A stretch of 64,000 nucleotides of DNA, taken from Gemmatimonadota bacterium (lineage in GTDB: Bacteria; Gemmatimonadota; Gemmatimonadetes; Gemmatimonadales; GWC2-71-9). The DNA is taken from positions 62,001 to 126,000 of the forward strand of contig VGVQ01000002.1 in assembly GCA_016874005.1 (NCBI GenBank). Reading direction: 5' to 3'. A program made the translations under genes and the position numbers. Below, one piece after another: positions 1 to 64,000 of this stretch; positions within the stretch are counted from its first letter, which is position 1; each line of letters starts with the position of its first letter. The notes under the pieces are model-generated. The model did not search any database, was not told where the DNA came from, and was given only the letters and a program-made list of their open reading frames with translations.

Positions 1-4
1 TCGG

Positions 5-1345
5 GTGACCAACGGCCTCCGCTTCTTCGAGGAACACGACGAGCTGTACTGGAACGTCACCGGCGACGAATGGGAGGTGCCGATCGAAGCGGCCTCGGCC
101 ACGATCCGCCTGCCCCCGGGCGCCGGCGGCATCCGGGCGACGGCCTTCGACGGCTCCTACGGGTCGACCTCCCAACGGGCCTCGGTTGCGACCGGCCCGG
201 GAACGGTCGACGTCACCCTTCCCACTCCCCTCGGGTTCCGCGAAGGCCTCACCGCCGTGGTCGGCTGGAACAAGGGATCCGTGATCCCGACGTCGACCGC
301 GGCGAGATCGTTAGGTTTCGTCGCGGCCAATTGGCCGCTCGTCATCCCGATCCCGGTCTTCTTCCTCATGTGGCGAATCTGGCGCCGCCGCGGAAAGGAC
401 CCCGACCCCCGCCCGGTCGCGGTCCAGTACCAGCCGCCCCAAAACCTCACCCCGGCGGAGTGCGGCACGCTGGTGGACAACACCGTCGACATCCGCGATA
501 TCACCGCCACGGTGGTCGACCTGGCCGTCAAGGGATACCTGACGATCGACGAGCGGGAAGATCCCAAGCTGTTTGGCTTGGTGAAGGATCGGGAGTTCGT
601 CTTCGCCCCGGCCAAACCGCGCCATCAGTGGTCCGCCCTGGCGCCGCACGAGAAGACCCTCCTCGAAGGAATCTTCTTCCGAGGCGACCAGCCGGTGGAG
701 TTGTCCGACCTCGAAAACCGGTTTTACCAGTCGATCGCGACCATCCGGTCGGATGTGTTCGCCGGCTTGGTTCGCCACGGCTACTACGCCGCTCGGCCCG
801 ATTCGGTCCGGGGCCGGTGGTTGTTCCTGGCCGGTCTCGCCGGGGTCGTGCTCGCGGCGGGAGGAGTCATCCTGTCGGGCAACCTGCTTCTCTCGCCGGT
901 CCCCTTCCTCGTCCCCGCGGCCCTGACCGCGATCATCATCGGCCTCTTCGGTTTTCAGATGCCGGCCCGCACCGTCGCGGGGGCCCGGACCCAGGAGCAC
1001 ATCGCCGGCTTTGCCGAATTCCTCCAGCGGGTCGAGGGCGACCGGCTCCGCGACTTCGTCAAGACGCCGGAGATGTTCGAACGGTTCCTGGCCTACGCGA
1101 TGGCCTTCGGAGTGGAGAAACAGTGGGCCAAGGCGTTCGAGGGGATCTACACCACCCCGCCTTCATGGTACCATGGGGGCAATCTCAGTCACTTCAACGC
1201 CAGCACCTTCTCGGGTCGGATGGCGGAGCTATCGACCCAAGCCGGCTCCACCATGTCGTCGGCACCGAGAACCTCGAGCGGATCCGGGTTCAGCGGCGGC
1301 TCGTCGGGAGGAGGCGGTGGCGGCGGAGGCGGCGGTGGCTTCTAG
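5..1345 (+). CDS. DUF2207-type membrane protein with Gly-rich C-terminus (5' end outside window)
   Basis: ORF with hydrophobic segments and terminal [16 protein letters not shown] tail typical of DUF2207 proteins; no start visible, probably truncated. Confidence 0.75.
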
Positions 1346-2565
1346 CCTCGAGAGGCCACCGTCCGCTTGAGGCTCGTCCGAGCCAAGCCGGCCGCCACGA
1401 GCACCAGACCCGAGCCGAGCAGCATCGCCGCGCCGGGGAGGTGGACCGGCGCCTTGGGACCCGTGAAGAACGCGAAGACGTTGGCCATGATCAGCGGCCC
1501 GACCACGGAGGTCAGGCTCATCAAACTGGTCAACGCACCCTGCAGCTCGCCCTGCTCGTTGGCTGGGACCTGGGAGGAAATGAGCCCCTGGATCGCCGGC
1601 CCGGCGATGCCCCCCAAGCAGTAGACGAGGGTGAACGCGAACATCATCCAGGTCGAGGTCGCCACCGCGTAGAGCAGGAGCCCCAGACTATTGAAGCCGA
1701 GACCGGTGTAGACGCTTCGAACCTGGCCGAGCCTCGGAATGGCCACCCGGACCAGGCCGCCCTGAACGAGGGCGATGGCGGCACCCACCACCGCGAGCGA
1801 CCACCCCACCGTCCGCTCGGTCCATTGGAACTTCTCGATGGTGTAATAGGACCAGTTGCTCTGCACCGCGTGGGCGGCGATCGACATCAGCACGAACGAG
1901 ACGATCATCCCGGCGACGATCGGATGCCGGCGCAGCGCCGCGAGCGACCCCACCGGATTGGCGCGGGCCCAATCGTATCGCCGTCGGTTTTCCGGCTTGA
2001 GCGACTCGGGAAGCACGAAGTACCCATAGAGCCAGTTGACCAGCGCCAAACCGGCCGACACGATGAAGGGGACCCGGGCCCCGTATGGCCCCAGGAGGCC
2101 GCCCAGCAGCGGACCCAGGATGAACCCGAGCCCGAACATCGCGCCGATCATCCCGAAATTCTGGGCCCGCTTCTCTGGCGGCGAGACGTCCGCGATATAG
2201 GCCGCCGCCGTCGAGAAGCTCGCCCCGAGCATCCCCGCGACCATCCGACTGCCGAGCAGCCACCAGATGGTCGGCGCCACCGCCATTACCAGATAGTCGA
2301 GGCCGAACCCGAACAGCGACGCCAGCAACACCGGCCGCCGCCCGAACCGGTCGCTCAACGCGCCCATCATCGGCGCGCAGAGGAACTGCATCCCCGCGTA
2401 CGCGAAGGTCATCCAGCCACCCCAGCGGGCCGCATCGCTGATGGTGCCCCCGGTGAGATGGGTGATCAGTTTGGGCATCACCGGGATGATGATCCCGAGG
2501 CCCATGACATCGATCAGCAGGGTCACGAGGATGAAGCCGAGTGCCGGGGTCCGGCTGGACGCCAT
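1342..2565 (-). CDS. MFS transporter, TetA/DHA1-like
   Basis: [34 protein letters not shown]-terminus, [14 protein letters not shown] motif, about 12 hydrophobic segments. Confidence 0.88.
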
Positions 2566-2702
2566 TGCCAATCCTCGATGGTCGGCGGAGGAGACCGGGG
2601 GCACGGCCCCGATCCGGGGCAGAACATAGCGGGATCGGCGACCGCCGTCACGCCGGGGCCGCTCCGGGTGTATTGTTAGAACCTCCTCCACCCCAGCCGA
2701 CC

Positions 2703-4202
2703 ATGCCGCTTCCCACGAGCCCCCGATCTCGGCGCGACTTCCTGAAAGGCACCGGCTCGGCGCTGGGCTTCACCATCGTCCCTCGCCACGTCCTCGGGCG
2801 CGGCTTTCAGGCGCCGAGCGATACCCTTGGCATCGCCATCGTTGGCGCGGGCGGGATGGGGATGAGCAACGCCGAGTCGCTCCTCTCGGAACGGATCGTG
2901 GCGCTCTGCGACGTGGATTTCGGCTATGTCGACCGTTCCCTCGCCGGACGGCTGAAACCCGCCAACGGTCGACCCGGACCTAACGCGGAACGACTGGGAG
3001 CCGCGTTCAAGGCCGCCACCCGCTATCTCGATTTTCGGGAGCTGCTGGCGCGGGAGCGGAATCTCGACGCCGTCGTCATCGCGACCCCGGATCACACCCA
3101 CGCCGTGATCGCCAAGGCGGCCATGGACGCCGGCAAGCACGTCTACGTCCAGAAGCCGCTCACCTACACGGTCCACGAATCTCGGGTCCTCGCCGAGACC
3201 GCCCGGAGGACCCGGGTGGTGACCCAGATGGGCAACCAGGGCCACTCGAGTGACGACGCCCGGCTAGTCAACGAGTGGATCGCCGCCGGGGTGATCGGCC
3301 CGGTCCGCCACGTGGATGTCTGGACCAACCGCCCGATCTGGCCCCAAGGTGTTCCCCGCCCGGGCAAGGCGCCTGACAACTTCCAGGGCATCAAGAGCCT
3401 GACCTGGTGGGGCCAATGGGCAATGGAGTCGATCGCCGCGGCCTCGTTCAACGGCGACTTCCCACCGCCCCAGGGGCTCGATTGGAATTTGTACCTCGGC
3501 CCGGTGCCTGACGATATCCCTTACCATCCGATCTACCACCCGTTCAACTGGCGCGGCTGGGTCGACTTCGGCGTCAGCGCGCTGGGCGACATGGGCGCCC
3601 ACCTCGTTGACCACCCGTTCTGGGCCCTGGACCTCGGGTTCCCCACCACCGTGGAGGCGACGTCAACGCCGTGGGGTGGCCTCGGCCTCGGCCCCAACCC
3701 GGCCAGCTACCCGCAGGCGATGATCGCCCATTACCAGTTCCCGGCCCGCGGCTCGGCGCCACCCGTCACCCTCCACTGGTACGACGGCGGCCTGATGCCG
3801 CCCCGGCCGGCGGCTCTCCCCGACGACGTCCAGCTCAACCGAGAAGGTGGCGTCATCTTCGTGGGCGACAGGGGCATCCTCATGCACGGCACCTATGGGT
3901 CAAAGCCGACCCTCTATCCCGCGGCGCTTCGCGAAGCCGCGGCCGCCGTCCCCAAGACCATTCCCCGAATTGCGACCAGCCACGAGATGAACTGGGCCAA
4001 CGCCTGCAAGGGCCAGGGCCAGCCGACCTGCCCGCTGGAGTACGCCGCGAAACTGACCGAAGTCATGCTCCTGGGAATCGTGGCCCTCCGAGCGGGCCAA
4101 GGGGTGAAGATCCACTACGACGGGGCGACTGGTCGGATCACCGAACCCGCGGCTGCCAATCAGTACCTCACCCGTCCCTACCGCGCCGGCTGGAGCGTCT
4201 GA
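2703..4202 (+). CDS. Gfo/Idh/MocA family oxidoreductase with TAT signal
   Basis: [16 protein letters not shown] twin-Arg signal; [15 protein letters not shown] Rossmann motif; [25 protein letters not shown]. Confidence 0.9.
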
Positions 4203-4203
4203 A

Positions 4204-4907
4204 ATGCTACCACACCTCGAAGTGGCGGGTTCTGCCTTCTGTGTCCTTCTCGCCGGGACCGCAATGACTCAAGCGCCGAACACCCTGACCGACGCCGAGC
4301 GGGCCGCCGGGTGGCAGCTCCTTTTCGATGGCAAGACCACCGCGGGCTGGCACGGATACGGCAAGCGTCCCTTTCCCGACGGTTGGCAAGTGGTCGACGG
4401 CGCGTTGAGCCGAGTGGCCCGCGGCGGCGACATCGTCACCGATCGCTCCTTCGCCAATTTCGAGCTGAGCCTCGAGTGGATGGTCGCCAAGGCGGGCAAC
4501 AGCGGCATCTTCTATCGCGGAATCGAAGCGGACGACTGGCGACAGACCCCGATCTTTCACAGCGCGCCCGAGATGCAGGTGCTCGACGACGCCGGACACG
4601 CCGACGGCAAGTCGCCGCTCACTTCCGCCGGTTCTCTGTACGGTCTCTACCCCGCGCCCCCTGGCATCGTCAGACCAGCCGGGCAGTGGAACCAGGTGCG
4701 GATCGTGGCTCGCGGCTCGATGGTCGAACACTGGCTCAATGGAACCAAAGTGGTCGAGTTCGACACCAGGAGCAGCGACTTCGCCGCCCGGGTCAAGTCC
4801 TCGAAATTCGCCGGGTGGCCAGCCTTCGCGACCGCCACGGCAGGCGTCATCGGCCTCCAGGATCATGGGGACCTCGTCCGTTACCGCTCGATCAAGATCC
4901 GGCCCCT

Positions 4908-4911
<4 letters not shown>
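4204..4911 (+). CDS. DUF1080 domain protein (3-keto-disaccharide hydrolase family)
   Basis: GWQLLFDGKTTAGWHGYG and NSGIFYRGIE...PEMQVLDDAGHADGK motifs characteristic of DUF1080. Confidence 0.88.
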
Positions 4912-6404
<1,493 letters not shown>

Positions 6405-6481
6405 GCCGGGGCGGTGAACCGGACCACCCCGTTTGGTTCGGGTTTTCGTTATACTCCAAACTGGCCCTCTCGGGAGTCGAC

Positions 6482-6982
6482 ATGCCTTACGCCATCAAGG
6501 TCAACGGCACGGTTCGCACGGTCGAGGCACCGGCGGACATGCCTCTGCTATGGGTCCTCCGCGACCTGCTCGATCTACCGGGCACCAAGTACGGCTGCGG
6601 GATCGGGCAGTGCGGCGCCTGCACGGTGCACCTCAAGGGCACCCCGATTCGTTCCTGCAGCCTGCCGATCTCCGAGGTCAGCGGTGAGGTGACCACCATC
6701 GAGGGTCTGTCGGCCGCCGCCAACCACCCGGTGCAGCAGGCCTGGCAAGCCGTCGACGTACCCCAATGCGGTTACTGTCAGGCCGGCCAGATCATGACGG
6801 CGGCCGCTCTCCTGACCAAGACGCCCAAGCCGACCGACGCCCAGATCGACGCCGCCATGAGCGGCAACCTCTGCCGCTGCGCGACCTACCTCAGGATCCG
6901 GGAAGCGATCCACCGCGCCTCGGCGATCGCGACGGGTGCCGCTTCGGCGGCGCCTGGCGGGCGCTCCCGAGGGGAGGAATAA
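6482..6982 (+). CDS. iorA: (2Fe-2S)-binding subunit of xanthine dehydrogenase-family oxidoreductase (IorA-like)
   Basis: [16 protein letters not shown] and [10 protein letters not shown]...[16 protein letters not shown] cluster motifs. Confidence 0.92.
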
Positions 6983-6985
6983 CCC

Positions 6986-9163
6986 ATGACCGCAACACTC
7001 TCCCGCCGAACCTTCCTCGAGGTCACCGCGCTCGCCGGTGGCGGCCTGCTCCTCGGCAGCCGAGCCTCGGCCACCGGCCGCGGCCGGCGGGCGGCCGCCT
7101 TGGCCAACGCCTACATCCGGATCGAGCCGACCGGGGCCATCGTCATCGTCGCCAAGAACCCGGAAATCGGCCAGGGGGTCAAGACCAGCCTGCCGCAGCT
7201 GATCGCCGAAGAGCTCGACGTCGAATGGGGCCAGGTCACCGTCGAACAGGCGATTGCCGATCAGAGCAAGTACGGCCGCCAGTTCGCCGGTGGCAGCACC
7301 GCGACGCCGATGAACTACGACGAGCTTCGCCGGGTCGGGGCCGCCGCCCGCCAGATGCTGGTCGCCGCGGCCGCGGGCGCCTGGGGCGTCCCAGCCTCGG
7401 AGTGTGAGACCGCGAAAGGCGTGGTCCACCATCGCGCCTCGGGCCGCTCATCGCCCTACCGCGAGCTGACCGCGGCGGCCGCGGCCGTGCCGCCGCCCGA
7501 CCTCAAGACGGTGCCGCTCAAGGACCCCAAGAATTTCACCATCATCGGGAAGCCCATCGGCGGGGTCGACAATCCATCGATCGTCTCCGGCAAGCGCCTG
7601 TTCGGAATCGACGTCAAGGTGCCCGGCATGGCCTTCGCGGTGTTCGAGAAGTGCCCGGTCTTCGGTGGCAAGGTGATCTCGGCGAACCTCGAGGAGATCA
7701 AGGTGCTTCCGGGGGTCCGATCCGCATTCGTGGTGCCAGGGGGGACCAATCTGAGCGGCCTCCTGCCCGGCGTGGCCATCGTGGCCGATCACTGGTGGGC
7801 CGCCCAGAGCGCCCGGGAGAAGCTCCGAGTGCAATGGGATGAGGGAAGCACCGCGGCACAATCCTCCGTGGCCTTCGCGGCCCGGGCCAAAGAGCTCGCC
7901 ACGGGCACTGGCCGCGTCCTCAGGCACGACGGCGATCCCGACGGCGCGCTGGCCGGGGCCAAGCATGTGGTCGAGGCTGCCTACCAGTACCCCTTCCTGG
8001 CGCATGCGCCGCTCGAGCCCCAGAACTGCACCGCCGCTTTCGGCAACGGCAAGCTCGAGATCTGGGCCCCGACCCAGAACCCGCAGCCCGGACGAGAACT
8101 CTGCGCCAGAACGTTAGGCATCGCCGAGTCGGACATCACCATCCATCTGACCCGCTCGGGTGGCGGCTTCGGGCGCCGGCTCGCCAACGACTACATGGTC
8201 GAGGCGGCCTGGATCGCCAAGGAAGCGGGCATGCCGGTCAAGCTGCTCTGGACCCGCGAAGACGACATCCGGCACGACTTCTACCGGCCCGCCGGTTTTC
8301 ATTTCCTCAAGGGCGGCGTCGACGCCAACGGGGCGCTGGTCGCCTGGAAGAATCACTTCGTCAGCTTCGGCGAAGGAGACCGGTTCGTCGCGAGCGCGGG
8401 GCTCGCCGGCGCCGAGTTCCCGGCCCGCTTCATCCCGAACTACCACCTCGAGTCGTCGGTCATGCCGCTGGGCGTGCCGACCGGGTTTCTCCGCGCCCCC
8501 GGCAGCAACGCCCTGGCATTCGTCTTCCACTCGTTCCTGGATGAGTTGGCGGTCGCCGCGGGCCGGGACCCGGTCCAATTCCGGCTCGATCTCCTGGGCA
8601 CCCGCGGCATGGTGATTGACCCCGACGGGGCCAATGGCTACGACGCGGCCCGAATGCGCGGCGTCCTCGAGTTGGTCGCCGAGAAGTCCGGTTGGGGCAA
8701 GCGAACTCTGCCCAAGGGAAGCGGCCTGGGAGTGGGGTTCCACTACAGTCATCGGGGTTACTTCGCCGAGGTGGTCGAAGCCTCGGTCACCACGAACGGC
8801 CGGGTCTCGATCGCCAAAGTTTGGGTGGCGGGCGACGTCGGCAGCCAGATCATCAACCCGAGCGGTGCGATCAACCAGGTCCAGGGCTCGGTGCTCGATG
8901 GGTTCTCCGAGGCAATGGCTCAGGAGATCACCATCGAGGCCGGCCGCGCGGCCGAGAGCAACTTCAACGACTTCCCGCTGATCCGGATGCGGAATTCCCC
9001 GCCGGTGGAAGTCCATTTCAAGATCACCGGCTACCCGCCCACCGGACTTGGCGAGCCCGCCTTGCCGCCCGCGGTTCCGGCGCTCTGCAACGCCATTTTC
9101 GCCGCCTCCGGGAAGCGGATCCGCTCGTTGCCGCTCTCCCACCACGGGCTCCGCTGGGCGTAG
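6986..9163 (+). CDS. iorB: Molybdopterin-binding subunit of xanthine dehydrogenase-family oxidoreductase (IorB-like)
   Basis: TAT-like N-terminus [50 protein letters not shown]. Confidence 0.92.
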
Positions 9164-9174
9164 ACCCGGGCGTT

Positions 9175-9215
9175 GCGCCCCCGGCGTTCGCCGGGGGCGC
9201 CCCGCCGTCTTTTTG
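9175..9215 (+). terminator. Intrinsic terminator downstream of iorB-like gene
   Basis: Perfect 12-bp stem GCGCCCCCGGCG / CGCCGGGGGCGC with TT loop, followed by CCCGCCGTCTTTTTG. Confidence 0.8.
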
Positions 9216-9261
9216 TCGGTATCTTCAGAGCCAACTTCCCCCCCATCTCGGAGTTCGCACC

Positions 9262-11304
9262 ATGTTTCGCCTCTTCGCGGCAACGCTGCTCGTCGTCGTC
9301 GGCACCGACATTGGCGTTGCCCAGCGCCCAAGAGCGCGTCAAGCCAGTGACCCGCTCGCTGGCCTCGACGCCTACATCCAGGACGGGATGACCAAGCTCA
9401 AGGGCATCGGCCTCGCCATCGCCGTCGTCAAGAACGACTCGGTGGTCTACGCCAAGGGCTTCGGGGTCAAGAAGCTGGGCGATCCCTCCCCGGTCACCCC
9501 TCGGACCCTTTTTGCCGTCGGTTCCACCTCGAAGGCCTTCACCACCGCCGCGCTCGGCATGCTGGTCGACGAGGGCCGCTTCGGTTGGGACACCCGGGCC
9601 GGGGACCTCCTGAAGGGATTCGAGGTCTCCGACCCCAAGGTCACCCGCGAGATCACCGTGCGCGATCTGGTGACTCACCGCAGCGGGCTCTCCCGCGGCG
9701 ACCGCCTCTGGATGGGATCGAACTTCTCTCGCGCCGAGGTGCTCCGCCGGGTCCGCTATCACCAGCCCAGCTGGAGCATCCGGACCACCTTCGGCTACCA
9801 GAACATCATGTACCTCGCGGCGGGCGAGATCATCCCGGCCGTGACGGGACGTTCGTGCGACGATTTCCTGAAGGAACGGATCTTCCTGCCGTTAGGCATG
9901 CCGACGACGTCGACCAGCGTCACCGCCTTGAAAGACCAGCCGGACGTGGCGACCCCCCACACCGCAATCGACGGCACCGTGGTTCCGATCGAGTACCGGA
10001 ACATCGACAACATCGGGCCGGCTGGCTCGATCAACTCCAACGTGCTCGAGATGGCACAGTGGATCCGGTTCCATCTCAACGGCGGCTCCGTGAATGGCCG
10101 GCCGCTCCTCGCCCCGGCCACCCACAGGGAGATGTTCGCGACCCAGATGTGGCTCCGGCCCGAGGGCGAGATGGCGATGCTCTACCCCGGCGCCAATTTC
10201 CTGGGGTACGGCCTGGGTTGGTTTCTCTACGACCAGGTCGGCCGAAAGGTCGTTGAGCATTCCGGCGGAATCGACGGCATGATCACCGAGTTGATCATGG
10301 TGCCGTCGGAACGGCTCGGTGTCATCGTCTTGACCAATGCCGGAGGGTCGCTGGCCGCGTTCCCGATCGCCCGAGCCGTCATCAACCGCTATCTCGGCGT
10401 CGATCAAGACCCCATCGCGGCCATCGCCCCGATGGTCGCCATGGTGGAGTCGTTGGGCAAGAAGGCCGAAGACAGCATCGCCAAAGCGAGGGTCGTCGGC
10501 AAGGGACCATCATTGGCCCTCGAGGCCTACGCCGGGGTGTTCGACAACCCGATGTACGGTCCGGCCCGGGTGACCCTCGCCAACGGCAGCCTGGCGGTGA
10601 GCGTCGACGGCCAAGAGCATCCGCTCGACCTCGGCCACTGGCACTACGACGTCTTCCGGGGCGCCTCCCGTGACAAGCGGCTCGGTCGGACCTGGGTCAA
10701 CTTCCGCCTCGGCAACGACGGCGGGGTGGCCGGTCTCTCGATCGACGGACTCGAGCAGGAGTTCGTTCGCCGCCCCGCCGCGGCCGTCGCCGCGGGATGC
10801 GACCCGAGTGACGCCGATCGGTCTCGGCTGGCGACCAGGCCGTCGCCTTATGACTCCACCATGATCTCCATCGGCGTGGGCGCGGCCAAAATCTGCTACT
10901 CGCGCCCGTCGATGCGGGGCCGAGCGGTTTTTGGCGCCCGGCTGGTCCCTCACGATTCGCTCTGGCGGACCGGCGCGAACGACCCGACCATCCTGCACCT
11001 GCCGGCGGACGCGTCGATCGGAGGAACCCGCTTCGCCAAGGGCAGCTATGCCGTCTACACCATTCCGGGCGCCAACCGATGGACCGTCATCCTGAGCCGC
11101 CGCACGGACCGACTCACCATGCGCATCGACGACGGCTTCCGTGCCAATGAGGCCGGCCGGTTCACGGTGCCTGTCGAGCCGCTGTCCGATCCGGTGGAGC
11201 AGTTCACCATCAGAGCGGCCACCACGGGCAACTCGGCCGCGGACCTGATCTTCGAATGGGAGAAGACCAGGATCCGGGTGCCGGTCACCGGGGCGGGCCA
11301 ATGA
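9262..11304 (+). CDS. Serine hydrolase (beta-lactamase fold) fused to C-terminal DUF2911
   Basis: Signal peptide; FAVGSTSKAFTTAALGML (SxxK); HSGGIDGM; C-terminus AVFGARLVPHDSLWRTGANDPTILHL..GSYAVYTIPGANRWTVILSR matches DUF2911. Confidence 0.88.
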   Translation: MFRLFAATLLVVVGTDIGVAQRPRARQASDPLAGLDAYIQDGMTKLKGIGLAIAVVKNDSVVYAKGFGVKKLGDPSPVTPRTLFAVGSTSKAFTTAALGMLVDEGRFGWDTRAGDLLKGFEVSDPKVTREITVRDLVTHRSGLSRGDRLWMGSNFSRAEVLRRVRYHQPSWSIRTTFGYQNIMYLAAGEIIPAVTGRSCDDFLKERIFLPLGMPTTSTSVTALKDQPDVATPHTAIDGTVVPIEYRNIDNIGPAGSINSNVLEMAQWIRFHLNGGSVNGRPLLAPATHREMFATQMWLRPEGEMAMLYPGANFLGYGLGWFLYDQVGRKVVEHSGGIDGMITELIMVPSERLGVIVLTNAGGSLAAFPIARAVINRYLGVDQDPIAAIAPMVAMVESLGKKAEDSIAKARVVGKGPSLALEAYAGVFDNPMYGPARVTLANGSLAVSVDGQEHPLDLGHWHYDVFRGASRDKRLGRTWVNFRLGNDGGVAGLSIDGLEQEFVRRPAAAVAAGCDPSDADRSRLATRPSPYDSTMISIGVGAAKICYSRPSMRGRAVFGARLVPHDSLWRTGANDPTILHLPADASIGGTRFAKGSYAVYTIPGANRWTVILSRRTDRLTMRIDDGFRANEAGRFTVPVEPLSDPVEQFTIRAATTGNSAADLIFEWEKTRIRVPVTGAGQ

Positions 11305-13400
11305 GGCCGACACGCGGGCTTCGAGGCGCCCGGCGCGGCGCCTGGGTGATCGGGCAGCTCGTCCTTGCCGGGACACCTGCCCTTCCGGCGTTGGGGCAGG
11401 AAGCTCGCCCACTCGCCGCGGGGGATTACCTCGACCTCGAACAGGCGACGGACCCCCGGATTTCGCCCGACGGGAAGCAGATCGTCTATACCAGGTCGTG
11501 GGTCGACAAGATCAACGACCGCTGGGCTAGCGCGCTGTGGATCATGAACGCCGACGGGACCAAGCACCGCTTCCTCGTCGAAGGCTGGAGCGCGACCTGG
11601 TCCCCGGACGGAACCCGGTTGGCCTACCTGGCCGCCGCCGAGGCGCCCAAGGGCCCCCAGATCTTCGTCCGGTGGATGGACAGCGAGGGTGCCACCAGCC
11701 AGGTCACCAGAGTCACCGAAGCGCCGGCGAGCATCGGGTTCTCGCCGGACGGCAAGTGGATTGCCTTCACCAAATTCGTACCGCACGAGACGCCATGGGC
11801 GGTGAACCTCCCGGCAGCGCCCCCCGGCGCCAAGTGGGTTGCCCCGCCTCGGCATGTCGATCGACTCCACTATCGACTCGACCGAGTCGGATTCCATGAC
11901 GGCGGAACCAACCAACTCTTTGTCGTCCCAGCGGACGGCGGCTCGCCTCGAATGTTGTCGGCGCCTCCCCTCTCGGTCGGAGCCCAATACGATGGCATTC
12001 GGCTCGGGAGCGGCAATTGGGATTGGACTCCGGATGGCCGGACGATCGTCTTCGAAGCGGCACCCGAGTTGGCGGCCGACACCGCCCTCCACGCCTCGGC
12101 GATCTACTCGGTCGATGTCGGTGGCGGCCCACCTAGCCGCCTGACCCCCGATGCCGGGTTGTGGACCAAACCAGCGATCTCGCCCGACGGGCGCCAGATC
12201 GCGTATGTGGGCCACCCGGCCACCCGGCTCACCATGCGCACCTCGTCGCTGTACCTGATGAATCTCGACGGCTCGGGGGCGCGCGACCTCACTCCGACCT
12301 TCGATCGCGACCCGGTGTTCTTCGGCCACGGCGCGCTGGTCTGGGCTGCCGACGGCAGCGGACTCTACTTCACGCCCGACGACCGGGGCAGCCGCAACCT
12401 CGCGTTCGCCCCCGCCAACGGCTCGGGCGTCCGCTACCTGACCACCGGCACCCACCAACTGTCCTTGGGCAACCGCGCGGCCGGCAACCTGATGGCGGCG
12501 ACGGTGACATCCTTTTCGCGACCGCTCGAAGTGGCTCGGCTGACCCTGACCGCCCGCGGCGCGGAGGTCACCAACCTCACCGAAAACAACGCCGACTTCC
12601 TCGCTGGCAAACGGCTCTCCTCAGCCGAGGAGATCTGGTATCCGTCGACCGGCGGCGCCCGGATCCAGGGTTGGGTCGTCAAACCGGCGAATTTCGACCC
12701 CGGCCGAAAATACCCGCTCCTTCTCGAAATCCACGGGGGACCGCAAGGGATGTACGGGGTTGGCTTCGACCCGATGTGGCATACCTTCGCCGGGGCCGGG
12801 TACGTCGTGCTTTACACCAATCCGCGGGGCAGCAGTGGGTACGGCAATGCCTTCATGACCGCCATTGATCGGAACTACCCGGGCCCCGACTACGACGACC
12901 TCATGGCCGGCGTCGACACCCTCCTCGGCCGCGGCTATGTCGATCCCGGTCAACTGTACGTGTCCGGCTGCAGTGGCGGCGGTATTCTCACCAGTTGGGT
13001 CATCACCCACACCACTCGGTTCGCCGGGGCGGCGGTCCGCTGTCCGATCACGAACTGGGTCAGTATGGCTGGCGGGTCCGACGTTCCCCTCTTCTCCCAC
13101 AGTTTCTTCGCGAAGCCTTTTTGGGAAGACCCCACCGCATGGATCGAGAAGTCGCCGGTGTTCAAAGCGGGCAAGGTCACCACTCCGACCGTCTTCATGA
13201 CCGGGGTGAACGACCTCCGAACCCCGATGAGTCAAACGGATGAATTCTACGCCGCCCTCAAGCTTCGCGGTGTCCCGACTTCGATGCTCCGGTTCGAAGA
13301 GGAATGGCACGGCACCGAGTCGCGTCCCTCCAACTGGATGCGGACCATGCTGTACATGATGAGCTGGTTTGGCCGATTTGGGGCGAAACCGGCCACCTGA
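11301..13400 (+). CDS. S9 family prolyl oligopeptidase-like peptidase with TolB-like repeats
   Basis: ATGA overlap with upstream gene; repeated ISPDGK/FSPDGKWIAF; VSGCSGGGILTSWVITHT; C-terminal catalytic domain. Confidence 0.88.
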   Translation: MRPTRGLRGARRGAWVIGQLVLAGTPALPALGQEARPLAAGDYLDLEQATDPRISPDGKQIVYTRSWVDKINDRWASALWIMNADGTKHRFLVEGWSATWSPDGTRLAYLAAAEAPKGPQIFVRWMDSEGATSQVTRVTEAPASIGFSPDGKWIAFTKFVPHETPWAVNLPAAPPGAKWVAPPRHVDRLHYRLDRVGFHDGGTNQLFVVPADGGSPRMLSAPPLSVGAQYDGIRLGSGNWDWTPDGRTIVFEAAPELAADTALHASAIYSVDVGGGPPSRLTPDAGLWTKPAISPDGRQIAYVGHPATRLTMRTSSLYLMNLDGSGARDLTPTFDRDPVFFGHGALVWAADGSGLYFTPDDRGSRNLAFAPANGSGVRYLTTGTHQLSLGNRAAGNLMAATVTSFSRPLEVARLTLTARGAEVTNLTENNADFLAGKRLSSAEEIWYPSTGGARIQGWVVKPANFDPGRKYPLLLEIHGGPQGMYGVGFDPMWHTFAGAGYVVLYTNPRGSSGYGNAFMTAIDRNYPGPDYDDLMAGVDTLLGRGYVDPGQLYVSGCSGGGILTSWVITHTTRFAGAAVRCPITNWVSMAGGSDVPLFSHSFFAKPFWEDPTAWIEKSPVFKAGKVTTPTVFMTGVNDLRTPMSQTDEFYAALKLRGVPTSMLRFEEEWHGTESRPSNWMRTMLYMMSWFGRFGAKPAT

Positions 13401-13448
13401 GCGGAAGAACTCGGGGCGCGGTACCGATCTGATCGGCAGGACCGACAA

Positions 13449-13495
13449 CGAAGAGGGCCGCGGGGGCGCGAACGCCCCCGCGGCCCGAATCTTCG
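13449..13495. terminator. Bidirectional terminator hairpin between convergent genes
   Basis: Perfect 14-bp stem GGGCCGCGGGGGCG-CGAA-CGCCCCCGCGGCCC (13455-13486), with CGAAG / CTTCG extending the arms. Confidence 0.8.
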
Positions 13496-13508
13496 TCCGT
13501 CGGCTCGG

Positions 13509-13910
13509 CTAACGCTTCTTCGCCTTGTGCCCCTTCTTCACAGCGCCGGCGAGCCAGGTCTTGGCCAGCTTCTTGGCCTTGGCGCCGTGGACGCCATCGG
13601 AGAAGAACTTGCTCTTCCCGCGGAATCGCGCCTGCCAGCCGTGAGTCGAGTCGCTGTCGATCCGGACGACGCAGCCCGCGGCCGGTCTCCTGGTGGGACC
13701 CTTGAAGGGCCGAACTACACCGTCGACGTGGGTATAGGTGGTCCCGTTCAACGCTTCTTTGACGGCCCGGTACGTCACCCCTTTAGCGCGCGCCGCTGGC
13801 GCCACCGGGAAGTACCCGACCTCTCGACCCTGACGGCGAATCTTCATCACGAACGCCTCGTTCAGCTTCGCCGATCCGTGTCGAGAACCCTTGCGTGGAG
13901 GAACTTTCAT
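13509..13910 (-). CDS. Small basic protein: putative HTH segment plus AP2/ERF-like DNA-binding domain
   Basis: KLNEAFVMKIRRQGREVG..AARAKGVTYRAVKEALNGTTYTHV resembles the HTH of HNH homing endonucleases; VRIDSDSTHGWQARFRGKSKFFSDGVHGAKAKKLAKTWL resembles bacterial AP2. Confidence 0.6.
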   Translation of the reverse strand: MKVPPRKGSRHGSAKLNEAFVMKIRRQGREVGYFPVAPAARAKGVTYRAVKEALNGTTYTHVDGVVRPFKGPTRRPAAGCVVRIDSDSTHGWQARFRGKSKFFSDGVHGAKAKKLAKTWLAGAVKKGHKAKKR

Positions 13911-14029
13911 GGCTTTCCCGTCTCGAAGATGAAGGCTTGAGCCTAACTGCTTGCGAACGAACCGCACCCGCTCCGTCGAACATAATCGACCTCGGGCCCG
14001 TCATCCACCGGCTTCCGTTACTTTTCGCA

Positions 14030-16063
14030 ATGCGATTCGTCTGTCTCACCCTGGTCTGGCTCGCCCTTGCGGTGCCCTCGACGGCCCAAAGCTGTCCTGC
14101 CGGTCCGACCGCCTTGGTCCTCTCGGGCGGCGGTGTCAAAGGCCTGGCCCATCTCGGCGTGCTGCGGGCCCTCGACCGGCTCGGTGCGACGCCGGATTTC
14201 GTCGTTGGCACGTCCATGGGGGCGATCATCGGCGCCCTGTACTCGAGCGGGTACTCGGCGGGGCAAATTGACTCACTCCTTCATGATTTGCCCATCACCG
14301 ACGTCGTCCGGCCCTTCCGGCCCCCGGCTCCGCACCCGTGGAACCGCCGCATCCCGGCGCTTTTCCTGGTGAAGGGGCACCGGGGATTCACTTTCCAAAC
14401 CGGGATCGTCGACGAGGCCCAGCCGAACGCCCGGCTCAACGATGCCCTGTTACGCGGGAACCTGCTGGCTCGGGGCCGGTTCGACCAACTCCCGATTCCG
14501 TTCCACGCCGTCGCGACCGACCTCCGCAACCGAAAAACCGTCGTCCTCGATACCGGAGATCTGGCCCGAGCGGTTCGAGCCAGCAGTAGCATCCCCTTGG
14601 TCTTCCCGCCCGTCGTCGCTGGCGAGGCCGTCCTGGTCGACGGCGGCTTGTCGGCCAACATTCCGGTCGCGGAGGCCCGCCAGCTCGGTGCCGCCCGGGT
14701 CATCGTCTCGGACGTGACCGAGTACCCTCGTGATACGCTCGACTTCGAGTCACCGTTGGCTCTGGCCGATCAGCTCCTTGGCTTCCTCTTCCAGCAGACG
14801 ACGGCCGAGCGGCGCCGGGGCGACATCTGGATCCGACCCGATGTGCAATCGTATCGCAGCCTCGACTTCTCACCCGAGACCATCGCTACCATCCTCCGCC
14901 GCGGCGAACTCGCGGCCGACAGCACCATCGGCCGAGCGGCGTGCCTCCCGCAGCGCATCCGCAACGAATCAGATTTCCCGGCAACGACTGGCCCATGGCA
15001 GGTGACGACCGCCGATCGCCGGGACAGCCTGCTGCTGGCCCGGCACCTTGGGTTGTCGCGACAAGGCCGTCTCGACGAGACCGCGCTGCGCAGGGGCCTT
15101 CTGGCCCTGGCCGAGGCCGAGGCGGTTCGCGGCGTTTGGCTCAACCCCGGCGGCCGCGGCGACAGCGTCACCCTGTCGCTCGAGCCGCTGACGGCCCCGG
15201 TCAGCGTCGGCGGGCTCGGGCTGGCCTACGACCACGAATTGGGGGGTCGCGCCTGGGCTGGCTGGTTCGACCGCCGGGCCCTCGGCACCCCGGCCGAGGC
15301 CAGCGTGTTGCTCACGTTAGGCAGGTACCAGCGGGAATTGGTCGTGGCCGGTCTGGCCCACGTGGACCCCGGCATGTCTCGGCTCACCCCGATCGTCACG
15401 GTACATCTCCTCGCCGAGGACGTTCGCCAGTTCGATGATGCCGGTATCGAAACCCGAGCCGCGGCGACCCGGGAAGGGCGGGTCGCGGCGGGTGTCGAGT
15501 TCCGACCCGGAATTGCCTGGCGGATCCGTCTTCAGGCCGAGGCCATCCGGTGGTCCGAGCCTGGCGCCTCCAGTTCTGTCCTCGGCGGCTCCCTGGAAAC
15601 GAGCGCCCGGAGCCGCGGCGGCAAGTCCATCACAATGGAGGCGCTCTGGGCCGGGGCGTCCGCCCGGTTCCGGGTGGCCGGCGAGGCCCCGATGATCAGG
15701 ACCGGGCGGACAACGACCGTTGCGAGCGGACGCCTTGGCTGGGGCCGCGCCCTCCCACTCCGTTGGACCCTGCCGCTTGGCGGCGACGCCGGCTTCCCCG
15801 GGCTTCATCTGGGGGAGCGACGCGGGTTTGCCGAAACAATGGCGGCCGTTCGATTCGGCTACCGGGCCATCGGCCCACTCGAGGCCCGGGTCTTCGCCGC
15901 CGCCGGCCGGGTCTGGACCGACGCCCGGTCGCCCGGTCCATGGCTCGGCGGGGCCCGCATCGGAATCGGAACCGACACCCCTCTCGGCCCAGTCGAGGCT
16001 GCAATCGGAGTGAATACCGAAGGTCGCTCGGCGCTCTACCTCCGACTTGGCCAGTGGTTCTAG
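14030..16063 (+). CDS. Patatin-like phospholipase with C-terminal outer-membrane barrel-like region
   Basis: Signal peptide; GGGVKGLAHLGVLRAL oxyanion motif, GTSMGAIIGALYSSG nucleophile, DGGLSANIPV; terminal aromatic LGQWF as in OM barrels. Confidence 0.85.
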   Translation: MRFVCLTLVWLALAVPSTAQSCPAGPTALVLSGGGVKGLAHLGVLRALDRLGATPDFVVGTSMGAIIGALYSSGYSAGQIDSLLHDLPITDVVRPFRPPAPHPWNRRIPALFLVKGHRGFTFQTGIVDEAQPNARLNDALLRGNLLARGRFDQLPIPFHAVATDLRNRKTVVLDTGDLARAVRASSSIPLVFPPVVAGEAVLVDGGLSANIPVAEARQLGAARVIVSDVTEYPRDTLDFESPLALADQLLGFLFQQTTAERRRGDIWIRPDVQSYRSLDFSPETIATILRRGELAADSTIGRAACLPQRIRNESDFPATTGPWQVTTADRRDSLLLARHLGLSRQGRLDETALRRGLLALAEAEAVRGVWLNPGGRGDSVTLSLEPLTAPVSVGGLGLAYDHELGGRAWAGWFDRRALGTPAEASVLLTLGRYQRELVVAGLAHVDPGMSRLTPIVTVHLLAEDVRQFDDAGIETRAAATREGRVAAGVEFRPGIAWRIRLQAEAIRWSEPGASSSVLGGSLETSARSRGGKSITMEALWAGASARFRVAGEAPMIRTGRTTTVASGRLGWGRALPLRWTLPLGGDAGFPGLHLGERRGFAETMAAVRFGYRAIGPLEARVFAAAGRVWTDARSPGPWLGGARIGIGTDTPLGPVEAAIGVNTEGRSALYLRLGQWF

Positions 16064-16122
16064 GCCGGGTTCAGCAGGGACGAAACGCGTAAGACCTTGC
16101 GGTACAATGGAAAACGACGCAT

Positions 16123-16138
16123 CTTAAACTTGCCTTAA
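16123..16138 (+). promoter_or_regulatory. Candidate response-regulator box: two CTTAA copies 11 bp apart
   Basis: ATCTTAAACTTGCCTTAACACTC: CTTAA at 16123 and 16134, upstream of the 16184 ORF and OmpR-type regulator. Confidence 0.4.
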
Positions 16139-16183
16139 CACTCAAGCGCCTTCCTCCACCCCGAAACGGAGTCACTGCCTGCA

Positions 16184-16507
16184 ATGACACCGTCGGACAG
16201 CCACCCAACGGCCGAAGCCCAGGTCCGGGCGTATTTCGATCAGTCGCTGTCGACCATCGTTGCCACGGCCGAAGACCTCCGCCGGATGACCGGGTCGATC
16301 GCCGGCCAGGCGGCCGAGAACCCGTGCCTGCTCCGGCAGTGCCCTCGGCACCAGCGGCTGCTCGAGGTGGTCGACGAAGCGGTGGCGGTCCTCGAGGCGA
16401 CCAAGGGCGCCTTTCGTTCGCGCCAGCTCGCCGAACTGCGTCGCCGGCTCGAACATTTCCTCGCCGAGGAACGCGGCCTGCGAGCGCCTCCCCCCGGCCT
16501 GACCTAG
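16184..16507 (+). CDS. Hypothetical small protein
   Basis: 107-aa ORF with ATG, directly upstream of the response regulator; no recognised domain. Confidence 0.6.
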   Translation: MTPSDSHPTAEAQVRAYFDQSLSTIVATAEDLRRMTGSIAGQAAENPCLLRQCPRHQRLLEVVDEAVAVLEATKGAFRSRQLAELRRRLEHFLAEERGLRAPPPGLT

Positions 16508-16580
16508 GCTTGCCCCTACGCACTAGACACCTCGGGACCCCCCATGGCAGATTGCCATCACGCTTCCGGGAGTCGAGGTA

Positions 16581-17333
16581 ATGCGGCTGCTGTTGGTTGA
16601 CGACGACATCCGGTTCTCCGCCATGCTGACCCGAGCGCTCGGCAACGAGGGCTATGCGGTCGACACGGCTTGGAGCGTCGCCGTGGCTAGTCGGAAGCTC
16701 GACCAGGCCAGGTACGACTCGATCGTCCTCGATCTCGGACTTCCCGACCGGCCCGGGATCGACGTCTGTCGGACGCTGCGCGCCAAACAGGACGCCACCC
16801 CGGTGCTGGTGATCTCGGCCCTGGCCAGCGCCGAGGAACGGATCGCGAGCCTCGATGCGGGGGCGGACGACTACCTCGTCAAGCCGTTTCACCTGGGCGA
16901 GCTCAAGGCCCGGCTCCGAGCGCTTACCCGCCGGGAGAGGGGGTTCGTCGTCACCGAGCACCGCCTCGGCAATCTGGTCGTCTCGGTTCCCCACCGGATC
17001 GTGCGGGTGGATGGGCAGGAACTGACGTTGACCCGAAAGGAATTCGCGATCCTGGTCCAGCTCATGACCGTCGATGGCGGCGTCGTCTCGCGGGCCGAGC
17101 TTGGCCACCGGCTCTGGGGCGATCGATTCGACGAGGACTCTCGAGCCCTGGAGGTGCACATCAACAACCTCCGAAGCAAGCTCCGCGGTGCCGGCGCCGA
17201 GGCGCGGATCGAGAATCGCCGAGCCTTGGGTTACCGGCTGGTCGCCGATGCGCAGGACCCTCCCTTGGAGAACGACCTGGCAGTGGCAGCCGACCCGGAG
17301 TCGAGAGCCACGCTCCCACGCGCCGAAAACTGA
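16581..17333 (+). CDS. OmpR/PhoB-family response regulator
   Basis: MRLLLVDDDIRFSAMLTRAL receiver, LDLGLPDRPGIDVC, VKPFHLGEL, winged-helix LTRKEFAILVQLM. Confidence 0.93.
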   Translation: MRLLLVDDDIRFSAMLTRALGNEGYAVDTAWSVAVASRKLDQARYDSIVLDLGLPDRPGIDVCRTLRAKQDATPVLVISALASAEERIASLDAGADDYLVKPFHLGELKARLRALTRRERGFVVTEHRLGNLVVSVPHRIVRVDGQELTLTRKEFAILVQLMTVDGGVVSRAELGHRLWGDRFDEDSRALEVHINNLRSKLRGAGAEARIENRRALGYRLVADAQDPPLENDLAVAADPESRATLPRAEN

Positions 17334-17364
17334 CCCGCCTCAAGCCTTCGTCAGGAGCCTCGCA

Positions 17365-18969
17365 GTGTCATTGACTCTGGTATCCCTGGTCCTGCTCGCG
17401 GCCGCCTCGATCGACAAGTACCCGCGTCAGCCGATCGACGTCGTCGACTATCGGTTCGCCCTGGAGCTGACCGATTCGAGCGACATCGTCGCCGGCGAAG
17501 CGACGATCGACCTGTGGGTGACCCGAGACAGTCTGGCGAGCTTCTGGCTCGACCTCATCGAGCCAACGGACGGTCGGGGGATGCGAGTCTCGGCGGTCAC
17601 GGTCGACGGAGCGCCGGTCGCCTTTCGGCATGCGGCGGGCCGCCTCGAAATTCCGCTGCCGCCCGGCATGGCACGACGCCGACTCGCCGTCACGGTGAGC
17701 TATCGCGGCATCCCGGCGACCGGGCTCCTCATCGGGAACAACCGTCACGGCCAGCGGACCTTCTTCAGCGACAACTGGCCCGACAAGACCCGCCACTGGC
17801 TGCCGGTCATCGATCACGTGAGCGACAAGGCCACCAGCACCTTCGCGGTTACCGCCCCGGCCCACTATCAGGTGATCTCCAATGGCGCCCTGGCCGAGAC
17901 GACCGACTTGCCGGGCGACCGGCGGCGGACGATCTGGCGCCAGTCGGTGCCGATCGCGCCGTGGCTCTTCGCGTTAGGCGTGGCCCGGTTCGCGGTCCAG
18001 GAGATCGGGACCCATCACGGAGCTCCGGTGTCGACCTGGGTGTTCGCCCCCGACCGGGATGCCGGCTTCCACGACTTCGCGGTGCCGAGCCTCGAGGCGT
18101 TGGCGTTCTATCACGAGCGGATCGGCGCCTTCGCGTACCAGAAGCTCGCCAACGTGCAAAGCAACAGCGTCGCGGGAGGGATGGAAGCCGCCTCGAGCAT
18201 CTTCTACTCGGCCGGCTCGGTGACCGGGCGCCGGGACAAACGGTGGCGGAACGTCATCGTCCACGAGATCGCCCACCAGTGGTGGGGCAACAGCGTCACC
18301 GAGCGGGACTGGGACGACGTCTGGCTCTCGGAGGGGTTCGCGACCTACTTCACCCTCCTGTTCATCGAGCACGGGTACGGCCGCGACGAGTTCGTGGACG
18401 GGCTCCGAAAGAGCCGGCAGACGGTCATCGACTTCGACCGCGCCAACCCCGGCTACCGGGTCATCCACGATCAGCTGGCCGACATGTCCAAGGTCACCAC
18501 CCGTCAGACCTACGAGAAAGGCGGCTGGACGCTCCACATGCTGCGCGAGCAGATCGGCAGCGACCGGTTCTGGGCTGGAATCCGGGAGTACTACCGAATC
18601 CATCGAGACGGGCATGCCTCGACCGACGACTTCCGCAAGGTGATGGAACGCTCGGCCGGTCAGCCGCTCCGGTGGTTCTTCGATCAGTGGCTCACCCGCG
18701 GCGGGTCGCCCGTGATCGGCGGGACGTGGCGTCATGACCGCCGGGCGGAAACGGTGGAGCTCGAGGTGCTTCAAACCCAGTCCGGGCCGCCGTTCCGGTT
18801 CCCCCTCGAGCTCGCGATCCGGTTCGCCGACGGCAGCAGCCAGGTCGAGACCGTTACCCTTCGGGAGGCCCGACAGCGATTCACCATCGCGGTGAAGGCC
18901 GCTCCGACCGCCATCCAGCTCGATCCGAACGTCCGCCTCTTGTTCTCCGGAGAACTCACCGCCCGCTAG
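17365..18969 (+). CDS. M1 family metallopeptidase
   Basis: HEIAHQWWGNSVTERDWDDVWLSEGFATYFTLLFIEH; GTG start with signal peptide. Confidence 0.92.
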   Translation: MSLTLVSLVLLAAASIDKYPRQPIDVVDYRFALELTDSSDIVAGEATIDLWVTRDSLASFWLDLIEPTDGRGMRVSAVTVDGAPVAFRHAAGRLEIPLPPGMARRRLAVTVSYRGIPATGLLIGNNRHGQRTFFSDNWPDKTRHWLPVIDHVSDKATSTFAVTAPAHYQVISNGALAETTDLPGDRRRTIWRQSVPIAPWLFALGVARFAVQEIGTHHGAPVSTWVFAPDRDAGFHDFAVPSLEALAFYHERIGAFAYQKLANVQSNSVAGGMEAASSIFYSAGSVTGRRDKRWRNVIVHEIAHQWWGNSVTERDWDDVWLSEGFATYFTLLFIEHGYGRDEFVDGLRKSRQTVIDFDRANPGYRVIHDQLADMSKVTTRQTYEKGGWTLHMLREQIGSDRFWAGIREYYRIHRDGHASTDDFRKVMERSAGQPLRWFFDQWLTRGGSPVIGGTWRHDRRAETVELEVLQTQSGPPFRFPLELAIRFADGSSQVETVTLREARQRFTIAVKAAPTAIQLDPNVRLLFSGELTAR

Positions 18970-19180
18970 CAGCGCCGGGACCCCAATCGTCATCCTCGTC
19001 GTCGAGGTCGCTCGGGTCGGGGGCGTCGGCGAGTTCCCGTTCGGCCGCCGCCAGTTCGTCTCGGTCGATCGGCGTCGTCACGTCGTCCTCCGGCGCGACT
19101 GGCCGCCGGCGAGCGGGGCCGCCCCGCGCCAGCCAAACGAACACGGCGATCACCAGAACCCCGACGACGATCGCTCCCAT
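18956..19180 (-). CDS. Small single-TM protein with acidic C-terminus
   Basis: MGAIVVGVLVIAVFVWLARGG then acidic tail; overlaps the 3' end of the M1 gene by 14 bp. Confidence 0.5.
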   Translation of the reverse strand: MGAIVVGVLVIAVFVWLARGGPARRRPVAPEDDVTTPIDRDELAAAERELADAPDPSDLDDEDDDWGPGAASGR

Positions 19181-19224
19181 CCGCTACCTGCGTTCCCTGG
19201 ACCGGCTCGGGCCCAACCGGGGGC

Positions 19225-20742
19225 TCACCGCCGGGCCGCTCCCTTGGCGGCGCTCGACGCGATGAAACGGCGAATGTCCTCGTTGGAGCTCATGAGATCC
19301 TCCTGCCGCAGGTACATCATGTGTCCAGAGCGGTAGCCCTTGAAGCTGATCCGATCCTGGAAGCGGCCGGCCGGATCCATCGCCCACATGTTGTACTTGG
19401 CATCGAAATACGGCGTTCCGCCGTCATAGTACCCCGACTGCACCAGGACGTGGAGGTACGGGTTGGCGCCCATCGCTTGCTGGAGGTCGAGCCCGGTCCG
19501 GTCACCCGACCGATTCCACGGACTGACCGGCCCGAACAGCCAGTATTGGAGGTCGGTCTTCCAGCCCAACCCCTCACGGAGATAGTGGTTGATCGCCGGG
19601 GCGAAGGCGTGATTCCACGAGGTCAACGCCGGGTCGAAGTCCGGTGACTCGCCGGCGTCCTCCCGATCGAGGCCCCGGTAGCGGGAGTCGAGCCGGCCAA
19701 CCGTCAGCCCACGCTCGCGGAGCAGCTCCTTCCAGAAGAACGAGGTTGGCACCGACAACGAGTGTTGCCGGACCACCGCCTCGCGGAGCCCACTGTACCT
19801 AGCAACCTGGGTGACCAAGTCGTCGCGAACCGGCGCCTCGAGCGAACCGCCTCTCGTGAGCGCGGGGACCAAGCGATCGACGGTGAACCGCTCGACCTCG
19901 GGAAGCAACTGGTCCAGATCGCGCGACTGGAGCTCCGGCGCCAGAGCCTTGTGGTACCAGGCCGTCGCCGTGAAATAGGGCAGCGTCAGGGCCGCCCCGA
20001 CCGGGCCATCGCGGCCAAGGCCAAGTCCGGTCGGCGAGACCAGGATGACCCCGTTGAGGTACATCCAATGGGCGGCTTGCAGCCGTTGGGCCAGGCCGGC
20101 AACCCGGGTCGTTCCGTAGCTCTCGCCGATCAGGTACTTGGGGCTCGCCCAGCGACCGGCTCGGCCCACGAAAGCGTCGATCCAGCGGGCCAGATACCCG
20201 ATGTCCTCATTGACCCCGAAGAACTGCTCCCGCTTCTGCTCGCCGATGATCCGAGAGAACCCGGTATTGACCGGGTCGACGTAAACGATGTCCGAGACGT
20301 CGAGAATCGAGTGAGGGTTGTCTTGAACCCCGTACGGCTGGACCGGAAACCCCTCGGCGTCGATCCGGAGCAGCTTCGGTCCGGTGTAGGCCACGTGCAT
20401 CCACACCGAAGCCGACCCCGGCCCGCCGTTGAAGGAGATCATCAGCGGCCGGGTGCTCTTGTCAACGACGTCCGTCCGCTCATAGAACGTGTGGAACATC
20501 GTGGCGATCGGGAGGCCCTTGTCATCCCAAACCGGCTGATTCCCAACCGTGACGCGGTAGGGGATTCGCTGCCCCTTGATGGTGACGACCCCCTCGCGGC
20601 GGGTCACCGAATCGGTCGGGAACTTGACGGTGCCAGCAGGCGCTGGACTCGGGCTGGGGGGCCGGTCCTGGGCGCCGACCCGAGCGGTGCCCAGGACGAG
20701 TGCCACCGACCACCAGGCAAAGGCGCGAACCATCGTCGGCAT
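19225..20742 (-). CDS. S10 family serine carboxypeptidase-like peptidase
   Basis: SFNGGPGSASVWMHVAYTGP; GESYGTTRVAGLAQRL; C-terminal SGHMMYLRQEDL. Confidence 0.9.
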   Translation of the reverse strand: MPTMVRAFAWWSVALVLGTARVGAQDRPPSPSPAPAGTVKFPTDSVTRREGVVTIKGQRIPYRVTVGNQPVWDDKGLPIATMFHTFYERTDVVDKSTRPLMISFNGGPGSASVWMHVAYTGPKLLRIDAEGFPVQPYGVQDNPHSILDVSDIVYVDPVNTGFSRIIGEQKREQFFGVNEDIGYLARWIDAFVGRAGRWASPKYLIGESYGTTRVAGLAQRLQAAHWMYLNGVILVSPTGLGLGRDGPVGAALTLPYFTATAWYHKALAPELQSRDLDQLLPEVERFTVDRLVPALTRGGSLEAPVRDDLVTQVARYSGLREAVVRQHSLSVPTSFFWKELLRERGLTVGRLDSRYRGLDREDAGESPDFDPALTSWNHAFAPAINHYLREGLGWKTDLQYWLFGPVSPWNRSGDRTGLDLQQAMGANPYLHVLVQSGYYDGGTPYFDAKYNMWAMDPAGRFQDRISFKGYRSGHMMYLRQEDLMSSNEDIRRFIASSAAKGAARR

Positions 20743-20839
20743 CCACCGAATGAGTTGGGCGGAGTCTACGTCAAGGAACCCGAGGGGGCAAACCGCGACC
20801 GGATTGCCTGGCTCGCAACCGCGGGCTAACCTTGGCCCC

Positions 20840-21799
20840 GTGCGGCTCACCGCCTTCCTTGCCGCGGCGATCATCGGCTGCGGCCCGACCCCGAACCCGC
20901 CGGCTTCCGGCGTTTCGGAGCCAGCCGTCTCCACCGGCACTCACCTCACCGCTGACGGCGTCCGACTCTGGTACCGGATCGTTGGAACGGGCTCGGCGAC
21001 GGTCATCGTGCCGGCGGCGAATTACTTCACCACCCTGATCGATTCGCTGGCCTCCGCCGACCGGCGAATCGTTCTCTACGACTCCCGAGGCCGGGGTCGC
21101 TCCGACAGCGTGACCGCGGACCATACCGGCGTCGAGTTCGACGTCGCCGACCTCGACGAGATCCGCGAGGCGGTCGGAGCCCCGTCCGTCACGATCCTGG
21201 CCTGGTCGGGCATCGCCGTCGCGGCCACCCGATACGCGCTTCGCCACCCGGACCGGGTCGACCGCCTGGTTTTGATCGCGCCGGTTGGGCCGCGTTGGCA
21301 TCCTTACTGGGACTCGATGCGGGTCAATGCCAGGGCCCGGGTCGACACCGGGGCGGCCGCCGCGCTGGAACGCCGGGTCGCGGCGGGAGCGTTCGCTCGA
21401 GATCAGGCCGGCCTCTGTCGCGCTCGGGCCGCTCTCAGCGATGCGACCGGCTTCGCCGATTCGGCGGTGGCCCGGCGCCGGCCCGATGTCTGCGACTCGC
21501 CGAACGAATGGCCGGATCGCTACGGGATTTACGTCGGTCGTTTGCTCCGGACTTTGGAGGGGTACGATCTGCGGCCCGACCTGCGCCGACTCGGCCAGCC
21601 CCTCCTGGTGATTCACGGCGTTCGCGACAACATCCCGGTGGCGGCCAGCCGAGAATGGGTGGCGAGCGCCCCAACGGCCCGGCTGCTGCTCCTCGAAGGC
21701 GTCGGGCACTGGCCCCATCTCGAGCAGCCGGCCACCGTGCTCGCGGCCCTCCGCGCCTTTGCCAGCGGCGCCTGGCCCGAGGGCACGGAGCCGCGTTAG
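20840..21799 (+). CDS. Alpha/beta hydrolase, lipoprotein-like
   Basis: GTG start, lipobox-like AAIIGCG; LYDSRGRGRSDS; LAWSGIAVAATRYALRHP; C-terminal GHWPHLEQP. Confidence 0.85.
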   Translation: MRLTAFLAAAIIGCGPTPNPPASGVSEPAVSTGTHLTADGVRLWYRIVGTGSATVIVPAANYFTTLIDSLASADRRIVLYDSRGRGRSDSVTADHTGVEFDVADLDEIREAVGAPSVTILAWSGIAVAATRYALRHPDRVDRLVLIAPVGPRWHPYWDSMRVNARARVDTGAAAALERRVAAGAFARDQAGLCRARAALSDATGFADSAVARRRPDVCDSPNEWPDRYGIYVGRLLRTLEGYDLRPDLRRLGQPLLVIHGVRDNIPVAASREWVASAPTARLLLLEGVGHWPHLEQPATVLAALRAFASGAWPEGTEPR

Positions 21800-22926
21800 G
21801 CGGACGAACCCGACCGGCCCCTGCCGCCCGGCGCCCGACGGCCACCCTTCCGGCCGACCAACGCCCAGAAACGCGGTTCGCTGAGAATCACGATCCGGTG
21901 CCCCTTCGCGGCCAGTCGGCGCAGTTCGAGGAGTTTCCGGCCGCCGACCCGGCCGGCGACCTGCAGCGGGTTGGGCCGGCCCCGGACCAGCACGTCCGTC
22001 TTCGAATTGGGACTCGACTGCACGATCGCCCCGGCTCGGCGGGCCGCGGCGATCGCCTCTCGGCGCGGCCTGGTCAGGAAACCGGTGAACGAAAGACGGC
22101 GACCGGCCAGGCGTTCGACCCGCCCGGCGACCAACCGCTTGGGCGGCTGCCGAAGGGCGGCGATCAGCTCGGCCGCCGTTTCATAGCGCTTGGCCCGATC
22201 CCCAAGGCACCGATGGATCACCTCTTTCAACTCGTCGCTGCACGCCAGGCCGCGAACATCCCGGCTCCGCATCGGAGTCGTCACGTCGCCTCGGAGGAGC
22301 ATCGCGATCAGTTGGCCGACCTGGTAGACGTCGTCCCGCTGTTGCCATTTACGGACCTTGCCCCAGGCGATTTCGGTCGGCGCGCCCAAGGGATTGAAGG
22401 CATCGGCGGTCACCCCGTGCCTGCTGAATTGGTGGGTCGCGATCCCGAAATCACCCAGCTTGAGCCGCTCGCCAGCGCAGACGAACACGTTGAACGGAGT
22501 CAGGTCCCGATGGAGCGCCTGGCCTCGGTGGAGCGCGTCGAGCGTATCGAGGACCGCGGCGATCTCGCCGCGGACGAACCGCTCCGACTGACCGCCCTTC
22601 GCTTCGAGCCAGGCGCCGAGATCGCCGTGCTCCGCATACTCCATGACCAAGCAGTAGCGGATCTCGGCCGCCGCGGCGTCGACGAACCGGTCGTAGACCG
22701 TCAACGCCCGCGGCCTTCGCGCCAACATCTGCGCGAAATAGGCCTCCCGGAGCCACCCGGTCAACCAGTGGCTCACCTTCACGCAGACCTGTTCCGGAAG
22801 CGAGCCGCGGGGGGATGGGCTCGCGAGATAGATCGCGCCGAAGCCGCCCTTGCCGATCAGGCGATCGAGTCGGTAGTTCCGACCGGTTTCGGTGCTTCGC
22901 AGCTCGGATAGCCCGGAGGCGGTCAT
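21796..22926 (-). CDS. Ser/Thr protein kinase with putative C-terminal BRCT domain
   Basis: IGKGGFGAIYLA P-loop, VCVKVS lysine, LHRDLTPFNVFV catalytic loop, LGDFGIA; C-terminus LAGRRLSFTGFLTRPRREAIAAARRAGAIVQSSPNSKTDVLVRG..GGRKLLELRRLAAKGHRIVILSEPRFWALV resembles BRCT. Confidence 0.82.
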   Translation of the reverse strand: MTASGLSELRSTETGRNYRLDRLIGKGGFGAIYLASPSPRGSLPEQVCVKVSHWLTGWLREAYFAQMLARRPRALTVYDRFVDAAAAEIRYCLVMEYAEHGDLGAWLEAKGGQSERFVRGEIAAVLDTLDALHRGQALHRDLTPFNVFVCAGERLKLGDFGIATHQFSRHGVTADAFNPLGAPTEIAWGKVRKWQQRDDVYQVGQLIAMLLRGDVTTPMRSRDVRGLACSDELKEVIHRCLGDRAKRYETAAELIAALRQPPKRLVAGRVERLAGRRLSFTGFLTRPRREAIAAARRAGAIVQSSPNSKTDVLVRGRPNPLQVAGRVGGRKLLELRRLAAKGHRIVILSEPRFWALVGRKGGRRAPGGRGRSGSSA

Positions 22927-23270
22927 CGCCGTGGGGAGAACACCTCGACCGTCAACGAGAAGGTTCGACCCTCTCCGCCCTGGAGCGCGCCCACCCCGAC
23001 GACGTGACGAGCGACGTCTTCGCCTTTTTCGTTCTTGATCGCGACCACGACCGAGTACTCCCAGGGATCCGCGCCGGCGGGATGTCGAATGGTGCCATCG
23101 ACCTTGAGCGGAATGGCCGTCGGCGCCGTTCGTGCCCCTCCAGCCGCACCGGGGTCGAAGCGAAGATGGTGGCGACAGGCCGGGCAGACGCTGGCGCTCT
23201 CCAAGATCGTCGTCCGGCAATGCGGACAATTGCGGGTGGCACCGGCGGCGCCGGCCCGGGCGCTACTCAT
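22923..23270 (-). CDS. Zinc-ribbon protein
   Basis: CPHCRTTILESASVCPACRHHLRFD double CxxC; overlaps both neighbours by 4 bp. Confidence 0.7.
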   Translation of the reverse strand: MSSARAGAAGATRNCPHCRTTILESASVCPACRHHLRFDPGAAGGARTAPTAIPLKVDGTIRHPAGADPWEYSVVVAIKNEKGEDVARHVVGVGALQGGEGRTFSLTVEVFSPRR

Positions 23271-23737
23271 GACCCGGCTCGGACCTCGCCCCAGCCGAAC
23301 TCGACCTGCCCCCGCATCTTCGAACCGGCAGCGACGGTCAACGAACCCGCCTTGAGATTGCCGTTGAGCACCCCGGTATCGAGCAGCTCGACCCGAGAGG
23401 CCTCGTCGACGTTACCCTCGAGCTCACCAGCGATGACCACCGCGGCCGCGCGGACCCCGCCGATCACTTTCGCCCCGGTTTCGATGGTGACGTTGCCCTT
23501 GACGTGCACGTCGCCTTGGAACTTTCCGGCGATCCGAATGTGCCCCGAGCCCTCGATCTTCCCCTCGATGGTAATGCCGCTCGCGATCACCGATTCCTTG
23601 GTTCCCTCGACCGGTTTCGCCGCGGCATAGCTCGGCGGCAGATCGACCCTCGGCTCGGGGTCCCTCTTGGGAAGGTCGGCGACGGGCGCGGCCAGCGACT
23701 TCGGCACCGGCTGATCTTTCCAGATGGCCATGGGCAA
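23267..23737 (-). CDS. Bactofilin (polymer-forming cytoskeletal protein)
   Basis: ITIEGKIEGSGHIRIAGKFQGDVHVKGNVTIETGAKVIGGVRAAAVVIAGELEGNVDEASRVELLDTGVLNGNLKAGSLTVAAGSKMRGQVEFG. Confidence 0.92.
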   Translation of the reverse strand: MPMAIWKDQPVPKSLAAPVADLPKRDPEPRVDLPPSYAAAKPVEGTKESVIASGITIEGKIEGSGHIRIAGKFQGDVHVKGNVTIETGAKVIGGVRAAAVVIAGELEGNVDEASRVELLDTGVLNGNLKAGSLTVAAGSKMRGQVEFGWGEVRAGS

Positions 23738-23785
23738 GAGTCCTGTGTTGGTGTGTTAGGTGGGGCCCTTCCACAAGTATAGAGG

Positions 23786-23832
23786 AAGCCCCCGCCGGTG
23801 GGAATCCGGACCGATTCCCGCCAGCGGGGGCT
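23786..23832 (-). terminator. Terminator-like hairpin downstream of the PEP-CTERM ORF
   Basis: AGCCCCCGCCGGTGGGAATC-CGGAC-CGATTCCCGCCAGCGGGGGCT: long stem with two G:U-type mismatches. Confidence 0.6.
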
Positions 23833-23852
23833 GCTCGGCGCGTTCCCCCAGG

Positions 23853-24161
23853 TTACGGCGGCGTGCCCCGGCGCCGATGCCGAACAGCCGCGACCGCCAC
23901 CAACCCGGCCCCCAGCAGGAGGACCGAGGCAGGCTCCGGCACGGTGGTCGCCAGCCCTCCCGGGCCCTCGACTCGGCTCCCGCCCCCCAGTCGGCCCGGT
24001 TCGGCACGCCGGTCCTCCGCCAGGATCCGTGGCACCCCGTTGGCGCAGGTGGCAAATGCCACCCGACACTCTTCCGCAGCCACGGGGCCCACCCCCCCGA
24101 CCGCGAGCAGCGCGGCCACCGCGCCAGCACTCCGATTCCCCACCCTTTCCCCCGTTCGCAT
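23853..24161 (-). CDS. Short PEP-CTERM sorting-domain protein
   Basis: Signal peptide, C-terminal VPEPASVLLLGAGLVAVAAVRHRRR. Confidence 0.7.
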   Translation of the reverse strand: MRTGERVGNRSAGAVAALLAVGGVGPVAAEECRVAFATCANGVPRILAEDRRAEPGRLGGGSRVEGPGGLATTVPEPASVLLLGAGLVAVAAVRHRRRGTPP

Positions 24162-24311
24162 TGACCAGCCAACGGTAGGAAGCGCCACCGACCCACGCCA
24201 GCGCGAAAGTCGGCCATTTCACCGCGAAAAACTCCGGTTCCACGCAGGCTCCTGCGCGCCAACGGCCCGCGATGGAGAGCAGACTGTCGGCGCTGCAGGC
24301 CCCTGCGCGAG

Positions 24312-25445
24312 CTACTTCCGAAAGGCAGTGACCCGATTCTCGAGTGGCAGTTCTTCCCGCCGTTCGGTTGGGGGCCCGCGCGCCGACCAGCTTCCAGGAA
24401 ATTCCGGAGCCAGGCCGAGATCCTGATAGCTGGCGATGACGAAGGCGATCCCTTCAGTGGCCAGCGGTGAAGGGGCATCGCCGAGGTGGAAATGGAGGTG
24501 GGGCGCCGTCGAATTCCCCGAGTTCCCCAGGCGGCCGACTTCCTGACCGGGGCGCACCATCTCGCCAACCCGGACCCGAATCGATCCCGGGATGAGATGG
24601 GCGTAGAAGGCGAATCGACCGCCGCCGAGGTCGAGAATGACATGGTTCCCACCGACCGTCTCGAGCGTGATTGGGACCGCCATGGTTGGCGCGAAGGGGA
24701 CGTTCTCGATGATGCTGTCCTTGACCGCCACCACTTTGCCGCGGGCGACCGCGAGCAGCGGCTCGCCGTATCCGAACCAGTTCTCGTTCCTGGTCGAATC
24801 GCCTTGCCATGCCGATCCGCCCGGACCCAGCCTGATCCAGTCGGTGGCGAAACGCTGCGGGATCCGGGGCAGTCCGTCGAGCGGGATCACCGTGCGCCGA
24901 TGGCCCGAGCTGTTCCCCGGGCCGTTGACCGCGACCCAGGGACCGCCACGAAGCGGTGAAGCCAGCACCGGGACCGCCGCCTGCTCGACAGCCACAGCCG
25001 TCGCCAGCAGATCCGTCGTGCTGCCTTGCTCGAGCGAATCGGCGTGGGTGACCGACAACCGATGGGTCAGCCGGGCCGGTGCCGATCCAGCCGGCACGGA
25101 CAGGTGGAGAAACAGGACCGCCTGCCGGCCGCCGCCCAGGATGCGCCCGTCGCCGGTCTCGCCCACCCGAGCCATCGCGACCCGAAGCGAGTCGCCGGCC
25201 CGGGTGGCCAGGACCAGACCGTCCCCGATCACCTCGACCTGCCGGATCGCCGCCCCTCGCCGAGCCACGTTGGTGATCCGGAGCTCGTAGATCAGATGGT
25301 CGCGACCCTCGGCCCGAACCGGTTGAGGTGGCTTCGGAAGCCGCACTTCGAGGGGCACCATTCCGGGCAGTTGCGCCTCCCCCGGACCCGGTACCATTGA
25401 CGACAGCAGCAGCACTGCCCCCGTCCCCACGGCGATCCGTCCCAT
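24312..25445 (-). CDS. M23 family metallopeptidase, secreted
   Basis: Signal peptide; GGNHVILDLGGGRFAFYAHLIPGSIRVRVGEMVRPGQEVGRLGNSGNSTAPHLHFHLGD. Confidence 0.9.
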   Translation of the reverse strand: MGRIAVGTGAVLLLSSMVPGPGEAQLPGMVPLEVRLPKPPQPVRAEGRDHLIYELRITNVARRGAAIRQVEVIGDGLVLATRAGDSLRVAMARVGETGDGRILGGGRQAVLFLHLSVPAGSAPARLTHRLSVTHADSLEQGSTTDLLATAVAVEQAAVPVLASPLRGGPWVAVNGPGNSSGHRRTVIPLDGLPRIPQRFATDWIRLGPGGSAWQGDSTRNENWFGYGEPLLAVARGKVVAVKDSIIENVPFAPTMAVPITLETVGGNHVILDLGGGRFAFYAHLIPGSIRVRVGEMVRPGQEVGRLGNSGNSTAPHLHFHLGDAPSPLATEGIAFVIASYQDLGLAPEFPGSWSARGPPTERREELPLENRVTAFRK

Positions 25446-25495
25446 CCCCCGCTCCTTGATTATCTTTCGCCATCGCCTCTTGCGATGGAGTACCT

Positions 25496-26809
25496 ATGCT
25501 TCGCTCGTGGATTCTGCTGGGCTTTGCGGTCTCGGGTATCGCGGGGACGACCCTTGGCCAGGAGAGGACGGTCTACCGGATCCCCGTGACCGGAACGATC
25601 GAAAACGGCCTCGCGCCCTACGTCGCCCGGTTGCTGCGCGAGGCAGCCGAGGCCGGGGCCGATGCGGCGCTCCTCGACATTGACACTCCCGGAGGCCGAG
25701 TCGACGCCGCCGAGCGGATTGTCAACGCGGTCCGAGGCAGTACGGTTCCGGTATACGCTTTCGTCAACCCACGGGCTTACAGCGCCGGCGCCATGATCGC
25801 GCTGGCGGCCAAGGAAATCTACCTCGATCCGGCGGGAGTGCTCGGGGCCGCCACGCCGGTCGATGGTCAGGGCGGCAAAATGTCGGAGAAGTATGTCAGC
25901 GCCATGCGGGCAGCGTTTCGGGCCTTGGCCGAGGCCAGCGGCCGAGACCCCGCTGTGGCGGAGGCCATGGTCGACGAGTCGATTGAGGTGCCGGGGGTCA
26001 AGGCCCCGGGCAAATTGCTCACCTTGACCGCCGCCGAAGCCATCAAACTCGGCTATGGCAAGCCGGCCACCGGGACCGACGCCCTGCTCGCCGCGGTCGG
26101 GTTGGAGGGTGCCCGGGTGGTTACCCCCAAGGTCAACTGGGCTGAAATGGTGGTCCGCTTTCTGACCAATCCGGTCGTCTCGCCCCTGTTGCTCTCCCTC
26201 GGAATGCTCGGCCTCGTCTTCGAGATCAAAGCGGGTCACTTCGGGATCGGCGGCTTGGTGAGCCTCACGTCGTTGGGACTCTTCTTCGGGTCGGGGATCA
26301 TTCTCGGGCTCGCCGGTTGGGAGGAGATTATCCTCCTCGGGTTGGGCTTCCTCGCCATCGGAATCGAGGTGTTCCTCTTGCCGGGGTTCGGCGTCGCGGG
26401 CGTGCTCGGGTTGGGTCTCGTGGCCACCTCCCTCGTCATGGGCCTGCTCGGGAGCTTCCCGACGGCCGGCGACTTCGGCATGGCCGGGTTGATCCTCCTG
26501 GCGGCCGTGGTGATCACCGTGTCGGTGGTCTACGGGTGGCTGCGCCACCTGCCGACCAGCACTCGGTTCCGGCGCATCCTCTTGCAGGACGGCCTCGCGG
26601 CAAACGAGGGATACGTCTCGGCCCTCCCCCGCGGCGACCTGGTCGGCAAGACCGGGACGGCCGTTACCGACCTTCGCCCGGCCGGCACGGCCCTGGTCGG
26701 GGACGAGCGACTGGACGTAGTCAGCGAGGGAGCGTACATCAAGCAGGGCGCCACCATTACCGTGCTGCATTCCGATGGCTACCGCCATGTCGTGCGGGCC
26801 ACCGACTAA
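25496..26809 (+). CDS. nfeD: NfeD family membrane serine protease
   Basis: LLDIDTPGGRVDAAERIVNAV; NPRAYSAGAMIALAAKEIYLDP; TM block; C-terminal OB-fold; followed by floA. Confidence 0.92.
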   Translation: MLRSWILLGFAVSGIAGTTLGQERTVYRIPVTGTIENGLAPYVARLLREAAEAGADAALLDIDTPGGRVDAAERIVNAVRGSTVPVYAFVNPRAYSAGAMIALAAKEIYLDPAGVLGAATPVDGQGGKMSEKYVSAMRAAFRALAEASGRDPAVAEAMVDESIEVPGVKAPGKLLTLTAAEAIKLGYGKPATGTDALLAAVGLEGARVVTPKVNWAEMVVRFLTNPVVSPLLLSLGMLGLVFEIKAGHFGIGGLVSLTSLGLFFGSGIILGLAGWEEIILLGLGFLAIGIEVFLLPGFGVAGVLGLGLVATSLVMGLLGSFPTAGDFGMAGLILLAAVVITVSVVYGWLRHLPTSTRFRRILLQDGLAANEGYVSALPRGDLVGKTGTAVTDLRPAGTALVGDERLDVVSEGAYIKQGATITVLHSDGYRHVVRATD

Positions 26810-26827
26810 CCGAAAGGAACAGCCGCA

Positions 26828-27832
26828 GTGAATCCAGATACCCTCGGCCTCGGCCTGATCATCGCGCTGCTGTTTGCGGCCATGATCGTCATCTCGATCT
26901 TCTTTCGGTTCGTCCCGATCGGCCTCTGGTTTCAGGCCCTGGTTTCCGGCGTCCGGGTTTCCTTCCTGGAGTTGTTCTTCATGCGGTTTCGGAAGGTCGA
27001 TCCGCGCTCCATCGTCAACCCGCTGATCAACTCGCACAAAGCCGGCCTTCAACTCACGGCCCGCGAATTGGAATCCCACTTCCTCTCGGGCGGCAACGTA
27101 GCTCGGGTGATCAACGCGCTCATTTCCTCGGACAAGGCCGGCATCACCCTCGACTTCAAGCAAGCGACCGCGATCGACTTGGCAGGGCGGGACGTGTTCG
27201 AGGCCGTCCAGGTCAGCGTCAACCCCAAGGTGATCACCACCCCGAAGGTCGCCGCCATGGCGAAGGACGGGATCCAACTCCTCGCCATCGCTCGCGTCAC
27301 CGTCAGGGCCAACATCAACCGCCTGGTCGGCGGCGCCGGCGAAGAGACCATCCTCGCCCGGGTGGGCGAAGGGATCGTCAGCACGATCGGTTCGGCGGCC
27401 AGCCACAAGGCGGTGCTCGAGAACCCGGACATGATCTCCAAGACGGTCCTGGCCAAGGGCCTGGATGCCGGGACGGCATTCGAGATTCTTTCGATCGACA
27501 TTGCCGACGTCGACGTTGGCAAGAACATCGGCGCCGAGCTCCAAACCGACCAGGCGGAGGCCGATAAGCGGATCGCCCAAGCCAAAGCCGAGGAGCGTCG
27601 AGCCCTCGCGGTCGCGATGGAGCAGGAATTCAAGGCCGAGGTTCAACGAGAGCGCGCCAAGCTCGTCGCGGCGGAAGCCCAGATACCGCTGGCGATGGCC
27701 GACGCGTTCCGGAAGGGCACCTTCGGCGTCATGGACTATCAGCGCTACCGCAACCTCGAAGCCGACACCCAGATGCGAGCGGCGATCGCCGGCGGACCTG
27801 ACACCGGACCGAGTGGTCCGATCGGCGGCTAA
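26828..27832 (+). CDS. floA: Flotillin-like protein FloA
   Basis: [47 protein letters not shown] and SPFH region typical of FloA. Confidence 0.94.
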
Positions 27833-28431
27833 TGGAATCGCTCGTCTTTCTGCTGATCATGTTTCTGATCGGGGGCGTCCTTCAGAGCCTCGGTCAGAAA
27901 TCGCGGGAGCGCCAGCGTAGGGGCCGACTGCCAACGCCGGACCCCAGCGATGACGATGAGCGGGGCGAGTCGCCCAAGAGTATCCTCGAGGCGATTCGAG
28001 AGGCCATGGAGGCGGCCGAGCGAGAACGCCAGTCGGGCGTCCCGCGGCCCATGCCCGTCCCTCGGCGCGCCCCAACCTCGCCGACCCGCCCGCTCCCATC
28101 CGAGCCGGCCGAGACGGACCTCTTCGAGGAAGAGGCCGAGAGCCTCGAAGAGGAACCGGAGATTCGGAGCCTCGAGATCGAAGCGCCCAGAACCGAGCGG
28201 GTGCCCATCAGCCGTGACGACGAGATCGAAGCGGTGGTCCAGCGGCGCAGGCAATGGGCCGAACAGCAGGCTCGGCCCATGACACCCGCCGATCACCAGG
28301 CTTTCGACCAGAAAATCCGCAAGCCGGCGTTGCCTGAACGGGTCGACCCGCGGGACATCCGATCAACCGACATTCGCCAGATGATTCTCTGGCACGAGAT
28401 CCTCGGGAAACCAAAGTCGCTTCGCGACTAG
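27832..28431 (+). CDS. Charged protein with N-terminal TM, third gene of nfeD-floA operon
   Basis: TAATG overlap with flo[22 protein letters not shown] then Glu/Arg-rich region. Confidence 0.7.
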   Translation: MESLVFLLIMFLIGGVLQSLGQKSRERQRRGRLPTPDPSDDDERGESPKSILEAIREAMEAAERERQSGVPRPMPVPRRAPTSPTRPLPSEPAETDLFEEEAESLEEEPEIRSLEIEAPRTERVPISRDDEIEAVVQRRRQWAEQQARPMTPADHQAFDQKIRKPALPERVDPRDIRSTDIRQMILWHEILGKPKSLRD

Positions 28432-28438
28432 CCCCAGC

Positions 28439-28472
28439 CCCAAGAACGAGACGCCGGTCCCAAGAACGCGAC
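28439..28472. repeat. Imperfect 14-bp direct repeat, 20-bp period
   Basis: CCCAAGAACGAGAC (28439-28452) and CCCAAGAACGCGAC (28459-28472), 13/14 identical. Confidence 0.6.
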
Positions 28473-28626
28473 AACCCGGCCGACTTCGACACGGTCGTTA
28501 GGCCATTCGCCGTCATGGCATACGGCGGGCCACCGAAACACCCCAAGTTCGTCCGGATCGCTGCAACCAAGCCCGTCGTCTGTACGTCTAAGCAAGGAGA
28601 CGTGACCTGCCGATCCGAGGCTAAGG

Positions 28627-29262
28627 GTGATCGCGTTCGACGGAACCACAACCACCACGGTTCAATGGGCAGCTGGCGGCCTGACCGCGAGCCTGCTGCG
28701 GGCGTTGGGCACCGGCCATCTGGACGCCGTCTGCAGCTTCGTCGATCGGGTTCGTGATGCCGTCGACAGCGACACCGGGGTATTCGACGGGCAGCGGATC
28801 CGAGAACATTTTCATCACGAAGCACATGCTTGGCTCCTGGCGGAGTACCGGCTCCGGTTGATGAGCCGGCTCGACGACCCCTTTCAACACGACCGGGTCC
28901 TCGCCACCCTTTGGGCCACCAACGGGGCCCTCCGGCCGGCCCTGTCGGACGCCCTGCTCCTCCGCACCGCGATCGGCGCCTCCGAGGCCGCGATCGGCCA
29001 GCTGACCGCCGCTCGGCCGACTGAGGTGGCAGGCCAGCTTCGCCAGGCCATTCGACGAGTTCGAGCCTTCGGCCTCGAAATCAAGGCGCCACCGCCCCTT
29101 GGGCTCGACGGCCGGTTCCGGGTGGCCCTCGGACGAATCGACCGTTTGCTCGCCAGGGCCGGGGCGTCGCAACCCGCGTCGCCGGCTACCAGCTGCCTTT
29201 GCGACCTCTCGGCTCTGATGCGGGCCCGGATGCCGAGGCTGCCGCGGCGCCGGGCCGGCTAG
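28627..29262 (+). CDS. Hypothetical protein
   Basis: GTG-start ORF of 211 aa; no recognised domain. Confidence 0.55.
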   Translation: MIAFDGTTTTTVQWAAGGLTASLLRALGTGHLDAVCSFVDRVRDAVDSDTGVFDGQRIREHFHHEAHAWLLAEYRLRLMSRLDDPFQHDRVLATLWATNGALRPALSDALLLRTAIGASEAAIGQLTAARPTEVAGQLRQAIRRVRAFGLEIKAPPPLGLDGRFRVALGRIDRLLARAGASQPASPATSCLCDLSALMRARMPRLPRRRAG

Positions 29263-29317
29263 CCGAGGGCCAGGCGGCCACACTTGCGTCGGCTGGTCCC
29301 AGGCGGCAACATCTCTC

Positions 29318-29875
29318 GTGCCCCTCGCCCTCCAAGCCGCAGTTGCCGCCGCGTCCATCGCGGCCGCCCATGTCGACGTCACCGAGCGGGCCGACGGCTT
29401 CGACATCGTGGCCACATACCGATATGCCACTGCGCCTGACACGGCCCGGTTCACGATCATCGATCTCCCCGGCAGCGAGCTGTCGTTCTCCGGACCGATC
29501 GACGCCGTCCGGCTCGGGGCCCACTGGCTGATCACGGGGGGCGGCGAGCCAGATGGTGCCGTTAGGTTCTCCTACCGAACCGCCCACCTGTCGCGGCTGC
29601 CGCTCCCGGTGCCGACCGTCCCGGCGGCGAGCGGAACCCGCCAGGTCCTCATCGACCTTCGGCTGCGACCCGGCACGATCCCGTCTCCCGAGAGCTTCCC
29701 GCGGTTCGCTCCGAGCGCCGAAGGTCACCGCGCTCTGCTGGCCAATGTCCCAAGCCTGATTCAACTGCCCCAACAGAGCACGCCCTGGCTTCGCTACCTC
29801 GAAGCCGCGGTGCTACTGCTGATCGCGCTGGCCGCGCTCGCCTGGAACCGGCTCCGGCCCCTGAGCGCCCCGTGA
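29318..29875 (+). CDS. Hypothetical exported protein with C-terminal TM anchor
   Basis: N-terminal signal, C-terminal AAVLLLIALAALAWNRLRP; 4-bp overlap with transporter gene. Confidence 0.65.
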   Translation: MPLALQAAVAAASIAAAHVDVTERADGFDIVATYRYATAPDTARFTIIDLPGSELSFSGPIDAVRLGAHWLITGGGEPDGAVRFSYRTAHLSRLPLPVPTVPAASGTRQVLIDLRLRPGTIPSPESFPRFAPSAEGHRALLANVPSLIQLPQQSTPWLRYLEAAVLLLIALAALAWNRLRPLSAP

Positions 29876-31302
29876 CCGCGACCCTCGGAGTCACTCTCGT
29901 CGCCTACTTCGCCCTGATTCTGGCCATCGCGATCCAGAGTCACCGGCGAACCCGGACCGAAGTGGACTTCGTCGCGGCAGGTCGTACCATCGGACCCTTC
30001 GTCGGCGGGGCCGTCCTGGCCGCGACTCAGATCAGCGCTGGGACGGTGGTTGGCACCCTGGGTCGCCATTACCTGGCCGGCGTTTCGTTCTGGTGGATCT
30101 GGCTCGGGGTCTGGGCCGGCTGGCTGGTGTCGGCGTTCTTCGTGGCCCCGAGGCTCCGTCGCTTCGGGGCACTCACGGTCGCCGACTACGTCGGGGCCCG
30201 CTTTCAGAGCGAGGGTGTCCGCCTGGCCACCGCGGTTTTGATCATCATCACCAACAGCGTCATTTTGGTCGCCCAGTTCCAGGCTTCGGGACAGATCGCC
30301 CAGGCCGTCTTCGGGATGCCGGCCCTCGCGGCGATGCTGGCAGTCGTCGCCAGCACCAGCGTCTACTCGATGCTCGGAGGCGTCCGAAGCAGCTCCTACA
30401 TCGAGCTGGTCCAAGCCCTGATCATGGTCGTCGGCCTGGCCGTCGCGGTGCCGGTCCTCCTCTACCGAGTCGGCGGGGTCGACATCGCGCTTGGGGTGCT
30501 CGGCTCGCTCGATCAACGGCTGCTGGGATGGTACTACGGCCCCAAGGAGATCGCCGCGCTGGCCATCTCGTTCAGCTTCGCGATCGCCGTCTCGCCCTAC
30601 GAGATGACCCGGTTCTATTCGATGCGCGATGAGCGCGCGGTCAAGCAGGCCATCGGGATCTCGATCGGGTTCCAGGCGTTGATCGGTCTCGCCGTCCTGG
30701 CGCTGGGCCTTCTCACCCGGGTTCTCTTCCCGGTGCTGCCGTCGGAAGACCAGGCCTCGTCCGTCATGGCCTTCGAGGTCCTGCCCCCCGTGGTCGCGGC
30801 GCTCCTCCTCGTCGCGATGCTCTCGGCGATCATGTCCACCGTCAACTCCGTGCTCCTCGTCACCGGGGCGTCGGTCTCGCACGATCTCTACGCCAAGCTT
30901 CGACCCCTAGCGGACGATCGAGCCAGGATCAGAGTCAACCGATTGGCGATCGCGGCGCTGGCCGTGGTGCCGGTGTTGATCGCCCTCCAGAACCGCGGCA
31001 ACGTTCAGGGCATCGTCGTCCTCCAGACGAAGTTCGTGGCCAGTTTCTTCTTCGCGCCAGTGGTCATCGGGTTGAACTGGCGCGGCGGTACCGCCGCGGG
31101 AGCCGTCGCTGCCATGGTCGGCGGGTTTGCGGCCTGCCTCGGCTGGGAGTTGACCGGCCAGGCCGGCTTCGCTCGGCACGGCATCGACGCGGTGGAGGTA
31201 GGTGTCGCCGCCAGCATCATCCTCTTTGTCCTGGTATCCCGCTGGACTCGTCCGGTGGCCCCGGAGCACCTTCGCACGTTTTTCCCGGAGCAGACCCCAT
31301 GA
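29872..31302 (+). CDS. Sodium:solute symporter family transporter
   Basis: SSS-type architecture; VDFVAAGRTIGPFVGGAVLAATQISAGTVVG; multiple TM. Confidence 0.9.
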   Translation: MTATLGVTLVAYFALILAIAIQSHRRTRTEVDFVAAGRTIGPFVGGAVLAATQISAGTVVGTLGRHYLAGVSFWWIWLGVWAGWLVSAFFVAPRLRRFGALTVADYVGARFQSEGVRLATAVLIIITNSVILVAQFQASGQIAQAVFGMPALAAMLAVVASTSVYSMLGGVRSSSYIELVQALIMVVGLAVAVPVLLYRVGGVDIALGVLGSLDQRLLGWYYGPKEIAALAISFSFAIAVSPYEMTRFYSMRDERAVKQAIGISIGFQALIGLAVLALGLLTRVLFPVLPSEDQASSVMAFEVLPPVVAALLLVAMLSAIMSTVNSVLLVTGASVSHDLYAKLRPLADDRARIRVNRLAIAALAVVPVLIALQNRGNVQGIVVLQTKFVASFFFAPVVIGLNWRGGTAAGAVAAMVGGFAACLGWELTGQAGFARHGIDAVEVGVAASIILFVLVSRWTRPVAPEHLRTFFPEQTP

Positions 31303-32504
31303 GCTTGACCAAACGCCCCAATCGCTATCGATCCTGGTCCTACCTCGAATCCGGTCGCGACTACCGCCCGTTCGACCTTTCCGCCGAGGTCGACCGAGTC
31401 CCGCCCTCTCGGGTGCCGCTCGCGGCGGCCGACGAATCCCGGGTACAGCGGCTGCTCGAAGAGAACGTCTACATCTCGCTCCACGAGCACACCATGGTGT
31501 TCCCGCGCCGGATGGCCGACGCCCAGGATTACACCCGCTCAGGCCGAGTGTCGACCGGTTTCGAAGGGCTCTCCCAGTGCCATTTCGACGCCATCTTCGA
31601 CGGCCTCCTCGACGGGATCCTCAATTTTCACTCCAAGCACGGGTGGAAATGGTCGGAGGTAGTCGAAGACCTCGGGCTTCGGCTCTGCGACCTCGCCCAT
31701 CAAGACGTGGTCTTTCACGCCCGCACCGTGGCCGACATCCATCGGGCCCACGCGGAAAACCGAGTGGCCTGGATCGCCCACCTCGAAGGAGCAGCGATGA
31801 TCGAGAACGAGCTCGATCGGATCGACGTGCTCTATGGACTGGGAGTCAGGTGTCTTGGTGTTGCCTACAGCGAATCGAACGCCTTGGGTTCCGGCCTCAA
31901 GGAACCGGGCGACGGCGGCTTGACCACGTTCGGTAAGCAGGCCGTTCGCCGGATGAACCAGGTGGGGATGCTGATCGACTGTTCGCACGCGGGCAGCAGG
32001 ACGACGCTCGACACGGTCGCCGCGAGTGCCAAGCCGATTGCCCTGACTCATATCGGGGCGAGGGCCCTGTGGGAATCGAACCGCCTGGCCCCCGATGAGG
32101 TGCTCGAGGCGGTGGCGGCCAAGGGCGGCGTCATCGGCGTCGAGGCAGCCCCGCACACGACCATCTCCGCCAAGCATCCCCGACACACGTTCGACGCGGT
32201 TATGGAGCACTTCCAGTACATAGAGCGTCTGGTCGGGATCGACCACGTCACCTTCGGGCCGGACACGCTCTACGGCGACCACGTCGGGCTGCACGATGCC
32301 TACACCGCCAACCTCTCGATTGGCGAAGCCCGCCGGAACACCCCGCCCTTCCCCAAGGTCGACTACGTCGAAGGAATGGAGAACCCGTCGGAGGCGTCGG
32401 TCAACATCGTTCGGGGCTTGGTCCGCGCCGGCTATTCCGATCCTGACATCGCCAAAGTCATGGGCGGAAACGTGCTGCGGGTGCTGAACGAGGTCTGGGC
32501 CTGA
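31299..32504 (+). CDS. Membrane dipeptidase (M19)
   Basis: ISLHEHTMVFPRR, LIDCSHAGSRTTLD, ALTHIGARALWESNR; 4-bp overlap with transporter. Confidence 0.88.
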   Translation: MSLTKRPNRYRSWSYLESGRDYRPFDLSAEVDRVPPSRVPLAAADESRVQRLLEENVYISLHEHTMVFPRRMADAQDYTRSGRVSTGFEGLSQCHFDAIFDGLLDGILNFHSKHGWKWSEVVEDLGLRLCDLAHQDVVFHARTVADIHRAHAENRVAWIAHLEGAAMIENELDRIDVLYGLGVRCLGVAYSESNALGSGLKEPGDGGLTTFGKQAVRRMNQVGMLIDCSHAGSRTTLDTVAASAKPIALTHIGARALWESNRLAPDEVLEAVAAKGGVIGVEAAPHTTISAKHPRHTFDAVMEHFQYIERLVGIDHVTFGPDTLYGDHVGLHDAYTANLSIGEARRNTPPFPKVDYVEGMENPSEASVNIVRGLVRAGYSDPDIAKVMGGNVLRVLNEVWA

Positions 32505-32526
32505 GCCGGCCGGCGGCGGAAACCGG

Positions 32527-33159
32527 CTACAGTCCAAGCCCCAGCTGCGCCACCGGCATGAAGCTCTGCCGGTGGTGCCGAGTCGGCCCGTGGTCGTCGA
32601 TGGCGCGGCGGTGGGCTTCGGTGCCGTAGCCCCGGTTGCTCGCCCAATCGTAGACCGGGTGACGCCCTGCCAACCGTCCCATCAGGAGGTCGCGAACCGT
32701 CTTTGCGATGATGCCGGCCGCCGAAATGGTGAGCGAGATCGCGTCGCCGTCGACCAGCGCTTCATGCGGCAACCCCAGCTCGGGCATTGCCAGCCCGTCG
32801 ATGAGAATGGTCGCCTGGCTCGGGTCGAACCGCCCCCCGACGGCACGATCGACCGCGCGCCTCATCGCGAGCGCGGTGGCCCTCCGGATGTTGAAACGGT
32901 CGATCTCCCGCACCGAAGCGCAGCCCACGCCGATCGCCGACGCTTTGGCGCGGATCCACCGCGCGGCCGAGTCCCGCTGCCCTTCCGACAACGTCTTGCT
33001 GTCGCGCACCAGTGACGATCGACGGCACCCGATCGGGAACGCCACGGCCGCCGCGACCACTGGACCGGCCAACGGGCCCCGGCCCGCTTCGTCGACGCCG
33101 ATCAGGAGCCGGCCCGCCTCCCAACTCCGTTTTTCGTAGCGAACACCGGTCCGTCGCAC
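32527..33159 (-). CDS. rnhB: Ribonuclease HII
   Basis: LLIGVDEAGRGPLAGPVVAAAVAFP; DSKTLSEGQR. Confidence 0.95.
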   Translation of the reverse strand: MRRTGVRYEKRSWEAGRLLIGVDEAGRGPLAGPVVAAAVAFPIGCRRSSLVRDSKTLSEGQRDSAARWIRAKASAIGVGCASVREIDRFNIRRATALAMRRAVDRAVGGRFDPSQATILIDGLAMPELGLPHEALVDGDAISLTISAAGIIAKTVRDLLMGRLAGRHPVYDWASNRGYGTEAHRRAIDDHGPTRHHRQSFMPVAQLGLGL

Positions 33160-33240
33160 CTGGTCGCCTCCGAGTTGCGCTCAACCTGACAGGGCCTCGG
33201 GCCACCCGCAACCCTTCAGCACCGGACCTCGCGTCCCACA

Positions 33241-35490
33241 ATGAAACCCTCGAGCGCGTTCATGCGTCCAAATAGACGGGTTTCCTCATCCGGGGCAGCA
33301 GCGATGACTTGGACGGACGTTCGAAGTCGCCTGGGACACGCCGCCGCCACCGTTCGGGCTCGGATCACCCGCCGAGCCGTCGTCAGGACCGGTGCGGCAG
33401 CAGCTGTCGTTTCCACCTCGATCATCCTGGCGGAAGCCGCCATTCGCGGCCACCTCAGGCCCATCGAAACCCGAATGCCGACGGCGATTTACACCCGGCC
33501 CACCAGCTGGGGCGGCGAGGGCGCCCGGGCGCCGGTCGCGCTCGCGAATCTCGACGGCTCTGCCCCGGAGTACCGAATCCCGGTGGGCCGGGACCGGGTT
33601 CCCGAGGTGCTTGTCCAAGCGGTCTTCGCGGTCGAGGACCAGCGATTCGAATCCCACCACGGCCTTGACGTTCGCCGCATCGGGGGGGCACTCCTCGCCA
33701 ACCTCAAGGCGGGCCGGATTCACCAGGGCGGCAGCACCATCACCCAGCAACTGGTCAAGAACGTCCTCCTGAGTCACCGGCGCACGCCGCTGCGGAAAGC
33801 GCGGGAGGCGGCCCTGGCTCTCGCCATCGAAGCCCGACACGACAAGGCCGAGATTCTCGAGGCGTACCTCAACGAGATCTACCTCGGCTACGACGGCAGG
33901 CGCCCGATTCACGGGGTCGGCGCCGCGGCCCGATACTACTTCGGGAAGGAGGTATCGCGACTCGGACTCGCGGAGGCCGCCTTGCTGGCCGGGATGATCC
34001 AGGCCCCCAACCGAACGACCCCGATCCGCCACGAGCGGCAGGCCCGGCGCCGCCGCAACCTGGTCTTGACCCTGATGCGGGACCAAGGTCGCATCGACGA
34101 GCGGGCCTTTCGGCAAGCGACCCGAGCCCGGGTTCCGACCCGGCCCCATCCCGCCGCGACCCTCGATGCCCGCTACGCTCGCGACTATCTCGCCAGGAGA
34201 CTGCCGACCAAACTCCCCAAAAGGGGGATGGCTCTCTATACCACGATTGATGCCGGCCTGCAGCGCGCGGCCGACCGGGCGGTCACCGAGGGTCTCCGCC
34301 GCCTGGGCACCGACGCCCAAGCGGCCCTGGTCGCCATCGATCCGAGGACCGGCGACCTCCTGGCTATGGTCGGCGGCCGCGACTACGCGGGCTCCCAGTT
34401 CAATCGCGCCACCGACGCCAAGCGACAGCCGGGGAGCGCCTTCAAACCGATCGTCGCGCTCGCCGCGCTGGAACGCGCCGCGGGCGATCGTCCGGCCTTT
34501 ACGCTCGCGTCTCGAATCGAGGACGAGCCGCTCACCGTTCGCGCCGGCTCGACCCAATGGCAACCGACCAACTACGACCACACCTTCCGCGGGGTCGTCA
34601 CCCTGAGGGAGGCCCTCGAGCAGAGCTTGAACGTTCCCTTTGTCCGGGTGGGCTTGGAGGTCGGGGCCCCGCGGATCGTCGCGACCGCCCGGCGGCTTGG
34701 CATCCGGAGCCAGTTGGCGGCCGTTCCCAGCCTGGCCCTCGGCAGTTCCGAGGTGACGCTCTCGGAGTTGGTCCGGGCCTATGGCGTCTTCGCGGCGGGC
34801 GGCCGGCTTGCGCCGGAGCGACTGGTGGTCGGCCAGGGATCGATCGGCCAGCGGCTCCGCATCCCCGAGCCCCCGCCGGGCCCACAGGTCGTCGACCCCG
34901 CGGCTGCCTTCCTGGTGACATCGGCGCTCGAATGGGTCATTCAGCGGGGCACCGGGCGGGCCCTGGCACTGGAGACGCGGTTCGGCGCCATGGCGGGAAA
35001 GACCGGCACCTCGAACGAGTGGCGAGACGCTTGGTTCGTGGCCTACGCTCCGTCTATCGTGGTGGGAGTCTGGGTCGGGCACGACGATGGCCGGAGCCTC
35101 CGGCGCAGTGGCGCCGATGCCGCCCTCCCGATCGTCGCCCGATTCCTGGAACGCACCGACCCCGACGATCGCTCGGAGTCGTTCGAACGTCCCGATGGGA
35201 TCGAGACCGCGAGCCCCGATTGCTACTCCGAGGAGTTCTTTCTCGCTGGCACGGCCCCGGAAACCTCATGTGACGCCGATGGGTGGCTCAGGTGGCGTTG
35301 GGGCGACGACGATGACGATGACGACGACGAAGACGGTGAAGATACCCGCACCGGCCCTCGCGACCGTCGCTGGCATCAGGACCGCGCCGCCGACCGCTCG
35401 GCGCAATGGCAACGCCGCCTGGAGCGGCGCGCCGCTCGCGCCATGGAACGGGTCCTCGAACGGCTCCTGGAGCGGGCCGAGCAGCGCTAG
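33241..35490 (+). CDS. Penicillin-binding protein 1A-type transglycosylase/transpeptidase with acidic C-terminal tail
   Basis: VFAVEDQRFESHHGLD, QGGSTITQQLVKNVLL, RQPGSAFKPIVALAALE, GKTGTSNEWRDAWFVAY; DDDDDDDDEDGED tail. Confidence 0.93.
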   Translation: MKPSSAFMRPNRRVSSSGAAAMTWTDVRSRLGHAAATVRARITRRAVVRTGAAAAVVSTSIILAEAAIRGHLRPIETRMPTAIYTRPTSWGGEGARAPVALANLDGSAPEYRIPVGRDRVPEVLVQAVFAVEDQRFESHHGLDVRRIGGALLANLKAGRIHQGGSTITQQLVKNVLLSHRRTPLRKAREAALALAIEARHDKAEILEAYLNEIYLGYDGRRPIHGVGAAARYYFGKEVSRLGLAEAALLAGMIQAPNRTTPIRHERQARRRRNLVLTLMRDQGRIDERAFRQATRARVPTRPHPAATLDARYARDYLARRLPTKLPKRGMALYTTIDAGLQRAADRAVTEGLRRLGTDAQAALVAIDPRTGDLLAMVGGRDYAGSQFNRATDAKRQPGSAFKPIVALAALERAAGDRPAFTLASRIEDEPLTVRAGSTQWQPTNYDHTFRGVVTLREALEQSLNVPFVRVGLEVGAPRIVATARRLGIRSQLAAVPSLALGSSEVTLSELVRAYGVFAAGGRLAPERLVVGQGSIGQRLRIPEPPPGPQVVDPAAAFLVTSALEWVIQRGTGRALALETRFGAMAGKTGTSNEWRDAWFVAYAPSIVVGVWVGHDDGRSLRRSGADAALPIVARFLERTDPDDRSESFERPDGIETASPDCYSEEFFLAGTAPETSCDADGWLRWRWGDDDDDDDDEDGEDTRTGPRDRRWHQDRAADRSAQWQRRLERRAARAMERVLERLLERAEQR

Positions 35491-36731
35491 CGCCGGGCCG
35501 CCGCCGCCCGCAGCGAGTCGAGCACCGCGCCAGTCGCCCGGCCATCCGCCGGCAGTCCCACCGACCGTTGGAACCGCCTGAGGGCATCGCGGGTGCGGGC
35601 CCCGAGAATCCCGTCCGCCGCACCCGCCCCATGGCCCAGTTCGACGAGGAGGCTCTGCAGTTCTCGCCGCTCGACCCGGGAGAGACCCCGGACGCCGCCG
35701 GGCCACGATGTCACCAGGGGATCGCTACCGCGGAGCCGGTCGGCCAAGTGACCGATCGCCAGCGCGTAGGACTCCGCCGCGTTGTACGAGTAGATCGCCT
35801 GGAAGTTGGAGAGTGCCAAGAAGGCTGGACCGGTCGGCCCCGCCGGGCGGAGGAGTGCGGCCTGGCCCTCGCCGGCGCTGGGTCCGCCGAGCACGGGCCG
35901 AACGCCGGCGGCGCTCCAGGTCGCCAGTGGCCGCCTGTTCGTTCGCCCCGAGGGCCCCCGGTACCGGGCGGGGACGGTGACCTCGTAACCCCAAGTCTCC
36001 CCTGATTTCCAGCCAGCTCGAACCAGGTAGTTCGCCGTCGACCCGAGGGCGTCGGGCACCGACCCGACGATGTCACGGCGACCGTCGCCATCGAAGTCGA
36101 CGGCGGTGGAGAGGAAGGTCGTCGGCATGAACTGGGTTTGGCCAAAGGCGCCCGCCCACGAACCGAGCAGCTGCGATGGCGCGAGATCGCCCGCGACCAG
36201 GATCCGCAGGGTGGCCACCAGCTGATCCCGGGCGAAGGCCCGCCGTCCACCGAAGCAGGTCTGGGTACCGAGCGAGTTGAGGAGGGGGCGCTGCCCGAGG
36301 AGCCGACCGTAATCGGACTCGATGCCCCAGACCGCGACCACGGTGTGCCGATCGACGCCGGTTTCCCGCTCGACCCGGTCGAGTACCGCGGCCCAGGTCG
36401 CCAGGGCCTGGCGGCCATCGGCGATTCGCTCCTCGTCGACTAGGAAGCCGAGGTATTCCCAGATCGGGGTGACGAACTCCGGTTGCCTGAGGCGGGCGGT
36501 GAGCACGGTCGTGTCCGGCCTGAATGCCGCCAGCGCGGAGTCGACGATCGGCCCGGACAGGCCCCGGGCACGCGCCAGGGCGGTGAGGGAGTCGCGGCAG
36601 GCCTCGGCTCGATCCTGACTGAGCAGGGAGCCTTGGAAGCTGGCAAGCGCGGCGCCCGACAGGGCGATGGACCGCGACCAGCGGCGAACGGCGCCGGACG
36701 CGCGGACCCATCGCGACCGGCGGCTCGGAAT
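35487..36731 (-). CDS. Lytic murein transglycosylase (MltB-like) with C-terminal peptidoglycan-binding domain
   Basis: VWGIESDYGRLLGQRPLLNSLGTQTCFGGRR; AGAFGQTQFMPTTFLSTAVDFDGDGRRDI; C-terminal PG_binding_1-like; start codon uncertain. Confidence 0.88.
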   Translation of the reverse strand: MPSRRSRWVRASGAVRRWSRSIALSGAALASFQGSLLSQDRAEACRDSLTALARARGLSGPIVDSALAAFRPDTTVLTARLRQPEFVTPIWEYLGFLVDEERIADGRQALATWAAVLDRVERETGVDRHTVVAVWGIESDYGRLLGQRPLLNSLGTQTCFGGRRAFARDQLVATLRILVAGDLAPSQLLGSWAGAFGQTQFMPTTFLSTAVDFDGDGRRDIVGSVPDALGSTANYLVRAGWKSGETWGYEVTVPARYRGPSGRTNRRPLATWSAAGVRPVLGGPSAGEGQAALLRPAGPTGPAFLALSNFQAIYSYNAAESYALAIGHLADRLRGSDPLVTSWPGGVRGLSRVERRELQSLLVELGHGAGAADGILGARTRDALRRFQRSVGLPADGRATGAVLDSLRAAAARR

Positions 36732-36750
36732 GGCTGTTGCCGCCGAACGT

Positions 36751-37107
36751 TCAGTCGGCGGTCTGCTCCCGCTTCTCACGAATCCGAGCGCCCTTCCCCG
36801 ACAGCCGGCGGAGATAGTAGAGCTTGGCGCGGCGGACTCGCCCCCGCCGCACCACGTCGATCGAGGCGATCGACGGGCTGTGGAGGGGAAAGATGCGCTC
36901 GACACCCACCGAGGCGGAAATCTTCCGGACCGTGAAGGTCTCGTCGATCCCACCACCCTTTCGCCCGACGCAGACGCCTTCGAACGCTTGCAGTCGTTCC
37001 TTGTCGCCCTCGCGGACCCTCACCATGACCTTGACCGTGTCGCCCGGAGCGAACCGCGGGATGTCCGACTTGAGGCCTGCCTGATTGACCGTCGCTAGCT
37101 GATCCAT
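36751..37107 (-). CDS. rplS: 50S ribosomal protein L19
   Basis: [52 protein letters not shown]. Confidence 0.97.
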
Positions 37108-37140
37108 GTCGTTCCTCCTGGGGCCGTCGTGGCCCGCTCG

Positions 37141-37833
37141 TTACTCCTCGATGCCCGCCTGATGCCGCGCCCAGAGATCGGGTCGCCGCTCGGCCGTCAA
37201 CCGCTCGGCCTCCATCTGCCGCCACGCCGCGATCGCCGCGTGATTGCCGGACAACAGTATCTCCGGCACCGCCCTGCCCCGGAAGACCGGGGGGCGGGTG
37301 TAGCTTGGCGGACTCAGCAGTCCCTCATAGTGCGAGTCCGAACTCGCCGAGGCGTGGTCGCCTAACGCTCCCGGCAGGAGCCGTACCACCGCGTCGATCA
37401 GGCACAGTGCCGCCGGCTCGCCGCCCGAGAGCACGAAATCGCCGACCGAAACCTCATCCGCGCCGAGGACATCGACGACTCGCTGGTCGATGTCCTTGTA
37501 GTGGCCGCACAGCACGGTCAGCGCGGGCTCGAGCGAGTACCGAACCGCCAGCCGGTGATCGAAGGGCCGTCCCCGAGCCGACATCGCCACCACCCGGCCG
37601 GGCGAACCGAGCGACTCGACGGCCGCCACCAACGGCTCCGGCTTCATCACCATGCCCGACCCACCGCCATACGGGGTGTCGTCGACGGTGCGATGCCGAT
37701 CGGCGGCGAACTCCCGTGGATCGACCAGCCGATACCGAGCCAGTCCAGCTGCCTCGGCCCGGGCCGGAATGCTCGCCGACAGGTAGGCCCGGATCACTTC
37801 CGGGAACAGGGTGATGACGTTGACGGCCAGCAT
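37141..37833 (-). CDS. trmD: tRNA (guanine-N1)-methyltransferase
   Basis: VITLFPEVIRAYLSASI; DDTPYGGGSGMVMKPEPL; VLSGGEPAAL; YTRPPVFRGRAVPEILLSGNH. Confidence 0.97.
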   Translation of the reverse strand: MLAVNVITLFPEVIRAYLSASIPARAEAAGLARYRLVDPREFAADRHRTVDDTPYGGGSGMVMKPEPLVAAVESLGSPGRVVAMSARGRPFDHRLAVRYSLEPALTVLCGHYKDIDQRVVDVLGADEVSVGDFVLSGGEPAALCLIDAVVRLLPGALGDHASASSDSHYEGLLSPPSYTRPPVFRGRAVPEILLSGNHAAIAAWRQMEAERLTAERRPDLWARHQAGIEE

Positions 37834-37877
37834 CCCCGCCTACCGGGCAACCGTTCGGCACCGCACCGTCGGTCCCT

Positions 37878-38381
37878 TCACTCGATCAACCCCTCCGGCA
37901 GCGCCACCACCAGGCGGCGGCCGGTCCGATCGACCTCGACGACGAATTCCTTCCGAAACGGGAGAAGAAATTCGCGTCGTTTCCCCTGCACTTCCAGCAT
38001 CACCCCGCTCGGCACCTCGTCCACCTGACTGACCACCCCGAGCGCCGTGCCGTCGGGGCCGATCACCGCGAATCCGGCCAGCTCGTGGAGGTAGACCTCC
38101 CCGGGCCCGGGCGGCGCCAAGGTGTCGGCGTCGGCGAGCACCAGTCGATCGTGCCACCCCTCGATCGCGTTGCGATCCGGGTATCCCCGGAAGGCCATCA
38201 GCCATTCGCGGTGATAGACCCGGCTCCGAGCGATCTCGAGGGGGCCAGCCACCACGTCACCTCCCACGTTCGCCACCCACACGGTCCGGCCCGGAGCGAA
38301 CACCGCCGCCGGATCGTCCGTCAGCGGAAACACGGCGCAGTCTCCCTTGAGACCGTGCGGCTTCCGCAGCCGCCCCACCAC
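37878..38381 (-). CDS. rimM: 16S rRNA processing protein RimM
   Basis: VGRLRKPHGLKGDCAVFPLTDDP; C-terminal PRC-like; synteny. Confidence 0.93.
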   Translation of the reverse strand: MVGRLRKPHGLKGDCAVFPLTDDPAAVFAPGRTVWVANVGGDVVAGPLEIARSRVYHREWLMAFRGYPDRNAIEGWHDRLVLADADTLAPPGPGEVYLHELAGFAVIGPDGTALGVVSQVDEVPSGVMLEVQGKRREFLLPFRKEFVVEVDRTGRRLVVALPEGLIE

Positions 38382-38397
38382 CAGGCGGCGCGTCAGG

Positions 38398-38640
38398 TTA
38401 GACGCCGGCCTTCTTGAGCAGGGCCCCGACGGTATCCGAGGGCGTCGCGCCCTTGCGAACCCAGTCCTTGGCCGCCTCGACGTCGAGCTGGACCTGCTTC
38501 GAGGCCTCGGCCCGAGGGTCGTAGGTGCCCAACACCGCGATGAATCGACCGTCTCTCGCCTTGTCCTGGTCCGCGACCACGATGCGGTAGAGCGGAACTT
38601 TCTTGCGCCCGATTCGGCGCAACCGAATCCGAGTAGCCAT
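38398..38640 (-). CDS. rpsP: 30S ribosomal protein S16
   Basis: MATRIRLRRIGRKKVPLYRIVVADQDKARDGRFIAVLGTYDPR. Confidence 0.97.
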   Translation of the reverse strand: MATRIRLRRIGRKKVPLYRIVVADQDKARDGRFIAVLGTYDPRAEASKQVQLDVEAAKDWVRKGATPSDTVGALLKKAGV

Positions 38641-38655
38641 GGTTTCTCCTTGACC

Positions 38656-39993
38656 CTACATCATTCCGGGAAAGCTACGACCGAAGGGCAAGCGCATTCC
38701 CGGTTTCCCCGCGCCCTTCATCAGCTTTTGCATCTGCTTGAACTGGTTCAGGAGCTGATTGACCTCCTGGACCGTTCGGCCAGAGCCCTTGGCCACTCGC
38801 ATCCGCCGCGATCCGTTCATCACGTCGGGGTCGGCCCGCTCGGCAGGCGTCATCGACAGCACGATCGCCTCGATGTACTTGAGACGATTGTCGTCGACAT
38901 TCGCCGCCTTGAGCATTTGGGGATTGACCCCTGGCAACATGCCCAGCACGTTCTTGAGCGGCCCCATTTTCTGCATCTGCCTCATGGCCGCGAGAAAGTC
39001 CTGCAGGTCGAGGCCCTTCTTCGAGAGTGCCTTCTTGGCGAGCTTCTCGGCTTCCTTCTCGTCGATGGTGCTCTGGGCCTTTTCCACCAGGCTGAGAACG
39101 TCGCCCTGCTGGAGAATCCGGCCGGCCATCCGGTCGGGCCGAAATGGCTCGAGGGCGTCGACCCCCTCGCCGACGCCGACATATTTGATCGGCGCGCCCG
39201 TCACGCCAAACACCGAGAGCGCCGCGCCGCCGCGGGCATCGCCGTCCATTTTGGTCAGCACGACGCCGGTCACCGCGAGCGCGTCATGGAAGCCCTTGGC
39301 GATCCGCACCGCGTCCTGCCCGGTCATCCCGTCCGCCACCAGAAGAATCTCATGCGGCTTGACGGCCCGTTTCAGCTCCTGCAACTCGGCCATCATCTCG
39401 TCGTCGATCTGGAGACGGCCCGCCGTATCCACGATGACGGTGCGGGCTCTCGCCTTCTCGGCCGCCTGGACGCCTCGCTTCACGATGCCCGCGACATCGG
39501 TGGCGCCCAGCTCGAGGTGGCATCCGACGTCGACTTGTTTGGCGAGCGTCGCCAACTGCTCCATGGCAGCCGGCCGGTATACGTCGGCGGCAACCAAGAA
39601 CGGTGCCTTCTGCTCCGCCTTCAGCCGTTTGGCCAGCTTGCCGGCCGTCGTCGTTTTGCCGGAGCCCTGCAGCCCGACGATCAAGACGACCGTGGGCGGT
39701 ACCGATGCGAACGCGATCGGGGCCTGTTTCTCCCCCAGCATCGCGACCAGCTCGTCGAAGACGATCTTGACGAGTTGCTGCCCGGGCCTGACACCCTTCA
39801 TCTGGGTCACGCCGACGGCCTTGGCCGAAACCCGCTCGAGGAACTGGCGGGTCAACTCGAAGCTGACGTCGGCTTCGAGGAGGATTCGCCGAATCTCCCG
39901 AAGGCCCTCTTTGACCGCGTCCTCGCTGAGGACGCCTTTCCCGGTCAGTCGCTTGAGGGCATCAGACAGTTTTGACGAGAGGTCGTCGAACAT
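38656..39993 (-). CDS. ffh: Signal recognition particle protein Ffh
   Basis: VGLQGSGKTTTAGKLAKRLK; DTAGRLQIDDEMM; Met-rich M-domain. Confidence 0.97.
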   Translation of the reverse strand: MFDDLSSKLSDALKRLTGKGVLSEDAVKEGLREIRRILLEADVSFELTRQFLERVSAKAVGVTQMKGVRPGQQLVKIVFDELVAMLGEKQAPIAFASVPPTVVLIVGLQGSGKTTTAGKLAKRLKAEQKAPFLVAADVYRPAAMEQLATLAKQVDVGCHLELGATDVAGIVKRGVQAAEKARARTVIVDTAGRLQIDDEMMAELQELKRAVKPHEILLVADGMTGQDAVRIAKGFHDALAVTGVVLTKMDGDARGGAALSVFGVTGAPIKYVGVGEGVDALEPFRPDRMAGRILQQGDVLSLVEKAQSTIDEKEAEKLAKKALSKKGLDLQDFLAAMRQMQKMGPLKNVLGMLPGVNPQMLKAANVDDNRLKYIEAIVLSMTPAERADPDVMNGSRRMRVAKGSGRTVQEVNQLLNQFKQMQKLMKGAGKPGMRLPFGRSFPGMM

Positions 39994-40077
39994 AAGCCTT
40001 TAAAGGTAGCGGACTTACCGATTCACCTCAAGGCGAACACCCAGCCCGGTCCCACTACTCCGGGCTTGCCTGACTTG

Positions 40078-40091
40078 ATTGATCGATCAAT
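40078..40091. promoter_or_regulatory. Candidate TetR operator, 14-bp perfect palindrome
   Basis: ATTGATCGATCAAT directly upstream of the probable GTG start at 40100. Confidence 0.5.
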
Positions 40092-40099
40092 TATTCGGG

Positions 40100-40735
40100 G
40101 TGCCCCGCGAACCCGCGAACCCAGCCACCCCCACCACCATCCTCGACGCCGCCGAGGAACTGTTTGCCAACCAAGGGTTTGGGGCAACCTCCATCAAGCA
40201 GATCGGGGAGCGATCCGGAACTAATCCAGCCCTGATCTACTACTACTTCGAAGACAAAGTCGGCCTGTACCGCGAGGTTCTGGCTCGGATTGGCCAGACC
40301 TTGGCGGCGGCAGCGGCCGCCAATCGGCGTCCCGGCCGCCCGATCGCGCAGCGTTCGGTCGAGAGCATCGTTGCCGCCCAGGCCGAGCTGCTCGTCAGGC
40401 ACCCTCGGGCGGCCCGGCTCATCGTCCGTGAACTGATCGACCACGGGGCCGCCCATGCCCAGCCGGTGATTCATCGGCTCGCGTCCGAAGTGTTCCGACC
40501 CGCGGTCGTCGCGATCGAGGCGGCCCAGGCCCGAGGCGAGATTCGGGCCGACCTGGACGCGCCGGCGGCGGTGGTTTCGACGATCGCCCAATTGGTCTAC
40601 TTCGTCCTGGCAGAGCCCGTCGTTCGAGCGCTCTTTGAACGGGGCGCCGATTTCCCCAGCCCGGACGACATCCGGGCGTTCGGTAGCCACGCCGCCCGCT
40701 TTGCGTTAGGCGGCCTTGGCCTGCGACCCACCTGA
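40100..40735 (+). CDS. TetR/AcrR family transcriptional regulator
   Basis: TTILDAAEELFANQGFGATSIKQIGERSGTNPALIYYYFEDKVGLYREVL; start chosen as GTG at 40100 (TTG 40079 also possible). Confidence 0.9.
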   Translation: MPREPANPATPTTILDAAEELFANQGFGATSIKQIGERSGTNPALIYYYFEDKVGLYREVLARIGQTLAAAAAANRRPGRPIAQRSVESIVAAQAELLVRHPRAARLIVRELIDHGAAHAQPVIHRLASEVFRPAVVAIEAAQARGEIRADLDAPAAVVSTIAQLVYFVLAEPVVRALFERGADFPSPDDIRAFGSHAARFALGGLGLRPT

Positions 40736-40742
40736 GGCCCCG

Positions 40743-41726
40743 ATGATCCGCTTCCTTCGGCCCGTCGTCCCGCTTTGTCTCCTCGGTATCGCCCCGCTGA
40801 CCGCCTGTGACCGGACCGGCCCCCGCCCGATGACCGGGCGAGGCACGGTGGAGTTCCCCGAGATCGATCTCGGCCCTCCGGCCCCGGCCCGGGTCGTCGC
40901 GGTACGAGTCGACGAGGGAGCCGACGTGGCTCCCGGCGACACCCTGGTACTGTTCGCCCAGGCGGAACTGCCGGCAACGATCGCGGCTGGCCGGGCCCGC
41001 GTCGCGATGGCGCAGTCCGCCCTCGCCGACCTCGAGCGGGGAGCCCGACCGGAGGAACTGGGACGGGCCCAGGCCGAGTTGGCCGCGGCGACCGCCGAAG
41101 CGGAGCGGACCGCGACCGACCTGGAGCGAGCCCGGTCACTGTATCAGCGCGACGTGATCGCCAAGCAAGTGCTCGACCAGGCCTCCACCGCCGCCGCGGT
41201 TGCCGCCGAGCGCCGCCGGGCAGCCGACGAAACGATGGCCCTGCTCAAGGCCGGAAGTCGGCAAGACCGAATCGCGATGGCCGCGGCGGAATTGGCCAGC
41301 GCCCGGGCCTCCTTGGCCATGGTCGAGGCCCGCTCGGCCGACCTGGTGGTGACGGCGCCGCTGGCTGGCCGGGTGCTCCTCCGTCTGGCCGAACCAGGCG
41401 AGTTCCTCGGCGCGGGAACTCCCGCGCTTACGTTAGGCGATCGCAGCCGCCCCTTCGTGCGGGTCTTCCTGCCCGCCGCCGACCTCGCCCGAATCCGGAT
41501 CGGCGATCGAGTCGCCGTTCGCCCCGATGGTGGCGACAGCACGGCCACGGCATCGGGCCGGGTCGTCGCGGTCAACACCAAGGCCGAGTTCACCCCCAGG
41601 GTGGCCCTCACCGAGCAAGAGCGAGCCGACCTGATGTTCGGGGTCAAGGTCGAACTCGACCCGGGGACGACCGTCCATCCCGGGCTCTGGGTCACCGTGA
41701 CCTTCGCCGCCGAGCCGACCCGGTGA
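40743..41726 (+). CDS. HlyD-family periplasmic adaptor (lipoprotein)
   Basis: Lipobox-like PLTACDRT; coiled-coil hairpin; APLAGRVLLRLAEPGEFLGAGTPALTLGD. Confidence 0.9.
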   Translation: MIRFLRPVVPLCLLGIAPLTACDRTGPRPMTGRGTVEFPEIDLGPPAPARVVAVRVDEGADVAPGDTLVLFAQAELPATIAAGRARVAMAQSALADLERGARPEELGRAQAELAAATAEAERTATDLERARSLYQRDVIAKQVLDQASTAAAVAAERRRAADETMALLKAGSRQDRIAMAAAELASARASLAMVEARSADLVVTAPLAGRVLLRLAEPGEFLGAGTPALTLGDRSRPFVRVFLPAADLARIRIGDRVAVRPDGGDSTATASGRVVAVNTKAEFTPRVALTEQERADLMFGVKVELDPGTTVHPGLWVTVTFAAEPTR

Positions 41727-42475
41727 GCGGCTTGGGCGTCGAGGCGCACGGGCTCCGGAAGGCCTTCGGATCGGCGGTCGCGGTCGCGGGGCTGGACCTG
41801 GCGGTCAAGTGGGGTGAGATCTTCGGTTTGCTCGGGCCGAACGGCTCCGGTAAGACCACCACCATCCGGATGCTGACGGGACTGCTCGAGCCCAGCGGGG
41901 GCCAAGCCCGGGTCGTCGACATCGATGTGGTGGCCTCGCCGGAACGGGTCCGGGCCCGAATCGGATACATGTCGCAACGGTTCGGCTTCTACGAAGACCT
42001 GACCATCGAAGAGAACATCCGATTCTACGGCGGGGTGTACGGGCTGACGCGACGCGAGCGCCGAGAGCGGATCCCGCAGCAGTTAACCCGATACCGGCTC
42101 GATCAGCGCCGGAAACAGCTCGCCGGCACGCTGTCGGGCGGCTGGAAGCAGCGCCTCGCGCTGGCCTGCGCCACCGTGCACCGGCCCGACTTGGTATTTC
42201 TCGACGAGCCCACCGCGGGCGTCGACCCGGCATCGCGCCAGCTGTTCTGGAATCTGATTCGCGAGGATGCCGCCGAAGGGATAACCGTGATCGTGACCAC
42301 CCACTACATGGATGAAGCCGAGCGGTGCGACCGGCTCGCCTTCCTGTCGCGGGGCCACTTGATCGGCGTGGGCACCCCGGCCGAGATCACCGAGCGGTTC
42401 GGGTTGCCCACCATCGAGGCCGTCTTCATCGAGCTGCAGCGGCGTGACGACGCCGAATTGGGGTTGTTGGCATGA
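41723..42475 (+). CDS. ABC transporter ATP-binding protein
   Basis: GLLGPNGSGKTTTIRMLTGLL, LSGGWKQRLALA, VFLDEPTAGVDP. Confidence 0.95.
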   Translation: MSGLGVEAHGLRKAFGSAVAVAGLDLAVKWGEIFGLLGPNGSGKTTTIRMLTGLLEPSGGQARVVDIDVVASPERVRARIGYMSQRFGFYEDLTIEENIRFYGGVYGLTRRERRERIPQQLTRYRLDQRRKQLAGTLSGGWKQRLALACATVHRPDLVFLDEPTAGVDPASRQLFWNLIREDAAEGITVIVTTHYMDEAERCDRLAFLSRGHLIGVGTPAEITERFGLPTIEAVFIELQRRDDAELGLLA

Positions 42476-43602
42476 CCCCCGTCGCTCGCTGGCCGATCTG
42501 GGCCATGCTCTGGAAAGAGTTCGTCCAGATGCGTCGCGATCGGTTCACCCTGGCGATGATGATCGGAATCCCGATGATCCAAATCGCCTTGTTCGGCTAC
42601 GCGATCCAGACGGAAGTGCGCCACCTGCCGATGGTCGTCGTCGACGAGAGCCGAAGCCCCCAGAGCAGGGCCCTGATCCGGGCGCTCACCAGTACGGGAT
42701 ACTTCGATCTCGAGGCGCACCTGGAAGACCGAGAGGAGGTCCGCCGCTGGGTCGAACGGGGCGATGCCGCCGCGGCGGTCATCATTCCACCGGACTTCGC
42801 CAAGGATCTCAAGCGGCGTCGGGAGGCAACGGCCCAAGTGATCATCGACGCCGCCGATCCGCTGTCACCGTCGGCCGCGATCGCCGCGAGCGGCCAAATC
42901 GCGGCCCTCCAGACGCGACAGATGGTGGTCCAGGCGGCCGGCCCCCAAGGGCTGCCCTCAGTCGACGTTCGGGTTCGGCCATGGTACAACCCCGCCCTCA
43001 AGAGCTCGGTCTACATCGTGCCCGGGATCATCGGGGTGCTCCTTTCGATGACCATGGTGATCGTGGCCAGCATCGCGGTGGTGCGGGAGCGGGAACGAGG
43101 GACTCTGGAGCAGTTGATCGTCACCCCGATCAACAAGACCAGCTTGATGCTTGGGAAGATCGTCCCGTTCTTGGTGGTGGGCTACGTCCAGATGACGGTC
43201 ATCTTGCTCGTCGGACGACTGCTGTTCGGCGTTCCGATCAGCGGCAGCCTGGTCGACCTGTACCTTGGCGCCCTGCCCTTCATCGTGGCGAGTCTGGGGG
43301 TCGGACTCCTGGTTTCCACCGCGGTCACCACCCAGGCTCAGGCCATGCAGCTGGGCTTCTTCTACCTCCTGCCGAACATCCTCTTGTCCGGCTTCATGTT
43401 CCCTCGAGCGGCGATGCCGGAACCAGCCCAGTGGATCGGGGCAGCCCTTCCGCTCACCTACTTCTTGCTCGTCCTGAGAGGGATCCTGCTCAAGGGGGTC
43501 GATCTCGGGACCTTGGCGCCGGAGGTGGCCACGCTGACAGGGTTCAGCGTCGTCCTGATCGCGCTGGCGGTGCGCCGGTTCAACAAGCGGATCGACGGCT
43601 GA
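42472..43602 (+). CDS. ABC-2 type permease
   Basis: WAMLWKEFVQMRRDRFTLAMM; RERERGTLEQLIVTPI; TM segments; 4-bp overlap with ATPase gene. Confidence 0.93.
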   Translation: MTPVARWPIWAMLWKEFVQMRRDRFTLAMMIGIPMIQIALFGYAIQTEVRHLPMVVVDESRSPQSRALIRALTSTGYFDLEAHLEDREEVRRWVERGDAAAAVIIPPDFAKDLKRRREATAQVIIDAADPLSPSAAIAASGQIAALQTRQMVVQAAGPQGLPSVDVRVRPWYNPALKSSVYIVPGIIGVLLSMTMVIVASIAVVRERERGTLEQLIVTPINKTSLMLGKIVPFLVVGYVQMTVILLVGRLLFGVPISGSLVDLYLGALPFIVASLGVGLLVSTAVTTQAQAMQLGFFYLLPNILLSGFMFPRAAMPEPAQWIGAALPLTYFLLVLRGILLKGVDLGTLAPEVATLTGFSVVLIALAVRRFNKRIDG

Positions 43603-43611
43603 CGCTCGCGC

Positions 43612-45210
43612 TTGTCTTTTCTCGGGGGCGTCGACTTGTTTCTCGCCATGGATCGAGAGTTGATCGGCGCCGCGGCGGCCACGATTCTGGGCGGCGCCTT
43701 CTCGGGCGGTATCACCAACGCGATCGCGATCTGGATGCTCTTCCGGCCCCACGAGCCGACCGGGATCTGGCGTTTCCGAATCCAGGGCGCCATCCCGAAG
43801 AACAAAGCCCGCCTCGCAAAGAGCATCGGCAAGACCGTCGGCGAGAAGCTCCTGACGCCGGCCGACCTCGCGGAGCGATTGGCCGCGCCGCCGGTGCGGG
43901 CTGCCTTCGACGAGGCGGTCGGCCGGGCCATCCGCCAGCTCCTCGAACGGGAGCACGGCTCGCTCCGCAGCCAGCTCGGCCCGGCGGCACTGGCGGCTGT
44001 CGAGCAGGGGATCGCCCAAATCGCGGCCCGGCTCGCGGATCGACTGGTGGAGTACACCCACTCGCCGGATTTCGTGACCTTGATCGGGCGGTGGCTCGAG
44101 TCTCTCAAACGAGATCTCGAGGGGCGGCCGGTGGGCGAGTTGCTCACCCCGGCGCGCCGCGAGGCATTGGCGGAGCAGCTGGACCAATGGGTCGGCCAGA
44201 TCGCCGAAAGCGATGGCTTGGAGCGGACCATCCGGTCCTGGATCGCGACTCAGCTGGCCGCGTTCGAGGCGGATCCCCGGCCGTTGGCGGCCCGCCTTCC
44301 GCCTGGCTTGCTGGGGCCGATCGAGCAGGCCCTGACCGATGCCCTGCCGGCCGCGCTGTCGCGACTCGGCGATCTCCTGGCCGATCCGGAGGCCAAGGCG
44401 GCGATCCGTCGCGCCCTTCGCGAGGCGTTCGACAGCGCGGGGAAGAAGCTGCTCTTTCACGAGCGGCTGGTGGCGAAATTCGTGGTCAACGACAAGGCCC
44501 TGGCCCGATTGGTCGACGGGTTCGAGGGGGAAGGGTTCGAGCGCCTCGCGGCGACGGTCACCTCGGCGCCGATGCGAGAGCGGATTGCCACCGCGGTGCA
44601 CCAGGGGCTGACCAGCCTGCTGGAGGAACCGCTCGGTTCCCGGCTCAAGCGGCTGCCGGCACCTCGGCGGGCCGCGTTGGACAGCACCCTGGGCGACTGG
44701 CTGGTCGGCGCCGTGCGGGCGGACGGGATGCGAGCGTCGCTCAAGGCGGCGCTGGTCAAGGCGCTCGACGAAGCGGGCGAGACGACCTGGGACCGGCTCC
44801 TGGCCCGGATGACCCCGGAGCAGGCGGCGGAGGTGCTACGCGCTGCGTTAGGCAGGGAGCGGCGCCGGGCCTGGATCGACCAGTCACTGCAGACCGCCGG
44901 AGGAGCTCTTCTCGACAAGCCGTTGGGCCGCCCGGCCGAATGGCTTGGCCAAGCCCAGGGCGACCGGCTGACCGCCGCGATCACCGAAAGCGCCTGGGGC
45001 TGGGTCGAGCGTCAGGTACCCGAGGTGGTGGGACGCCTGAACATTCCCGAGATGGTCGAGCAGAAGATCATCGGCTTCCCCCTGCCGGTGATGGAGGATA
45101 TCATCCGTCGGGTCATCGAGCGAGAACTCAAGTTGATCGTCCAGCTGGGCTGGCTGCTCGGGGCCGTCGTGGGGCTGATGACGTTCGGCATCAGCCGACT
45201 CGTTTCGTAG
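43612..45210 (+). CDS. DUF445 family protein
   Basis: GGAFSGGITNAIAIWMLFRPHEPTGIWRFRIQGAIPKNKARLAKSIGKTVGEKLLTP; TTG start or internal ATG at 43648. Confidence 0.85.
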   Translation: MSFLGGVDLFLAMDRELIGAAAATILGGAFSGGITNAIAIWMLFRPHEPTGIWRFRIQGAIPKNKARLAKSIGKTVGEKLLTPADLAERLAAPPVRAAFDEAVGRAIRQLLEREHGSLRSQLGPAALAAVEQGIAQIAARLADRLVEYTHSPDFVTLIGRWLESLKRDLEGRPVGELLTPARREALAEQLDQWVGQIAESDGLERTIRSWIATQLAAFEADPRPLAARLPPGLLGPIEQALTDALPAALSRLGDLLADPEAKAAIRRALREAFDSAGKKLLFHERLVAKFVVNDKALARLVDGFEGEGFERLAATVTSAPMRERIATAVHQGLTSLLEEPLGSRLKRLPAPRRAALDSTLGDWLVGAVRADGMRASLKAALVKALDEAGETTWDRLLARMTPEQAAEVLRAALGRERRRAWIDQSLQTAGGALLDKPLGRPAEWLGQAQGDRLTAAITESAWGWVERQVPEVVGRLNIPEMVEQKIIGFPLPVMEDIIRRVIERELKLIVQLGWLLGAVVGLMTFGISRLVS

Positions 45211-45221
45211 GCAAGGACCGG

Positions 45222-45863
45222 ATGATCGAGGCACTCTTCGCGAACAACCGAGCCTGGGCCAAGAGATCGGTCACCGCCGATCCGGCGTTCTTCGCGCGGC
45301 TGGTCGCCCAGCAAAGCCCACGCTACCTCTGGATCGGCTGCGCGGACAGCCGGGTGCCCGCCAATGACATCGTCGGGCTCTTGCCCGGTGAGTTGTTCGT
45401 CCATCGCAACGTGGCCAACGTGGTGGTCCACACCGATCTCAACTGCCTCTCAGTGCTCCAATACGCGGTCGATGTCCTCAAGGTGGAGCACGTCGTCGTC
45501 TGCGGCCATTACGGGTGCGGCGGCGTTCAAGCGGCCCTGCGCCGCCAGCCCTTGGGTTTGATCGACAACTGGCTTCGGCACGTGCAGGATGTCAAGGAGC
45601 GACACAAGGCGCTGTTCGACCAGGACGAGGCCGAGGAAGCCCAAGTCGACCGGTTGTGCGAGCTCAATGTGGTCGAGCAGGTGGTGCACGTCTGTCGGAC
45701 CACCATCGTGCAGGACGCCTGGCGCCGGGGCCAGTCGTTGGCGGTGCACGGCTGGATCTACCGACTGACCGACGGCCTCCTCCACGACCTCGGCCTCTCG
45801 GTCGCTGGGCCGGACGGCCTCGAGCAGGGGTACCAGTCCGCGGTAGCCCGCCTTCGACGTTAG
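45222..45863 (+). CDS. can: Beta-class carbonic anhydrase
   Basis: WIGCADSRVPANDIVGLLPGELFVHRNVANVV; VVCGHYGCGGVQAAL. Confidence 0.96.
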   Translation: MIEALFANNRAWAKRSVTADPAFFARLVAQQSPRYLWIGCADSRVPANDIVGLLPGELFVHRNVANVVVHTDLNCLSVLQYAVDVLKVEHVVVCGHYGCGGVQAALRRQPLGLIDNWLRHVQDVKERHKALFDQDEAEEAQVDRLCELNVVEQVVHVCRTTIVQDAWRRGQSLAVHGWIYRLTDGLLHDLGLSVAGPDGLEQGYQSAVARLRR

Positions 45864-48800
45864 GCGGTTCCCCCTCCGCACCCAGCCGGCCTGTCACACG
45901 CCGGGTCGATCCGGGGCAACCCCAGCCGCTGCAGCTCGCGATTGACCGCGGCCAAGTCGGTCGCCCACACCTCGCGGAGCCGATCGGTATACCCCTTAAG
46001 CTCGGTCGAGAGGATACCGAAGATCTCGGGCATGTGGGTGGTCGGCCGGCCATCCCCCCGCTCCGCCATCTGCATCAGGTTCGCCAGCCGGTTGTTGACC
46101 CGGATCGGGAAGTTGAGCGGGTCCTGGCCGCTCCGGTTGCGCACCTGATAGATCCGCTCCTCGACGCTCGAAGCGTTGCCGACGAGCCGGTCGCCGGCCG
46201 ACTTGAGGGCGGCATCGGTGGACCGCTCGAGACGGTGACCCACCTGCGCCTTGACCCGGCGGATGGCGATGACGGCATCGTTGGCCTCGGTCACCTTGTC
46301 GCGGACCCGCCTGGAGAACCGGAACTGGGCCGCCAGATCGGCATCGGTGACGTCGACGATTCGGGGATTGCGTTTGACGACGAGCGGAGCGGATGCCACC
46401 TGCCCGTCCACCGTGAGCCTGACGGTGTACCGGCCGGGCGGCAAGGCCGGCCCTCCCGTTCCGGCGCCCCAGAGGATCATCCCTGGGAAAGTCGACGGCC
46501 CGTCGGCACGGAGGTCCCAGGTCAGCCGATTGAGGCCGGGGCCGTTGGGTAGGAATGGCGCCGGACGGCGCCAGTAACCGGCCGCCTGGTTGACCGAATC
46601 GCGCGCCGCCGGCGACAAGGTATCCGGGCGGAACCGCCGAAGGGCGGCGCCAAGCGAATCGACGATCTCGAGCACCGACGCCTGCGCCTTCGCCGCCTGC
46701 CACCAGGACAGCATCACCGCCGGGCCGGAGCGGATCGCGATCGGCGGGGCGAACATCGTCAGGCTGCCGCGCCGCACCGCGGGCGAGGCTTGCCGAAGCG
46801 GGGCGATGTTGTCGAGGATCCAGAACCCACGGCCATGGCTGGCAATCACCAGCTCGTTGCCCTCGACGATCAGGTCGACGATCGGGACATCGGGCAGCCC
46901 GGGGTTGAGCGGTTGCCACTGGGCACCGTCATCGTACGACAGGTAGACACCGTGCTGGGTGGCCGCGTACAGCATTCCCGGCCGAGTGGGGTCTTCCCGA
47001 ACCGCGTGGACATAGGCGTCCGGCCTGATTCCGGCCACGATCTTGGTCCAACTCCGCCCGTAGTCCGTGGTCTTGAAGATGTAGGGCGCCAAATCGCCCA
47101 GCAGCGGCCGGCGAACCGAGAGATAGGCCGCTCCCGAGCTGAACGCCGAGGCGTCGATCTGACTCACCCGGCCGAAGTCGGGCATCGCGGGCGGAGTAAC
47201 GTTGGTCCAGCTCCTCCCGCCGTCGCGGGTTAGGTGAACGAGACCATCGTCGGAACCGGTCCAGATCACGTTGACATCGCGTTTGCCGGGCCCGACCGAG
47301 AAGATGGTGGCGTAGACCTCGGGCCCGTTCATGTCGCCCGTGATCGGTCCGCCCGACTTTTCGAGGGTCGTGGGATCGGCCCGGGTCAGGTCGCCGGACA
47401 ACCGGCTCCAGGTCTTGCCGCCGTCGCGAGTGGCCCACAGTCGCTGCGAGGACACGTAGAGCGTCCGCTCGTCGACCGGCGAGAAGATGATCGGGAAGGT
47501 CCACTGCCACCGTTCCCGAATGTCCTTGGCGGGTTCGCCGGAATAGAACCACGGATAGGGGTTGACCTCGCGCGAGGTGCCCAGCCGGCGGTTGAATTTG
47601 TCGAGGTAGGCCCCGTTGTTCGTTCCCGAGTAGAAGATGTCTGGATCGAGCGGGTCGGGAGCGATGTATCCCGGCTCTCCGCCGCCGGCCTCATAGGACA
47701 CCGCCATCCCGCCCAAGGCGACGTCCGGGGCGGAGTCCGGGGCCAAGGCGCGGGCCCGAGCCCGTTCGAAGGCATCGAGGTTCCAGTCGAAGGGCGTGCA
47801 GAGGGTGGAGTTGTCCTGTTGCGAGCCGCAGACATGGAACGGGATGTGAGCAGTCGTGACGGCGTGATACCACTGCGGCGTGGGGAAGTCCTGCGGGGTC
47901 CACTTGCCCGACCGATCGAACGAGACAGCGCCACCCCCATCGTTGCCGACCACGAGATGGTTGGGGTCGTCCGGATCGATCCAGAGATCGTGGAAGTCGC
48001 CGTGGGTGCCTTCGCCGACGCTCTTGAGTGTCTTGCCGCCGTCGGTCGACCGGAACAACGAGGTGTTCTGGAGATAGACCTCGTCCTGGTTCTTCGGGTC
48101 GGCGAAGACGTGGGTGTAGTAGAAGGCCCGTTGCCGAATCGATCGGTTGTCGTTGATCAGTGCCCAGGTGGCGCCGGCGTCCTCGCTGCGGAACAAGCCG
48201 CCTGACTCGTGCTCCACCAGGGCATAGACCCGGCGGGGGTTGGCCGGGGAGACCGCCACGCCAATGCGTCCGACCAGGCCGGTCGCCGGCAACCCGGGGT
48301 GACGGGTGATTTCAGTCCAGGTTTCGCCGCCATCGGTGCTCTTGAACAGCCCGCTGCCGGGACCGCCGCTCGACATCTGGTATTCTTTTCGATACGCCTC
48401 CCACATGGCGGCGTAGATGACGTCGGGATTGGTGGGGTCGATCGAGAGGTCGATCGCCGCCGTCTTGTCGTCGCGGAAGAGGACCCGTCGCCAGGTTCGG
48501 CCGCCATCGGTCGACTTGTAGACCCCACGCTCCGGGCTCGGCACGCTGTACTTCCCGAACGCCGCGACGAACACCACGTTCGGGTTGGTCGGGTGGATCC
48601 TGATCTTGGCGATCCCGTGGGACTCGCGGAAGCCGACGTGGGTCCAGGTCTTGCCCGCGTCGACGCTCTTGTAAACGCCATCGCCCGGCATGATGTTGCC
48701 GCGAATGCAGGTCTCGCCCATCCCGATGAAGACGATGTCCGGGTTGGTCTCGCTCACCGCCACCGCGCCGACGGAGGCACTGGCAACCTGGCCGTCGGTG

Positions 48801-49087
48801 ACGGGCCGCCAGTTGTCGCCGCCATCCACCGTCTTCCACAGCCCGCCCCCGGTCGCTCCGAAGTATGCCTCTTTGGGGCGGCCCCGGACCCCGCTCGCCG
48901 CGATCGATCGACCGCCCCGATCCGGCCCGATGTTGCGCCACCGAAAGCCGGCGAGGAACGCCGAGTCGAGCGTCACCGGCTCGAGGGCGGCCGCTCTCGG
49001 GGGAGTGGTACGGCGGGGCGTCTGCGCGCCGAGCGATGGCGGAAGCAGAACGGCAAGCGACACGAACAGCGGTCGGAGACTGGTCAT
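45860..49087 (-). CDS. BNR/sortilin-like (VPS10-type) beta-propeller exported protein
   Basis: Signal peptide MTSLRPLFVSLAVLLPPSLGAQ; repeated STDGGxTW motifs. Confidence 0.9.
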   Translation of the reverse strand: MTSLRPLFVSLAVLLPPSLGAQTPRRTTPPRAAALEPVTLDSAFLAGFRWRNIGPDRGGRSIAASGVRGRPKEAYFGATGGGLWKTVDGGDNWRPVTDGQVASASVGAVAVSETNPDIVFIGMGETCIRGNIMPGDGVYKSVDAGKTWTHVGFRESHGIAKIRIHPTNPNVVFVAAFGKYSVPSPERGVYKSTDGGRTWRRVLFRDDKTAAIDLSIDPTNPDVIYAAMWEAYRKEYQMSSGGPGSGLFKSTDGGETWTEITRHPGLPATGLVGRIGVAVSPANPRRVYALVEHESGGLFRSEDAGATWALINDNRSIRQRAFYYTHVFADPKNQDEVYLQNTSLFRSTDGGKTLKSVGEGTHGDFHDLWIDPDDPNHLVVGNDGGGAVSFDRSGKWTPQDFPTPQWYHAVTTAHIPFHVCGSQQDNSTLCTPFDWNLDAFERARARALAPDSAPDVALGGMAVSYEAGGGEPGYIAPDPLDPDIFYSGTNNGAYLDKFNRRLGTSREVNPYPWFYSGEPAKDIRERWQWTFPIIFSPVDERTLYVSSQRLWATRDGGKTWSRLSGDLTRADPTTLEKSGGPITGDMNGPEVYATIFSVGPGKRDVNVIWTGSDDGLVHLTRDGGRSWTNVTPPAMPDFGRVSQIDASAFSSGAAYLSVRRPLLGDLAPYIFKTTDYGRSWTKIVAGIRPDAYVHAVREDPTRPGMLYAATQHGVYLSYDDGAQWQPLNPGLPDVPIVDLIVEGNELVIASHGRGFWILDNIAPLRQASPAVRRGSLTMFAPPIAIRSGPAVMLSWWQAAKAQASVLEIVDSLGAALRRFRPDTLSPAARDSVNQAAGYWRRPAPFLPNGPGLNRLTWDLRADGPSTFPGMILWGAGTGGPALPPGRYTVRLTVDGQVASAPLVVKRNPRIVDVTDADLAAQFRFSRRVRDKVTEANDAVIAIRRVKAQVGHRLERSTDAALKSAGDRLVGNASSVEERIYQVRNRSGQDPLNFPIRVNNRLANLMQMAERGDGRPTTHMPEIFGILSTELKGYTDRLREVWATDLAAVNRELQRLGLPRIDPACDRPAGCGGGTA

Positions 49088-49232
49088 GGTCGGGATGGGT
49101 GAGTCGTGAATGGGGTCGAACCCGCCTTCAACGTAGCCCGGAGGGCGAAGCGACGCCACGGCGAGCGTTCCGGGCGGCGGTGCCGTCACGGCGCTATCTT
49201 GATGACGACACCCACCGCTCGAGTTCTCGACA

Positions 49233-50675
49233 ATGCGACGTCTCTCACTCGCGGCGGCCGCGATGGTCGTGGCCACCGCCGGGCAAGCCCAGTCCCTGGC
49301 GAAGCATCCTCGGATCCAAGAAGCGGCCGCCGGTTACGAGAAATGGCTGGACGCCGAGCGGGCGTTCAAGAAGATTCCCGGCATCGCGGCGGTGGTGGTG
49401 GTGGACCAGGAGGTGATCTGGCAAGGAGCCACCGGCCTGGCGGACCTTGCCCGCAAGGCGCCGGCGACGCCCTCGACGCTCTTCAGCATCTGCTCGATCT
49501 CGAAGTTGTTCACCAGCCTGGCGACGCTCCAACTCCGCGATCAGGGCAAGTTGCGGCTCGACGACCCCGTCTCGAAGCACCTCCCCTGGTTTCGCCCCAA
49601 GAAGCCCGGCGTCGACCCCGGCGAGATCACGATCGAGGGGCTGCTCACCCACGCGGCTGGGCTCCAGCGGGAGGCAGCCGACACCTATTGGCTCGAGCCG
49701 GCGATGGAGTTTCCGAGCCACGAGGACGTCGTCCGGGCCGCGCCTGACCGGGAAGTGGACTACCCACCCGAGCGGTATTTCCAGTACTCTAACCTCGGAT
49801 TCACGCTATTAGGCGCGGTCGTGACCGCGGCGTCGGGAACCCCGTATCTCGACTACGCCCGGCAGCACCTCCTCGGGCCCTTAAGGATGGCCAACACCTT
49901 CCCGGAGATGCCCCCGGAAGAGCGCGGCAAGCGGCTGGCGATGGGCTACAGCGGCATCGACCGAGACGGCAACCGCCATCCGATGCCCTTCTACCAGACC
50001 AGGGCCATGGCGTCGGCGGCCGGCTACGCTTCGAGTCCGCTCGACCTCGCCGCCTTTGCCTCGTGGCATTTCCGGCTGCTGAACCAGGGCGGCACCGAGG
50101 TGATTGCCGCCAACACCCTCCGGGAGATGCAACGGGTGCACTACCTCGATCCGAGCTGGGAGACCACTTGGGGGCTCGGTTACTCGATCTGGCGCCACGA
50201 CAACACCACGTTCGTCGGCCACGGTGGCAGCTGCCCCGGCTATCGCACCCAACTGCTCCTCGAGCCCACCTCGAAAGTGGCCACGATCACCGCGGCCAAC
50301 ACCTTCGACGCCGACGCTGACGGCATGGCGCAGCGGGCCTACGAGTTCTTCGCCCCCGCGGTGAAGGCCGCCCGAGCCGACTCGGCCGGCCGACTCGTCG
50401 CCGCCGAGGCGAGCCTCGACCGCTACCTGGGGACCTATTGGTCGTTCGGCGGGGAGATGGAGGTGATCCGCTGGGAAGGCGGGCTGGCCACGATGCAGCT
50501 GCCGAACGATGCCCCAGTCAAGCGAATCACCAAGCTCCGGAAGGTCGGGGAGCACACCTTCCGCGAGGTCCGTGAGGACGGGTCGCTGGCGGAACGGCTC
50601 AGCTTCGACGTCGATGCCCAGGGCCAGGTCTATCGGGCCCGCTCCAACTACCTGCACCGGCGGATTCGCCGTTAG
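49233..50675 (+). CDS. Serine hydrolase, beta-lactamase fold
   Basis: LFSICSISKLFTSLATLQL (SxxK), YFQYSNLGFTLLG, HGGSCPGYRTQ. Confidence 0.9.
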   Translation: MRRLSLAAAAMVVATAGQAQSLAKHPRIQEAAAGYEKWLDAERAFKKIPGIAAVVVVDQEVIWQGATGLADLARKAPATPSTLFSICSISKLFTSLATLQLRDQGKLRLDDPVSKHLPWFRPKKPGVDPGEITIEGLLTHAAGLQREAADTYWLEPAMEFPSHEDVVRAAPDREVDYPPERYFQYSNLGFTLLGAVVTAASGTPYLDYARQHLLGPLRMANTFPEMPPEERGKRLAMGYSGIDRDGNRHPMPFYQTRAMASAAGYASSPLDLAAFASWHFRLLNQGGTEVIAANTLREMQRVHYLDPSWETTWGLGYSIWRHDNTTFVGHGGSCPGYRTQLLLEPTSKVATITAANTFDADADGMAQRAYEFFAPAVKAARADSAGRLVAAEASLDRYLGTYWSFGGEMEVIRWEGGLATMQLPNDAPVKRITKLRKVGEHTFREVREDGSLAERLSFDVDAQGQVYRARSNYLHRRIRR

Positions 50676-50681
50676 GCCGCC

Positions 50682-52439
50682 TCACCGGCCGATCGGTAGC
50701 TCGAGCACGCTGGGACGCTGCCGATCGTGGAAGACGGTGACCCGCGCGGTCCGGGCATCCCGGGCGGTTTCCCGCGCCACCACCCCGCCGCTGTTGAAAT
50801 TCTGCTGGAGCTCGAGCCCGTTCGGTGACCGGAAGACGAGGCGAACTCGGCTGCCCTTGGCGATGCGACGGGCGAACCAGTTGAAGTTGTCGAGTCGATA
50901 CGAGAGCGGCACCCCCGGAGGCACCAGCTTTTCCTGCCGCAACGATTCCCGGTATCGGGCCCGAAGCTGCGCCCGCGCCAAATGGATGCTGCTCCCGTCC
51001 GGCAACACCTCGTAGAGCAGCGCCTCGAAGTCGGTATCGGGGACGTCGAGGGCGACCCACACGGTCAAGACCGGTTGCCCGGCGATTTCGAGTTCTTCGT
51101 CGAACGGGGCGGTGTGGTAGACCACCCCGTTGCCCGCGGCCGTCATGACTCGAGTCTGATCGACGAATGACAGCGCCGACGGATTGGTGACGTCGCCGGG
51201 CATCGGGGGATCCAAGGGATTGTAGCGGTACTCGTCGGGAACGGACCGGTCGGGGGCTGCGGTCGCGAGCCGGCCTCCGCCGAAGACGTCGGACGCCTTG
51301 CCATCGGAGTGGAGATAGAACGGCCGGCGCTCGCGGGTCGCGGCGTCGAGGGTCGGCGCCGAGCGCCAGACATCGCCGCCGGCGCCGGCGACGTAATACG
51401 TCACCTTGTCCTGGATGAAGCTTGGCCGCGAGGCCGCGCTCCGCATGGTCCAGTCGTACCACTCCCGGTTGAGGCGATGGATGTCGACCATGCTGGCCGG
51501 CCCGAACTGGACGCCGTTGACCTCGCGGGTCGGGGTCCGGGTACCGCCGTGATTCCAGGGACCCATCACGAGGTAGATCCGATCACGGGCCCGCGGCGAG
51601 GCATGCTCGAGGAACTTCCGGTAGTGGGTCAGGGTGCCGAGCTGATCGCCGTCGTAGTGCCCGGTGATGGTGAGGATCGGGTGATCCATCCGGGCGTACT
51701 GTGCCGGCGTCGGCGCCACGCCATCCCAGTAGTCGTCAGGCGTCGGGTGCTCCAGCCACTTCTGGAAGATGGCCGACCGGTTGCCGGCCACGCTGTCCAG
51801 CGACGCGAACGGCAGTTTTTCTCGGCGGAGGATCCTGGCGTAACCGGCCCACTGAGCCATGTCGGCGAACAGTTGGCCCTGGGCGGCCTTCCCGGAGGTG
51901 AAGGTGAGCCACTGGGGCAGGTAGGACGACGGGATGTTGCCCACCATCGGAAAGTCGATGCCGAGGTAGGCGGGAGCGACTGGAACGATGGTGACCAGGT
52001 GGGGCGGGAATTCCTTGAGGGTGGCCCACTGATCGGTCCCGCCGTACGAGCCACCCCACATCGCGATCCGACCGTTGCTCCACGGTTGGGCGGCGAAGAA
52101 CTCCACCACGTCGTGGCCGTCCCGGCCTTCGTTGACGAACGGCTCGAAGGCCCCGTCCGAGTTGCCGCGACCGCGGACGTCCACCGCGGCGAAGATGTAG
52201 CCGTCGCGGGCCATCGCCATGGCGAAGCGATGGTAGGTGTCGGCGAGGTACGGCGTGAGGGTGAACACCACCGGGAGGGGACCGGAAGCCGCGCGGGGGC
52301 GATAGACGGTGGCGCTGAGACGGACCCCATCGCGAAGAGGTACCTTGACGCCCCACTCGATGGCGACCTCCGGCGTCTGCCCGGCGAGGGCGCCCGGGGC
52401 GACGAGGCCCAGGGCGAGACTGACGACGAACCGTCTCAT
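50682..52439 (-). CDS. CocE/NonD family X-Pro dipeptidyl-peptidase-like hydrolase
   Basis: DVRGRGNSDGAFEPF; MWGGSYGGTDQW; C-terminal jelly-roll DNFNWFARRIAKGSRVRLVF. Confidence 0.9.
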   Translation of the reverse strand: MRRFVVSLALGLVAPGALAGQTPEVAIEWGVKVPLRDGVRLSATVYRPRAASGPLPVVFTLTPYLADTYHRFAMAMARDGYIFAAVDVRGRGNSDGAFEPFVNEGRDGHDVVEFFAAQPWSNGRIAMWGGSYGGTDQWATLKEFPPHLVTIVPVAPAYLGIDFPMVGNIPSSYLPQWLTFTSGKAAQGQLFADMAQWAGYARILRREKLPFASLDSVAGNRSAIFQKWLEHPTPDDYWDGVAPTPAQYARMDHPILTITGHYDGDQLGTLTHYRKFLEHASPRARDRIYLVMGPWNHGGTRTPTREVNGVQFGPASMVDIHRLNREWYDWTMRSAASRPSFIQDKVTYYVAGAGGDVWRSAPTLDAATRERRPFYLHSDGKASDVFGGGRLATAAPDRSVPDEYRYNPLDPPMPGDVTNPSALSFVDQTRVMTAAGNGVVYHTAPFDEELEIAGQPVLTVWVALDVPDTDFEALLYEVLPDGSSIHLARAQLRARYRESLRQEKLVPPGVPLSYRLDNFNWFARRIAKGSRVRLVFRSPNGLELQQNFNSGGVVARETARDARTARVTVFHDRQRPSVLELPIGR

Positions 52440-53485
52440 TGAGCCACCCCCAATCGTCGTTCGACCCTTCGCGCCGCCGCTGCCACGGGCGATTCGCCCC
52501 GCGCTTTGGCTTCCTGAAAGATCTCGGTGAGTCGCTGGTCCATCTTCTGGATCTCGCGTTCGATGGCGTCGAAGCCGGCCCCCTCGTCCACCATCGCGAG
52601 TGACACCGCCCCAGCCCCGTTGACGACGTAGTCGGGTGCGTAGAGGATCCCCCGGGCGACCAGTCGGTCGCCGTCCTCCGGCGACCGGAGCTGGTTGTTG
52701 GCCGCCCCCGCGATCACTCGGCAGGTGAGCTGTGGAATGGTGGTTTCGTCGAGCGTGGCACCGACCGAGCAGGGCGCGTAGACGTCGCACGGCGTCCGGT
52801 AGACCGCCTCCGCCGGCACGGTCTCGGCACCGAGCTCCTTGGCCACGGGATCGAGTTTGTCGGGGTTGAGGTCGTTGAGGAGGACCACCGCGCCCGCCTT
52901 GGCCAGCGACCGAGCCAGCGGAGCGCCGGTGTCGCCGACGCCTTGCACCAGCACCCTGACGCCACGGAGGTCGTCGGAGCCGGTGACGAAGCGCCAGGCC
53001 GACTTGATCCCGACGAAGACGCCCAGCGCGGTGTAGATCCCGGGATCGTAGGGCGCCCTCTTGATCCAGTCGTAGCAGTGAACGTACCGGGTGACCGAGG
53101 CCAGCAGCGCCATGTCGTCGGGGGTGGTGCCGATGTCGGGGCCAGTCCCGTAGCGGCCGTTGAGCGAGTCGATCATCCGTCCGAATCGGCGCAGCAAGGC
53201 GGTGCGGGCTTCTCCGGCGACCGGCCGGGAGAGCGCGATCACGGCTTTCCCACCGCCGTAGTCGACGTCGATGGCGGCCCACTTGTTGGTCATCCCCTCG
53301 GCGAGGCGGATGGCGTCCCAGAGCCCGTCCTCGGGCGTCGGGTACACTTTGAGGCGACAGCCGCCGACCGAGCGTTTCCCCCGGGTCGAGTGGATGGCGA
53401 CGAACATCCAGGCCTCGGCGTCCCGGTCGTACCGGACCACCACTTCTTCACCGGGCCAGGCGCGGAACAGTTCGGTCCAGATCAT
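52436..53485 (-). CDS. Glu/Leu/Phe/Val dehydrogenase
   Basis: GGCRLKVYPTPEDGLWDAIRLAEGMTNKWAAIDVDYGGGKAVI; VLVQGVGDTGAPLARSLAKAGA. Confidence 0.92.
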   Translation of the reverse strand: MIWTELFRAWPGEEVVVRYDRDAEAWMFVAIHSTRGKRSVGGCRLKVYPTPEDGLWDAIRLAEGMTNKWAAIDVDYGGGKAVIALSRPVAGEARTALLRRFGRMIDSLNGRYGTGPDIGTTPDDMALLASVTRYVHCYDWIKRAPYDPGIYTALGVFVGIKSAWRFVTGSDDLRGVRVLVQGVGDTGAPLARSLAKAGAVVLLNDLNPDKLDPVAKELGAETVPAEAVYRTPCDVYAPCSVGATLDETTIPQLTCRVIAGAANNQLRSPEDGDRLVARGILYAPDYVVNGAGAVSLAMVDEGAGFDAIEREIQKMDQRLTEIFQEAKARGESPVAAAARRVERRLGVAQ

Positions 53486-53536
53486 GGCGAATCGAGTCCG
53501 TCTTGCGATGTTGAAATCAGGCGCGATATTCCAACC

Positions 53537-54157
53537 ATGTCAAGCAGCCGCCGGAGCCGGCCCTACCTCATCAAGCGGCGCGATCAGCTCGCGGCGCTGG
53601 AGTCGGCGGTCCGGCAGGAGATCGTCGACACCATTCAGGCCGCGGGACCGCGGTCGGCCCCGGAGATCTCCGCCTTGATGGGGCGGCCCGCGGACGCGCT
53701 GTACTATCATCTCCGGCGCCTGGTGAACGTGGGGCTCCTCGTCGTCAAGGCGACCCGTCGTTCGCGGCGCCGCGACGAGGCCGTTTACGACCTCGCCGGC
53801 CACCCCCTGGTGCTGGACGTTCCGGTGTCCCGGGGCGACGCCCATCCGCTCGCGCGACTGGTCCGGTCGATGCTCCGCACCGCCGAGCGGGACCATCGCG
53901 CCGCGGTGGGCACCGCCGCGGCGCGGCCGGACGGCGACCGCCGGAACCTCTGGGCAGGGCGGCGCCACGCCTGGCTATCGCCCCGCGACCTCGAGCGGGT
54001 CAACGATCTGGTCGACCAGCTCGTTTCGATCATGACCCGGGCCCGCCAGCCCGCCGGCGGCGAACTCTGCACCCTCACGTTGGTCCTGGCCCCTCGCACC
54101 TCGCGCGCCGGGCGCCGGGCCGGCCCAGCGGCGCGACCTCGACGGAGGTCTCAATGA
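53537..54157 (+). CDS. ArsR-like winged-helix transcriptional regulator
   Basis: RQEIVDTIQAAGPRSAPEISALMGRPADALYYHLRRLVNVGLLVV. Confidence 0.8.
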   Translation: MSSSRRSRPYLIKRRDQLAALESAVRQEIVDTIQAAGPRSAPEISALMGRPADALYYHLRRLVNVGLLVVKATRRSRRRDEAVYDLAGHPLVLDVPVSRGDAHPLARLVRSMLRTAERDHRAAVGTAAARPDGDRRNLWAGRRHAWLSPRDLERVNDLVDQLVSIMTRARQPAGGELCTLTLVLAPRTSRAGRRAGPAARPRRRSQ

Positions 54158-55371
54158 CCCACGACCAGGACGATCTCTTCGCCCCCGACGTCATCGCGGA
54201 TCCGTATCGCTACTTCGGCCAGCTCCGCGAAACCGATCCGCTCCATTGGAATGCCCGCTCCCAACTGTGGATCGTGACGCGATACGACGATCTGATCTGG
54301 CTGGTCCGCCATCACGAGCTGTTCTCCTCGGCCGTCATCGGGTCCGACCAGCGGCCGCCCTACCCTCCGATCGACCCGGAAGATCGGGGCCTGTTCGACG
54401 AGGTTCGCCATTTTCGCTCCGACCAGCTGGTGGAGCAGGATCGGCCCCATCACACCGTGATGCGTGGGGCGGTGCACGAGTACTTCACTCCGACGGCGAT
54501 GGAAGAGTGGCGGCCGTTCGTGCGGGCGGCGGTGGGCGAGCTGCTCGACGCGGTCCAGCCGACGGGCTGGATGGATGTGCTGCAGGCACTGGCGGCGCCA
54601 CTGCCGGTGCGGATCATCACCCGGATGATGGGCGTTCCCAACGAGGACCGGGAATACCTCCGAGAGTTGGCCGACAAGCTCCTCTACATCAACCGGGGCG
54701 AGCCGTATCGAATGAAGCCGCTGATGGAGGGGATCCGGGCGATGATCGCCTACGTGGAGCCCAGAGTGGCGACCCGGGCGGCGCACCCGGAGGACGATTT
54801 CATCTCGGTCCTGGCTGGCGCGGAGCAAGCGGGGATCTTCACCCGGCACCAGGTGCTGGTGAACACCGCGTTGCTGCTCTTCGCTGGCCACGAGACCACC
54901 ATGAACCTGATCTGCAACGGCACCCTGGCTTTGCTGCGCCACCCCGATCAGTGGGCCGCGCTGTGCGCCGACCCGGAGGGCCTCGCCCGCCTCGCCACGG
55001 AGGAGTGCCTCCGATACGACCCACCGGTCAAGTCGACCCAACGGATCGCGGTGGCCGACGTCGAGCGTCATGGCAAACTGATCAAGCGAGGCGATCGGAT
55101 CCGCTGGTTCATGGCCGCGGCCAATCGCGACCCGCGGGCCTTTTCGGACCCCGACCGCTTCGACCTGTCGCGAAGCCCCAATCCGCACGTATCGTTCGGA
55201 TCCGGGATCCACTATTGTCTCGGGGCCACCCTGGCTCGGGTCGAAGGCCAGGAGGTGTTCCGAGCCCTGGCCGAGCGGTTCCCGAAGATGCGGCTGGCCA
55301 GCGAGGATCTCGAGTATCAACCGAGCATCCAGTTCCGTTCGCTCAAGTCCCTACCCGTCACTTGGACCTGA
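54154..55371 (+). CDS. Cytochrome P450
   Basis: AGHETTMNLI I-helix; FGSGIHYCLGATLARVE heme loop. Confidence 0.96.
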   Translation: MTHDQDDLFAPDVIADPYRYFGQLRETDPLHWNARSQLWIVTRYDDLIWLVRHHELFSSAVIGSDQRPPYPPIDPEDRGLFDEVRHFRSDQLVEQDRPHHTVMRGAVHEYFTPTAMEEWRPFVRAAVGELLDAVQPTGWMDVLQALAAPLPVRIITRMMGVPNEDREYLRELADKLLYINRGEPYRMKPLMEGIRAMIAYVEPRVATRAAHPEDDFISVLAGAEQAGIFTRHQVLVNTALLLFAGHETTMNLICNGTLALLRHPDQWAALCADPEGLARLATEECLRYDPPVKSTQRIAVADVERHGKLIKRGDRIRWFMAAANRDPRAFSDPDRFDLSRSPNPHVSFGSGIHYCLGATLARVEGQEVFRALAERFPKMRLASEDLEYQPSIQFRSLKSLPVTWT

Positions 55372-55381
55372 GGAGCACCTC

Positions 55382-55606
55382 ATGGACGCGCCCCGGATTA
55401 CGGTCGACCACACCCGATGCGTGGGCAACGCCCAATGCGTTACCCTGGCCCCCGCAGTGTTTCGACACAACGAGGCGGTCCAGTCCGAGGTCGTGGATCC
55501 GTCCGCCGCGCCGTTGGAGCTGATTCTCAAGGCGGCCCGCTTCTGTCCGACCAGCGCGATCCGGGTCGAGTCGGCGAGCGGGGCCGTGCTGTTCCCGGCG
55601 TCCTGA
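55382..55606 (+). CDS. [3Fe-4S]-type ferredoxin (P450 partner)
   Basis: HTRCVGNAQC...ARFCPTSAI three-Cys motif; adjacent to P450. Confidence 0.88.
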   Translation: MDAPRITVDHTRCVGNAQCVTLAPAVFRHNEAVQSEVVDPSAAPLELILKAARFCPTSAIRVESASGAVLFPAS

Positions 55607-55631
55607 GCAATTCCTCTGCCCCGACACGCCA

Positions 55632-56453
55632 ATGGCCTATCTCTCCGATTCCCGAAAACGGTTGACGATCCACGACCTCCTCAAGATGAAGCGGGAGGGC
55701 CGGAAGATCGTGATGATCACGGCGTACGACGCCTTGTTCGCGTCCCTGGTCGACGCGGCCGGTGTCGACATGGTCCTGGTCGGCGATTCGGTGGCCCCGG
55801 TGCTGGCCGGCGAGGAAACGACCATCCCCGCCACGGTGGAGCAGATGATCTACCACGGCAAGATCGTGCGGCGCGGCCTGACCCACCCCGTGCTGGTCGT
55901 GGATCTCCCGTTTCTGAGCTATCAGGTATCGATCCCGGACGCCATCGCCAACGCGGGCCGGATTCTCAAGAAAACGGGGGCCACGGCCGTCAAGCTGGAG
56001 GGCGGCAGTCGCTGGGCGCCGACGGTTGCCGCGCTGGTGGGAGCGGGGATCCCGGTGATGGGACACCTCGGGTTCACGCCGCAATCGGTTCATCAGCTCG
56101 GCGGCTTCAAGATCCAGGGCAAGCAGGCGGATGCGGCCGCCCAACTGGTCGACGACGCCATCGCGATCGAGCAAGCGGGGGCTTTTTCGATGGTCCTCGA
56201 GTTGATGCCACGACCGGTGGCAGCCGCGGTCACCAAGGCGGTTTCGATCCCGACCATCGGGATCGGGGCGGGCCCCGACTGCGACGGCCAGGTTCTCGTC
56301 CTCCACGACATGCTCGGCTTGAACGAGGGGTTCACGCCCAAGTTCCTCAAGCGGTACGCCGAGTTGGGCCAGGCGGCGCGAGAGGCGATCGGGCGGTTCG
56401 CCGCCGAGGTCCGTGACGGCCACTATCCCGGGCCTGAGCACACCCACGGATGA
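55632..56453 (+). CDS. panB: 3-methyl-2-oxobutanoate hydroxymethyltransferase
   Basis: KIVMITAYDALFASLVDAAGVDMVLVGDSV; VMGHLGFTPQSVHQLGGFKIQGK; IGIGAGPDCDGQVLVLHDMLGL. Confidence 0.96.
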   Translation: MAYLSDSRKRLTIHDLLKMKREGRKIVMITAYDALFASLVDAAGVDMVLVGDSVAPVLAGEETTIPATVEQMIYHGKIVRRGLTHPVLVVDLPFLSYQVSIPDAIANAGRILKKTGATAVKLEGGSRWAPTVAALVGAGIPVMGHLGFTPQSVHQLGGFKIQGKQADAAAQLVDDAIAIEQAGAFSMVLELMPRPVAAAVTKAVSIPTIGIGAGPDCDGQVLVLHDMLGLNEGFTPKFLKRYAELGQAAREAIGRFAAEVRDGHYPGPEHTHG

Positions 56454-57727
56454 CCGCGGGCCGGGGGCCGGGACGGCTCTTCGCGCTCCTCTGCGCGCTC
56501 AACCTGCTCAATTACATCGACCGGCAGGTCGTCACCGGACTGATCGAGCCGATCCGCGCCGAGTTGGGGGCCACCGATGCCCAAATGGGCCTGGTCGGGT
56601 CGGCGTTCCTGCTCACCTACACCTTCCTGCCGCCGATCTTCGGGTGGTTAGGCGATCGAGCGCACCGGACTCGGCTGATGGGTATCTCGGCCGCGGTGTG
56701 GTGCCTGGCCACCGCGGCAGCCGGCCTGGTCCGGTCGGTCGGGCAGTTGGCGCTGGCACGGGGCTTCGTCGGGATCGGCGAGGCTTCCTACATGGCCAAC
56801 ACCCCCGGCGTCATCTCCGATCTCTACCGCGCCGAGCGCCGCGGACGGATGCTGTCGATCTTCTATGCCGCGGCTCCCATTGGCGCGGCGATCGGGGTAT
56901 CGCTGGCCGGGATCATCGCCGCGCACTGGGGTTGGCGGGCCGCGTGCCTGATCGTCGGCCTGCCGGGCCTCCTGGCGGCGGTTCTCCTCTACCGGTCGAC
57001 CGACCCGCCCCGCGGCGCAATGGACGACGCCCCGGCCCCGCCGGCCCCGCCGCTGGGCGTCACCCTCCGGCTCCTCGCGGGCAACAGGGCGTTCGTGGTG
57101 TTGCTGCTGGCATTCGCGGGTCACATCTTCGTCCAGAATGCCGTCGAGTACTGGCTGCCCACCATTTTGCAGCGGGACAAAGCCATCCCGATCGCCGTCG
57201 CCAACTCGAGCTATGGTGCCATGGTATTCATCGCCGGGGTGGTGGGCCCCTTGCTGGGTGCCTGGGCGGGCGACCGGCTCAGAGCGCGGACTCGACACGG
57301 TTACGCGATCGTCGCGGCCGCGGCGATCGTCGGAACCATCGTTCCGCTGGCGGCGATCGCGGTGGCCAGCGACCGCGCCGTGGTGTTCTCGGCGGTGTTG
57401 CTCGAGGCGTTGTTCGGGAACGCCGCCACCGGCCTGGTGCTTGCCATCGCGATGGAACAGGTCGGCGCCGAGATGCGCGCCACCACCTCGGCGGTGCTGG
57501 TGACCAGCGTACACCTGCTCGGCGACTTCATCTCCTGGCCGTTGGTGGGCGCGCTGTCCACGGCCCTGACCAACGGCTCGTTCGAGTGGGTTCGCAACGC
57601 GGCGGCCGCCTTCGGTGCCACCGGTTCCCTCAGCGTGGCACTCGCCACGGTGACCGCGCCGGTCGCGCTCCTCTCGGGCGTGCTGTACCTCGGCTCGACC
57701 AGAGTCACCCGGGGCTCGGCGGCCTGA
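56450..57727 (+). CDS. MFS transporter (spinster-like)
   Basis: NLLNYIDRQVVTGLIEPIRAELGATDAQMGLVGSAFLLTYTF; 4-bp overlap with panB. Confidence 0.9.
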   Translation: MTAGRGPGRLFALLCALNLLNYIDRQVVTGLIEPIRAELGATDAQMGLVGSAFLLTYTFLPPIFGWLGDRAHRTRLMGISAAVWCLATAAAGLVRSVGQLALARGFVGIGEASYMANTPGVISDLYRAERRGRMLSIFYAAAPIGAAIGVSLAGIIAAHWGWRAACLIVGLPGLLAAVLLYRSTDPPRGAMDDAPAPPAPPLGVTLRLLAGNRAFVVLLLAFAGHIFVQNAVEYWLPTILQRDKAIPIAVANSSYGAMVFIAGVVGPLLGAWAGDRLRARTRHGYAIVAAAAIVGTIVPLAAIAVASDRAVVFSAVLLEALFGNAATGLVLAIAMEQVGAEMRATTSAVLVTSVHLLGDFISWPLVGALSTALTNGSFEWVRNAAAAFGATGSLSVALATVTAPVALLSGVLYLGSTRVTRGSAA

Positions 57728-57816
57728 ACGGCGGGCGCCCGAGCGAGTTCCCCGTGTGACGAACGCCGAGGAATCGGGGCGGCACCGACCGGATGCCCGG
57801 CGGCGGTCGCCGCCTG

Positions 57817-59013
57817 TCAGCCCGCGGCGAGCACTCGGTCCGCGACGATTCGGCCGATCGCCAGGCAGGCCGTCGCGGCCGGCGATGGGGCATTGAGCAC
57901 GTGGACGACGCCGGGCTCCTCGGCAAAGAGGAAATCGCTGACCAACCGCCCCGCCCGGTCGACCGCCTGGGCCCGGACGCCGGCGGGTGCCGGAACGAGG
58001 TCGGAGAGTTCGAGACTCGGCACCAGCTTCCGCAACGATCGGAGCAAGAGGGCCTTCGACCGCGAGCGGGCCAACTCCCCCGCCCCGACTCGCCAATGCC
58101 GGCCGAGGAGCTTCCAGAACCCGGGGAAGGCGACCCACTCGGCGAGGTCTCGGGGCGACAGCTGTCCGCGGCGATAGCCGTCGCGGGCCAAGGTGAGCAG
58201 CGCGTTGGGACCGACGTCGACCGTTCCATCGATCCGGCGGGTGAAGTGGACCCCGAGGAACGGCAGGCTCGGATCAGGTACCGGATAGATCAGCCCGCGA
58301 ACCAGCTCGGCCCGCTCGGGCTTGAGGGCGAGGTATTCGCCCCGAAAGGTGACGATCCGCACGCCCGGATCGGGGCCCGTCATCCGAGCCATCCGATCGG
58401 CCTGGGCTCCGGCACAGGTTACCACCCGCCGCGTCTTGAGCGTGCCGGTGGTGGACTCCACCACGAAACCGGCGCCGTCGCGGACGATCGAGAGAACCGC
58501 GCTCCCGAACCTAACGGTTCCGCCACCGGACTGGACTCGAGCGGCGATCGCGCGGGCAACCGCCCGGAAGTCCACCACGCCGGTTTCCTCGACCCATAAT
58601 CCACCTGCCCCGGCCACGGCCGGCTCCACGTCAATGAGCCCGGCGGCGGAGACGCGACGGGCGGCAACCCGGTTGGCCGATGCCCGAGCGGCCAGCTCGT
58701 CGAGGCGAGGTAGCTCGGCGGGGTTGGCGGCGACGATCAATTTGCCGGTCCGTCGATGGGGGATCCCTTCGGCCTCGCAGAACCGGTACAGGAGGGCCAG
58801 CCCCTCGCGACACCACGCGGCTTTGCGGCTGCCTGGCGAGTAGTAGAGGCCGGAGTGGATCACCCCGCTGTTGCGACCGCTCTGGTGGGCGGCCACCGTC
58901 GGCTCGGCTTCCAGGACGGCCACCGCGCGTCGATCCCGCTCGGTGAGCGCGAGTGCCACGCCAAGGCCGACCACCCCGGCCCCGACGACGACGACGTCCA
59001 CCGTGTCGGTCAC
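57817..59013 (-). CDS. lhgO: L-2-hydroxyglutarate oxidase family FAD enzyme
   Basis: DVVVVGAGVVGLGVALALTERD; QSGRNSGVIHSGLYYSPGSRKAAWCREG. Confidence 0.93.
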   Translation of the reverse strand: MTDTVDVVVVGAGVVGLGVALALTERDRRAVAVLEAEPTVAAHQSGRNSGVIHSGLYYSPGSRKAAWCREGLALLYRFCEAEGIPHRRTGKLIVAANPAELPRLDELAARASANRVAARRVSAAGLIDVEPAVAGAGGLWVEETGVVDFRAVARAIAARVQSGGGTVRFGSAVLSIVRDGAGFVVESTTGTLKTRRVVTCAGAQADRMARMTGPDPGVRIVTFRGEYLALKPERAELVRGLIYPVPDPSLPFLGVHFTRRIDGTVDVGPNALLTLARDGYRRGQLSPRDLAEWVAFPGFWKLLGRHWRVGAGELARSRSKALLLRSLRKLVPSLELSDLVPAPAGVRAQAVDRAGRLVSDFLFAEEPGVVHVLNAPSPAATACLAIGRIVADRVLAAG

Positions 59014-59095
59014 ACTCGAGCCGTCAGCTCGGCCGGCCGACCCTGATGCATCCGGTCATGCCGGAAGGAATCGAATCCGGCAGCCGGGCAGCGGC

Positions 59096-60871
59096 TCATG
59101 GCACCACGGGTAACAGCAGATGGGACGGATAGCGAACCGAGTGATGGATCGTGTTACCCGCCGCCACCATTCGGGTCTCCCGCGAGTTGTCGCCACCGGT
59201 GTTGAGATTCCGGTCGAACCGCGGGAAGTTGCTGCTGGCGATTTCGACCCTGATCCGGTGGCCCGGACGGAAGTAGTTGCTGGTGGCGTGGACCCCGACT
59301 CGGATCTGGTAGACCTGGCCCGGCGTCATCAGGACTTCCTTGCCGAAGCCATCGCGGTACCTGGCGCGGAGGATGCCCTCCTGAACGTTGTAGGCTCTCC
59401 CGTCTGGGTACACGTCAACCAGCTTGACGGTGAAGTCGGTATCCGTGGCCGTCGAGGAGACGTAGAGGACCGCCTCGATCGGTCCGGTGACCTCGACGCC
59501 CGCATCGAGCGGCGGTGTAGTATAGACCAGCACGTCGTGCCGCATCTCGACGTCGGATTGGTCAAAGGCCCCGGGAGGCGCATCGGGAGTCCCGGTGCAG
59601 CAGAGCGCTCCGCCCTTCGAGGGTACCGGGGTCCGGGGATCGTAACGGTAGTGGTCCGGCGGCTCGGAGCCGGACGGCGGTCTCAGTCCAAGGGCACCGT
59701 CGCCCATCCGGCTGTTCGCCCGTCCGCCGCTGGTGAGGTAGTACTTGGTGAAGACCGTCCCCGGCAGCGGCCAGGATTCGGCCGAGCGCCACTCGTTGCG
59801 ACCGATCACATAGTATTGAACTCGCGGCATCCCCGCGAGGGCCTCGCGGTTGTCGCGAAGCCAGTAGTCGAACCACTTGAGATAGGCAGCCTCGAAGTCG
59901 AAGCGGGCATCGCCCACGTCGCGGGCACCGACCAGGGTTCGCTCGGAGGCCCGCTCGAAGCCGCAATGAGCCGTCGGGGCGACGATCAGATACTGTCCCT
60001 CGCGGGTCCGATGATCCGCGCCGTCACGCCGGAATCGGGTGAAGTACTCGATGGTCTCCTGAACACCGTAGTCGTACCACGAGCCAACGTGCAGTCCGGG
60101 GGTGGCGATGGTGTCGGTCGGCCCGAGCAGGTTGAACTGATTCCACCAGAGATCGCCCGGGCCGTGGGTGACGAAGTCCTCCCAGTCGGTGGGCGGGCCG
60201 GGCACCCGGCGGTTCATTTCGGCGAGCGGGAGGGTTTGCCACGCGGCCTGGAAATCGGTGTCCGGAAGGGTCAAACGCGGGGCCAAGTAGCGGCGCGACA
60301 ACGTCACCAGCGAATCGGGCGTCCCTGGTGCCGGCTGGAGGTGGACCTTGTTGCCGTTCTCCCGGAGCCATCCGAACATCAGCGCCAGCTCGTAGGCTCC
60401 ACCATTGATGACCGAGAGATATCTCGCGGGACCAGCGGCCGCCTGGGGGATCATGGCCCGGTGGGCAGGATGCCTCCGCTTCGCGAGGAAGATCTGGGCC
60501 TCGCCGCCATACGAGCAGCCGATCGTGCCGACTTTCCCCGTGGACCACGGCTGGCGGGCCAACCAGTCGACCGTGTCGTAGCCGTCGTCGGCATCGTCAG
60601 CCTGGATCCGAACCCGGCCCTCCGACTGGTGTTTGCCGCGGACGTCCTGGATCGCGGTGAGGTAACCAGCCGCGGCGAATCGGCGGGCCTGATCCGGCTG
60701 GCGGCCCGCCATCTTGTTGTACGGGGTTCGAATCAGCACGACGGGCCACGGCCCCGAGCCCTTGGGTCGATAGAGGTCGGTCGCGAGCCGGACCCCGTCT
60801 CGCGTCGGCACCATGACGGTGGTCTCGGGTTGGGGCGCGGCCGGCGACTGGAACAGCCCGGCGAGGAGCAT
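59096..60871 (-). CDS. CocE/NonD family hydrolase
   Basis: LIRTPYNKMAGRQPDQARRFAAAGYLTAIQDVRGKHQSEG; GTIGCSYGGEAQIF; start uncertain (GTG at about 60895 possible). Confidence 0.9.
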   Translation of the reverse strand: MLLAGLFQSPAAPQPETTVMVPTRDGVRLATDLYRPKGSGPWPVVLIRTPYNKMAGRQPDQARRFAAAGYLTAIQDVRGKHQSEGRVRIQADDADDGYDTVDWLARQPWSTGKVGTIGCSYGGEAQIFLAKRRHPAHRAMIPQAAAGPARYLSVINGGAYELALMFGWLRENGNKVHLQPAPGTPDSLVTLSRRYLAPRLTLPDTDFQAAWQTLPLAEMNRRVPGPPTDWEDFVTHGPGDLWWNQFNLLGPTDTIATPGLHVGSWYDYGVQETIEYFTRFRRDGADHRTREGQYLIVAPTAHCGFERASERTLVGARDVGDARFDFEAAYLKWFDYWLRDNREALAGMPRVQYYVIGRNEWRSAESWPLPGTVFTKYYLTSGGRANSRMGDGALGLRPPSGSEPPDHYRYDPRTPVPSKGGALCCTGTPDAPPGAFDQSDVEMRHDVLVYTTPPLDAGVEVTGPIEAVLYVSSTATDTDFTVKLVDVYPDGRAYNVQEGILRARYRDGFGKEVLMTPGQVYQIRVGVHATSNYFRPGHRIRVEIASSNFPRFDRNLNTGGDNSRETRMVAAGNTIHHSVRYPSHLLLPVVP

Positions 60872-61109
60872 AGTGGCGAGCGATGGATACACGGCATCAG
60901 CCTCCCCAGATCGCGGCGAAGACCCGTTGGGTGTTGCCGCCCGGCACCCCGACATTCGGAGCGTCGGACTGGCGTCGGCAGATGAAACCTCCGGTCACAT
61001 CCAAGATTCGCTTCGGGCGACCGACCCCGTCAATATCGAGTCTTCTCGGGTGGCATGGCCGTTCTGGTAGCCCGCCTGGGTCGAGGCCCGCGGCGGCGAG
61101 CCAGCCACC

Positions 61110-61245
61110 GTGCCTCTCGCGGGCGACGGAGTGGCGATCCGGTACCACCCCGCCCCGACCGTCACGGGCCCCCTCGGGCACTGGCACTACGACGCTTTCA
61201 TCGCCAAGCTTGAGGACCCGATATTCGGGCGGCGACGCCAGCAAC
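61110..61245 (+). pseudogene. Remnant of a serine-hydrolase C-terminal (DUF3471-like) segment
   Basis: GDGVAIRYHPAPTVTGPLGHWHYDAFIAKLEDPIFG resembles GSLAVSVDGQEHPLDLGHWHYDVFRGASRDKRLG of the 9262-11304 protein; in-frame stop upstream, no catalytic domain. Confidence 0.5.
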
Positions 61246-61259
61246 GCACGGAGCGACCG

Positions 61260-62645
61260 ATGACCCCGAACCAATCCGCGCTACCAGCCCTCAAGGCCTC
61301 CGAGGGCAAATGGGCCCGAGTGTTCTCGAGCCACCCGTTCGATATCGTCCTCGACCGGGCCGAGGGGATCTACCTGTTCGATACCGCCGGAAATCGATAC
61401 CTGGACGTCTCGGGCGGTGCCCTGGCGACGAGCATCGGCGCCGGCGACCGCCGGGTGCTCGACGCCATGCGCCGGCAGGCCGAGCGATTCACCTACGCCA
61501 CCCCCGCGATGGCCAACGAACCCAGGGCGGACTTGTGCGAGCGCCTGGCGCGGTTGATGCCGGGGACCCTCAACACCAGCTATCTCGTCTCGGGCGGGTC
61601 AGAGGCCGTCGAAACGGCCGTGAAGCTGGCCCGGCAGTACCACCTCGCTTGCGGGCGCCCCAACAAGTCCCGGGTAATCGGGACCTGGGACAGCTATCAC
61701 GGGATGACGCTGGGTGCCCTGTCGGTCGCCGGCGGCCCGGGGTACCGGGCCCCGTTCGACCCGCAACTCGCCAACGCGCCGCACATCCGACACTGCCGCC
61801 GCGCCACCGATCGACCGCTCGGCGTCAGCGAGGACGAATGGGGCCGGACCTGCGCCTTCGAGTTGGAGGAGATGATTCACTATGTCGGTCCGTCCAACGT
61901 GGCCGCGTTCATCGCCACGCCGGTGGGCGCCGGGAAGGACTATGGCCTGGTTCCGCCGCGGTCGTACTGGACCAGCATTCGGGAGATCTGCGATCGCTAT
62001 GACGTGTTGCTGATCGCCGACGAGGTGGTCACCGGGTTCGGTCGGACCGGCCGCTGGTTCGCGATGGAGCACTTCGGTGTCGAACCGGACATCATGGTGA
62101 CCGGCAAGGGGATCTCCAGCGTCTACTTCCCGATGGCTGCGGTGACGGTAAGTGACAAGATCAACGAGCCGTTTACCAAAGGGACCTATTTCATCCACGG
62201 CCACACCCACATGGGCCATCCGGTCGGTTGCGCCACGACCCTCGCGGTGCTCGACGTCATCGAACAGGACAAGCTGGTCGCGAACGCGGCCTCGGTGGGC
62301 CCGTATCTGCACCGCCTGCTACGGGAGCGGATCCTGCCCCACCGCCCGGTCGCCGACGTCCGCGGACTCGGCCTCTTGGCGATACTGGAGTTGGTTCGGG
62401 ACAAGGAGACGATGGATTTTCCGCCCGTCGAGGCGGACCCGGAGCACCTCTTCCAGGCGATCGCCTACAAGCACGGGCTGTCGTTCTACATGTCGCTGTA
62501 CGGACCGCGACGGCCAGGCGCCTTGAAACGCGGCGTTCCGATCTTCATCACCCCGGCGCTGTGCATCACCGAGGCCCAAGTTGACGACCTGGTCGAACGA
62601 CTCGACCGGGTGGTTCAGGAATGGGATCAGACGATCGGCGAGTAA
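61260..62645 (+). CDS. Class III aminotransferase
   Basis: LVSGGSEAVETAVKLARQYH; LLIADEVVTGFGRTGRWFAMEHFGVEPDIMVTGKGIS. Confidence 0.95.
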   Translation: MTPNQSALPALKASEGKWARVFSSHPFDIVLDRAEGIYLFDTAGNRYLDVSGGALATSIGAGDRRVLDAMRRQAERFTYATPAMANEPRADLCERLARLMPGTLNTSYLVSGGSEAVETAVKLARQYHLACGRPNKSRVIGTWDSYHGMTLGALSVAGGPGYRAPFDPQLANAPHIRHCRRATDRPLGVSEDEWGRTCAFELEEMIHYVGPSNVAAFIATPVGAGKDYGLVPPRSYWTSIREICDRYDVLLIADEVVTGFGRTGRWFAMEHFGVEPDIMVTGKGISSVYFPMAAVTVSDKINEPFTKGTYFIHGHTHMGHPVGCATTLAVLDVIEQDKLVANAASVGPYLHRLLRERILPHRPVADVRGLGLLAILELVRDKETMDFPPVEADPEHLFQAIAYKHGLSFYMSLYGPRRPGALKRGVPIFITPALCITEAQVDDLVERLDRVVQEWDQTIGE

Positions 62646-62819
62646 ACGTCTCACCTGCATCGTTTTGTTAGTCGCTGTACCGAATCGGCCCACTGTGATT
62701 CGGCTCACCGCGAGGTAAGTCGTTGTCGCTGCTGGCCCAAATACCCGGCATCCAAACTGCCTTCCCCAAACTGGCGGACCCACACCGAGTCCGCCATCCA
62801 CAACACGGGGAAGGAACCA

Positions 62820-63263
62820 ATGAAACAGTCCGTTGCATTCGCCGCGATCATCGCCGCCCTGAGCGGTTGCCAGTCGGGCTCATTGACCAGTCCGAGCGCC
62901 GATCAGGCGGCCAACGACGTGTCGCTCGCCAGCGGTGGCGGCGGCACGGCAGCCACCGTCAGGGTCCGGTGCGAGGTCCGAAGCAACCGGTCCAAGATCT
63001 CGATCGACGGGAACAATTTGACGCCGCTGGGCGGCACCTTCTCGGCCCGGGCGATCAGCGGAGCGAATACCGCTTCCGCCCCGGCAAAGCAGGCCATCGG
63101 AGACGAGGCGGAGTTCGACTTCGACTCGGCGCCGAACGACATTGCCGCCGGCGCGGTCGCGATTGCGCCGGGGTTCATCACGGCAGGCAAAGTGACCGGC
63201 GAGATTCGCAATGGGGCCGGCGCGGTCGTTGCCTCCGCGACGGCAACCTGTCAGACCCGCTGA
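62820..63263 (+). CDS. Hypothetical lipoprotein
   Basis: MKQSVAFAAIIAALSGCQSG lipobox; plausible RBS (GGAAGGAACC). Confidence 0.7.
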   Translation: MKQSVAFAAIIAALSGCQSGSLTSPSADQAANDVSLASGGGGTAATVRVRCEVRSNRSKISIDGNNLTPLGGTFSARAISGANTASAPAKQAIGDEAEFDFDSAPNDIAAGAVAIAPGFITAGKVTGEIRNGAGAVVASATATCQTR

Positions 63264-63273
63264 CGACCGGATA

Positions 63274-63300
63274 CCCGGCGCGGGGAGCTACCGCGCCGGG
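63274..63300. terminator. Hairpin between convergent genes
   Basis: CCCGGCGCGG-GGAGCTA-CCGCGCCGGG perfect 10-bp stem. Confidence 0.6.
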
Positions 63301-64000
63301 CGCCCCACCCTGCGGACGTGACTCGGCCCGATTTCGCCCACCGACCGGCACCCGAGCAGCGCCATGGTCCGTTCCACTTCGGCCGTCAGGAGGCCCAGCA
63401 CCCGTTCGACCCCGGCTTGACCCCCGGCCGCCAGGCCGTAGAGGTAGGCCTTGCCGATCGACACCGCGTTGGCGCCGAGCGCGAGTGCCTTCACGACGTG
63501 ATTGCCGCGGCGGACTCCGCCATCCACGATCAGCTCGAGTCGATCCCCCACGGCGTCCCGAATCTCCGCCACGCAATCGATCGGCGCCGGAGCGCCATCG
63601 AGCTGGCGGCCGCCGTGATTGGAAATCATGATCGCGGTTGCCCCCGCCTCGGCGGCCCGTTTGGCATCGGCCACGGACTGAATCCCCTTGAGGACAAAGG
63701 GCCCATCCCACTGACCGCGGAGCCAGGCGACGTCGTCCCAGTTGAGGGTTCGGTCGAACTGCTTGTTGACCCAATCGATCAGCGAGATCGACGACAAGGA
63801 CCCCATCCGGTGGGCGACGTTGGCGAGCTGGAAATCCGGATTCAAGAGCAGGTTGATCGCCCAGCGAGGGTGGGCGGCGAAGCTCGCGAAGCTCTTCAAG
63901 GTGAACCGGGGGGGCATTACCATGCCGTGGATCCGGTCTCGCTCGCGGTTACCGGCGAGGGCCGTGTCCACGGTGAGACAGAGGGCGTGGTACTTGGCCG
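63288..64000 (-). CDS. FMN-dependent alpha-hydroxy-acid dehydrogenase (N-terminus outside window)
   Basis: GPFVLKGIQSVADAKRAAEAGATAIMISNHGGRQLDGAPAPID; frame stays open to the window edge (AKYHALCLTVDTALAGNRERD). Confidence 0.93.
   Translation of the reverse strand, partial: AKYHALCLTVDTALAGNRERDRIHGMVMPPRFTLKSFASFAAHPRWAINLLLNPDFQLANVAHRMGSLSSISLIDWVNKQFDRTLNWDDVAWLRGQWDGPFVLKGIQSVADAKRAAEAGATAIMISNHGGRQLDGAPAPIDCVAEIRDAVGDRLELIVDGGVRRGNHVVKALALGANAVSIGKAYLYGLAAGGQAGVERVLGLLTAEVERTMALLGCRSVGEIGPSHVRRVGRPAR

Follow-up and report, generated by a model that had tools for sequence, protein, structure and literature searches.

A soluble Hanks-type kinase carrying a predicted DNA ligase-type BRCT domain is conserved across bacterial phyla

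The window analyzed here, a stretch of 64,000 nucleotides from a Gemmatimonadota bacterium, is part of contig 2 of an assembly of 3.88 Mb that is 97% complete. On its minus strand lie three genes encoding a bactofilin, a small double-CxxC protein, and a Ser/Thr kinase of the Hanks type. The ORF coordinates and the letters at the junctions confirmed the three open reading frames and the two 4-bp overlaps described in the original prediction; at both junctions (bactofilin/zinc ribbon and zinc ribbon/kinase), stop and start codons overlap in ATGA. The bactofilin gene itself also stood, but not its start, which had been placed at 23737: the codon there is a TTG, an alternative start 6 bases upstream of an ATG at 23731 that is likely the true one. 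The second protein has two CxxC pairs, and its matches to DZR and other zinc-ribbon models of Pfam were sub-threshold only (0.0014-0.004). The features of the locus, including the domains and residues discussed below, are as follows.

23731..23267, minus strand: bactofilin, ATG start likely (PF04519, E 1.6e-22, above the curated Pfam cut-off)
23270..22923, minus strand: double-CxxC zinc-ribbon protein of 115 aa with a conserved C-terminal region; adjoins the kinase gene, partner of the bactofilin
22926..21796, minus strand: soluble Hanks-type kinase with a C-terminal BRCT, 376 aa (PF00069, E 3.8e-19)
22141..22875, minus strand: kinase domain, residues about 18-262 (K50, E61, HRD 139-141, N146, DFG 159-161)
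22498..22512, minus strand: catalytic loop H-R-D-L-T, residues 139-143, with Thr in the usual Lys position
21853..22119, minus strand: predicted BRCT domain of the LigA/RFC1/DnaQ-exonuclease type, residues about 270-358 (profile and fold searches)
22063..22086, minus strand: putative 5'-phosphate pocket, part 1, T281 and G282 (22081-22086) and R288 (22063-22065), invariant in 51 of 51 sequences
21934..21936, minus strand: putative 5'-phosphate pocket, part 2, K331, invariant in the 50 of 50 sequences with a letter there and aligned with the GSK of LigA and the QSK of RFC1

The three genes had been proposed to form one signalling module, and a survey of gene neighbourhoods did not bear this out. 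Homologues of the zinc-ribbon protein were found in 12 other genomes of the order (E <1e-30), and the bactofilin and zinc-ribbon genes lie side by side, with no kinase-BRCT gene next to them, in 11 genomes of the order besides that of the window; in one of these 11 (G115), an unrelated kinase lies downstream of the pair. Neither a bactofilin nor a zinc ribbon lies beside the kinase-BRCT gene at about 33 loci of the order and 19 loci of other phyla, and two kinase-BRCT genomes (G024 and G048) are without a zinc-ribbon homologue. Two further genomes (G006 and G265) possess both the kinase-BRCT gene and the bactofilin-zinc-ribbon pair, on different contigs; because these genomes hold both parts at different places, the trio is considered private to the window genome. 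The module had been staked beforehand on finding the trio in more than just close relatives. That expectation failed in this survey, and the trio was rejected as a conserved module, given that the pair occurs without the kinase in 11 genomes and the kinase occurs without the pair at the other loci checked. The bactofilin and zinc ribbon are a separate conserved pair that in the window genome happens to stand in front of the kinase. The possibility that the kinase has some other, hidden conserved partner was rejected as well: neighbour clustering revealed no conserved neighbour at about 51 kinase-BRCT loci, and Pfam assignments for 96 proteins encoded nearby were scattered, such that among the 25 of 67 families listed none recurs beyond small groups of close relatives and no DNA-repair genes are recurrent.

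The PF00069 match of the kinase spans positions 1-254 of the 263 of the Pfam profile, and M. tuberculosis PknB is among its best PDB matches, both by sequence and by fold. AlphaFold modelled the full-length protein with a mean pLDDT of 85.8 and a pTM of 0.80. As had been predicted from the window alone, the Lys, HRD, and DFG motifs are intact: Lys50, the alphaC Glu61, H139-R140-D141, N146, and D159-F160-G161 are all present, and these catalytic residues are invariant in 48-50 aligned members of the family, except for the DFG Phe, which is a Tyr in one of them. The predicted lack of an obvious transmembrane segment held up too, as the 19-residue Kyte-Doolittle maximum is 0.78 in the window kinase and at most 1.53 across the family; by hydropathy, the transmembrane helix and extracellular domain of PknB/PASTA-type kinases are absent from the family. 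The window kinase therefore shares its fold and its K/E/HRD/DFG residues with the mycobacterial PknB-type kinases (PF00069) and differs from them in lacking a transmembrane helix, an extracellular sensor, and an APE motif, in reading HRDxT rather than HRDxK, and in carrying a BRCT tail.

The HRDLT sequence in place of HRDLK and the missing APE motif of Hanks kinases went unremarked in the original prediction. The canonical HRDxK catalytic-loop Lys is absent from the whole family, with Thr at this position in 50 of 50 kinase-BRCT members, whereas 21 of 21 other kinases of related genomes have Lys; because of this HRDxT loop, the type of substrate is uncertain. An alignment with outgroup kinases showed that W194 and Q202 are invariant in the kinase-BRCT family only. 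On a kinase-domain tree, 50 of 50 members form a single clade whose stem is long (1.6 substitutions per site) and whose local support is modest (0.67), and a family profile scores members at about 370-512 bits versus <85 bits for other kinases. At the thresholds used, no family member without a BRCT was seen; a truncated copy, the second in G290, lies at the edge of a contig; it scores apart and was left aside. Judged by their sequences, the kinase-BRCT proteins are a distinct subfamily of bacterial Hanks-type kinases.

The C-terminus had been likened to the BRCT domain of NAD-dependent DNA ligase, and several lines of comparison uphold this assignment. For the window kinase alone, the PF00533 match stays under the cut-off of Pfam (15.5 vs 21.3 bits, E 0.021); 11 of 15 family members match this model, the best at 2.2e-6. 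The tail of the window kinase matched the Thermus LigA BRCT at 1.5e-4 by phmmer, and a tail profile searched against the PDB gave significant matches to LigA (1.8e-8) and RFC1 (1e-7) chains only. The NCBIfam model PRK06195 (DnaQ-exonuclease-BRCT) matched kinase residues 271-355 with an E of 5.1e-7, and hhalign aligned the kinase-BRCT family with a DnaQ-BRCT protein of the same order at 98.1% over 89 columns without a gap. Weak BRCT matches in the genomes of the order were set aside; the two that were translated (L052 and L092) are DnaQ-exonuclease-BRCT proteins. A structural comparison, chosen in advance as the test by which the assignment could fall, agreed with it: AlphaFold modelled the BRCT domain alone (pLDDT 76, pTM 0.64) with the strand-helix order expected of a BRCT, and a Foldseek search was led by LigA (8.5e-6) and RFC on nicked DNA (1.2e-4), then RFC1 and PARP1, with almost all of the best 50 entries listed containing a BRCT. 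Between strand 3 and helix 2, the BRCT has a loop that exceeds those of LigA and RFC1 in length and is poorly predicted (pLDDT about 55-62). Taken together, these sequence and model comparisons indicate that the C-terminal ~90 residues are a BRCT of the LigA/RFC1/DnaQ-exonuclease class.

The nearest solved structures are thus the BRCTs of LigA and RFC1 (PF00533, 5'-phosphate DNA class), which have the fold and the T-G-R-K residues in common with the window protein; in LigA and RFC1, however, the BRCT is carried by a ligase or a clamp loader, whereas in the window protein it is carried by a protein kinase and has a longer insertion before helix 2. The DnaQ-like exonuclease-BRCT proteins (NF004844/PRK06195), found in the same order, align with the tail without a gap, insertion included, but carry an exonuclease domain where the window protein carries a kinase. 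The BRCT of human RFC1 binds 5'-phosphate DNA via T415, G416, R423, and K458; a count along 2k6g places T415 and G416 at the TG, R423 at the Arg in ERDEA, and K458 at the Lys in GQSK. In eukaryotic BRCTs, phosphoserine is bound in the same TG...K pocket. The T-G-R-K pocket letters are identical in Thermus LigA, human RFC1, the two DnaQ-BRCT proteins, and the kinase-BRCT family, in which T281, G282, R288, and K331 are unchanged in every complete member. For recessed 5'-phosphate DNA, the RFC1 BRCT on its own has a Kd of about 10 nM, and in the intact RFC complex it touches the 5'-DNA differently from the NMR-based model (PMC9293004). In prokaryotes, BRCT pockets have been associated with phosphates at nicks or ends, and Deinococcus LigA without its BRCT has a reduced affinity for dsDNA (PMC10504179).

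Clear orthologues of the kinase-BRCT protein are present in 36 of 289 genomes of the order, distributed over 13 genera and at least one family besides that of the window, and are absent from all five other genomes of the window's genus. The fusion also occurs in 13 of 297 genomes of a second phylum, that of the Thermoanaerobaculia locus, and in 1 of 248 genomes in each of two further phyla. A scan of species genomes yielded members of 36-41% identity over nearly the full length on contigs labelled Thermoanaerobaculia, Terriglobia, Actinobacteria, and uncultured, and the phage and plasmid collections yielded no homologue. Collectively, these results indicate that the kinase-BRCT fusion is conserved across bacterial phyla. 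A review credits most bacteria with one or two proteins of the BRCT kind, namely DNA ligase and a polymerase III subunit (PMC10386641); the window genome has two BRCT matches, one in the window kinase and the other in a 700-aa open frame that is probably LigA. The combination had been suspected to be undescribed, and no earlier description of it was found in the open-access full text searched; BRCT goes unmentioned in a 2005 survey of STK architectures in prokaryotes. Its domains and folds are known already; what appears to be new is their combination, the conservation of that combination, and the HRDxT loop.

Since the proposed ligand of the BRCT is a DNA end, we examined whether the kinase-BRCT gene co-occurs with Ku (PF02735). 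Within the order, Ku is present in 33 of 36 kinase-positive genomes versus 136 of 251 others (p 7e-6), and within the second phylum in 10 of 13 versus 18 of 64 (p 0.0015); the latter difference is borderline when the comparison genomes are those of at least 3.7 Mb (10 of 13 vs 15 of 33, p 0.053). Counted by genus in the order, it is not significant (12 of 13 vs 50 of 66, p 0.17). NiFe hydrogenase, taken as a patchy control, is rarer in the kinase-positive genomes (5 of 36 vs 93 of 251, p 0.008); this opposite trend indicates that the link with Ku is not one of general gene richness, while a p of about 0.008 for such a control indicates that lineage alone can give effects of that size. Because it fades at the genus level, the Ku link is kept as suggestive only: the co-occurrence fits a DNA-end model and is phylogenetically confounded.

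The family combines a kinase fused to a BRCT of the DNA-binding class, conservation across phyla, an unchanged pocket, intact catalytic residues, and no fixed operon partner. We propose, at about even chances, that the kinase docks through its BRCT on DNA that is 5'-phosphorylated at an end, gap, or nick, and that once there it phosphorylates itself and repair or replication proteins close by. In such a mechanism, T281, G282, R288, and K331 would form the docking pocket, docking on a DNA end would stimulate the kinase activity, and the docked kinase would act on itself and on neighbouring DNA-repair or replication proteins as its likely substrates, which would make kinase-BRCT a functional counterpart, in bacteria, of the damage kinases that are activated by DNA ends. 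It is possible, and we suggest it tentatively, that the family is a widespread DNA-damage kinase whose ligase-type BRCT senses 5'-phosphorylated breaks and whose HRDxT kinase domain signals them alongside Ku-based end joining. Bacillus subtilis YabT, a Hanks kinase that is stimulated by DNA binding and acts on RecA, would be a DNA-stimulated counterpart, but unlike the window kinase it is membrane-anchored and is not known to carry a BRCT. A precedent is RqkA of Deinococcus radiodurans, a DNA damage-responsive Ser/Thr kinase for which BRCT is unmentioned in the source (PMC6052341); RqkA would share the proposed DNA-damage role with the window kinase.

Other readings of the same features were weighed against DNA-end docking. 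The BRCT could be a phosphoprotein reader that recognizes either an autophosphorylated site or a substrate of the kinase that has been primed, and so promotes processive or feed-forward phosphorylation without DNA. The established phosphoserine-binding use of the pocket in eukaryotic BRCTs and the frequent pairing of kinases with phosphopeptide-binding modules such as FHA would suit this role; however, in both sequence and fold the tail is closest to the DNA-type BRCTs of LigA, RFC1, and DnaQ, R288 as the mark of that class is invariant, and the protein has a single BRCT, not a tandem, and we regard a reader as rather unlikely. That the kinase phosphorylates the bactofilin and/or the zinc-ribbon protein, with the BRCT reading the site or tying the polymer to DNA, as originally envisaged, we hold to be highly improbable: the two 4-bp overlaps do suggest co-translation in the window genome, but linkage of the trio is seen in no other genome, G006 and G265 hold both parts unlinked, and the kinase-positive G024 and G048 lack the zinc-ribbon gene.

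A solitary anti-phage or stress-arrest kinase, whose BRCT would sense foreign or broken DNA ends and whose kinase domain would shut the cell down, is quite unlikely in our estimation. PADLOC models of defence kinases do score on the kinase domain (PD-T4-6 at 9e-27; MAD6 at 8.6e-23, and at 2.6e-32 in the member at L110), the distribution is patchy and without fixed neighbours, and a TIR-domain gene adjoins the member at L108; the PD-T4-6 models, however, match Hanks kinases generally, no recurrent defence genes were found among the neighbours (25 of 67 families listed), and the phage and plasmid collections yielded no homologue. We give a similarly low probability to a kinase-fold enzyme that is brought to DNA by the BRCT and acts on a non-canonical substrate, such as a small molecule, a nucleic acid, or a non-Ser/Thr residue. 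The uniform replacement of HRDxK (21 of 21 other kinases) by HRDxT (50 of 50 members), the missing APE motif, and the weakly matching models of Kdo kinase, APH, and Bud32 point in that direction, whereas sequence and fold searches alike rank PknB and other protein Ser/Thr kinases highest and the remaining catalytic residues are all intact.

Among the damage responses of bacteria, RecA/LexA is considered the main one to have been characterised, and only a few damage kinases, RqkA among them, are known. If the proposal of DNA-end docking is true, a cross-phylum kinase with a built-in domain of the DNA-end type would link DNA breaks directly to the phosphorylation of proteins in bacteria. With its invariant HRDxT loop, the family also offers a case for testing how a kinase works when the usual lysine is missing.

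The bactofilin gene and the zinc-ribbon (double-CxxC) gene that follows it form a conserved two-gene unit in Gemmatimonadota, found in the window and at loci L181-L192 of other genomes. The C-terminal half of the zinc-ribbon protein is conserved, and no Pfam or NCBIfam family covers it. The unit and its neighbours in the window are as follows:

20576-21799 (+), alpha/beta-hydrolase-like gene, on the opposite strand to the kinase gene
22923-23731 (-), bactofilin, then zinc-ribbon protein
23853-24188 (-), short ORF of secreted type, flanked by the genes for the M23 peptidase and bactofilin
24312-25445 (-), peptidoglycan peptidase (M23-like), the second ORF upstream from bactofilin

At its end the short ORF carries a PEP-CTERM sorting signal (TIGR02595, scoring 25.6 bits where the cut-off is 16), and the C-terminal part of the peptidase gene weakly matches Pgp3, DipM, and MepM. 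Bactofilin-M23 pairings are known in other bacteria, and the proximity of the two genes here recalls these. The hydrolase-like gene is convergent with the kinase gene, whose end it overlaps by 4 bases.

The BRCT of the G006 orthologue of the kinase-BRCT gene (L051, G006:C151) is divided over two frames; either the copy is decaying, or it is interrupted by a frameshift or an error of assembly. At L101, on a contig labelled Chloroflexi, the kinase is 72% identical to that of the window, and this contig is probably a misbinned Gemmatimonadota contig. Three further loci hold the following:

L108:7158-10533, TIR-domain protein and large protein, adjoining the Thermoanaerobaculia kinase-BRCT gene
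L052:357-1244 and L092:779-1708, two DnaQ-like exonucleases, each carrying a BRCT at its C-terminus

The TIR-domain protein matches defence models, and its large neighbour reads, by eye, like a CHAT-domain protein. Because both DnaQ-like exonucleases have the same long insertion before BRCT helix 2 as the kinase, such exonuclease-BRCT proteins may be the source of the kinase's BRCT tail.
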